Below, piece by piece: positions 1 through 35,407 of a stretch of 35,407 bases of DNA. The notes beneath the pieces were generated by a model. That model was not told where the DNA came from. It searched no databases and worked only from the letters and a program-made list of their open reading frames with translations. The DNA is from Prevotella sp. (GTDB lineage Bacteria; Bacteroidota; Bacteroidia; Bacteroidales; Bacteroidaceae): positions 1-35,407 of the forward strand of contig JAGAPR010000058.1 in NCBI GenBank assembly GCA_017623155.1, written 5' to 3'. The translations under genes and the position numbers were made by a program. Within the stretch, counting starts at the first letter, position 1. Every line of letters starts with the position of its first letter.

Positions 1-296
1 GCATTTTCTCCGATTTTGCCTTGCAATAAGGCCGTAATTGCATTGCATTTACGGCCTAACGGGAGTGCAATTAGGCCGTAATTGGAATGCAATTACGGCC
101 TAATTGGAAAACAAGACGGTTTTTAATGCTTTCAAAAAATGTGCAAATATCCGTATCTTTCTCGTATACAGGCATTTACGTAAAACGCCTTAAAACTCGC
201 GAATTTGCGAGCTCGAAACTTTTTTTTCAGAAAAACGCAATTACAAAGACCGTTAATTTATTTAACAGTCCGTTTTAGTTCATTATACGTAACTAA
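1..296. repeat. Left arm of a 296-bp inverted repeat pair
   Basis: This segment aligns without gaps to the reverse complement of 14504-14799. I count about 16 mismatches by hand (about 95% identity), mostly transitions clustered at 130-190, while both ends are nearly identical. It may continue left of the window. It is non-coding and rich in hairpins: an imperfect palindrome at 30-56 and a 14-bp perfect stem at 71-84/90-103 built on GGCCGTAATTG, and a CTCGC/GCGAG stem near 196-211. No transposase is seen. The arm ends 10 bp from the stop codon of the small gene at 307. Confidence 0.95.
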
Positions 297-306
297 CCTG
301 CATTAG

Positions 307-537
307 TTATTCCTTTTGTTCCCTTTCGCGTGTCATGTTGTCGTAAAGGTCGACAGGTCCCCAGTGCCATAGCTTTGTACTTTCGTCTTCCAGTATTTTA
401 TATGTGTCTGATAAATAAATCTCTTTCACGGCTTCAGGTATGCCGATATTCTTTTCTTCTGTCAGCATCTCAGCCATTCTGCACACTTTGGAGGGGAGAA
501 ACAGATAAAGGTTTTCTTGGTTAACGTTCAGGTTCAT
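307..537 (-). CDS. Small protein, third gene of a DUF3791/DUF3990 cassette
   Basis: This 76-residue soluble protein is the last gene of a three-gene minus-strand cassette. Its ATG overlaps the TGA of the DUF3990 gene in an ATGA junction at 534-537, so it is probably made by coupled translation. The middle and end (around residues 35-66: EAVKEIYLSDTYKILED, then TKLWHWGPVDLY) resemble the small proteins that accompany DUF3791/DUF3990 genes in gut Bacteroidota and Firmicutes. The family assignment is from memory of the pattern and not certain. No signal peptide or membrane segment is visible. By analogy with toxin-partner arrangements it might bind the ADP-ribosyltransferase-like protein, but nothing in the sequence proves that. 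Confidence 0.75.
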   Translation of the reverse strand: MNLNVNQENLYLFLPSKVCRMAEMLTEEKNIGIPEAVKEIYLSDTYKILEDESTKLWHWGPVDLYDNMTREREQKE

Positions 538-1019
538 AAAACTATTTCTTCTGCATTAATGAATTTAATTGTTTTCAACGACCTTGCTGTATGAAAAAGA
601 TATTGGTCTATCAATTTGTAGGTTTTCAACTCGGTTTTCAGCGATTGTTTGTCAAGGATACCGCCTTCATATAGAGCAAATGCTGCATATACGCGGTCGT
701 TGGCTACCGGACCGTAAACGATGTCGTATGGATGAGTAAAATTTTTGTGTGTCCGGTTTGCCATTACAAAGTCTATCCACTCGTCTGTTGGCTCATTGAA
801 TGTAAGGGTGTTTAATCCATCGGTACCGTTGTCATTAAACTCAAAGACATTAATATATCCTTTTTTGAGATTGTTTTCTTTCATACGTCGTATCACCCAA
901 GCCTCAGCTTGGCTGCGTGACGTGGTCGTATAAAATCCTTTTCCGTAATCGAGTGTACGGTTGGAATTCCTTATTTCGGGCGTATTGACAATCTCGATAC
1001 TTCCGTGATACAGTTTCAT
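534..1019 (-). CDS. DUF3990 protein, ADP-ribosyltransferase-like fold
   Basis: A 161-residue protein of the DUF3990 family. I place the start at 1019 (MKLYHGS) because its ATG overlaps the TGA of the preceding gene; a start at 1070 would add 17 basic residues and overlap the upstream gene by 55 bp. Motifs typical of the ADP-ribosyltransferase superfamily are visible: LYHGS with H5 on the first strand, DYGKGFYTTT with Y30 followed by a helix (SQAEAW), and DIVYGPVAND at 99-108, matching an H-Y-x type NAD pocket. The end (QYLFHTARSLKTIKF) is also typical of DUF3990. I know of no established substrate for this family. Flanked on both sides by coupled small genes, it could be a toxin, a defence effector or a regulatory modifier; this is inference. 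Confidence 0.85.
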   Translation of the reverse strand: MKLYHGSIEIVNTPEIRNSNRTLDYGKGFYTTTSRSQAEAWVIRRMKENNLKKGYINVFEFNDNGTDGLNTLTFNEPTDEWIDFVMANRTHKNFTHPYDIVYGPVANDRVYAAFALYEGGILDKQSLKTELKTYKLIDQYLFHTARSLKTIKFINAEEIVL

Positions 1020-1237
1020 TGTTTTCCTTTTCTTATTTCTATATACTCGTCTATATCTGCGAGGATCCATTGGCGGCTTTGTGTGTGCAATACTTCAAAG
1101 TGTTCGTTGAGATATTCCAATACACCGTATTCGTCCATTTGCCGCATTGCTTCCGTCCCGGTCAGTCCTTTCTCTTTCTTGTATTGCTCGATGCAGAACG
1201 ATATGAAGTAAGCTCTGTCTTGTTGTTCTTTGCTCAT
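1016..1237 (-). CDS. DUF3791 family protein, first gene of the cassette
   Basis: A 73-residue cytoplasmic protein with the pattern of DUF3791: FISFCIEQYKKEKGLTG near the N terminus, then YGVLEYLNEHFEVLHTQS, and DIDEYIEIRKG at the end. It is the first gene of the cassette and ends in an ATGA overlap with the DUF3990 gene, which implies fixed stoichiometry or coupled translation. A TATTTTTG -7 element lies about 23 bp upstream of the start. DUF3791 genes are commonly found beside DUF3990 genes, so a binding or neutralising partner role is plausible but not shown. No Shine-Dalgarno sequence is visible. Confidence 0.85.
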   Translation of the reverse strand: MSKEQQDRAYFISFCIEQYKKEKGLTGTEAMRQMDEYGVLEYLNEHFEVLHTQSRQWILADIDEYIEIRKGKQ

Positions 1238-1259
1238 GTCGTGATATTGTTACTGTATG

Positions 1260-1267
1260 CAAAAATA
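1260..1267 (-). promoter_or_regulatory. Possible -7 element for the DUF3791/DUF3990 cassette
   Basis: On the minus strand this reads TATTTTTG, matching the Bacteroidota -7 consensus TAnnTTTG, about 23 bp before the ATG at 1237. A good -33 TTTG is not present at the expected distance (TTTA only), so support is partial. Confidence 0.4.
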
Positions 1268-1394
1268 CTATTTTCTTTTATGAAATATAATAAATTGCTG
1301 TTTTTATTTTCATTTTCAAGTCAAAGTGGTTTTTCTTATGATTGCTGTCGTGCGCGTCGCAAATGTGAAAGTTTATTGTAAAAAAGACAAAGTT

Positions 1395-1425
1395 TTTGTT
1401 TTGTGCGATATTTGTTATACCTTTG
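1395..1425 (+). promoter_or_regulatory. Promoter of the A2M-DUF1573 operon
   Basis: TTTG at 1395-1398 and TACCTTTG at 1418-1425 are 19 bp apart, matching the Bacteroidota sigma consensus. Transcription would start near 1432, leaving a leader of about 55 nt before the ATG at 1488. This also argues against the upstream in-frame ATG at 1326. Confidence 0.7.
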
Positions 1426-1487
1426 TAGACAATAGTTTTCGGGGCGGCGTGGTGCCGCTCGCGAGACAGAACGCTAAAACCATTATC

Positions 1488-4400
1488 ATGAACAAGACCA
1501 TATTTACCATCATTGCCTTTGCCGCAGTGTCGATTGGACAGGTCGCGGGGCAGACATACACAGCATTGTGGAATCAGGAAAAGGCAGCCGAGAGCAAGGA
1601 CCTGCCTCGCACGCAGATTGAAGTGCTCGGCAAGATACAGGCCAAGGCTGCGGCTGCCAACGACTACGGACAGTTGCTGAAAGCCGAGATGAAGTCGGCC
1701 GCGCTCATTTGCGGCCTGTCGGGCGACTCGCTCCCGGGCGTTGTCGACCGGCTGACGGCAAAAGAACAAAAATCGAAAGATGCCGTGCTGCGTGCCGTTT
1801 ACAGTGCTTTGCTGTATAAGATATATGCAGGCGAACTGATGAGCGGCTACATGCAAGACTCGCTCGCCGCCCGCTACAAGACCCGGGCTGTGGCCGATGT
1901 GAAAGCACTTGCCGCCACAAAGATATCGGCCTACGAGCCGTTTGTGGTGAAAGGCTACAACGCTTCTGTGTTCGGTAGCGACATGCTCAGCGTCATCGGT
2001 TACGAGACATGCAACTATGAGACCATGCATCGCCATTACAGCGTAGCCGGAATGAGGCCGGCCGCATGTATAACGGCACTCGACATGCTGCGCGGCAACG
2101 AGCCGAAGAGGAACGACAAGTTGAAAAAGTCGGCTTATATAAAGTCGCTCGACTCGCTCATCAACGTCTATTCCGACCTCGACATCGTGTGCGAGGCGGC
2201 CATCGAGAGATTTAAAGAGATGAGCATGTGCTCCGACGTGACGACGGAAGACAAGATAAGCTATATCAACAATGCCATAAGCAAATGGGGCGGTTGGCAG
2301 CGGGCCAACGTGCTTCGCGAAGAGAAGAAACAGCTCACGGCCCCGAGCTTCGGCATCTATTCGGCCCGAAACACCGTGGCTCCCGACAGTGCTAACGTGA
2401 TAAGATTGAGCATGCTGCGCAACATATCGTCGCTGACGATGAATGTCTATAAGGTGAACGCCACGGGAGAAACCGAGCTGTCGCCCGAGAGCGACTACGG
2501 ATACCGGCATATAAAGCCGTTGCTCAAAGCATTACCCGGCCACAAGGTGACGCGAGACTTCATCCCGCATCCCGACTATATGATGTTTGACGACTCGCTC
2601 ACGCTGGCCGGACTGCCCGCAGGGGTCTATATGCTTGAATTTCAAAGCACACCCGTCACGGAAACTATAAGGAAGATGTATTATGTGACGAGTGTGTATA
2701 CCTTGGCCGAACCGTTGCCCGGTAAAACCGTGCGCTATGTCGTGGTAGATGCCGTCACGGGACAGCCTCTGCCGGGAGCGAAAATCAAGTTGACACCCAA
2801 CGGAAGAAAATCCGGCGCCGGTGTGACGCTGACATGCAACGCCCAAGGCGAAACAAAGTACAAATATGCCGACAACAACAGGGCAATGCGTGTTTTCGCT
2901 TATACCGCCGCCGACAAGTACAGCCCGGCAGGCAGGGTGTATGATGGATTTTATTACAATGCCGACAACAGTCCGAGAGACTACATAACGATATTCACAG
3001 ACAGGAGGATTTACCGCCCCGGACAGACAGTGCGCCTCTCGGCCGTGACATATAAGAACACGAACGGAAAGGAAAACAATGCCGTGGTGGGCGAGACGAC
3101 TACCGCCGTGCTGCGCGATGCCAACTACAAGGTCGTGGCCGAGCGGCAACTCGTCACCGACAAGTATGGCTCTTGTTCGGCAGATTTCGTCATTCCTACG
3201 GGCAGTCTCACCGGAACATATACCATAAAAGTTGGTAACGGCACGACAAGGATAAGAGTGGAGGAGTATAAGCGTCCCACATTCGGTGTCGAGTTCCCGC
3301 CCGTCAACGAGAAGTATGCCGCCGGCGACACGCTCGTGGTAAGGGCAAAGGCTCTCAGCTTTGCCGGTGTGGCGGTGCAGGGAGCCAAGGTGCGCTATAC
3401 CGTTCGCCGCGATGTGGCTCTGTGGTGGCGGTCGGTGGCCGGCGACTATCGCTCGTTCCCTCGCTCGGGAGAGATACTGCGCTCGGGCGGAACGGTGACT
3501 GCCGACGACGGAACGTTTGCCGTTGAGATACCGCTCACGCTGCCCGACGTTGCCGTCACGGGGCCGATGCACTATAATTTCGTGGTCACCGCCGACGTGA
3601 CCGATGCTGCCGGCGAGACACAAAACGCGTCGATGACCGTGCGTCTCGGCACGAAAGCGGCATCGCTGACATGCGACTTGGCCGACAAAGTGCAGGCCGA
3701 CAGTCTCAATGCGATAACTTTCAAACTCTATAATGCCGCAGGCATGACGATGGTATCGGACATGCGCTTCTACATCGACAACGAAAACGAGTGGCAGAGT
3801 GCGCGCACAGGTGAGCCGACAGCATTGAAAAACCGACTCGCCTCGGGACGCCACCGCCTCTTTGCCGTGTGTGATGGCGACACGATAGACAGAACTTTTA
3901 CCGTCTTCGGGCTTGACGACACAGTGCCTTGTGCCGGCACAAGGGCATGGTTCTACACTTCGGCCGAGTCGTTCCCCGCCGACGGAAGCCCCGTTACATT
4001 GCAGGTGGGCTCGTCGGACAAGGATGTGCACATCGTATACAGCATAATATCGGGCGACAGGATAATAGAAAGCGGCTCGACAAGCGTGAGCAACGCGCTG
4101 ATAAACCGCAAGTTTACTTACAAGGAAGAGTATGGCGACGGTTTGCGGCTCGTATACGCATGGGTGAAAAACGGCCGTTGCCATGATTACAGCACGACGA
4201 TAAAGCGGCCGTTGCCCGACAAGCGTCTGCGGATGAAGTGGACCACGTTCCGCGACCGTCTCACGCCCGGACAGAGCGAAGAGTGGCGACTGAGCATCAT
4301 GATGCCCGACGGAAAGCCGGCCGATGCCCGCCTCACGGCCACGCTTTACGACAAGGCTCTCGATAAGATAAAAGCGCATAGATGGAACTTTACCCCCGTA

Positions 4401-6998
4401 ATGTCGCTCAATCAGCCTTACTCGTCGTGGCAGAGGGCCAATGCGAGAATGATAATTGGCGGTTATGCGACGGCTTCATGGAAATCGTTGCAGAGCAAGG
4501 TGTTCGATGTGGGACGCTTTGACATCAGTCGCATATACATGAGCAGAAGCCAAGTGCTCACCGCCGCCGGCTCAAACATCATGTATAAGGCCCGTGGCAG
4601 CAAGAAAATGATGGCAGAGCCGGAAGTCTTTGAAATGGCGGAAAACATTGTGGCAACGGAGTCGAAAGAACATGTTGCCATCAAAGCATACGACGTGGCG
4701 GGCCATGACGAAATCAGTGAGGATGGCGGCGAAGAGAATGTCGAGGTACAGATGCGCGAAAACTTCAGCGAGACGGCATTCTTCCAGCCTGACGCGGTGA
4801 CAGATAAAGACGGTAATGTGACGCTCGCTTTCACGCTGCCCGAGAGCCTGACGACGTGGCGTTTCATTGGAATGGCATATACTCCCGACATGTATTACGG
4901 CACGCTCGAGGGCGAGGCCGTGGCCACAAAGGACATAATGGTGCAGCCGAACATGCCGCGCTTTGTACGTGTGGGCGACAGGGCAAGCATCGCCGCACGA
5001 GTATCAAACACTGGAACAGCCGCTGTGACGGGAACGGTGAGAATGGAACTGATAGATCCTGACACGGAAAAGACGGTATACAAGGAGGCAAAACAGATTA
5101 AGATAGCAGCCGGAGCCACGACAGGCGTGGCGTTCGATTACAGTCCGAACGGAGACAACAGCCTGCTGATATGTCGCATATCGGTGTCGGGAAAGAATTT
5201 CAGCGACGGCGAGCAGCACTATCTGCCCGTGCTTCCCAACCGTGAGCGGGTAACGGTGACAATGCCGTTCACTCAAAACGAACAGGGTACGAAAGTCATC
5301 GACATCGCAAAACTGATGCAGGTAAAAGGCAATCAATCGAAATTGACAATCGAATATGCCAACAATCCGGCATGGATGGTGGTTCAGGCATTGCCGTATG
5401 CAGCCACTCCGCGCAACGAAACAGTGATAGACAGAATGACGGCCGTATACGCCAACACCGTGGCCGGAAGTATAATAAAGCAAAATCCGAAGATAAAGAC
5501 AACCTTTGAGCAGTGGAATATGGAGCGCGGTGCGGAGACATCACTCATGAGCGCGCTGGATAAAAACGCCGAACTGAAAGATATTATCCTCGCAGAGACA
5601 CCGTGGGTGGCCGATGCCGACAGGGAGGAAGAACAGAAACGTCGCATTGTCGATCTGTTCGATGAGTCGCAGATTGCAGGCAGAACGGCATTGGCGGTGA
5701 GGAAACTTGCCGAGACCCAGAACCCGGACGGCTCGTGGGGATGGTGCTCCGGAATGCAAGGTAGCATGTATATCACTGTAACGGCTGTTCAGATGTATGC
5801 GCAAATGAAAGCCATGACAGGTAATTCGGCCGGATGCGAGGCCATGATGAGCAAGGCTTTCAACTATATGGACGGTGAAATCGTCAAGATGGTAAGGGAG
5901 ATGAAGGAGGCCGAGCGCAAGGGCGTAAAACCCGGTTTCCCGGGTAATGCTGCGTTGCAATACCTGTATGCGAGTGCGACAGCCGGCCACAAGCCGTCGG
6001 CAGCGACCCGCTCGGCGTGTGATTACCTTGTCGCTTTGTTGAAAAAAGACATCGCGAACCAGTCGATTTACGCCAAAGCACTCACCGCCATAATACTCGC
6101 CAAGCGCGGAGAGACGTTGAAGAGCCGTGAATATGTGCAGAGCTTGAAAGAATATACAGTGTATAACGAGGAGATGGGACGCTACTACGATACTCGTAAA
6201 GCGCATTACTCATGGTGCGATTACAAGATACCCACAGAAGTGGCGGCCATAGAAGCCATCAGAACAGTGACTCCGAATGACGACAAGACGATAGACGAGA
6301 TGCGCAGATGGCTGTTGCAGCAGAAACGTACACAGGCATGGAATACGCCTATCAACAGTGTGAACGCAGTGTACGCTTTCCTGTTTGACAATACGAGAAC
6401 TCTCGCAACGGGTGCTCAGGCGGTGATGAAAATAGACGGAACAACACTTGAATTGCCGACAGCAACGGCTGGAATGGGATATGTGAAGACGACAATGACA
6501 GACCCGAAAGGCAGGGAACTCACTATAACAAAGACCTCTGAAGGCACGTCTTGGGGAGCTGTTTACGCACAATTCATGCAAAAGACATCGGAAGTTGGGG
6601 CTTCCGGAAGCGGAATGAGCGTAAAGCGGGAGATTGTTTTATCCGGAAAGAACGGGAAGAAAGGCGGCAAAGACTTTACAGTAGGCGACCGTGTGACGGT
6701 AAGGATAACGATAGAGGCGAGCCGTGATTTCGATTTTGTGCAGATAACAGACCGCCGTGCGGCTTGCATGGAGCCTGTCGAGCAACTCAGCGGTTATCGT
6801 AACGGAGCCTATATATCGCCAAAAGACAACTCGACAAATTACTATTTAGACATTCTTCCGAAAGGAAAACGAGTGATAGAGACAGAGTATTATATCGACA
6901 GGGCCGGCTCGTATGAGACAGGAACGTGTGTTGCGGCGTGCGCATACGCCCCGGAATATCGCGCAACGGCCAAGTCGCAGACGATAAACGTGAAGTAA
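1488..6998 (+). CDS. Alpha-2-macroglobulin-like envelope protein
   Basis: 1836 residues from the ATG at 1488, which follows the promoter and begins a signal peptide (MNKTIFTIIAFAAVSIG). Landmarks of bacterial alpha-2-macroglobulins follow in order: an MG2-like stretch with TDRRIYRPGQTV near residue 503, the A2M domain with FFQPDAVTDKDGNVTLAF near 1097 and a TTWRF element just after, then a helical thioester-domain-like region with NPDGSWGW near 1411. At the place where a CxEQ thioester would stand (near 1307) the sequence is PRNETVID, so the covalent trap appears lost, as in many large Bacteroidota homologues. The family inhibits or traps proteases at the cell surface or in the periplasm. It is probably co-transcribed with the DUF1573 gene 12 bp downstream. 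No pbpC, the partner seen in proteobacteria, is present. Confidence 0.92.
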   Translation: MNKTIFTIIAFAAVSIGQVAGQTYTALWNQEKAAESKDLPRTQIEVLGKIQAKAAAANDYGQLLKAEMKSAALICGLSGDSLPGVVDRLTAKEQKSKDAVLRAVYSALLYKIYAGELMSGYMQDSLAARYKTRAVADVKALAATKISAYEPFVVKGYNASVFGSDMLSVIGYETCNYETMHRHYSVAGMRPAACITALDMLRGNEPKRNDKLKKSAYIKSLDSLINVYSDLDIVCEAAIERFKEMSMCSDVTTEDKISYINNAISKWGGWQRANVLREEKKQLTAPSFGIYSARNTVAPDSANVIRLSMLRNISSLTMNVYKVNATGETELSPESDYGYRHIKPLLKALPGHKVTRDFIPHPDYMMFDDSLTLAGLPAGVYMLEFQSTPVTETIRKMYYVTSVYTLAEPLPGKTVRYVVVDAVTGQPLPGAKIKLTPNGRKSGAGVTLTCNAQGETKYKYADNNRAMRVFAYTAADKYSPAGRVYDGFYYNADNSPRDYITIFTDRRIYRPGQTVRLSAVTYKNTNGKENNAVVGETTTAVLRDANYKVVAERQLVTDKYGSCSADFVIPTGSLTGTYTIKVGNGTTRIRVEEYKRPTFGVEFPPVNEKYAAGDTLVVRAKALSFAGVAVQGAKVRYTVRRDVALWWRSVAGDYRSFPRSGEILRSGGTVTADDGTFAVEIPLTLPDVAVTGPMHYNFVVTADVTDAAGETQNASMTVRLGTKAASLTCDLADKVQADSLNAITFKLYNAAGMTMVSDMRFYIDNENEWQSARTGEPTALKNRLASGRHRLFAVCDGDTIDRTFTVFGLDDTVPCAGTRAWFYTSAESFPADGSPVTLQVGSSDKDVHIVYSIISGDRIIESGSTSVSNALINRKFTYKEEYGDGLRLVYAWVKNGRCHDYSTTIKRPLPDKRLRMKWTTFRDRLTPGQSEEWRLSIMMPDGKPADARLTATLYDKALDKIKAHRWNFTPVMSLNQPYSSWQRANARMIIGGYATASWKSLQSKVFDVGRFDISRIYMSRSQVLTAAGSNIMYKARGSKKMMAEPEVFEMAENIVATESKEHVAIKAYDVAGHDEISEDGGEENVEVQMRENFSETAFFQPDAVTDKDGNVTLAFTLPESLTTWRFIGMAYTPDMYYGTLEGEAVATKDIMVQPNMPRFVRVGDRASIAARVSNTGTAAVTGTVRMELIDPDTEKTVYKEAKQIKIAAGATTGVAFDYSPNGDNSLLICRISVSGKNFSDGEQHYLPVLPNRERVTVTMPFTQNEQGTKVIDIAKLMQVKGNQSKLTIEYANNPAWMVVQALPYAATPRNETVIDRMTAVYANTVAGSIIKQNPKIKTTFEQWNMERGAETSLMSALDKNAELKDIILAETPWVADADREEEQKRRIVDLFDESQIAGRTALAVRKLAETQNPDGSWGWCSGMQGSMYITVTAVQMYAQMKAMTGNSAGCEAMMSKAFNYMDGEIVKMVREMKEAERKGVKPGFPGNAALQYLYASATAGHKPSAATRSACDYLVALLKKDIANQSIYAKALTAIILAKRGETLKSREYVQSLKEYTVYNEEMGRYYDTRKAHYSWCDYKIPTEVAAIEAIRTVTPNDDKTIDEMRRWLLQQKRTQAWNTPINSVNAVYAFLFDNTRTLATGAQAVMKIDGTTLELPTATAGMGYVKTTMTDPKGRELTITKTSEGTSWGAVYAQFMQKTSEVGASGSGMSVKREIVLSGKNGKKGGKDFTVGDRVTVRITIEASRDFDFVQITDRRAACMEPVEQLSGYRNGAYISPKDNSTNYYLDILPKGKRVIETEYYIDRAGSYETGTCVAACAYAPEYRATAKSQTINVK

Positions 6999-7010
6999 AT
7001 TGCAGCGTAA

Positions 7011-8078
7011 ATGAAAAGAAAGCAGATTATAACACAATTATTATTGTTGTCCGTGATGCCCGTGGCGGCACAGCGATTGACAGTGGCAAAGGAGACAATC
7101 GATTGCGGAAAGGTGGCATACGAGAAGCCCGTCACCGCCACTTTCGAGCTGCGCAACAAGGGAATGCGAAAGTTAAAGATAACCGAAGTGAAAGCCGGTT
7201 GCGGATGCACGGGTGTGGAATATCCGAAAGAAGAAATCCCGGCAGGAGACAAATTCACGCTCAAACTGACATACGATGCCCGTCAGCTCGGCCATTTCAA
7301 CAAGAGCGTGCGCATTGTAAGCAACGGTAGCAAGCACCCGGTATACCTTAATATGACCGGAATAGTGGTGGAAGACCTGAAAGATTATTCCGCTTCTTAT
7401 CCGTTCGCGATAGGAGATTTGCTCACCGATCGTAATGAAATAGAGTTTGACGACGTTAACAAGGGGGATAATCCGGTGCAGACCATATATATAATGAACA
7501 CGGGAACGAAAGTGTTTACGCCCAATATGCTGCATCTCCCGCCGTATCTTTCGGCCGTGGCAGTGCCCGAACGGTTGGCTCCGGGGCGTTCGGGTAAGAT
7601 GGAAGTGATGCTGAACTCGGCGAAACTACATGATTTCGGCCTCACGCAGACATCCGTATATCTGGCTCGTAACATAGGGGAGAAAATCAGTAACGAGAAT
7701 GAAATAACCGTATCGGCGGTGCTCTTGCCCGACTTTACCGGCATGACAGGCGCGCAACGGCAATACGGTCCGAAGATGAGTCTGTCGGCAGAAACTATCG
7801 ACATGGCGTTTGACGGCAAGTCAAAGAAGACGGAAGAGATTGTAATATCCAACAACGGACGCACGAATTTGAAGATAACGTCGCTGCAAATGTTCACTTC
7901 CGGAATGAAAGTGACGCTCGGCAAGCGTGAGATTGCACCGGGAGAATTTACCAAGCTGAAAATAACAGCGCAGCGCGATGAACTGAAAAAGCAACGTTCA
8001 AGGCCTCGTGTGCTGATGATTACCAACGACCCCGACAAGCCGAAGGTAACCATTGAATTGAAAATAAAGAAAGATTAG
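7011..8078 (+). CDS. DUF1573 domain protein, exported
   Basis: 355 residues with an N-terminal signal peptide (about 20 residues, ending VMPVAAQ). The first Ig-like repeat has the DUF1573 hallmark: DCGKVAYEKPVTATFELRN, followed by the cysteine motif AGCGCTGVEYP and a TYDAR strand. At least one further Ig-like unit begins near residue 255 (SAETIDMAFDGKSKK). The function of the family is unknown; it consists of ASH/Ig-like beta domains in the bacterial envelope. It lies 12 bp after the alpha-2-macroglobulin-like gene on the same strand and is most likely translated from the same mRNA, suggesting a shared envelope role. Confidence 0.9.
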   Translation: MKRKQIITQLLLLSVMPVAAQRLTVAKETIDCGKVAYEKPVTATFELRNKGMRKLKITEVKAGCGCTGVEYPKEEIPAGDKFTLKLTYDARQLGHFNKSVRIVSNGSKHPVYLNMTGIVVEDLKDYSASYPFAIGDLLTDRNEIEFDDVNKGDNPVQTIYIMNTGTKVFTPNMLHLPPYLSAVAVPERLAPGRSGKMEVMLNSAKLHDFGLTQTSVYLARNIGEKISNENEITVSAVLLPDFTGMTGAQRQYGPKMSLSAETIDMAFDGKSKKTEEIVISNNGRTNLKITSLQMFTSGMKVTLGKREIAPGEFTKLKITAQRDELKKQRSRPRVLMITNDPDKPKVTIELKIKKD

Positions 8079-8115
8079 TCGTTTGTTTACCTTTTTTGAT
8101 AATAGATAAAGAGTT

Positions 8116-9219
8116 ATGGAACATCCGGAAAATAACGAAGAGTATAAAGGACTTATCGTAAATGGCGGCGTTGAGCAGCCGTCGATAGTCAATCCTTACC
8201 TAAAACGCAATCGTTTCCGTCGTCGTGAACTGTCTGTTTCCGATATGGTGGAAGGCATATTGCGCGGCGATGTGACTGTGTTAAGTCAGGCCGTGACACT
8301 TGTCGAGAGCGTAAATCCCGACCACAGGGCAAAGGCTCAGGAGGTGATAGCCAAGTGCTTGCCGCACAGCGGGCGTTCCGTTCGTGTGGGAATAAGCGGT
8401 GTTCCGGGTGCAGGAAAGTCTACAAGTATCGATGAATTCGGCATCCACGTGCTCAACACATACGGCGGAAAGCTCGCCGTGCTGGCCATAGACCCGAGTT
8501 CGGAACGTTCGAAAGGCAGCATACTCGGCGACAAGACACGAATGGAGAAGTTGGCCCAGCATCCCGACTCGTTCATCCGTCCCAGTCCGTCGGCAGGCTC
8601 GCTCGGCGGTGTGGCGCGCAAAACCCGCGAGACGATAATACTCTGTGAAGCCGCCGGATTTGACAAGATATTCGTCGAGACGGTGGGTGTGGGTCAGAGC
8701 GAGACGGCATGCCATTCCATGGTAGACTTCTTTCTGCTCATTCAACTGGCCGGTACCGGTGACGAGTTGCAGGGCATCAAGCGCGGAATAATGGAGATAA
8801 GCGACGGCATTGTGATAAACAAATGCGACGGCGAGAACGTGGATAAGTGCAAACTTGCAGCGACAAGTTTCCGCAATGCGCTGCACTTCTTCCCCATGCC
8901 CGAGAGCGGTTGGACTCCGAAGGTGTTGTGTTACAGCGGTTTTTACGGCATAGGCATTAAGGAAATATGGGATATGGTGTATGAATATATCGCCTTTGTG
9001 AAAGCAAACGGATATTTCGAGTATCGCCGCAATGAGCAAAGCAAATACTGGATGTATGAGAGTATCAACGAGCATCTGCGCAATAACTTCTACAATAATC
9101 CGCTTGTCATGTCGCGATTGCAGGAGTATGAGCGCATAGTCCTTGACGGAGAGAAAACCAGTTTCACCGCCGCAAAGGATTTGCTCGACATGTATTTCGA
9201 CGATTTGCGCAAGCAATAA
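8116..9219 (+). CDS. meaB: MeaB/ArgK-type P-loop GTPase, methylmalonyl-CoA mutase chaperone
   Basis: 367 residues. GTPase motifs of the MeaB/ArgK (LAO) family are clear: Walker A GVPGAGKST at 95-103, IDPSSERSKGSILGDKTRM at 125-143, ETVGVGQSE at 188-196 and the base-recognition motif NKCD at 235-238 (more often NKAD). MeaB loads and protects the adenosylcobalamin cofactor of methylmalonyl-CoA mutase, an enzyme of the succinate-to-propionate pathway common in Bacteroidales. The mutase genes are not in the window, so the partner is inferred. The gap to the upstream gene is only 37 bp, and ispH starts 44 bp downstream, so it may sit in one transcript with both. Confidence 0.93.
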   Translation: MEHPENNEEYKGLIVNGGVEQPSIVNPYLKRNRFRRRELSVSDMVEGILRGDVTVLSQAVTLVESVNPDHRAKAQEVIAKCLPHSGRSVRVGISGVPGAGKSTSIDEFGIHVLNTYGGKLAVLAIDPSSERSKGSILGDKTRMEKLAQHPDSFIRPSPSAGSLGGVARKTRETIILCEAAGFDKIFVETVGVGQSETACHSMVDFFLLIQLAGTGDELQGIKRGIMEISDGIVINKCDGENVDKCKLAATSFRNALHFFPMPESGWTPKVLCYSGFYGIGIKEIWDMVYEYIAFVKANGYFEYRRNEQSKYWMYESINEHLRNNFYNNPLVMSRLQEYERIVLDGEKTSFTAAKDLLDMYFDDLRKQ

Positions 9220-9263
9220 TTTTGCGAAACGGAGTCTCTTATATCGTAACAATACAATATGTC

Positions 9264-10160
9264 ATGCTTCAAATAGAGATAGACAGCGGCAGCGGGTTCT
9301 GCTTCGGAGTGACAACGGCCATCAGCAAGGCCGAGGAGGAGCTTGCCGAGGGCAAGACATTATATTGCCTCGGTGATATAGTGCATAACGGAATGGAGTG
9401 CGAACGGCTGCGGAAGATGGGACTCATAACCATCAATCACGAGCAGATGCGCGATTTGCACGACGTGAAAGTGCTGTTAAGGGCACACGGAGAGCCCCCC
9501 GAGACCTATGAACTTGCACGGCGAAACAACATCGAGATAATAGATGCGACATGCCCCGTGGTGCTTCAGTTGCAGCGCAGGATAAAGAAACAGTATGAGA
9601 AAGCGGGGGAGACGAATGCTCCGACGGCAGCTGACAAAGAGCCGTCTGCCGACTCTCAGATAGTGATATTCGGCAAAAACGGACACGCCGAAGTGCTCGG
9701 TCTTGTGGGACAGACGGAGAGCCATGCGATAGTGATAGAACAGTTTGACGATGTCAAGCGGCTTGACTTCACGCGAGACATATACCTTTATTCGCAAACG
9801 ACGAAGTCGCTCGACGAGTTTCATAAGATAATAGAATACATCCAGAGTCATATCTCACCGTCGGCAGAGTTCCGCAGTTTCGACACTATATGCCGTCAGG
9901 TGGCCAACAGGATGCCCAACATCAGTGCTTTTGCCACGCGCCATGACCTTATCCTTTTTGTTTGCGGGCGTAAGAGCAGCAACGGAAAGGTGCTTTTCAA
10001 CGAATGCTTGCGTGTAAACGGCAACAGCCATCTGATAGAAGGACCGGAGGAGATAAATCAGGAATGGCTCAAAGGTATAAAGACCGTGGGCATCTGCGGT
10101 GCCACGAGCACCCCCAAATGGCTCATGGAGCAATGTCGCGACGCATTGCTGAAATTGTGA
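9264..10160 (+). CDS. ispH: 4-hydroxy-3-methylbut-2-enyl diphosphate reductase
   Basis: IspH (LytB) makes IPP and DMAPP from HMBPP in the last step of the MEP isoprenoid pathway, using a 4Fe-4S cluster. From the ATG at 9264 it has 298 residues, the usual length; the in-frame ATG at 9222 would add 14 unneeded residues. The three cluster cysteines are C13 (GFCFGV), C97 (DATCPVV) and C210 (FDTIC). Substrate histidines H41, H75 and H141 and the proton-relay glutamate E143 (NGHAEV) are present. A low-complexity insert rich in A, E and D lies at 114-131. It precedes, on the opposite strand, cmk, with a shared terminator between them. A polyprenyl synthase that would use its products is encoded 2.6 kb downstream. 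Confidence 0.96.
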   Translation: MLQIEIDSGSGFCFGVTTAISKAEEELAEGKTLYCLGDIVHNGMECERLRKMGLITINHEQMRDLHDVKVLLRAHGEPPETYELARRNNIEIIDATCPVVLQLQRRIKKQYEKAGETNAPTAADKEPSADSQIVIFGKNGHAEVLGLVGQTESHAIVIEQFDDVKRLDFTRDIYLYSQTTKSLDEFHKIIEYIQSHISPSAEFRSFDTICRQVANRMPNISAFATRHDLILFVCGRKSSNGKVLFNECLRVNGNSHLIEGPEEINQEWLKGIKTVGICGATSTPKWLMEQCRDALLKL

Positions 10161-10184
10161 ATACACATTGTCCGAACATAAAAC

Positions 10185-10224
10185 AGCGCGCGTCCGATGG
10201 TTTTTCACCTATCGGACGCGCGCT
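10185..10224. terminator. Terminator between convergent ispH and cmk
   Basis: A 14-bp perfect GC-rich stem (10185-10198 with 10211-10224) and 12-nt loop lies between the two converging genes. On the minus strand it is followed by a T-rich stretch (GTTTTATG), so it works best for cmk; on the plus strand it may end ispH less strictly, as there is no T run. Confidence 0.8.
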
Positions 10225-10235
10225 AAAAGTATCCG

Positions 10236-10925
10236 TTATCGGGCTGCTTTATTGAACATTTCGATCAGCCATTGCTTCTGTTCTTCGAGCGTCATGTGGC
10301 TGTTGTCGAGCTCGATGGCGTCTTCGGCCTTGCGCAGTGGCGACACTTCGCGGTGTGAGTCGATGTAGTCGCGCTCCTTTACGTTGTGCAAAATGCTGTC
10401 GAAATCGGCCTCCATGCCCTTTGCTTTCAGTTCGTCGTAACGGCGTTTGGCTCTCACTTCGGCACTCGCCGTCACGTAAATCTTCAATTCCGCGTCGGGA
10501 AAAACGGTCGTTCCAATGTCCCGGCCGTCCATCACCACACCTTTATCTTTACCCATTTGCTGCTGCATGGCCACGAGAGCCGAGCGCACAAATGGCAATG
10601 CTGCCACCGGACTCACATTGTTCGACACTTCCATTGTGCGTATGTCGCGCTCCACGTTCTCGCCGTTCAGATATGTTTCCGGCAGCCCCGTACTCTCGTT
10701 GAGCACGAATGATATGCTTATTTCCGGCATTTGGCGTTCCAACCCGGCCGCGTTTATCTTTCCGTCGGCATCAAACAGCTTGTTTCTCATGGCGTAGAGG
10801 GTGACGCATCGATACATCGCTCCCGTATCGACATATACATATCCCACTTCTTTCGCGAGGTCTTTTGCCATCGTACTCTTGCCGCACGACGAGAAACCGT
10901 CTATCGCTATGGTGATTTTTTTCAT
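10236..10925 (-). CDS. cmk: (d)CMP kinase
   Basis: 229 residues. Cytidylate kinase phosphorylates CMP and dCMP with ATP in pyrimidine nucleotide recycling. The P-loop is GFSSCGKST at 10-18, followed by the CMP-binding YVDTGAMYR. The core motif [17 protein letters not shown] and the lid segment with [13 protein letters not shown] are both present. The C-terminal [19 protein letters not shown] is typical of bacterial Cmk. It starts 17 bp after porQ on the same strand, so the two form an operon; I recall this porQ-cmk pairing from other Bacteroidota. Confidence 0.95.
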
Positions 10926-10942
10926 GCTTTCTGTTTATTTTT

Positions 10943-11887
10943 TTATAATGAATAAGTTACGTTGAATGTCAGCGAGGTCGACGATACGTGATATTTGGCG
11001 TATGCGACATTCAGTTTGAAGCGTTCGAGTTGCAGCCCCGCGCCGAGCGAGAGTCCTGCGCCGTGACTGCTTTCTCCTTCGGCATCGGTGATTTTCATCT
11101 CGTCGGCACGTCTGAAATTATATCCTCCGGCGATGTAGATGCTGCTCGACAGCATAATGTCCACTCCCAGTACCAAGTGATTTATGAACCGTCCTTCCCA
11201 GTCGTTCAGCCTTGTCATCGTGCCCGATATGCGCAGCGGGGCGTTGCCGAGCTGTTTGCTGAGCCCCAGTTGCACGTCGAGCGGTATGCGTTCGAAGTCG
11301 TCTTCAAACGCCTTTACCTGTCCGCCGAGGTTTCTTGCCACCGCCGATATCGACAGTCCCTGCTCTTCGAGATAGTAGTTCAGTCCGAGATCCACTCCCA
11401 TGGCCAGTGAGTTGTAGCCTCCGATCGACGATGTTATTATTTTGGCTGTTATTCCTCCCGCCAGTCTTTCGGTGAGCGTATAGGCGAACGAGCCGCCCAC
11501 CATTATGTCTTTTGCCGAGAAAGTGCCCGTCTGAATGTTGTCGGCCGTGGTCTCTTTCATGCTTCCGTAGTCCATATACAGTGCCGACACTCCCCATGTG
11601 GCCTTGTCGTTGACAGCTTTCACGAACGACGCTCCGCCCAGTTTCACGCCCTCCATGTATGTCATGAAGTTCAGGTTGAGCGATTTGTCGCTCACTCCCG
11701 TGAGCAGCGACGGGTTGTGAAATATCAGTGTCGGGTCGTCTTCTATTATCGTTATGTTGTCTCCTCCGAGTGCCGCGACGTGCGCGCTCATCGGCAATCG
11801 CAGGAAATTATAATCCGTCCGGCTCTCCTGTGCCGTCGCAATCAGTGGAAAAAGCACCGCGATTATGGCAAAAAACACTTTTTTCAT
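10943..11887 (-). CDS. porQ: Type IX secretion system protein PorQ
   Basis: 314 residues with a signal peptide (MKKVFFAIIAVLFPLIATAQ). The mature start has YNFLRLPMSAHVAALGGDN and DDPTLIFHNPSLL, the signature of the PorV/PorQ outer-membrane family. The rest alternates like a 14-strand FadL-type beta barrel and ends with an aromatic/hydrophobic strand (LTFNVTYSL). The length fits PorQ better than PorV (about 390 residues), and the neighbour cmk supports PorQ. In T9SS, PorQ works with PorZ at the surface to transfer cargo to A-type lipopolysaccharide. A cargo-type sorting domain is encoded at the right end of this window. A minus-strand -7 element lies just upstream. Confidence 0.8.
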   Translation of the reverse strand: MKKVFFAIIAVLFPLIATAQESRTDYNFLRLPMSAHVAALGGDNITIIEDDPTLIFHNPSLLTGVSDKSLNLNFMTYMEGVKLGGASFVKAVNDKATWGVSALYMDYGSMKETTADNIQTGTFSAKDIMVGGSFAYTLTERLAGGITAKIITSSIGGYNSLAMGVDLGLNYYLEEQGLSISAVARNLGGQVKAFEDDFERIPLDVQLGLSKQLGNAPLRISGTMTRLNDWEGRFINHLVLGVDIMLSSSIYIAGGYNFRRADEMKITDAEGESSHGAGLSLGAGLQLERFKLNVAYAKYHVSSTSLTFNVTYSL

Positions 11888-11909
11888 CTATTTTATGGTA
11901 ATTTGTCGG

Positions 11910-11917
11910 CAAAGTTA
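11910..11917 (-). promoter_or_regulatory. Likely -7 element of porQ-cmk
   Basis: TAACTTTG on the minus strand matches TAnnTTTG and lies 22 bp before the porQ ATG. No exact TTTG is found at the -33 distance. Confidence 0.45.
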
Positions 11918-11939
11918 CGCCTTTTTGAAATATCTGCGT

Positions 11940-11947
11940 TAATTTTG
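11940..11947 (+). promoter_or_regulatory. Likely -7 element of the tonB operon
   Basis: TAATTTTG matches TAnnTTTG about 61 bp before the tonB start, in the 121-bp region shared with the divergent porQ gene. The nearest upstream TTTG (11924) is too close to be a good -33 box. Confidence 0.4.
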
Positions 11948-12008
11948 CAGCAGTAATTCGTTTTATTATCAAGAATATAACGAAAAAAAACTCTTTATAT
12001 TATAAATA

Positions 12009-12734
12009 ATGATGGAGATAAAGAAAAGCGTCTCGGCAGATTTGGAGAACAAGCGGCTAACGGGATTCCTACTCGGGCTGATATTTGCTTTATCTCTTCT
12101 TTTTACAGCCTTTGAATATATTATTGACGACACGTCATCGGATGCGGCCGACGCCGAGTTCGACAATCTCATGGCCGACATGGAACTGAGTCCAGTGCGT
12201 GTCGAGGACGACATGATAGCCCTCGCGCCGGTGAAGCAGGAGCCCGTGACCGACAAGTTGCGTATCGAAGACGAGCCGGTGTCCGATGAGCCGGCCGACA
12301 TTTCCGATATGGAGACACCTGTTCCGTCGGGTAATGCCGCAGGCATGGTGCCTTTCGTTCCGGCCGACGACGAGGCCGCTCTTTCCGTTCCGGCTCTTTC
12401 CCCCGTTGCCGATGAAAATCCCGAACACTTCCGTGTGGTGCGCGAGTTGCCGCAGTTTCCCGGCGGTGCGGTTGAAATGATGAAGTGGCTGACGCGCAAC
12501 CTGAAATATCCGGCCGATGCCAAGCATCGTAATAAGGAGGGGAAGGTGACGGTTCAGTTTATCGTAACCACCGAAGGCACCGTCACCGACATAAAGATTA
12601 TAACCCATGCCGACCCCGCACTCGACCGTGAGGCCCTCCGCGTGATAAGGGCCATGCCCCGATGGAAAGCCGGAGTGCAGGACGGAAAGCCCTGTCGGAC
12701 AATGGTTCGCATTCCCGTAGTCTTTAAATTGTAA
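12009..12734 (+). CDS. tonB: Energy transducer TonB
   Basis: 241 residues. A cytoplasmic N terminus (EIKKSVSADLENKRLTGFL) leads into one membrane helix at about 19-38 (LLGLIFALSLLFTAFEYII), then an acidic, proline-containing periplasmic linker (about 40-145). The C-terminal TonB fold begins with PQFPGGAVEMMKWLTRNLKYP and contains GKVTVQFIVTTEGTVTDIKI and the RAMPRWKAG motif. The form with this N terminus is typical of Bacteroidota. It transmits proton-motive force from ExbB/ExbD to outer-membrane transporters; such an ExbBD operon starts 2.6 kb downstream. It is the first gene of a plus-strand operon with the polyprenyl synthase (21 bp) and TatD genes. Start may be the second ATG (12012). Confidence 0.92.
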   Translation: MMEIKKSVSADLENKRLTGFLLGLIFALSLLFTAFEYIIDDTSSDAADAEFDNLMADMELSPVRVEDDMIALAPVKQEPVTDKLRIEDEPVSDEPADISDMETPVPSGNAAGMVPFVPADDEAALSVPALSPVADENPEHFRVVRELPQFPGGAVEMMKWLTRNLKYPADAKHRNKEGKVTVQFIVTTEGTVTDIKIITHADPALDREALRVIRAMPRWKAGVQDGKPCRTMVRIPVVFKL

Positions 12735-12755
12735 TAAAATAAAACCATTATCAAT

Positions 12756-13730
12756 ATGTTGACATCAACCGAAATACTCGATATGGTAAACGAGTTCATC
12801 GACAAGTTGCCATATACCCGCAAGCCGGAGTCGCTCTATGAGCCTATCAAATACGTGCTGTCCATCGGCGGCAAACGCATACGCCCCGTGCTGATGCTCA
12901 TGTCTTACAACATGTTCAGAGACGACCCGCAAAGCATTCTCATGCCCGCCTGCGGCATAGAGACGTACCATAACTACACATTGTTGCACGACGACCTGAT
13001 GGATAATGCCGATGTGCGCCGCGGCCGGCCCACCGTTCACCGCAAGTGGGACGCCAACACGGCGATACTCTCGGGCGACTCAATGCTTGTTGTCGCCTTT
13101 CAGCGGATAGCCGCCTGCGCCCCCGACAAGTTGCGCCCGGTGCTCGACCTGTTCACCGAGACGGCTTTGGAGATTGGCGAGGGACAGCAGTACGACATGG
13201 ATTTCGAGACCCGCAACGATGTCGCCGAGGAAGAATACATCGAGATGATACGCCTTAAAACGAGCGTGTTGCTGGCCTGTGCCGTGAAGATAGGTGCCAT
13301 ATTGGCCGGAGCGTCTGATGCCGATGCCGACAATCTTTATAAGTTCGGCGAGCGGATGGGACTCGCATTCCAGTTGCAAGACGACCTTCTCGACGTGTAC
13401 GGCGACCCTGCCGTGTTCGGGAAAGCCATCGGCGGCGACATTACTTCAAACAAGAAGACATACATGTTGATAAACGCCTTGCGGCTGGCCGACGACCGGC
13501 AGCGTGCCGAGTTGGAGCGTTGGATAGGCATGAGCGAGTTCGACCGTGCCGAAAAAATCGCCGCCGTGACGGCCATCTACGACGAGACAGGCATCCGCAA
13601 ACTGTGCGAGAGCCGCATAGACAGCTACTTTGCCGAGAGCGAACAGTATCTCGACAAAGTGTCGGTATCCGCCGAACGCAAGGAAAACCTGCGCCGTTTC
13701 ACAGCCGAAATGATGCGTAGAGAAAAATGA
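12756..13730 (+). CDS. Short-chain polyprenyl diphosphate synthase
   Basis: 324 residues, all-alpha trans-prenyltransferase. Both aspartate-rich motifs are present: DDLMD at 79-83 and DDLLD at 209-213, with GGKRIRP at 38-44, RRGRPTVHRKW after the first motif and GGDITSNKK at 226-234. It condenses IPP with allylic diphosphates; ispH upstream supplies precursors. The first motif lacks the two-residue insertion of E. coli IspA and the fifth residue before it is tyrosine (Y74), features linked to short products such as FPP or GGPP; chain length is an inference. It lies between tonB and tatD in an operon. Confidence 0.92.
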   Translation: MLTSTEILDMVNEFIDKLPYTRKPESLYEPIKYVLSIGGKRIRPVLMLMSYNMFRDDPQSILMPACGIETYHNYTLLHDDLMDNADVRRGRPTVHRKWDANTAILSGDSMLVVAFQRIAACAPDKLRPVLDLFTETALEIGEGQQYDMDFETRNDVAEEEYIEMIRLKTSVLLACAVKIGAILAGASDADADNLYKFGERMGLAFQLQDDLLDVYGDPAVFGKAIGGDITSNKKTYMLINALRLADDRQRAELERWIGMSEFDRAEKIAAVTAIYDETGIRKLCESRIDSYFAESEQYLDKVSVSAERKENLRRFTAEMMRREK

Positions 13731-13743
13731 TTTCGATAACGAC

Positions 13744-14517
13744 ATGTACTACATAGACACACACACACATCTCGACGGCACAGAATTTGACGCCGATCGC
13801 GACGAAGTGGTGGCCCGTGCCCGTGAGGCCGGAGTGGGGCGGATGCTCGTTCCAGCCATCGACCTGCCGTCGTCGCGTGCCGCTCTGGCCCTTGCCGCCC
13901 GCTATCCGGGCTGTGTCTACGCCATGGCAGGCCTGCATCCCGAGGAGGTGCGTGGCGATTATGCCGCCCGGCTCGCCGATATCCGCTCTCTGTTGCCCGC
14001 CGGTTATATCGCCGTCGGCGAGGTGGGGCTCGACTATTATTGGAGCCGCGAGTACGAGAAAGAGCAGCTTGCGGCTTTCGAGGAGCAGGTGAAATGGTCG
14101 ATAGAGCTTCGTCTTCCGCTGATGATACATTGCCGCAAGGCTCAGAATGAGATGGTGGCCATGCTCCGCAGGTATGAAAGAGAGTTGCCCGGGGGCGTGT
14201 TCCACTGTTTCACGGGCAACGGGCACGAGGCTGCCGAGCTGCTTCGTTTCGACCGTTTCGCGCTCGGCATCGGCGGTGTGCTTACGTTCAAGAAGAGCAA
14301 CCTGCCCGGTGTGCTGCCCGGAGTGCCGCTCGACCGTGTTGTGCTCGAGACCGACAGTCCCTACATGGCACCCGTGCCGATGCGCGGCAAGCGCAACGAG
14401 AGTGCCTATACACAGTATGTGCTGAGTAAGATGGCCGAGTGTTACGGCGTTAGCGAGGAACATGTGGCCGAGGTGACCACAGCCAATGCGGAGAGGATAT
14501 TTTTTAGTTACGTATAA
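13744..14517 (+). CDS. TatD family metal-dependent nuclease
   Basis: 257 residues with the metal ligands of the TatD family: HTH at 7-9, E93 in GEVGLDYYW, H129 in MIHCRKA, H154 in FHCFTGN and D204 in LETDSPYMAP. TatD enzymes are cytoplasmic DNases/exonucleases of the amidohydrolase fold. It starts 13 bp after the polyprenyl synthase. Its last 14 coding bases (from 14504) lie inside the right inverted-repeat arm and are repeated, with the stop codon, at the inner end of the left arm. An (AC)6 tract at 13757-13769 encodes part of the THTH metal motif. Confidence 0.93.
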   Translation: MYYIDTHTHLDGTEFDADRDEVVARAREAGVGRMLVPAIDLPSSRAALALAARYPGCVYAMAGLHPEEVRGDYAARLADIRSLLPAGYIAVGEVGLDYYWSREYEKEQLAAFEEQVKWSIELRLPLMIHCRKAQNEMVAMLRRYERELPGGVFHCFTGNGHEAAELLRFDRFALGIGGVLTFKKSNLPGVLPGVPLDRVVLETDSPYMAPVPMRGKRNESAYTQYVLSKMAECYGVSEEHVAEVTTANAERIFFSYV

Positions 14518-14799
14518 TGAACTAAAACAGGCTGTTAAATAAATTAACGGTCTTTGTAATTGCGTTTTTCTGAAAAAAAAGTTTCGAGCTCGCAAATTCG
14601 CGAGTTTTGAGGCATTTTGCGTAAATATCTGTATACAAGAAAGATACGGGTATTTGTGCGTTTTCTGAAAGCATTTAAAACCGTCTTGTTTTCCAATTAG
14701 GCCGTAATTGCATTCCAATTACGGCCTAATTGCACTCCCGTTAGGCCGTAATTGGAATGCAATTACGGCCTTATTGCAAGGCAAAATCGGAGAAAATGC
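14504..14799. repeat. Right arm of the 296-bp inverted repeat pair
   Basis: Reverse-complement match to 1-296 over the full length without gaps. It begins within the final codons of tatD and contains two GGCCGTAATTG palindromes (about 14697-14729 and 14744-14770) and a tract of eight A. The left arm touches the window edge, so the true outer boundary of the repeat cannot be fixed; on this side 14800 is A. Confidence 0.95.
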
Positions 14800-15161
14800 A
14801 ACAAAAAAGGATTGTAAATGTTATTAAAGATTAATTTCTTGACAAAGCCGTTAAATTATTTAAGTTAATAAAACCTCTTTCAAAAAAATCAAATGTCACG
14901 CCTTTTTACTTTTTGGTAACAATTTTAAGTTAAAATGGGGAAGCCTTGTTTTGTAAATCCCTCCAATCATTTGGTTTTGCTACAGACATTCAATATAGTG
15001 TCATTCCCTCTATCAGAAAGTTCCTTAGACTCAGAATTCTGATACCGTCTTTTCGGCAGAAACCGTGAATTGCCTCCTGTCACATACACATCCACATTCC
15101 GCATACCCTTAAAGAATTATAAAAAAACGGTGGGAATAACATGATTTAGGGCGAAAAAGAA
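14800..15161. other. Intergenic region without a recognised gene
   Basis: About 360 bp, AT-rich, between the repeat and the tRNA promoter. I see no credible coding sequence. It holds a 12-bp perfect palindrome (15031-15042) and no T-tailed hairpin that would clearly end the tatD transcript. Confidence 0.6.
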
Positions 15162-15169
15162 TAAATTTG
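15162..15169 (+). promoter_or_regulatory. Likely -7 element of tRNA-Ser
   Basis: TAAATTTG matches TAnnTTTG, 40 bp before the tRNA. A TTTA at 15145 is too close for a standard -33 box. It may also drive the exbB operon, which begins 50 bp after the tRNA with no separate promoter that I can see. Confidence 0.4.
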
Positions 15170-15208
15170 CACCGCAAAATGCGTCGCGAGTGGCGACAAT
15201 CCGATTGA

Positions 15209-15296
15209 GGAGAGGTGCTCGAGTGGCTGAAGAGGCACGCCTGGAAAGCGTGTATACGTCAAAAGCGTATCGGGGGTTCGAATCCCCCTCTCTCCG
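15209..15296 (+). tRNA. tRNA-Ser (anticodon GGA)
   Basis: An 88-nt class II tRNA. The acceptor stem GGAGAGG pairs with TCTCTCC (one G-T pair), the discriminator is G, the D-arm carries GAGTGGCTGAAG, the anticodon stem CACGC/GCGTG encloses CTGGAAA giving anticodon GGA, a long variable arm follows as in tRNA-Ser, and the T-arm is GGGGGTTCGAATCCCCC. No CCA is encoded. It reads UCC and UCU codons. Confidence 0.97.
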
Positions 15297-15346
15297 CAAA
15301 AAGACCAATCGGTTTATTAAAATCAATTCAGCTTATTTTTTAAGGA

Positions 15347-16207
15347 ATGAGAAAATTAATTGCGATTTTGGCAATTATCGGTTTCCTTTTGTTTGTCAGG
15401 GCCGACTTGGCAAGCGCTCAGGCGGGGCCGGACACGGTGGAAACAGTGGCGGAAGACACTGCCGCCGCATTGTCGCGCGACACTTCGGCAGCGACTGTTA
15501 CAAACAAATCTCTTACAGACGATATTATCGACGACGAGCTTGAAGCGGAGGAGAGCACAGGCTTTCACACCCGCTTGAAAACAAAGTTCATCGAAGGCAA
15601 CGCCGGGTTCATGTCGCTCGTGGCGATAGCCCTTGTGCTCGGATTGGCATTCTGCATAGAGCGTATCGTTTACCTCACTCTCTCGGAGATAAATGCGAAG
15701 CGGTTTATGAGCGACTTGGAGGCCAAAGTGGCAGCCGACGATATCGAGGGCGCGAAACAATTATGTCGCGACACCCGCGGACCCGTGGCCTCGATATGCT
15801 ATCAGGGACTGGTGCGCATCGACGAGCAGATAGACAACATCGAGCGGTCGATAGTGTCTTTCGGCTCGGTGCAATCGGCAAATCTCGAGCGCGGATGCTC
15901 GTGGATAACACTGTTCATCTCCATTGCCCCGTCGCTCGGTTTTCTCGGCACCGTGATAGGCATGGTGATGGCTTTCGACCAGATACGCATCATGGGCGAC
16001 ATAAGCACATCCATCGTGGCGTCGGGCATGAAAGTGGCACTGATAACGACAATTTTCGGTATCATCGCGGCCCTCATCCTGCAACTTTTCTATAACTATG
16101 TGATATCCAAAATCGAGCATCTGACATCGCAGATGGAAGAGTCGGCAATATCCCTGCTCGATATGATAATGAAATACAAGCTCCGCAATGACGAAAAAAG
16201 CCGGTAA
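15347..16207 (+). CDS. exbB: MotA/TolQ/ExbB proton channel protein
   Basis: 286 residues. An N-terminal hydrophobic signal-like segment (MRKLIAILAIIGFLLFV) is followed by an acidic linker, a membrane helix near 86-107 (FMSLVAIALVLGLAFCIERI), a cytoplasmic segment, and the two conserved C-terminal helices including SIAPSLGFLGTVIGMVMAF and IVASGMKVALITTIFGIIAAL. This is the ExbB/TolQ domain, the pentameric stator part that conducts protons with ExbD. It is the first gene of a four-gene operon ending in two exbD genes. It overlaps the next gene by 20 bp. Confidence 0.93.
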   Translation: MRKLIAILAIIGFLLFVRADLASAQAGPDTVETVAEDTAAALSRDTSAATVTNKSLTDDIIDDELEAEESTGFHTRLKTKFIEGNAGFMSLVAIALVLGLAFCIERIVYLTLSEINAKRFMSDLEAKVAADDIEGAKQLCRDTRGPVASICYQGLVRIDEQIDNIERSIVSFGSVQSANLERGCSWITLFISIAPSLGFLGTVIGMVMAFDQIRIMGDISTSIVASGMKVALITTIFGIIAALILQLFYNYVISKIEHLTSQMEESAISLLDMIMKYKLRNDEKSR

Positions 16208-16721
16208 GACAATCGTTGGCAGCATGTCGGCCGAGCGCATCGCCCGCCGGGTGTTTCTGTCGCTCATAGTGGTTGTGGCAGTGGTGCTCGCGGCCTTTTA
16301 TCTCGTGGGCTATTCGATGCCTTACGAGGACAACGCCAACTATAACGCCCCTCTGCTCACCGACGTTCTCATCTGGCTGGTATATATTCTCATCGGTATG
16401 GCTGCCGTGCTCACGACAGTATCTGTGGCGGCCGGCATAAGGGCACGCTCTGCCGGAGACATGACGGCAAACGGCCTGCCGGCGGCGCGCATAGCATACA
16501 CGACGGCCGGTATCGTGGCCGGCGTTTTACTGCTCACGTTCGTTCTCGGCTCGTCAAATCCCGTGCAGGCAAACGGCAAGGCATACGACAGTGCCGTGTG
16601 GCTGAGGCTCAGCGACATGTTTATTCACACATCTGAGATACTTATCGTCATTGCTGTGGCGTGCGTGGCGTTCGGTGCGTCGGGGATTGCCCGGCGCGGA
16701 AAGGCGACAAAAAAGAGTTAG
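16188..16721 (+). CDS. Four-helix membrane protein in the exbBD operon, unknown function
   Basis: 177 residues, not recognised as a named family. Four membrane segments are visible at about 21-44, 56-85, 103-123 and 145-169, with basic N- and C-terminal tails (KKAGK, RRGKATKKS). It sits between exbB (20-bp overlap) and the first exbD (3-bp gap), a position that suggests it belongs to the same inner-membrane motor. I recall a similarly placed membrane protein in other Bacteroidales exbB-exbD-exbD operons, but I cannot confirm that here. An internal ATG at 16224 would avoid the overlap. Confidence 0.8.
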   Translation: MTKKAGKTIVGSMSAERIARRVFLSLIVVVAVVLAAFYLVGYSMPYEDNANYNAPLLTDVLIWLVYILIGMAAVLTTVSVAAGIRARSAGDMTANGLPAARIAYTTAGIVAGVLLLTFVLGSSNPVQANGKAYDSAVWLRLSDMFIHTSEILIVIAVACVAFGASGIARRGKATKKS

Positions 16722-16724
16722 ACC

Positions 16725-17243
16725 ATGTTTAACAGACGTTTCAGAAGCAGAGTGCCCGCCCTCAACACCACATCCACCGCCGACATCTCTTTCATGTTGC
16801 TGGTGTTTTTTCTCGTCACCACATCAATCGACACCGACCGCGGACTGCAGCGCAGGCTTGCACCGCCGCCGCGCGACGGCAGGGAGACGGAGATGGTGGT
16901 GAAGCGCGACGATATGATGAGACTCGACGTAACGGCCGGCAACACAGTGGCATGCGACGGCGAAACCGTCACCACCGAAGAACTGACACGGCGGGTTGAA
17001 AAATTTGTCGAGAGCAGAAAAACAAGTCACGTGATATCGATACATGTGGACAGAAGCGCCACTTACGAAACTTATTTCGGCGTGCAGAACGCCATCATGG
17101 CGGCATACAACCGACTGAGAGACGATTTCGCGACGCGCACTTACGGTCGCCCTTATGCCGAGTGCGACACGAAAGAACGTGCCAAGGTGGCAGAACGTTA
17201 TCCGCAACGCATATCCGAGACAACGGAAGGAGGCGACCGATGA
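16725..17243 (+). CDS. exbD: ExbD/TolR biopolymer transport protein (first copy)
   Basis: 172 residues. A basic N terminus (FNRRFRSRVPALNTTSTAD) precedes a single membrane helix with the conserved aspartate at its start (ADISFMLLVFFLVTTSI, D about residue 20). The periplasmic domain (about 50-150) has the TolR fold pattern, with ISIHVDRSATYETYFGVQNAI. The C-terminal tail extends past the usual domain with a charged segment. ExbD supplies the essential aspartate of the proton-driven motor with ExbB. It ends in an ATGA overlap with the second exbD. Confidence 0.9.
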   Translation: MFNRRFRSRVPALNTTSTADISFMLLVFFLVTTSIDTDRGLQRRLAPPPRDGRETEMVVKRDDMMRLDVTAGNTVACDGETVTTEELTRRVEKFVESRKTSHVISIHVDRSATYETYFGVQNAIMAAYNRLRDDFATRTYGRPYAECDTKERAKVAERYPQRISETTEGGDR

Positions 17244-17707
17244 GCATGTTCAAACGTCGCGAGCACCGCATACCGGAACTGAATACGTCGTCGTTGCCAG
17301 ACATGATATTCACCGTATTGTTTTTCTTCATGATAGTGACGACCATGCGCGAGGTCGAAATGAAGGTGAAATACACAATGCCGCAAGGCTCGCAGACGGA
17401 GCGACTGACAAAAAAATCGACAATATCACATATATATATAGGCAGGGAAGATGCCTCGTCGGGAGGAGAAAAAGACGGCGGCATGCGGATACAGCTCAAC
17501 GACAAGCTGGCCGATGTGGCCGACATAGCCGACTATATCGCCGCCGAACGTTCGCGAATGGCCCCCGAAGACCTGAAAAACATGAAAGTAAGCATCCTCG
17601 CCGACAAGTCTGTGCCGATGGGATTGATAAGCGATGTGAAACAGGCACTGCGCAAATCTTATGCCCTGAACATTGTTTATTCGGGAGAACAAGACGATGC
17701 GGAATGA
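17240..17707 (+). CDS. exbD: ExbD/TolR biopolymer transport protein (second copy)
   Basis: 155 residues from the ATG at 17240, which overlaps the TGA of the first exbD (ATGA) and follows a GGAGG-like site; a farther in-frame ATG at 17162 would overlap the upstream gene by 80 bp and is less likely. Basic start (FKRREHRIPELNTSSLPD), one helix with the conserved aspartate (PDMIFTVLFFFMIVTTM), and a periplasmic domain with VSILADKSVPMGLISDVKQAL. The two ExbD copies differ strongly outside the helix, so they may form mixed dimers in the pore. Last gene of the exbB operon. Confidence 0.9.
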   Translation: MSMFKRREHRIPELNTSSLPDMIFTVLFFFMIVTTMREVEMKVKYTMPQGSQTERLTKKSTISHIYIGREDASSGGEKDGGMRIQLNDKLADVADIADYIAAERSRMAPEDLKNMKVSILADKSVPMGLISDVKQALRKSYALNIVYSGEQDDAE

Positions 17708-17745
17708 TAAATTATCAAAAAAACGCTAATATAGCTTACGGTTTT

Positions 17746-17777
17746 ATTGCAAATTTACGATATTTGTTATATCTTTG
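17746..17777 (+). promoter_or_regulatory. Promoter of the Lrp/AsnC gene
   Basis: TATCTTTG at 17770-17777 matches TAnnTTTG; ATTG at 17746-17749, 20 bp upstream, is a near match to TTTG. The -7 box ends 21 bp before the ATG. Confidence 0.6.
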
Positions 17778-17798
17778 CGTCCATAAATGTAAATTAAA

Positions 17799-18287
17799 AT
17801 GGCAAATCAGAGATTAGATAAACTGGATAAACAAATTTTGCGTTTGATAGCCGACGATGCCAGAATACCATTTTTGGAGGTCGCTCGGGCGTGCAATGTG
17901 AGCGGCGCGGCTATACATCAGAGAATTCAAAAACTGACGAATATCGGAATTCTCAAAGGCTCACAGTTCATAATAGACCCTGAAAAGATAGGTTATGAGA
18001 CATGTGCCTATATCGGTCTGAACCTGCGAAACCCAGAGCATTTCGATGAAGTGGTGGAAAAATTGAAAGGTATACCCGAAGTGGTGGAGTGTCATTACAC
18101 CACGGGAGACTTCGACATGTTCATCAAGATATATGCAGTAAACAATCACCACCTGTTGAATATCATCCACGATAAATTACAACCGCTCGGATTGGCGCGC
18201 AGTGAGACGATAATATCGTTTAACTCGGCGATAGACAGGCAATTACCCATAATGGACATACCGATATCTGATGATGACGAAGAATAA
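17799..18287 (+). CDS. Lrp/AsnC family transcriptional regulator
   Basis: 162 residues. The N-terminal winged helix-turn-helix (LDKLDKQILRLIADDARIPF, then VARACNVSGAAIHQRIQKL at about 27-45 and GILKGSQFIID) is followed by the RAM/AsnC effector-binding domain (CAYIGLNLRNPEHF, VVECHYTTGDFDMFIKIYA). Such proteins form octamers and respond to amino acids. It is a single-gene unit: its own promoter lies upstream and a strong terminator downstream. Its targets are not evident; ilvE, a typical Lrp-type target, is far away in the window and shows no obvious site. Confidence 0.92.
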   Translation: MANQRLDKLDKQILRLIADDARIPFLEVARACNVSGAAIHQRIQKLTNIGILKGSQFIIDPEKIGYETCAYIGLNLRNPEHFDEVVEKLKGIPEVVECHYTTGDFDMFIKIYAVNNHHLLNIIHDKLQPLGLARSETIISFNSAIDRQLPIMDIPISDDDEE

Positions 18288-18294
18288 TCAACGG

Positions 18295-18326
18295 CAGGCA
18301 ATATCACCGATATTGCCTGTTTTTTA
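18295..18326 (+). terminator. Rho-independent terminator of the Lrp/AsnC gene
   Basis: A perfect 11-bp stem (18295-18305 with 18309-18319), a 3-nt loop and a run of T from 18320, just after the stop codon of the regulator. Confidence 0.92.
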
Positions 18327-18423
18327 TTGTTATAACACAGGTTAAGCTAATGCAAAAAAAGTTCTTTTTTCCCGTAATTCTCTTAAAAATAAGTACTTAT
18401 TCCTTATTAATGAAAGCAATTCT

Positions 18424-18454
18424 TTTGTTGTCTCGGTAAAATGATTTAAATTTG
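18424..18454 (+). promoter_or_regulatory. Promoter of the coiled-coil/TolC/HlyD/permease operon
   Basis: TTTG at 18424-18427 and TAAATTTG at 18447-18454, 19 bp apart, match the Bacteroidota consensus at both boxes. The ATG is 30 bp downstream. Confidence 0.75.
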
Positions 18455-18484
18455 CAACGTTTTCGAAAATAATAATATATAAAT

Positions 18485-19360
18485 ATGAACAAGAAAATTC
18501 TTATACCGCTTATCGGTGTCGTGGCCGTGCTTATTGGTATCGTGGTCGTTCTCGTCTTTAATCTGAACGCGCAAAAGGAGGCCAATCGCGACATGCAGGA
18601 ACTGGCCAACCTCGAAAAGAAAGAGATGGAAAACGAGTACGAACAGTTTGCCCGCCAGTACAGCGAGATGAAGGCTTCGATAAACAACGACTCCATCGTG
18701 GCTCAGCTCACGCAGGAACAGCTGCGCACCCAAAGACTTCTTGAAGAGTTGAAACGGGTGAAAAGCGATGACGCACGGGAGATAACGCGACTGAAAAAGG
18801 AACTTGCCACGGTGAGAATGGTATTGCGCAGCTATGTGTTGCAGATAGATTCGCTCAACCGGTTAAATCAAAACCTGATGGATGAGAATAGCCGGGTGAG
18901 GGGACAATACGCCGAGGCAACACGCCAGATAGAGGGACTGAGCAGCGAAAAGGCCTCATTGTCGGAGAAAGTGGCCATCGCGGCCCAGCTCGATGCCACG
19001 GCCATCAACATGGTGGTGAAGAACAAACGCAAGAAGCCGGCAAAGAAGATAAAAGACGGAAAGACGATAGAAGTGTCGTTCAATATAGCCAAAAACGTGA
19101 CGGCCACCAACGGCATACGTACCATCTACGTGCGCATAATAACCCCCGGTGGTGCGGTATTGGGTAGCACAGGCGACACTTTCGCTTATGAAAACCGTGA
19201 GATAGAATATTCGATGAGGAAAAACATCGAATATACGGGAGAGGAAATGTCGGTCATAACATACTGGAACATAACAAACTATCTTGAAGGCGGAACATAC
19301 AATGTGAGCATATTTGCTGATGGAAACATGATAGGCTCGCGTAATTTCACCTTTAAATAA
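18485..19360 (+). CDS. Membrane-anchored coiled-coil protein of unknown function
   Basis: 291 residues. One N-terminal membrane helix (about 5-27, ILIPLIGVVAVLIGIVVVLV) is followed by a long heptad-rich coiled coil from about 33 to 180, a basic patch (NKRKKPAKKIKDGK near 180-193) and a C-terminal beta-rich domain with YVRIITPGGAVLGS and GTYNVSIFADGNMIGS. The topology suggests an inner-membrane anchor with a periplasmic coiled coil. I do not recognise a named family, though similar proteins occur in Bacteroidales. It begins the operon and ends 18 bp before the TolC-like gene, so it may be an accessory part of that exporter. Confidence 0.85.
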   Translation: MNKKILIPLIGVVAVLIGIVVVLVFNLNAQKEANRDMQELANLEKKEMENEYEQFARQYSEMKASINNDSIVAQLTQEQLRTQRLLEELKRVKSDDAREITRLKKELATVRMVLRSYVLQIDSLNRLNQNLMDENSRVRGQYAEATRQIEGLSSEKASLSEKVAIAAQLDATAINMVVKNKRKKPAKKIKDGKTIEVSFNIAKNVTATNGIRTIYVRIITPGGAVLGSTGDTFAYENREIEYSMRKNIEYTGEEMSVITYWNITNYLEGGTYNVSIFADGNMIGSRNFTFK

Positions 19361-19378
19361 ACAAGCAAATATTCGCTT

Positions 19379-20893
19379 ATGAGATATTTCGCAGCATTAT
19401 TGATAATGTCAATCCCGCTGTCGGGGCTCAACGCGCGGCAGGTTGTGGACATCGACAGTTGTCGGGCCATGGCTCTGCGCAACAACAAGCAGATGAGCAT
19501 TTCGGCGGTGAAGCGTGACATGGCGAGGAATATTCGTAAGTCGGCACGCACAAAATATCTTCCCGGGGTACATGCTTTCGGAAGTTATATGTATACAAGC
19601 CGTGAGATATCTTTGTTGAACGGCAATCAGAAATCGGCACTGTCAAACATAGGCAGCACGGCAGCCGGTGGAATAAACTCGGCTTTACAGAATGCCGGAG
19701 CATCGCTGACACCGGATCAACTCGCCGCCATCAACGGGCAACTCGGTGCTCTCGGCACAAGCATAGATCAGATAGCAAGCGGTTTTAACGAGCATCTGAA
19801 CAGTGCGGCGGCCATGCTCGATGCAGGAGGACGCGGTATTGTGGATGCCTTTCGCACCGATACGCGCAATATCTTCGCCGGCTCAGTGCTCGTGACGCAG
19901 CCGATATATATGGGCGGAAGCATCAGGGCGCTCAACAGAATGGCGGATATAGGCGAGCAGTTGACGGCAGGCAGTGCCGAGGCGGTGAGGCAACAGACGA
20001 TATACGACACAGATAAGGCATACTGGACGGTGGTGTCTCTCAAACACAAAAAGCGGTTGGCGGAAAGCTATCTCGAACTTATAAAGAAGTTGCGCGGCGA
20101 CGTTTATAAGATGATAGGCGAGGGCGTGGCCACCCGTGCGGAGGGGCTAAGTGTCGATGTAAAGGTAAATGAGGCAGAGATGACACTGCTTCAAGTCGAT
20201 GACGGACTGACTCTCTCGCGAATGTTGCTGTGCCAACAATGCGGGTTGCCGGTAGATACGGAACTGATAACGGCAGACGAAGACAATGACAGCATTGTCA
20301 CAGCCGCGCTTCCGGTGGATAATTCGATGACGGAAAAGGCGGCAGACAATCGTCCGGAGATACATGTGCTTCAGGCAATGGCGGATATGAGCAAGCAGGC
20401 GGTAAACCTGTTGAAAGCCGGAAACCTGCCTAAGATAGGACTTACGGGAGGATATACGATAACAAATCCGAATGTTTACGACGGTTATCGCAGAAGTTTT
20501 GGCGGCGTGTGGAATGTCGGTGTGCTTGTGAGCATACCGGTATGGAACTGGGGCGATGTGGCTTATAAGGTGCGTGCGGCCAAGGGGGCGTCGGCAATAG
20601 CGGCACTTGAAGTGGCCGAAGCCCGCGAAAAAATAGAGCTGCAGGTAAGTCAAAGCGCATTCAAAGTGGGCGAAGCATCTAAGAGAATGTCTTTGGCGGC
20701 AAGCAATGTGAAGCGGGCGGAAGAGAATTTGCGCAGTGCCGAACTCGGTTTTCGCGAGGGAGTGATGCCCGCCACCACGGTAATGGAGGCTCAGACGGCT
20801 TGGTTGCAGGCGCGTTCGCAGAAAATAGATGCGGAGATTGATTTGCGTTTGAGCGACGTAAACATGCGTAAGGCACTCGGAACATTGGAATAA
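19379..20893 (+). CDS. TolC-like outer-membrane efflux protein
   Basis: 504 residues with a signal peptide (MRYFAALLIMSIPLSGLNA). It has the outer membrane efflux protein pattern in two repeats: long helices such as MALRNNKQMSISAVKRDMARNI and RKSFGGVWNVGVLVSIPVWNWGD, and VLVTQPIYMGG at about 175-185. The C-terminal ERNL-type helix EENLRSAELGFREGVMPATT is clear. A Gly/Ala/Ser-rich insert lies at about 85-165 (for instance SNIGSTAAGG), longer than in many TolC proteins. It would form the outer-membrane tunnel with the HlyD-like adaptor encoded 27 bp downstream. Confidence 0.92.
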   Translation: MRYFAALLIMSIPLSGLNARQVVDIDSCRAMALRNNKQMSISAVKRDMARNIRKSARTKYLPGVHAFGSYMYTSREISLLNGNQKSALSNIGSTAAGGINSALQNAGASLTPDQLAAINGQLGALGTSIDQIASGFNEHLNSAAAMLDAGGRGIVDAFRTDTRNIFAGSVLVTQPIYMGGSIRALNRMADIGEQLTAGSAEAVRQQTIYDTDKAYWTVVSLKHKKRLAESYLELIKKLRGDVYKMIGEGVATRAEGLSVDVKVNEAEMTLLQVDDGLTLSRMLLCQQCGLPVDTELITADEDNDSIVTAALPVDNSMTEKAADNRPEIHVLQAMADMSKQAVNLLKAGNLPKIGLTGGYTITNPNVYDGYRRSFGGVWNVGVLVSIPVWNWGDVAYKVRAAKGASAIAALEVAEAREKIELQVSQSAFKVGEASKRMSLAASNVKRAEENLRSAELGFREGVMPATTVMEAQTAWLQARSQKIDAEIDLRLSDVNMRKALGTLE

Positions 20894-20920
20894 CAATCTA
20901 TTAAAGTTTACTAATATATA

Positions 20921-21916
20921 ATGCTTATGTCAGCAAAATCACAACATAATAACATACTTTACGCCATAATAGGATTTACGGCAGTGGTCTTTGTCGTGGC
21001 CATGATAGGCTATTTCACGCTTGGTAGCGAGTCGGATTATATTCAGGGACAGGTAGAAGTGACGGAATACAGAGTGTCGAGCAAGGTGCCCGGGCGCATA
21101 CTCGAGTTGCGGGTTAAAGAAGGAGACTTTGTCAAAGCGGGCGACACGCTGGCAATTATCGATGCCCCCGACGTGCGTGCGAAGATGGAGCAGGCCCGCG
21201 GTGCGGAGAGTGCGGCGGCCGCTCTCAGTGACATGGCAAACGCGGGAGCGCGTGCCGAGCAGGTGCGCGGAGCGTATCAGGTGTGGCAGCAGGCTCGTGC
21301 CGGACTCGACATAGCGCAGAAGTCGTATGAGCGCATGCAGCGTCTTTTCGACGAGGGTGTTGTCAGTGCGCAGAAACGCGATGAGGTTTATGCTCAGTAT
21401 AAGGCCATGGAGGCGCAGGAGCGCGCGGCGAAGAGCCAGTATGACATGGCCCGCAACGGAGCGAGAAAAGAAGAGAAGATGGCCTCCGCTGCGCAGGTAA
21501 GCCGTGCGAAAGGTGCCGTCGACGAGGTAAACTCGTACATAAACGAGACTGTACAGATAGCCACAGCAGACGGAGAGGTGACCGATATATACCCGAAAGT
21601 GGGCGAACTGATAGGCACCGGCTCGCCGATAATGACGATTTCGGTGATGAACGATATGTGGGGCACGTTCAATGTGCGTGAAGACCGCTTGAAAGGCATG
21701 AAAGTGGGAGAGGAGTTTACGGCTTTCGCTCCGGCTTTCGGGAAAGATATCCGGATGAAAGTATACTACATGAAAGACGAGGGAAGCTATGCCGTATGGA
21801 AGGCAACAAAATCTAACGGGCAGTATGACTTGAAGACTTTTGAGGTCAAGGCCCGTCCCGTCGAGGCTGTGGAAGGCTTGCGCCCCGGCATGTCGCTAAT
21901 CATAAAGGATTTGTAA
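20921..21916 (+). CDS. HlyD/EmrA-type membrane fusion (adaptor) protein
   Basis: 331 residues. An N-terminal membrane helix (about 12-34, ILYAIIGFTAVVFVVAMIGYF) is followed by a biotinyl-lipoyl-like half (VSSKVPGRILELRVKEGDFV), a helical hairpin rich in Ala/Gln/Glu (about 85-195), the second lipoyl half (IATADGEVTDIYPKVGELIG) and a beta-barrel segment. It bridges the inner-membrane permeases and the TolC-like channel. It stands between these genes with short gaps (27 and 23 bp). The second ATG (20927) is an equally possible start. Confidence 0.92.
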   Translation: MLMSAKSQHNNILYAIIGFTAVVFVVAMIGYFTLGSESDYIQGQVEVTEYRVSSKVPGRILELRVKEGDFVKAGDTLAIIDAPDVRAKMEQARGAESAAAALSDMANAGARAEQVRGAYQVWQQARAGLDIAQKSYERMQRLFDEGVVSAQKRDEVYAQYKAMEAQERAAKSQYDMARNGARKEEKMASAAQVSRAKGAVDEVNSYINETVQIATADGEVTDIYPKVGELIGTGSPIMTISVMNDMWGTFNVREDRLKGMKVGEEFTAFAPAFGKDIRMKVYYMKDEGSYAVWKATKSNGQYDLKTFEVKARPVEAVEGLRPGMSLIIKDL

Positions 21917-21939
21917 CAGATTCTCAAAACCTTTATATT

Positions 21940-23118
21940 ATGGTTGCGGAGGGAAGATTAAGAAACTTTTTCACGGTATTGCTGCGTGAGGCAGGTATCA
22001 TGAAAGCAAATCCGATATATTGGTTTTGCATGGTTGTATTCCCGTTGTTGACCATGTTCTTCTTCACGTCGCTCATGGATGAGGGGCAGCCTCAGGACAT
22101 GCCCGTGGGAGTTGTTGACCTTGATAACACGTCTACGAGCCGCAAACTGATACGTAATCTCGACGCGTTCCAGACCAGCAGGGTGACGGCCCGCTACGAG
22201 AGTGTGGCCGAAGCACGTACCGCGATACAGCGGAACGAAATCTACGCTTTCATGTATATCCCCAAGGGAACGACCGACAAGCTGTTGTCGAGCCGCCGGC
22301 CGAAGATTTCTTTCTATTACAGTCTCACGTCGCTGACATCGGGAGCGCTGCTCTATCGCGACTTGAAGACTATATCCACGCTCGGTTCTGCATCGGTGGG
22401 GCAGGCCACAATGAGTGCGAAGGGATATACGCCGGAACAGATACGCACTTTCTTGCAGCCCATAGTCATAGACCTACATCAGCCTTCAAACCCGTGGACA
22501 AACTACAATATATACCTCAGCACAGTGCTTGTGCCGGGTATGATAATGCTCTTCGCTTTCCTTATAACCGCATATTCGCTTGGAACGGAGCTTAAATTCA
22601 GCCGTTCCAAGCATTGGATAGCTACTGCCGGCAATAATATGGTCGTGGCAATGGCCGGTAAAATCATTCCGCAGACGTTTGTTTTCCTTGCCGTCACATA
22701 CGGATATATGTATTATGTGTTCGGCATTCTCGACTTCCCGCATCCCGGCGGAGTGTTCCCCTTGCTGTTGCTGGGCTTCCTTTCCGTGATAGCTTCGCAG
22801 GGATTTGGAATTTTTGTGTTCGGTATAATGCCTTCATTGCGCCTGTCGATGAGTGTCTGCTCGCTTTGGGCGGTGCTCAGTTTCTCGATGGCCGGCTCGG
22901 CATTTCCCACCATGGGCATGGACGGAGCATTGCAGTCGCTGTCGTGGCTGTTCCCTTTGCGTCATTATTTCATGATATATCAGCAGGTGATTTTCAATGA
23001 TTTCCCGTTGTTCGACGCTCTGCCGCATATCGCCGTGCTTGCCGTTTTCGCACTTCTGCCGCTCACGGTGCTGCCGAAATTGAAGAAAGCCATGCTCACT
23101 TATGTTTATATACCGTAA
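21940..23118 (+). CDS. ABC-2 type transporter permease (first)
   Basis: 392 residues of the YhgE/YbhS/YbhR-like ABC-2 group. One helix near residues 27-46 (WFCMVVFPLLTMFFFTSL) precedes a large extracytoplasmic domain with DMPVGVVDLDNTSTSRKLIRN, then five or so helices in the second half, including VLVPGMIMLFAFLITAYSLG and a GFLSVIASQGFGIFVFG motif. It would act with the second permease, HlyD-like adaptor and TolC-like channel to export an unknown substrate. No nucleotide-binding subunit is encoded in the operon. Confidence 0.9.
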   Translation: MVAEGRLRNFFTVLLREAGIMKANPIYWFCMVVFPLLTMFFFTSLMDEGQPQDMPVGVVDLDNTSTSRKLIRNLDAFQTSRVTARYESVAEARTAIQRNEIYAFMYIPKGTTDKLLSSRRPKISFYYSLTSLTSGALLYRDLKTISTLGSASVGQATMSAKGYTPEQIRTFLQPIVIDLHQPSNPWTNYNIYLSTVLVPGMIMLFAFLITAYSLGTELKFSRSKHWIATAGNNMVVAMAGKIIPQTFVFLAVTYGYMYYVFGILDFPHPGGVFPLLLLGFLSVIASQGFGIFVFGIMPSLRLSMSVCSLWAVLSFSMAGSAFPTMGMDGALQSLSWLFPLRHYFMIYQQVIFNDFPLFDALPHIAVLAVFALLPLTVLPKLKKAMLTYVYIP

Positions 23119-23122
23119 CAAA

Positions 23123-24394
23123 ATGAATGACAAAGGACTATTAAGCAGATTTGCCGAGGGAGTGAGCGATGCCTGTTTCGTGTGGTGGCAGGAGATGAAA
23201 AACACCTTCAGAGACGAGGGAGTGATAATCTTTTTCCTCATAGTGCCGTTCGCTTATCCTGTTCTTTATTCTTGGATATATAACAATGAGGTGGTGCATG
23301 AAGTGCCTGTGGCTGTAGTGGACAACTCGCACAGTGCCATGAGTCGCGACTTCATACGCCGTTGCGACGCTTCGCCCGATGTGTGCATAGCTTATCATGC
23401 CACGGATATGGATGAGGCCCGGGCGTTGATGGGCAGTCAGAAAGTGCGTGGTATATATTATATCCCCTCCGATTTTTCCACCCGTTTGGGCCGTATGCAG
23501 CAGACGGCAGTGAGCGTTTACTGTGACATGAGCCTCATGCTGACATATAAGGCCGTGTATCAGGCGGCTCTGTTAGTGTCGCAGGAGATGAACGCCGGCA
23601 TACAGGTAGAGCTTTCCGGAAATCATACCGACCGTGAAGAAGAGATAACCACAACTCCGTTGGCCTACGAAGAGGTGCCGGTATTTAACACTACGGGTGG
23701 CTATGGCAATTTCATCCTGCCCGGAGTGCTCATGCTTATATTGCAGCAGACGCTCGTGCTTGGCATCGGTCTCGCCGCGGGAACGGCTCGTGAGAAAAAC
23801 GGCTATAAGGAACTGATACCCATCAGCCGGCATTATCGCGGCGTGTTCCGCATCGTTATCGGCAAGGCGATGTGCTACATAATGATATATTCTGTGATAG
23901 CAGCCTATCTCACTCTTGTTATTCCGCGGATGTTCGGGTTTGTGGCCATTGCCCGACCGGATGCTTTGTTGGGCGTGATGCTGCCGTATATGCTGGCCTG
24001 CGTTTTCTTCGGCATGACGGTGTCGTGTATCATTCGCTACCGCGAGAACGTGATGCTACTCGTCGTTTTCATGTCGGTGCCGTTGCTTTTCCTCTCCGGC
24101 GTGTCGTGGCCGCAGAGCAACATACCGTGGTTCTGGCAGGCCGTGTCGTGGATATTCCCGTCAACGTTCGGCGTGCGTGCCTTCGTGCGGGTCAACTCCA
24201 TGGGTGCCGTCTTGCCCGATGTTCTCACCGAGTATCGCATGCTGTGGCTGCAAGTGGTTGTGTATTTCTGTCTTGCCTGCGGCGTGTACCGTTATCAGAT
24301 ATATCTGTCGCGCACAAACCTGCTGCGCCGTTTACGCGATTTGAGGCAAAAGCGGGCCGTCCGCCGCAAGTTGAGGAGTGTGGGAAGTAAATAA
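23123..24394 (+). CDS. ABC-2 type transporter permease (second)
   Basis: 423 residues from the ATG at 23123, four bases after the first permease; an upstream ATG at 23102 would overlap it by 17 bp. It has the same layout: a helix at about 35-52 (GVIIFFLIVPFAYPVLYSW), the extracytoplasmic domain with VPVAVVDNSHSAMSRDFIRR, then helices with GVLMLILQQTLVLGIGLAAG and the motif NVMLLVVFMSVPLLFLSGVSWP. The C-terminal tail is very basic (many R and K). It likely pairs with the first permease as a heterodimer. Last gene of the operon; a 22-bp hairpin follows. Confidence 0.9.
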   Translation: MNDKGLLSRFAEGVSDACFVWWQEMKNTFRDEGVIIFFLIVPFAYPVLYSWIYNNEVVHEVPVAVVDNSHSAMSRDFIRRCDASPDVCIAYHATDMDEARALMGSQKVRGIYYIPSDFSTRLGRMQQTAVSVYCDMSLMLTYKAVYQAALLVSQEMNAGIQVELSGNHTDREEEITTTPLAYEEVPVFNTTGGYGNFILPGVLMLILQQTLVLGIGLAAGTAREKNGYKELIPISRHYRGVFRIVIGKAMCYIMIYSVIAAYLTLVIPRMFGFVAIARPDALLGVMLPYMLACVFFGMTVSCIIRYRENVMLLVVFMSVPLLFLSGVSWPQSNIPWFWQAVSWIFPSTFGVRAFVRVNSMGAVLPDVLTEYRMLWLQVVVYFCLACGVYRYQIYLSRTNLLRRLRDLRQKRAVRRKLRSVGSK

Positions 24395-24398
24395 AAGC

Positions 24399-24445
24399 GG
24401 GTATATCAAAATACAAGTTCAAGGAACTTGTATTTTGATATACCC
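24399..24445. terminator. Long perfect hairpin between convergent genes
   Basis: A perfect 22-bp stem (24399-24420 with 24424-24445) and a 3-nt loop, 4 bp after the second permease and 15 bp before the end of the fimbrillin-like gene. On the minus strand a T-rich tail (GCTTTTATTT) follows, so it works best for the fimbrillin-like gene; it probably blocks read-through both ways. Confidence 0.8.
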
Positions 24446-24460
24446 TTATGTAAAGAGTGA

Positions 24461-26086
24461 TTAGAAAGCCAAGATTGCACGCGCATAGCATTTGGCAATG
24501 TTTTTTCCCCCATTATACACAACACTCGTATTACTACCAGCGCTACTAAATGTGAGTGCATTATCCGATGGTAAATTATAATGCTCAGAAGAGGACCAGT
24601 ATATTTCACTATATCCCATGTATGAGCCGCCTATACTTGTCATTTTTGAGCCGCCATATTCACCAAATATGTCATTACGATTCACGCATATTGTCTTCAA
24701 CTGCCCGATAGAGGGGAGAAACCAGGATGTGCATGTGACAGGGGATGGCACCTTGCTACCATACACCGCGGAAGCATAGTAGACGGCGGGACAAGATGAC
24801 TCCAAATTTCCTGTCAAGTAATAAAACGTAATCGAACTGGTATATTTATAACCATTCCAATCCTTTTCGGGATTCTGTTGATTGCGATCTACATAACAGC
24901 CCATAACGCCTGTATTTCCCCAAATAAACTTGGTGATGGTGCCCTTATCATTACTGGCATCTTTCAGGGCTACCGCATAGCCGTGACATTTCTCTTGTTG
25001 GATTGCGGTAGTTTTATATTCTGACTTGTCATAGCCATTGTGTCCGACGTAGAAAACAAGGGCTACAACTGTCTTCTTCTGGTCATTGGTGAGGGTTGTA
25101 TCCTTACTTATCAGCGTGCCGTCCTTGCACAGATAGTCGCCCACCTGAAGATAGTAGTTTATCTCCCTGATGCCGCCGTCAATCTTGAACTTCTTGCCCT
25201 TGCCGGCAGAAATCGCACTGAGCCTGTCAGACGGGATGGTGAAGTTATGATTTTTACCGGTGTTCCCCTCCCTGTCGGGTTTGTAGCTGCCTGTAATTGC
25301 CGGGGCTTTATCGGGATTGATGATATAACGGTAAATGTGAACATTCTCTTCCACCTGCCAGGGGTTGGTGTCCCCGCTAAAAGTCACAGTGAAATCCTTA
25401 GGATTAGAAGTTGGAACGACGTAGTCGGAAATCTCGGGGGATGTATTTGTAAAATGATAAGTGGTCTTTGGCATCTCTATCACAGCCAGTGCCATGCGGT
25501 GAACGGTAGAGAAAGTCAGCGCGATTGTGCCGTCAGTTTCTGTTGGCACACCTTGGGCGGTCATAAGGTCGGAGGCTGTATAATTTGCATATTCGCTTTG
25601 GTCGGCCTTCACTTCCCAGCCGCTTATGAGATTTTCGAAAAAAGTTTTGTCGTCGGCACCGGCTGACGCGCTCACCTTGTTCTCCATGTTCGTCTGATAG
25701 GGATAGTACAGATAATAGCTGTCTGTTGTCTCGCCTTTCACCTCCTCAGCCGTTGTCCACACGATACTCTCACCGTCTTGTGTGGCGGTGAGCTTCACGT
25801 TTGCGTTCTTCACCTCGCCGTTTCTTACGATATACAGTCCACAGGCGTCGCCGGCGGTAAAATTGGTCTTGTAGCCTTCCTCGGCGGCACGGGTGCTGCT
25901 GTTGCCGCCGGCAGAAAATCCGCCGTCGGTGATGGTGAAGGTCAGCGGCTTGCCGTTATCCTGCGGGGGAACAACGGTTGACATGTCATCATCCTGTGAA
26001 CATGCTGTGAGCAGCACCACTGCCGCCATATAAAGAAAATGTGTGATTTTTGCCTTCATTGTCTTTGTCGTTTCGTTGTCTGTCAT
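24461..26086 (-). CDS. Fimbrillin-like lipoprotein with FISUMP/DUF1566-like C terminus
   Basis: 541 residues. A lipoprotein signal ends in the lipobox LLTAC (C29 from the first ATG, C20 from the ATG at 26059). The N-terminal half has the fimbrillin family pattern: PLTFTITDGGFSAGG, STRAAEEG, an acidic AGDACGLYIVRNGEV and DSYYLYYPYQ, then TALTFSTVHRMALAVIEM. The C-terminal part (about 405-541) has the WFLPSIGQL, IYWSSSEHY and YARAILAF motifs of the FISUMP/DUF1566 family, a sugar- or surface-associated beta module. It is likely an outer-membrane-anchored adhesin or fimbrial tip-type protein. The first ATG overlaps the stop of the 56-residue gene (TAATG), supporting 26086 as start, though 26059 gives a neater signal peptide. 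Confidence 0.87.
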   Translation of the reverse strand: MTDNETTKTMKAKITHFLYMAAVVLLTACSQDDDMSTVVPPQDNGKPLTFTITDGGFSAGGNSSTRAAEEGYKTNFTAGDACGLYIVRNGEVKNANVKLTATQDGESIVWTTAEEVKGETTDSYYLYYPYQTNMENKVSASAGADDKTFFENLISGWEVKADQSEYANYTASDLMTAQGVPTETDGTIALTFSTVHRMALAVIEMPKTTYHFTNTSPEISDYVVPTSNPKDFTVTFSGDTNPWQVEENVHIYRYIINPDKAPAITGSYKPDREGNTGKNHNFTIPSDRLSAISAGKGKKFKIDGGIREINYYLQVGDYLCKDGTLISKDTTLTNDQKKTVVALVFYVGHNGYDKSEYKTTAIQQEKCHGYAVALKDASNDKGTITKFIWGNTGVMGCYVDRNQQNPEKDWNGYKYTSSITFYYLTGNLESSCPAVYYASAVYGSKVPSPVTCTSWFLPSIGQLKTICVNRNDIFGEYGGSKMTSIGGSYMGYSEIYWSSSEHYNLPSDNALTFSSAGSNTSVVYNGGKNIAKCYARAILAF

Positions 26087-26256
26087 TAGTCTTCCGAACT
26101 TGTTATAACCTCATCTTCTTCCCAGTCATCCCAATCTCCGCCGTCAATACTCTGTGCTTTGGCTTCGTTACTGCCGGCAAGTATTCTTTCCGGCTCCATT
26201 TCAATCACTGCCATCTGCGGTTTCACATATAACCTGATTTTGTCGTTTTCTTTCAT
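26086..26256 (-). CDS. 56-residue acidic peptide coupled to the fimbrillin-like gene
   Basis: A small gene not long enough for usual length cut-offs. It begins MKENDKIRLYVKPQMAVIEM, continues with EPERILAGSN and ends in an acidic, tryptophan-containing tail (DGGDWDDWEEDEV). Its TAA overlaps the ATG of the downstream lipoprotein by one base, which indicates coupled translation. The N-terminal pattern (a P-Q-x-x-V-I-E stretch, then an ILAGS motif) resembles short proteins I have seen encoded next to fimbrillin-type and other surface genes in Bacteroidales. There is no signal peptide or membrane segment. It may be a leader, chaperone or regulatory peptide; function unknown. Confidence 0.75.
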   Translation of the reverse strand: MKENDKIRLYVKPQMAVIEMEPERILAGSNEAKAQSIDGGDWDDWEEDEVITSSED

Positions 26257-26366
26257 GTTTTTTATTCTAATTATTCTGTAAGTAAGTCCTCATGATTATC
26301 TTATCGCATGTTTTTTGATTGATACATTCCGTTCACCGGCTGTTGTGCCAACCGTAAAAGCGGGCA

Positions 26367-26374
26367 CAAAATTA
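26367..26374 (-). promoter_or_regulatory. Possible -7 element of the peptide/fimbrillin-like operon
   Basis: TAATTTTG on the minus strand matches TAnnTTTG and lies about 110 bp upstream of the 56-residue gene. No TTTG is seen at the -33 distance, so it may need an activator, such as the neighbouring AraC-type protein. Confidence 0.35.
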
Positions 26375-26496
26375 GGCATAAAGACCGGAACGACTGTGAC
26401 AGATTTATAATTTCGTGTGACAAAAAGGTAATATCCGACATTGTCTCGTGTCAAATATCAGAAGCAACCGGATATAAACGAAATAAGATTAGCGGA

Positions 26497-27651
26497 TTAA
26501 CTCCTTGTCTTGCATTGAGTCTTCTGTGCCGTCTTCTCATATTGTGCCTTTGCCCGGTAGTATGTCCGCACGCTTCCGAAACCAGACTTTAATGCCAGTT
26601 CCTCGCGCTTCACATCGGGGTGCTCGCTCTCGTAGCGTATGGCATGTTCCATCCGCAGGGTGTTTATGTATTTGTTGAAAGGTCCGAAACGGTCTTTGAG
26701 CACGATGTGCAGATACAGGTCGTTTATGCCGAGCAGAGTCACCAAATCGGCTTTTGTCAGGTCGGGATTAAGATACATGCGGTCGCGCTCAACGGCGTCA
26801 CGCACCTGCTGCTCAATCTTGTCCATTGTCTGCGCCGGCAGCTTTGTCGTCTTCTCCTCGTCCGGGTTCTCCTCCTCGTTGTCCGAAGCGGCGGAGGCGT
26901 CCGTGTTTTCCTCTGTCTCATCCCCATGATATTCTGTCAATGCCGTACCGCTATTGACAATCCGCTGCGGCCGCAGGATAGCCACCAATATCATGGCTCC
27001 GATGACGGCTGTGAATGTTGCGAAAGCGGCACTTGCCAATGCTGATGACGACAGATGCACTCCCCATGCCGCGAACTGGGCGGCAAGCGGAAGCATGAAT
27101 ATGCCCGATGCGAAACGGCGTGGGACGTGATGGGCAGTTTCGCATCCGACTTTCTCCGAGCCGTGGATTATATGCCACACCTGCAATGTGACGCGGGCAA
27201 GATAAACCGTAAGCAATACTGCCATTACCTCCACCAAGCCGGTGATAACATCCGGGTGACGTTGCAGCGCGTTTCCTCCCGAAAGGGCAAAGGCCGCCAA
27301 GACGAGCATTGTCATTGCCGGCACGGCACCTGCCAAAAGGTTCTCTGTCCGGCTCGGGGGATTGTCCGGCATAAAAAAACGCCGGAATGCGAGAGATGCC
27401 GATGCCGGTATGTACACAATCCAGAAACACCGGGCAAGCAGGCGGGCATCGGGACTGTATGGGTGCAGCATACAGGGGAGAAGCAGCACCACAGAGAAGT
27501 AAACTCCCACTACGAACTTTCGTGCGGGATATAACTCCTCCATATTCTTGATGGCATGTGGAAAGAGGTTGCAGAAGCGCAAAATTCCACAGAACGAGAA
27601 GATGAAGATGAGAACAGCATAAGCCACTGTTATATATGTATGTTCGTTCAT
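26497..27651 (-). CDS. Membrane-embedded AraC-type transcriptional regulator
   Basis: 384 residues. About six to seven membrane helices fill residues 5-235 (for example YITVAYAVLIFIFSFCGIL, FVVGVYFSVVLLLPCML, and VLAAFALSGG later). A charged linker at about 245-275 (rich in E and D) leads to a cytoplasmic AraC-type DNA-binding domain (about 290-372): ADLVTLLGINDLYLHIVL, FNKYINTLRMEHAIRY and LALKSGFGSVRTYYRAKAQ are the two helix-turn-helix motifs. Such fusions are seen in Bacteroidota and probably sense envelope signals. It lies 240 bp upstream of the peptide/fimbrillin-like pair on the same strand, so it is a likely regulator of them. It has its own well-matching promoter. Confidence 0.88.
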   Translation of the reverse strand: MNEHTYITVAYAVLIFIFSFCGILRFCNLFPHAIKNMEELYPARKFVVGVYFSVVLLLPCMLHPYSPDARLLARCFWIVYIPASASLAFRRFFMPDNPPSRTENLLAGAVPAMTMLVLAAFALSGGNALQRHPDVITGLVEVMAVLLTVYLARVTLQVWHIIHGSEKVGCETAHHVPRRFASGIFMLPLAAQFAAWGVHLSSSALASAAFATFTAVIGAMILVAILRPQRIVNSGTALTEYHGDETEENTDASAASDNEEENPDEEKTTKLPAQTMDKIEQQVRDAVERDRMYLNPDLTKADLVTLLGINDLYLHIVLKDRFGPFNKYINTLRMEHAIRYESEHPDVKREELALKSGFGSVRTYYRAKAQYEKTAQKTQCKTRS

Positions 27652-27757
27652 CGCGTTTGTCCGGGTGAAAGATAAAAGCTATCAATTAAGGTAAAGAATG
27701 TGCAAGTCGGTTGCAATGAAATATGTTTCAAGTTTCCGAGGCGCAGCCTTTCTTATG

Positions 27758-27790
27758 CAAAGGTAGCAATAAAAATCCGTTAAACACAAA
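27758..27790 (-). promoter_or_regulatory. Promoter of the AraC-type regulator
   Basis: On the minus strand TTTG (27787-27790) and TACCTTTG (27758-27765) stand 21 bp apart, both exact to consensus. The leader to the ATG at 27651 is about 100 nt. The palindromic array at 27875-27962 lies about 85 bp farther upstream. Confidence 0.7.
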
Positions 27791-27874
27791 TCCGCTTGTT
27801 GTTTCTGTCGCCACACTCCATAGGTATTTGTTGCTTGTTGGTATACATCCGATTTTGTTATCTGGCCCGGATAA

Positions 27875-27962
27875 CGATGTTACAAGGCCGTTGTAACGAT
27901 GCTACAAGGCCGTTGTAATGATGTTACAAGGCCGTTGTAACGATGTTACAAGCGCCTTGTCA
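27875..27962. repeat. Four tandem copies of a 22-bp palindromic repeat
   Basis: Head-to-tail units at 27875-27896, 27897-27918, 27919-27940 and 27941-27962. Units 1 and 3 differ at one base, unit 2 at one base and unit 4 is degenerate in its second half. Each intact unit contains TTACAAGGCCGTTGTAA (or CTACAA...), an inverted repeat of TTACAA/TTGTAA around GGCCG. It is upstream of the AraC-type gene and downstream of mrp. It may be an array of binding sites or a REP-like element. Confidence 0.92.
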
Positions 27963-28014
27963 CATCCCGAAAAATGCCCGGATGATGCCTGACAGACGGG
28001 TTGTTATACAAAAA

Positions 28015-28047
28015 TAAGGCCCCGACTTATTGAAAGTCAGGGCCTTA
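28015..28047 (-). terminator. Rho-independent terminator of the ilvE-DUF975-trmB-mrp unit
   Basis: A 14-bp stem with one mismatch (28015-28028 with 28034-28047), followed on the minus strand by a T5 tail (TTTTTGTATAAC). It lies 66 bp after the mrp stop. Confidence 0.85.
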
Positions 28048-28112
28048 ACTGTGAAAAAGACTTTGCTTTTATTATTGTTGTGTAACTCAAAAAGCCTAAA
28101 TAAAGATTGTTG

Positions 28113-29225
28113 TCATTGCTTCTTTACCTCTACGATGTGCGTCGGGGCCTGCTCTTTGTTGCGGCGGTTGGTCACCGTCACCACGGCTTGAGCGAAGCTG
28201 AGGAAAGATTGTCCGGTGGCTGTCTCGGGCTTTGTGGCGGCCGGTTCGCCGTCGTCGCCGCTCTCGCAGATGCTTTGCACGAGCGGTATCTGTGCCAGCA
28301 ATGGCACGTTCATCTCATCGGCAAGTCGCTTGCAGCCCTCTTTCCCGAATATGTAATACTTGTTTTCCGGCAGCTCGGCGGGTGTGAACCATGCCATGTT
28401 CTCAACCATTCCGAGTATGGGCACGTTCACTTTGTCGTTCCGGTACATGTCTATTCCTTTGCGGGCATCGGCCAATGCCACGTTTTGCGGTGTGCTGACG
28501 ATTACCGCTCCTGTGATGGCAAGCGTTTGAAGAAGCGTCAGATGTATGTCGCTTGTTCCCGGCGGAGTGTCGAGAATGAAGTAGTCGAGTTCTCCCCAGT
28601 CGGCATCTCCGATTAGCTGTTTCAGTGCGTTGGTCGCCATTCCGCCTCGCCAGAGCGTTGCCGTGTCGGGATTGACGAAGAAACCGATGCTGAGTAGTTT
28701 CACTCCGTACTTCTCTATCGGAACAATCAGTTGCCGGCCGTCTTTCTCCGTGGCGTAAGGACGCTCGTCCTCAACGTGGAACATCTTGGGCATCGACGGA
28801 CCGAAGATGTCGGCATCGAGCAGTCCTACTTTATATCCGAGTTTTGCCAGTGCTATCGCCAAGTTGGCCGCTACGGTGCTTTTGCCCACACCGCCCTTGC
28901 CGGAGCTTACGGCGATGATGTTCTTCACCTGCGGCAGCAGCTTGCCCACCTCGGGGCGCGGCTTCGACTTGAATTCCGTCTCGATGGTTACTTCCACGTC
29001 CTTGCTTATGTGATAGTGTATAGCGGCCTCGGCGGCCTTTACCGTTGACTTCAGGAACGGGTCGGTGTCACGCGGAAACAGCAGCACGATTTTTACTTTC
29101 ATGCCGTTGATTGCCGGCGTGTCGGCTACCATTTCGCTCTCTACGAGGTTCTTCTTCGTGCCCGGATATGTCACCGTGGCTAATGCGTCGAGGATAAGTT
29201 TGGGATATAGTGTCATATCGTTCAT
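28113..29225 (-). CDS. mrp: Mrp/NBP35-family iron-sulfur carrier ATPase
   Basis: 370 residues. The N-terminal DUF59/MIP18-like domain (about 5-90) contains YPKLILDALATVTYPGT. The deviant P-loop GKGGVGKST at 109-117 is followed by KVGLLDADIFGPSMPKMF and the VDTPPGTSDIHLTL-type switch (DTPPGTSDIHL). Mrp/ApbC proteins bind and transfer 4Fe-4S clusters to apoproteins. The usual C-terminal CxxC of many Mrp proteins is replaced by ENKYYIFGKEGCKRL, a variant I recall from Bacteroidota. Last gene of the minus-strand unit, 64 bp after trmB; a terminator follows. Confidence 0.93.
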   Translation of the reverse strand: MNDMTLYPKLILDALATVTYPGTKKNLVESEMVADTPAINGMKVKIVLLFPRDTDPFLKSTVKAAEAAIHYHISKDVEVTIETEFKSKPRPEVGKLLPQVKNIIAVSSGKGGVGKSTVAANLAIALAKLGYKVGLLDADIFGPSMPKMFHVEDERPYATEKDGRQLIVPIEKYGVKLLSIGFFVNPDTATLWRGGMATNALKQLIGDADWGELDYFILDTPPGTSDIHLTLLQTLAITGAVIVSTPQNVALADARKGIDMYRNDKVNVPILGMVENMAWFTPAELPENKYYIFGKEGCKRLADEMNVPLLAQIPLVQSICESGDDGEPAATKPETATGQSFLSFAQAVVTVTNRRNKEQAPTHIVEVKKQ

Positions 29226-29289
29226 TGTTTATTTGTTTACCGTATGCATGCAAATATCGTGCCGTTATGGCTTTTCCGCCGTGCGCCGG

Positions 29290-30057
29290 CTACTTGCTTG
29301 TTTCCAGTCCGCTGCGTTTCGGCCGTTTGTAGCTGCGGTATTCGTCGAGCGGTATTTCCACTTCCGGTTCGGCAAGTGTGGCGGAGTGGGGCAGGGTAAA
29401 CTTCATATATCTGATGTTCAGGCCCCGTTCTATCCACATGGCTTCGTAGTATGTGCGAATGCCGAGTATCTTACATGTCTGTTCGTCGAGGCCTTCGGTG
29501 TGGTAAAGGTCTTCCGTGCGGAACAGCAAGGGCAGATTGTTGTGTTCCACCATGTATGTGGTGTAGGTGAAAAGGAAGTTGGAGTCTGTTTTGAGATGTA
29601 TCGTTCCGCCGTCTGTCAGGAAGCGTCTGTACCGTTCGAGGAAGTATGTGCTCGACAGTCTTTTGCGCGGATTTTTCATCTGCGGGTCGCTGAATGTGAG
29701 CCAAATCTCCTGCACTTCACCCTCTCCGAAGAAGCGGTCGGTTATCTCGATGTTGGTGCGCAGAAAGGCAACGTTGTTCAAATGCTCGTTGAGAGCCTGC
29801 GTGGCTCCCGTCCACATTCGCGCTCCTTTGATATCGACGCCGATGAAATTCATGTCGGGATAGAGCTTGGCCAGTTCCACGGTGTACTCACCCTTGCCGC
29901 AACCGAGTTCCAACACTATCGGATTATCGTTCTTGAAATAGTCGCGCCACTTGCCTCTCATATCAAAAGGAACGTGTTCCATTACCGAATAAGGGTACTG
30001 AAACACGTTCTCATATCTCGCCATATCGGCGAATTTAGCTAACTTTCCTTTGCTCAT
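29290..30057 (-). CDS. trmB: tRNA (guanine-N7-)-methyltransferase
   Basis: 255 residues. TrmB methylates G46 of the tRNA variable loop with S-adenosylmethionine. The SAM-binding motif is [20 protein letters not shown] at 48-67, followed by the acidic [12 protein letters not shown]. The characteristic [18 protein letters not shown] is at about 125-142, and [13 protein letters not shown] and LKTDS follow. It is preceded by the DUF975 gene (21 bp) and followed by mrp. The C-terminal tail after about 230 is basic and longer than in the E. coli enzyme. Confidence 0.95.
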
Positions 30058-30078
30058 TTATCTTGTTTTGTTGACTTA

Positions 30079-30678
30079 TCAAAGGCTGTTAGCCTCTTCT
30101 TTTGCATCTGCATAGAAGTGAGCCAGAGTTGTTTCCATGTATGGAATGAGGAAGAGGAAACCTATACCGAGCGTGAGGCAGGCGAGGATTGCCCATCCGA
30201 TGAAGCTCAGATAGAGCATGAACAGGTCCATTTTCTTGCCGTCCATAATTCTCATGCTCTCCTCAATGGCAGCATTTCCGCTCATTCCGGGATTGTCCTT
30301 GAGCACAAACGGCGTCATGGCGTATGAGAAAGACTTGATTATTCCGGGCACGATGAGCAACAGAGTCCACAGCACTGTGTATATACCCTGCAGCAGCATG
30401 GTGATGAATATGCGGCCGTATTCTTTGAAACCGTCGAACAGGTTGCCGTTCGTCACCTCTTCATCGCGGCTTATTGAGAGGAAGAAGCAGGAGAGGCCCC
30501 ACGACAGAGGCAGACTCACGAAGAGCATAATGATGGTTCCCAAACCCTGATATGCGTAGTCGAAAAGCGACAGCACGCCAGTGACGGCATAGTAGATGAT
30601 GATTGCAACAGCTCCCTTGCCCCATTTACCTTTGAGCGACTGCAGAGCCTGGTCCTTGTACTGTGTGATTGTTTGCAT
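30079..30678 (-). CDS. DUF975 family membrane protein
   Basis: 199 residues. The start (ITQYKDQALQSLKGKWGKG) and five to six hydrophobic segments (for example AIIIYYAVTGVLSLFDYAY, MLFVSLPLSWGLSCFFLSI, LLIVPGIIKSFSYAMTPFVL and a final FLFLIPYMETT) match DUF975, a small integral membrane family of unknown function. The motif IVPGIIKxxxYAMxPF and the SxxIMDGKKMDLFxLxLSFIGW segment are typical. It lies between ilvE (41 bp) and trmB (21 bp) on one strand, probably in the same operon, with no obvious functional link. Confidence 0.9.
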   Translation of the reverse strand: MQTITQYKDQALQSLKGKWGKGAVAIIIYYAVTGVLSLFDYAYQGLGTIIMLFVSLPLSWGLSCFFLSISRDEEVTNGNLFDGFKEYGRIFITMLLQGIYTVLWTLLLIVPGIIKSFSYAMTPFVLKDNPGMSGNAAIEESMRIMDGKKMDLFMLYLSFIGWAILACLTLGIGFLFLIPYMETTLAHFYADAKEEANSL

Positions 30679-30719
30679 GGTGTAATTGTTTTAAATTGTT
30701 ATTAATTGGATGACTGTTC

Positions 30720-31742
30720 TTATTCTATTATGACTGTTGTCCAGCCGTGCTTGTCCTCCACCGTGCCGTACTGGATGCCGCGCAGGTGCTCGTAGAGCTT
30801 TGCAGACACAGGTCCGGGCTTGCCGTCCTTGCTGAAAGTGTAGCGCTTTCCCTTCTCCGGGTCGTCGATATACGATATCGGAGATATCACGGCCGCCGTG
30901 CCGCAGGCTCCCGCTTCCTCGAAGGTGTCGAGCTCTTCCTCGGGTATGGGTCGGCGCTCGACCTTCAGTCCGAGGTCTTCTGCCACCTGCATGAGGCTCT
31001 TGTTGGTGATGCTCGGCAGTATGCTTGTCGACTCCGGCGTGACGTAGGTGTTGTTCTTGATGCCGAAGAAGTTGGCTGCTCCGCACTCGTCGATGTATTT
31101 CTTCTCCTTCGCGTCGAGGTAGAACTCGCATGCGTAGCCCTGCTCATGGGCGATGCTGTTGGCCTTGAGGCTGGCTGCATAGTTGCCGCCCACCTTGTAC
31201 TTGCCCGTGCCGAGCGGTGCCGAGCGGTCGTAGTCGCGTATTATCACATACGGGTTTGTGGCAAATCCGCCTTTGAAATACGGACCCACGGGTGTCACGA
31301 AGATGATGAACAGGTATTCTGTCGCGGGGTGAACGCCCACTTGTGGCGACATGCCAATCAGCAACGGGCGTATATATAATGTGGCTCCGCTCTCGTAGGT
31401 GGGTATGTATTCCTGATTGAGACATACCACTTTGCGCACCATTTGCTCGAAAAGCTCTGTCGGAACTTCGGGCATCATTATGCCGCGGCATGTGCCTTGC
31501 AGTCTCGCCGCGTTCTCGTCCATGCGGAACACGCGCACCTTGCCGTCGGGACAGCGGTATGCTTTGAGCCCCTCGAAAGCCTCCTGACCGTAGTGCAGGC
31601 ATGTAGCTGCCATGTGCATGTTGATATATTCGTCGGAGCAAATCTCTATTTCGCCCCATTTTCCGTCGCGATAGTAGCATCGAACGTTGTAATCTGTCGG
31701 CATATAACCGAACGAAAGATTAGCCCAATCCAAATTTTTCAT
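30720..31742 (-). CDS. ilvE: Branched-chain amino acid aminotransferase
   Basis: 340 residues, fold type IV PLP enzyme. It transfers the amino group to the 2-oxo acids of valine, leucine and isoleucine, using glutamate. The PLP lysine is most likely K183 in GKYKVGGNYA. Other marks are YGQEAFEGLKAYR (about 51-63), RPLLIGMSPQVGV (125-137), and AGACGTAAVISPI near 277-289. It begins the minus-strand unit with DUF975, trmB and mrp. A TACTTTTG -7 element lies about 125 bp upstream. Confidence 0.95.
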   Translation of the reverse strand: MKNLDWANLSFGYMPTDYNVRCYYRDGKWGEIEICSDEYINMHMAATCLHYGQEAFEGLKAYRCPDGKVRVFRMDENAARLQGTCRGIMMPEVPTELFEQMVRKVVCLNQEYIPTYESGATLYIRPLLIGMSPQVGVHPATEYLFIIFVTPVGPYFKGGFATNPYVIIRDYDRSAPLGTGKYKVGGNYAASLKANSIAHEQGYACEFYLDAKEKKYIDECGAANFFGIKNNTYVTPESTSILPSITNKSLMQVAEDLGLKVERRPIPEEELDTFEEAGACGTAAVISPISYIDDPEKGKRYTFSKDGKPGPVSAKLYEHLRGIQYGTVEDKHGWTTVIIE

Positions 31743-31866
31743 GATTACTGATACCGTATTTTAAATGTCGTTAAGACAGCGTTGCTGTGCCGCCGGTGTG
31801 CATCGATACTTCCGTAATCGTATTGTCCCGTCCCGGCGGGCATCATCATGTCGCTGTTTTCATTTG

Positions 31867-31874
31867 CAAAAGTA
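31867..31874 (-). promoter_or_regulatory. Likely -7 element of ilvE
   Basis: TACTTTTG on the minus strand matches TAnnTTTG; ATTG at 31893-31896 is a near match to the -33 box, 18 bp away. The leader would be about 120 nt. Confidence 0.45.
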
Positions 31875-31934
31875 AGCAAAATATTGTATATCGACAATAA
31901 AATGTAGTATAATTTGAATGTAAATGTTACAAAA

Positions 31935-32126
31935 TTACTTTTTATCAAGTATTTTTCTTATTTTCTCATCGGTCTTTGTCAGTTTACTCTTACATATTGT
32001 AATCAGTTCCTGCGCACGCTTAAGACGTTCCGACATAATGTCGATGTCGAGGCTGTCGCTTTCCATTTGCCTTACGATATCTTCCAGTTCCTTTACCGCT
32101 TCCTCGTATTTTATTTCTTTTTTCAT
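31935..32126 (-). CDS. xseB: Exodeoxyribonuclease VII small subunit
   Basis: 63 residues with the XseB pattern YEEAVKELEDIVRQMESDSLDID, then SERLKRAQELI and a lysine-rich coiled-coil end. XseB wraps around XseA in exonuclease VII, which degrades single-stranded DNA from both ends. It lies 46 bp after xseA on the same strand. Confidence 0.93.
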   Translation of the reverse strand: MKKEIKYEEAVKELEDIVRQMESDSLDIDIMSERLKRAQELITICKSKLTKTDEKIRKILDKK

Positions 32127-32172
32127 ATATATTATAAATCTTAGTAGCTCTTATAAATCTAATATTGATGCG

Positions 32173-33441
32173 TCAGTTTTTTGATGATACCGTCTTTACC
32201 ACGGCATTGATTGTTCCTTTTTCCACCCGTGTCTCGATTTCGTCGCCCGGTTTCAGGGTGCCGATGTCTTTCACGGCGTGCCCGTTGTGCAGCGTGATAC
32301 TGTATCCTCGTTTCAGCGGCAGGGCGGGGTCGAGTGCTTTGGATTGCTGTTCGAGCATTGTGATGCGGTGATTTTCGGCCGTCAGTCTGCGCTGTGTTGC
32401 CGAGCACATTCGCATCCACAGCATGTCGAGTGCCATCTCTTTTCTTGTCTTTGCCACTGAGAACAGTGCCGGAATGCGCTCTGCCAGTCGGTCGATGCGC
32501 ATTTTTTCAGTTTCCATTCTGTTGCCTGTCGCCCTTGCTATCCGTTCCCGGCAGTTGTCAATCCTGTCGGCGGTGGCTTTCAGTAATCCTATCAGCATCG
32601 CCGCGGCGGCCGTGGGAGTCTTCACGCTTGTGTGCGCCACGAGGTCTGTCACGCTCTCGTCCCGGTCGTGCCCGATGCCTGTTATCACCGGAAGCGGGAA
32701 GTTGGCGATGTTCTCTGCGAGCGCGAGCGAGTCAAATCCCGACATGTCGCTTGTTGCTCCTCCGCCTCTGATGATGACCACGCAGTCGTATTCATCGGCC
32801 TGCTCGTTTATCCTGTCGAGTGCGGCGATGATGCTTTCTTCCACCCGTTCACCCTGCATGACGGCGGGAAAGAGCGTTGTGGCGAATGCAAAGCCATATT
32901 CGTTGTCGGCCAGTTGGTTGCGGAAGTCTCCGTATCCGGCGGCCGTCTCGCTTGATATTATGGCGATGCGCTGCGTGAATATCGGCAATGTCAGTTCCTT
33001 GTTGAGGTCGAACACTCCGGCGGCTTTAAGTTTTTCTATTATCATCCGTCGTTTTTGCGCCATGTCACCGATGGTGTATGTGGGGTCGATATCGGTCACG
33101 ATCCACGAAAAGCCGTATGCCTCGTGATAGTTGGCATATACTTTCAGCATCACTTTCATGCCCGGACGGAGCTGTTGTCCGGTGGTGCGTTCGAAGTAAG
33201 GACGCAACAGCGACCACGTGCTCTGCCAGCATTTTGCCTGTGCCCGTGCCGTCGGTGTGTTGCCGTTGCCGTCTTTTTCGATCAGTTCCATGTAGCAGTG
33301 TCCCCGCGACTCTCTCGCTTCCGATAGCTCTGCCTCCACCCAGTACTCGCCCGGCAAGCCGCTTTCTATCACTGTTCGCAGCAACCCGTTCAGCTGTCGC
33401 AGTGTCATCGGCCTTATGTCCATATCGTTGTTGTTTGTCAT
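32173..33441 (-). CDS. xseA: Exodeoxyribonuclease VII large subunit
   Basis: 422 residues. The N-terminal OB-fold (about 14-110) contains LNGLLRTVIESGLPGEYWVEAELSEAR-type residues and HCYMELIEK. The catalytic domain has AIISSETAAGYGDFRNQL, LFPAVMQGE, VVIIRGGGATSDMSGFDSLALA and the GIGHDRDESVTDLVAHTSVKTPTAAA motif. A coiled-coil segment and the short C-terminal domain with LKRGYSITLHNG follow. It starts 9 bp after the end of the subtilisin-like gene and is followed by xseB, so the three are probably co-transcribed. Confidence 0.95.
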   Translation of the reverse strand: MTNNNDMDIRPMTLRQLNGLLRTVIESGLPGEYWVEAELSEARESRGHCYMELIEKDGNGNTPTARAQAKCWQSTWSLLRPYFERTTGQQLRPGMKVMLKVYANYHEAYGFSWIVTDIDPTYTIGDMAQKRRMIIEKLKAAGVFDLNKELTLPIFTQRIAIISSETAAGYGDFRNQLADNEYGFAFATTLFPAVMQGERVEESIIAALDRINEQADEYDCVVIIRGGGATSDMSGFDSLALAENIANFPLPVITGIGHDRDESVTDLVAHTSVKTPTAAAAMLIGLLKATADRIDNCRERIARATGNRMETEKMRIDRLAERIPALFSVAKTRKEMALDMLWMRMCSATQRRLTAENHRITMLEQQSKALDPALPLKRGYSITLHNGHAVKDIGTLKPGDEIETRVEKGTINAVVKTVSSKN

Positions 33442-33450
33442 TGTCAGGTG

Positions 33451-34941
33451 TTATTCGTCTCTTCCCATGTCGAGCGCGCGGCCGAAATCTGGTATGCCGT
33501 AGCCGAAGATGTTATCGGGATGCTCCGTATTGTTGCCCGAGCGTCGCACAAGTTCGATAATCTCTCCCGCCGTTTTGCCGGGCAGTGCCTGCCATAGACA
33601 AGCCGTCAGGCCGCACACCACGGGCGTGGAGAACGATGTTCCCATGTCTTTTTTTACCATTCCCCGGCCCGATATCACTGCCGTGGGGCTGCCTTGCGCC
33701 ATCACGTCGGGCTTTATCCGCCCGTCTTGCGTGGGTCCCACGCCGCAGAACGGTGCGTTCATGCCTTTTGGAGTCACGGCTCCCACGGTGATAATGTTGT
33801 CGGCATCGGCCGGGAACCCGATTTTCTTCCATGGACCCATGCCACTGTTTCCTGCGCTCGATACGAGTATCATGCCCTTGTCGGCGAGCATGGAAGCCGA
33901 TTGCGAGATAAAAGCCGTGTGCCCGTCCATGTCTTTATATTTGTGGTCGCCGAGATGTTTGTCGAACAGTGTGTAGCCCAAGCTGCTGTTGATAATATCC
34001 GCTCCCACCGAGTCGGCATATTCGGCGGCCATCGTCCAGTAGTCTTCTTCCACCGGTTGCTCCGTTCTGTTGTCTTCGCATCTCAGCAACAGGTATTTTG
34101 CTTCGGGCGCGGTGCCGATGTAAACGTATGGCGAGCACACTCCCATTACCGACAGCACGCGTGTGCCGTGGTCGGCTTTTCGATAGAGTGCATCGGCTTT
34201 TTCGTTGACAAAATCCTTTGCTTCGATGATGTTTATGCTCTCGAAAGCCGGTATCCGGTCGGCGTTTCTGAATCCGCCGTCGAGTATTGCTATCGTCACG
34301 CCTTGCCCCTTAAATCCCGCTTCGTGCAGCTTCGTGCCTCCTATCATGGCAATCTGGCTCTCTGCGGCTCCGTATGGCGATGCGGCTATCGTGTCCCATG
34401 GGTTGAACCGGCTGTAAAATTCGTTGTCGTATATATCGGTGGTGATGCTGTCGGGCGACTGATACACTTTTTCACAGGCACTTACGAAGCTCTTTCCTGC
34501 CAGTTTGTGCACGGCGGCAGTGTCTCTTGTTTCGAGCAAAACCGTGTTGTGCCAGCGGCTTGTGCCTATGATTTTCACCCTGTCCGCGTCAAGCATGTCG
34601 ATGTATAGTCTGCTTACCGGAATATCGGTTGAGTCTATCGGCAATCCTTGTCGCCGTCTGCGCTCTATCGATTTGTGCGATAGAAACTCCTCGGGGCGGC
34701 TCAGTGAGTATGTGCTGCCGGCCTTGTCTCTCAGTCGCAATCTGTATATATAATGCTTTTTGCCAGCCTTTCTCTTCCTCTCTTTTATCTCGTTGCCGTC
34801 ATCCCGGCCCGCCGTTTCCGAGCTACGGGCATTGCAGCATTCCGTGCCCCGTACCGGTAAACATTCCGCGCCCCGTGCCGGTATACAGCCGTAAAAGGTC
34901 GATATTGCGGCCGCGATAAATATAAGTATTCTTGTTCTCAT
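33451..34941 (-). CDS. Subtilisin-like (S8) serine peptidase, exported
   Basis: 496 residues from the ATG at 34941. An earlier ATG at 34953 is in frame but lies just where transcription should begin from the promoter at 34955-34986, so I prefer the later one. Signal-like helix MRTRILIFIAAAISTFYG. The catalytic triad of the S8 family is D221 (IAILDGGF), H258 (DHGTRVLSVMG) and S436 (GTSFSTPVVCG), with the oxyanion asparagine in SSAGNSG near 365. A 24-bp duplication near the N terminus gives two cysteine-bearing octets. There is no T9SS sorting domain at its end. It is co-directional with xseA and xseB. Confidence 0.9.
   Translation of the reverse strand: MRTRILIFIAAAISTFYGCIPARGAECLPVRGTECCNARSSETAGRDDGNEIKERKRKAGKKHYIYRLRLRDKAGSTYSLSRPEEFLSHKSIERRRRQGLPIDSTDIPVSRLYIDMLDADRVKIIGTSRWHNTVLLETRDTAAVHKLAGKSFVSACEKVYQSPDSITTDIYDNEFYSRFNPWDTIAASPYGAAESQIAMIGGTKLHEAGFKGQGVTIAILDGGFRNADRIPAFESINIIEAKDFVNEKADALYRKADHGTRVLSVMGVCSPYVYIGTAPEAKYLLLRCEDNRTEQPVEEDYWTMAAEYADSVGADIINSSLGYTLFDKHLGDHKYKDMDGHTAFISQSASMLADKGMILVSSAGNSGMGPWKKIGFPADADNIITVGAVTPKGMNAPFCGVGPTQDGRIKPDVMAQGSPTAVISGRGMVKKDMGTSFSTPVVCGLTACLWQALPGKTAGEIIELVRRSGNNTEHPDNIFGYGIPDFGRALDMGRDE
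34838..34885 (-). repeat. Two tandem 24-bp units inside the protease gene
   Basis: Units 34838-34861 and 34862-34885 differ at about four bases and encode the octets IPARGAEC and LPVRGTEC just after the signal helix. The frame is kept, so the duplication adds one octet with a cysteine. Confidence 0.85.
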
Positions 34942-34954
34942 ATCGTTTGACATG

Positions 34955-34986
34955 CAAACTTACGGTAAATTCCGCTAAAAACCAAA
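34955..34986 (-). promoter_or_regulatory. Promoter of the protease-xseA-xseB unit
   Basis: On the minus strand TTTG (34983-34986) and TAAGTTTG (34955-34962) are 20 bp apart, both exact to consensus. Transcription would start about 34949, leaving an almost absent leader before the ATG at 34941. Confidence 0.65.
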
Positions 34987-35270
34987 TAAAAGAGTGAAAT
35001 AGATAAATGTGTTGTGTATAAGATTAAGGAGCGATGACAGATGTGTTCTTCATTTAGAGAATATTGTGGACACTACGGTAGAACCTTTAATTTCGTCGAT
35101 TCGCGTTAAATTTAGCATCCCTGCATCGTGAGCCCGAAAGCTCCGACACAGGGATACAAGGTTTAAAAATAGTAAAGTACAAACATTTGTGCGGCATATT
35201 GACACCGCCTTTCAACCTCTTTTTCTTTTATTTATCTATATATAATATGTACGTCTATATAATATTTACG
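34987..35270. other. Intergenic region with one structured hairpin
   Basis: No gene is seen. At 35117-35155 an interrupted hairpin can form: ATCCCTG with CAGGGAT outside, then GAGC with GCTC (35130-35133/35140-35143) inside, with unpaired sides of 6 and 5 nt. It has no T run on either strand, so it is a weak terminator candidate for the gene at the edge or a structured RNA element. Confidence 0.5.
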
Positions 35271-35407
35271 TCATTTCACAAGCACTTTCCTTGCCTCGCC
35301 GCCGCTCTTCACTATATAGAGGCCTTTGCCGAGCGCGGGCTGTGCCGCTCCTTTGAACACGAGGCGGCCGTCGAGGGTATATACTTCGGTTGTGCCGTTA
35401 TCGGCCA
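35271..35407 (-). CDS. 3' end of a T9SS-secreted protein (C-terminal sorting domain)
   Basis: Partial: 45 codons before a TGA at 35271-35273, running off the window. The reading contains GTTEVYTLDGRLVFKG, then LGKGLYIVKSGGEARKVLVK, the pattern of the type A T9SS C-terminal sorting domain (Por_Secre_tail): a VYTLDGR-type strand, a GLYIV strand and a short basic end. Such domains direct proteins through the type IX secretion system, where they are cut off and the cargo is attached to the surface or released. PorQ encoded at 10943-11887 belongs to that system. The protein's main function is outside the window. Confidence 0.88.
   Translation of the reverse strand, partial: ADNGTTEVYTLDGRLVFKGAAQPALGKGLYIVKSGGEARKVLVK

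What the first reader, a model, noticed from the sequence alone, without database searches (positions are those of the whole stretch)
307..1237. Three-gene DUF3791 / DUF3990 / small-partner cassette joined by two ATGA overlaps
Seen: three short minus-strand genes with two ATGA start-stop overlaps, the middle one bearing H5, Y30 and a GPVAND motif of an ADP-ribosyltransferase-like fold. Known: DUF3990 and DUF3791 are families without an established function as far as I know. Inference: a fixed-stoichiometry module with an NAD-using effector held by one or two small partners, as in toxin-antitoxin or phage-defence cassettes. It abuts a hairpin-rich repeat, which fits an accessory or mobile character.
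Basis: partly seen in the sequence, partly recalled or inferred. Interest (0 to 1): 0.7.

Follow-up and report, generated by a model that had tools for sequence, protein, structure and literature searches.

The report
Three-part ADP-ribosyltransferase toxin-antitoxin-like module
Three tiny overlapping bacterial genes appear to make a poison enzyme and two related small proteins that hold it in check, a widespread set so far listed only as an untested candidate defence against viruses.

Summary
Three minus-strand genes, DUF3791 (A, 73 aa), DUF3990 (T, 161 aa) and a small partner (C, 76 aa), are joined by two ATGA overlaps. The trio matches PADLOC's untested phage-defence candidate PDC-M13 gene for gene. 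T belongs to the ADP-ribosyltransferase clan and keeps a near-invariant H5/Y30/Q139 triad. What I add: A and C are distant paralogues; T-C, C-A and A-C fusions occur, T-A was not seen; the overlaps recur in relatives; PDC-M10 is the same system with A and C fused; some A proteins carry a Xre-type DNA-binding domain; none of 65 full-length T copies in 295 Bacteroidales genomes stands alone, while A, often with C, survives lost or broken T; Bacteroides-group plasmids carry the module beside zeta- or HipA-type toxin genes. Best reading: a tripartite toxin-antitoxin-like module with an NAD-using toxin and a two-paralogue inhibitor. A phage-defence role is unproven: neighbours showed no excess of defence genes. 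The nearby hairpin repeat is a dispersed genomic repeat and no evidence of mobility. Toxicity, binding and NAD use are untested.

The parts
1016..1237 (-). Gene A: DUF3791 protein, 73 aa, first gene; proposed antitoxin/regulatory partner
   Evidence: PF12668 2.8e-21; PADLOC PDC-M13A 9.9e-37
534..1019 (-). Gene T: DUF3990 ADP-ribosyltransferase-like protein, 161 aa; proposed toxin
   Evidence: PF13151 1.6e-48; PADLOC PDC-M13B 1.2e-61; fold search on a relative led by ParT 6d0h, E 0.05
307..537 (-). Gene C: small helical partner, 76 aa, distant paralogue of A
   Evidence: PADLOC PDC-M13C 5.6e-31; hhalign C vs A 94.6%
1016..1019 (-). ATGA overlap: stop of A / start of T
   Evidence: same 4-base overlap in 46 of 60 A>T junctions
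534..537 (-). ATGA overlap: stop of T / start of C
   Evidence: same 4-base overlap in 52 of 87 T>C junctions
1005..1007 (-). codon of H5, proposed NAD-binding His of the H-Y-Q triad
   Evidence: H in 160 of 161 aligned T rows with a letter there
930..932 (-). codon of Y30, proposed NAD-binding Tyr
   Evidence: 164 of 164 rows
603..605 (-). codon of Q139, proposed third triad residue
   Evidence: 164 of 164 rows
1260..1267 (-). TATTTTTG, fits the Bacteroidota -7 element TAnnTTTG (consensus recalled, not tested); possible promoter of the trio
   Evidence: read directly

Best explanation
A three-gene toxin-antitoxin-like module. T is an ADP-ribosyltransferase (shown: family and near-invariant triad; inferred: activity). 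A and C are paralogous small helical proteins encoded in overlapping frames with T (shown: paralogy by profiles, overlaps). They are inferred to form a pseudo-symmetric pair that binds T and keeps it inactive. Fusions suggest that C is the half that stays with T (T-C fusions exist, T-A fusions were not seen) and A the half that carries regulation (Xre-A fusions). When A or C is lost or titrated, for instance by plasmid loss or an infecting phage (inferred), T would transfer ADP-ribose to an unknown essential target and stop growth.
For: ART clan and triad; the five best-ranked solved folds are ADP-ribosyltransferases led by the toxin ParT. A and C both beside T in 113 of 129 non-redundant copies with at least 900 bases on each side (named 66 of 66, same-order 40 of 48, viral 7 of 15). 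In 295 Bacteroidales genomes, 65 full-length T: 55 with DUF3791 within 1.5 kb, 7 with a fused A'-C' protein, 1 a T-C fusion at a contig end, 2 with an HTH protein, none alone. Of 74 strong A hits, 18 have no T (13) or only a T fragment (5), against 0 of 64 T without a partner (Fisher p 4.7e-6; 4.3e-4 if the 2 HTH cases count as lacking one; not corrected for kinship). Fusions: T-C 9, C-A in 7 loci, A'-C' 10 aligned, Xre-A 5, Xre-A-C 2 near-identical, T-A none seen. Paralogy: hhalign A-C 94.6%, T-C control 0.7%, 40 column shuffles at most 4.2%. Plasmid copies beside zeta or HipA toxin genes. DUF3990 also forms the C-terminal domain of some Rhs effectors (passages of PMC4524185 and PMC10763514).
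Against: No toxicity, binding or ADP-ribosylation data. The fold match is weak (E 0.05, TM at most 0.48) and was made on a relative's fusion protein, not on the window protein. No complex of separate chains could be modelled and the tool gave no interface scores. T fused to C does not fit a classical freely removable antitoxin. The window's A has no DNA-binding domain. Named loci were ranked by likeness to T, so 66 of 66 overstates the rule. Among viral contigs, L129 shows T with no small partner (its near-twin L130 has one by eye) and L117 has only a ribbon-helix-helix gene upstream. Of the 13 T-less A loci, 9 keep C and 4 are A alone, so A may have other uses; one of the 13 (L226) shows weak T-like scraps downstream.
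Confidence: 0.68

Rival explanations
1. A phage-defence system as PADLOC lists it (PDC-M13): the partners sense a phage product and release T to abort infection, as CmdTAC does with an ADP-ribosyltransferase.
For: Gene-for-gene match to PDC-M13; 3324 annotations in rumen genomes (PMC13356809, passage); patchy, multi-copy presence, matches in 31 of 60 species of the genus, up to 5 each; the CmdTAC precedent (PMC11618068, passages).
Against: No excess of defence genes beside it: few PADLOC matches at E<=1e-15 among 115 neighbours of 20 T copies, and as few among 120 control genes of the same contigs. T found in 8 of 50,697 phage records, which speaks to carriage by phages, not to defence. PDC systems are described as mostly not experimentally validated (PMC12988326 and PMC10855318, passages).
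Confidence: 0.35
2. A plasmid or island addiction module, kept by post-segregational killing, with no sensing function.
For: 73 of 72,556 plasmid records carry T, 29 typed conjugative, across Bacteroides, Phocaeicola, Parabacteroides and others; next to zeta or HipA toxin genes on the three plasmids inspected for this.
Against: A fourth plasmid inspected (Segatella) shows no other toxin gene within 5 kb. Some copies lie on contigs of 1.3 and 1.6 Mb, so probably chromosomal, and the window copy is next to a gene found in 56 of 60 species of the genus. No stability assay.
Confidence: 0.3
3. One partner is an obligate subunit or folding helper of T rather than an inhibitor: T-C is the holoenzyme and A the only antitoxin, as CmdT needs CmdA to fold.
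For: 9 natural T-C fusions and none of T with A seen; Xre domain seen on A or on A-C, at the A end.
Against: C-A, A'-C' and Xre-A-C fusions put both in one chain, and C persists with A in 9 of 13 loci without T.
Confidence: 0.35
4. A housekeeping regulatory enzyme, not a toxin.
For: No direct toxicity evidence exists.
Against: T matches in only 38 of 295 genomes of the order, up to 10 matches in one genome, with broken copies; plasmid carriage; T lost while A stays.
Confidence: 0.08

Closest known systems
PADLOC candidates PDC-M13 and PDC-M10
   Same: The window trio matches PDC-M13A, M13B and M13C in order. A T relative's fused A'-C' partner matches PDC-M10B at 5.1e-60 (L134).
   Different: PADLOC names them as separate candidates; here they appear as one system differing by fusion and gene order, with A and C paralogous.
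CmdTAC (toxin-antitoxin-chaperone, E. coli)
   Same: Three genes, one an ADP-ribosyltransferase toxin, the other two holding it (PMC11618068, abstract and passages).
   Different: CmdC is a SecB-like chaperone and CmdA a separate antitoxin; here the two partners are paralogues and match no SecB model at E<=1.
ParT-ParS (Prs-ADP-ribosylating toxin with its antitoxin)
   Same: Best-ranked solved fold for the T-C model (6d0h, E 0.05); ADP-ribosyltransferase with an antitoxin.
   Different: T matches DUF3990 and shows no RES match (that ParT is of the RES type is recalled); two partners, not one.
HipBST
   Same: Tripartite toxin-antitoxin system (PMC10627512, PMC9325769: search listing with the start of the abstracts).
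   Different: Kinase toxin; no sequence comparison was made.
Rhs effectors with DUF3990 C-terminal domains
   Same: Same catalytic family used where a toxin is expected (PMC4524185, PMC10763514: one passage each).
   Different: Type VI secretion effectors with their own downstream immunity genes; the function of the domain is called unknown in PMC10763514.

Membership tests
DUF3990 / ADP-ribosyltransferase clan | Pfam score above curated cut-off | tested here: met
   164.7 bits vs 32.2
DUF3990 / ADP-ribosyltransferase clan | Conserved H-Y-[E/Q/D]-type triad | tested here: met
   H5 160/161, Y30 164/164, Q139 164/164 rows; Q139 as third residue is inferred, the triad scheme is recalled
DUF3990 / ADP-ribosyltransferase clan | ADP-ribosyltransferase fold | tested here: inconclusive
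   Model of a T-C relative pLDDT 92.7; top five PDB hits are ADP-ribosyltransferases but best E 0.05
DUF3990 / ADP-ribosyltransferase clan | NAD-dependent ADP-ribosylation | not testable with these tools
   needs biochemistry
PDC-M13 (PADLOC) | M13A, M13B and M13C homologues adjacent on one strand | tested here: met
   9.9e-37, 1.2e-61, 5.6e-31; overlapping genes
PDC-M13 (PADLOC) | Sits among defence genes (expected of a defence candidate) | tested here: not met
   No excess in 115 neighbours of 20 relatives' copies vs 120 control genes; the window copy lies at a contig end and was not among the 20
PDC-M13 (PADLOC) | Antiphage activity | not testable with these tools
   no phage assay; searches found one paper, which counts copies
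Type II toxin-antitoxin | Small coupled genes, accessory distribution, plasmid carriage | tested here: met
Type II toxin-antitoxin | Toxin stops growth, antitoxin protein neutralises it by binding | not testable with these tools
   needs expression
Type II toxin-antitoxin | DNA-binding antitoxin (common, not universal) | tested here: not met
   window A and C have no HTH match; five relatives have HTH_3-DUF3791 proteins
CmdTAC | SecB-like chaperone | tested here: not met
   no such match for A or C at E<=1
ParT-ParS | RES-type toxin domain (recalled) | tested here: not met
   T matches DUF3990, not RES

The most novel reading that the evidence does not exclude
The two small proteins are a split, pseudo-symmetric antitoxin made by duplication of one five-helix domain: C stays docked on the ADP-ribosyltransferase and A is the removable, sensing or DNA-binding half. 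The A-C pair may be an adaptor usable with other toxins, as one A-C locus lies next to a broken Fic gene. A duplicated-domain antitoxin of this kind, with a helical fold that found no match among solved structures, would be new.
Probability: 0.3. Interest if true: 0.65.

Novelty: new variant of a known kind. Interest (0 to 1): 0.47.

Why it matters
DUF3990 and DUF3791 are widespread families without an established function, and thousands of copies (3324 in one rumen survey) are counted as 'defence systems' with no test that I found. Joining PDC-M13 and PDC-M10 into one module with a paralogous partner pair turns them into a testable toxin-antitoxin hypothesis with named residues, natural fusions for structural work and a laboratory plasmid (pBF9343) for assays.

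Tried and rejected
Defence-island association: not supported on this sample. 115 neighbours of 20 T copies gave 8 PADLOC model names at E<=1e-15 (two with 2 members, six with 1), 120 control genes of the same contigs gave 14 model names with 1 member each, several of them alternative models of one kind. Pfam tallies of the same genes showed no integrase or transposase among the 25 families listed of 113 and of 130. Hairpin repeat as mobility mark: rejected. Solved relatives by sequence: none credible for T or the partners. Fold of the C-A fusion: no PDB match, best E 3.6. Mixed alignments with C-only rows: C was placed on the wrong half, so those rows were left out before folding. Co-variation between T, A and C was not attempted: too few independent triples. 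Empty-site proof: the alpha-2-macroglobulin-like neighbour (name recalled from its look, not scanned) is found in 56 of 60 genomes of the genus, and none of the 24 relatives' loci fetched shows A, T or C beside it, but those genes are only 35-48% identical, so this is weak. A Bacillota-wide survey of DUF3791 was not possible.

Full report
Observation. The window's first 1.3 kb hold three minus-strand genes: A (1237-1016, 73 aa), T (1019-534, 161 aa) and C (537-307, 76 aa), joined by two ATGA overlaps. A is DUF3791, T is DUF3990, C has no Pfam family at E<=1; NCBIfam gave only one chance-level match (0.16). All three match the PADLOC candidate PDC-M13 in order: M13A 9.9e-37, M13B 1.2e-61, M13C 5.6e-31. 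The window begins at the first base of its contig, so nothing is known to the left.

The enzyme. A passage of PMC7955679 lists DUF3990 in Pfam's ADP-ribosyltransferase clan. In 164 aligned rows (163 T sequences of at least 135 aa, the window copy among them as L001, plus the window protein again), H5 is kept in 160 of 161, and D24, Y30, R89, G103 and Q139 in 164 of 164. GPVAND is looser (N107 is N or D). A natural T-C fusion of a relative (L149, 228 aa, 67-row alignment) was modelled at mean pLDDT 92.7 and pTM 0.69. Its five best PDB matches were four ParT chains (E 0.05 to 0.21) and exotoxin A domain III (0.62), with tankyrases lower among unrelated hits. These are consistent but weak, none at E<=0.001.

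The partners are paralogues. Profile comparison of A (155 unique sequences) with C (159) gave 94.6% probability over 50 columns; T against C gave 0.7%; 40 column-shuffled A alignments gave at most 4.2%. The A profile also hits C genes directly in six of the 19 T loci fetched from the genus (L239, L241, L242, L247, L248, L251). A natural C-A fusion (L019, 142 aa) was modelled at pLDDT 91.8 and pTM 0.60 as two successive copies of the same five-helix pattern, with no PDB match (best E 3.6).

The trio travels together. I pooled loci. Of 163 non-redundant T copies, 129 had at least 900 bases on both sides; 113 of these have both A and C on the same strand within 900 bases (named 66 of 66, same order 40 of 48, viral 7 of 15). 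The named loci were ranked by likeness to T and so are biased. Simple unfused orders are A-T-C (61), T-C-A (35) and C-A-T (3), cyclic permutations of each other; tandem arrays exist (L025, L066), so duplication and loss could explain them (inference). Of the 16 others, L007, L011, L116, L134, L136 and L146 have a fused A'-C' partner (A' vs A 81%, C' vs C 96.6%; PDC-M10B 5.1e-60 for L134), L029 and L162 an HTH protein, and L121 and L167 have A plus a diverged small downstream gene read by eye. The remaining six are viral contigs: L127, L128 and L131 have a small downstream gene (66-81 aa; only that of L127 weakly matches PDC-M13B, 0.0074), L132 a 188-aa one, L117 only a ribbon-helix-helix gene upstream (PF12651 5.3e-17), and L129 no small partner at all, though L130 with a near-identical T has one. 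In the genus set, L235, which showed no A or C by profile, has an A'-C' gene (4.7e-56). In a likeness-filtered subset of genes the ATGA overlap recurs in 46 of 60 A>T and 52 of 87 T>C junctions, against 9 of 46 C>A and 0 of 5 A>C.

Count not chosen by T likeness. In 295 genomes of the order, T occurs in 38, A in 36, C (one PADLOC model) in 35. Of 65 full-length T (at least 140 of 152 profile positions), 55 have DUF3791 within 1.5 kb, 7 have A'-C', one is a T-C fusion at a contig end and 2 have an HTH partner; none is alone. Of 78 A hits, 4 weak ones were dropped; of the other 74, 56 have a full T, 5 only a T fragment and 13 none. Nine of the 13 keep C, four are A alone, and one of these (L226) shows weak T-like scraps (12 of 13 read frame by frame). 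The asymmetry (18 of 74 against 0 of 64) has Fisher p 4.7e-6, or 4.3e-4 if the two HTH cases count as lacking a partner; neither is corrected for kinship. It is what one expects if T is costly without its partners.

Fusions. T-C in 9 distinct proteins from three genomes (L005, L135, L139, L144, L145, L149, L151, L157, L066); C-A in L012, L018, L019, L236, plasmid pBF9343 (L233) and two Parabacteroides plasmids (L324, L325); A'-C' in 10 aligned proteins; Xre-type HTH plus A in L002, L004, L085, L121, L167; HTH-A-C in two near-identical loci without T. No T-A fusion was seen in the loci scanned. This points to a T-C-A chain of contacts; it does not show them.

Setting. T matches in 31 of 60 species of the window's genus (30 over the family's cut-off). 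Plasmids: 73 of 72,556 records carry T, 29 typed conjugative. On pBF9343 the C-A/T pair precedes a small gene and a zeta toxin; on two Parabacteroides plasmids that share the same stretch it precedes a helix-turn-helix gene and a HipA-family toxin; on a Segatella plasmid no other toxin gene lies within 5 kb. Phage records with T: 8 of 50,697. Neighbours of 20 copies showed no excess of defence genes. The hairpin-rich repeat near the cassette has about 40 scored copies in the genome and marks nothing special here.

Known or new. Literature searches for DUF3990 (4 papers, 3 opened at the passage), DUF3791 (1, passage: more prevalent in bone-disease isolates of Enterococcus cecorum, function unknown), PDC-M13 (1) and PDC-M10/M42/M13 together (the same 1) found no experiment on this module; only open-licence PMC papers are searched. 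PADLOC already names the trio; the paralogy, the union with PDC-M10, the fusions and the decay asymmetry are what this report adds. Mechanism remains inference: a tripartite, ADP-ribosylating toxin-antitoxin-like module, confidence 0.68, with phage defence, plasmid maintenance or both as its use.

Noticed in passing
window 1-125 and 14677-14799: A palindromic repeat of about 110-125 bases, ATTAGGCCGTAAT-type, matching about 40 scored places in the genome (40 of 127 candidates scored); REP- or MITE-like.
   Followed up: partly
L215 (G078:C30:10000-15000), 1727-2131: An A-C pair without T is followed by a Fic-domain gene that stops at its HPF motif (PF02661 0.00061, below the cut-off; PADLOC PDC-S72 2.6e-49): the pair may have served another toxin. 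One case only.
   Followed up: partly
L051, 4831-7068: C runs in frame into a DEAD/ResIII-type helicase (PF00270 1.1e-10), apparently a C-helicase fusion in a Prevotella MAG.
   Followed up: partly
L220 and L221: HTH-A-C triple fusions with no T nearby: orphan antitoxin-like proteins.
   Followed up: partly
L122-L125 (viral contigs): Loci with two C-like genes after T, possibly a further duplication of the partner.
   Followed up: no
L029 and L162: T with a 218-221 aa partner that ends in an HTH_3 domain and matches PDC-M42B, a different partner family for the same enzyme.
   Followed up: partly
L117, 4019-4741: In a viral contig T is preceded by a ribbon-helix-helix gene (PF12651 5.3e-17) and has no A- or C-like gene seen: perhaps yet another antitoxin type.
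   Followed up: partly
genome G019, C81:162862-163047 (L172): A weak DUF3990-like stretch (21 bits, below the cut-off) inside an open frame of 3377 aa, perhaps a polymorphic toxin or polyvalent protein.
   Followed up: no
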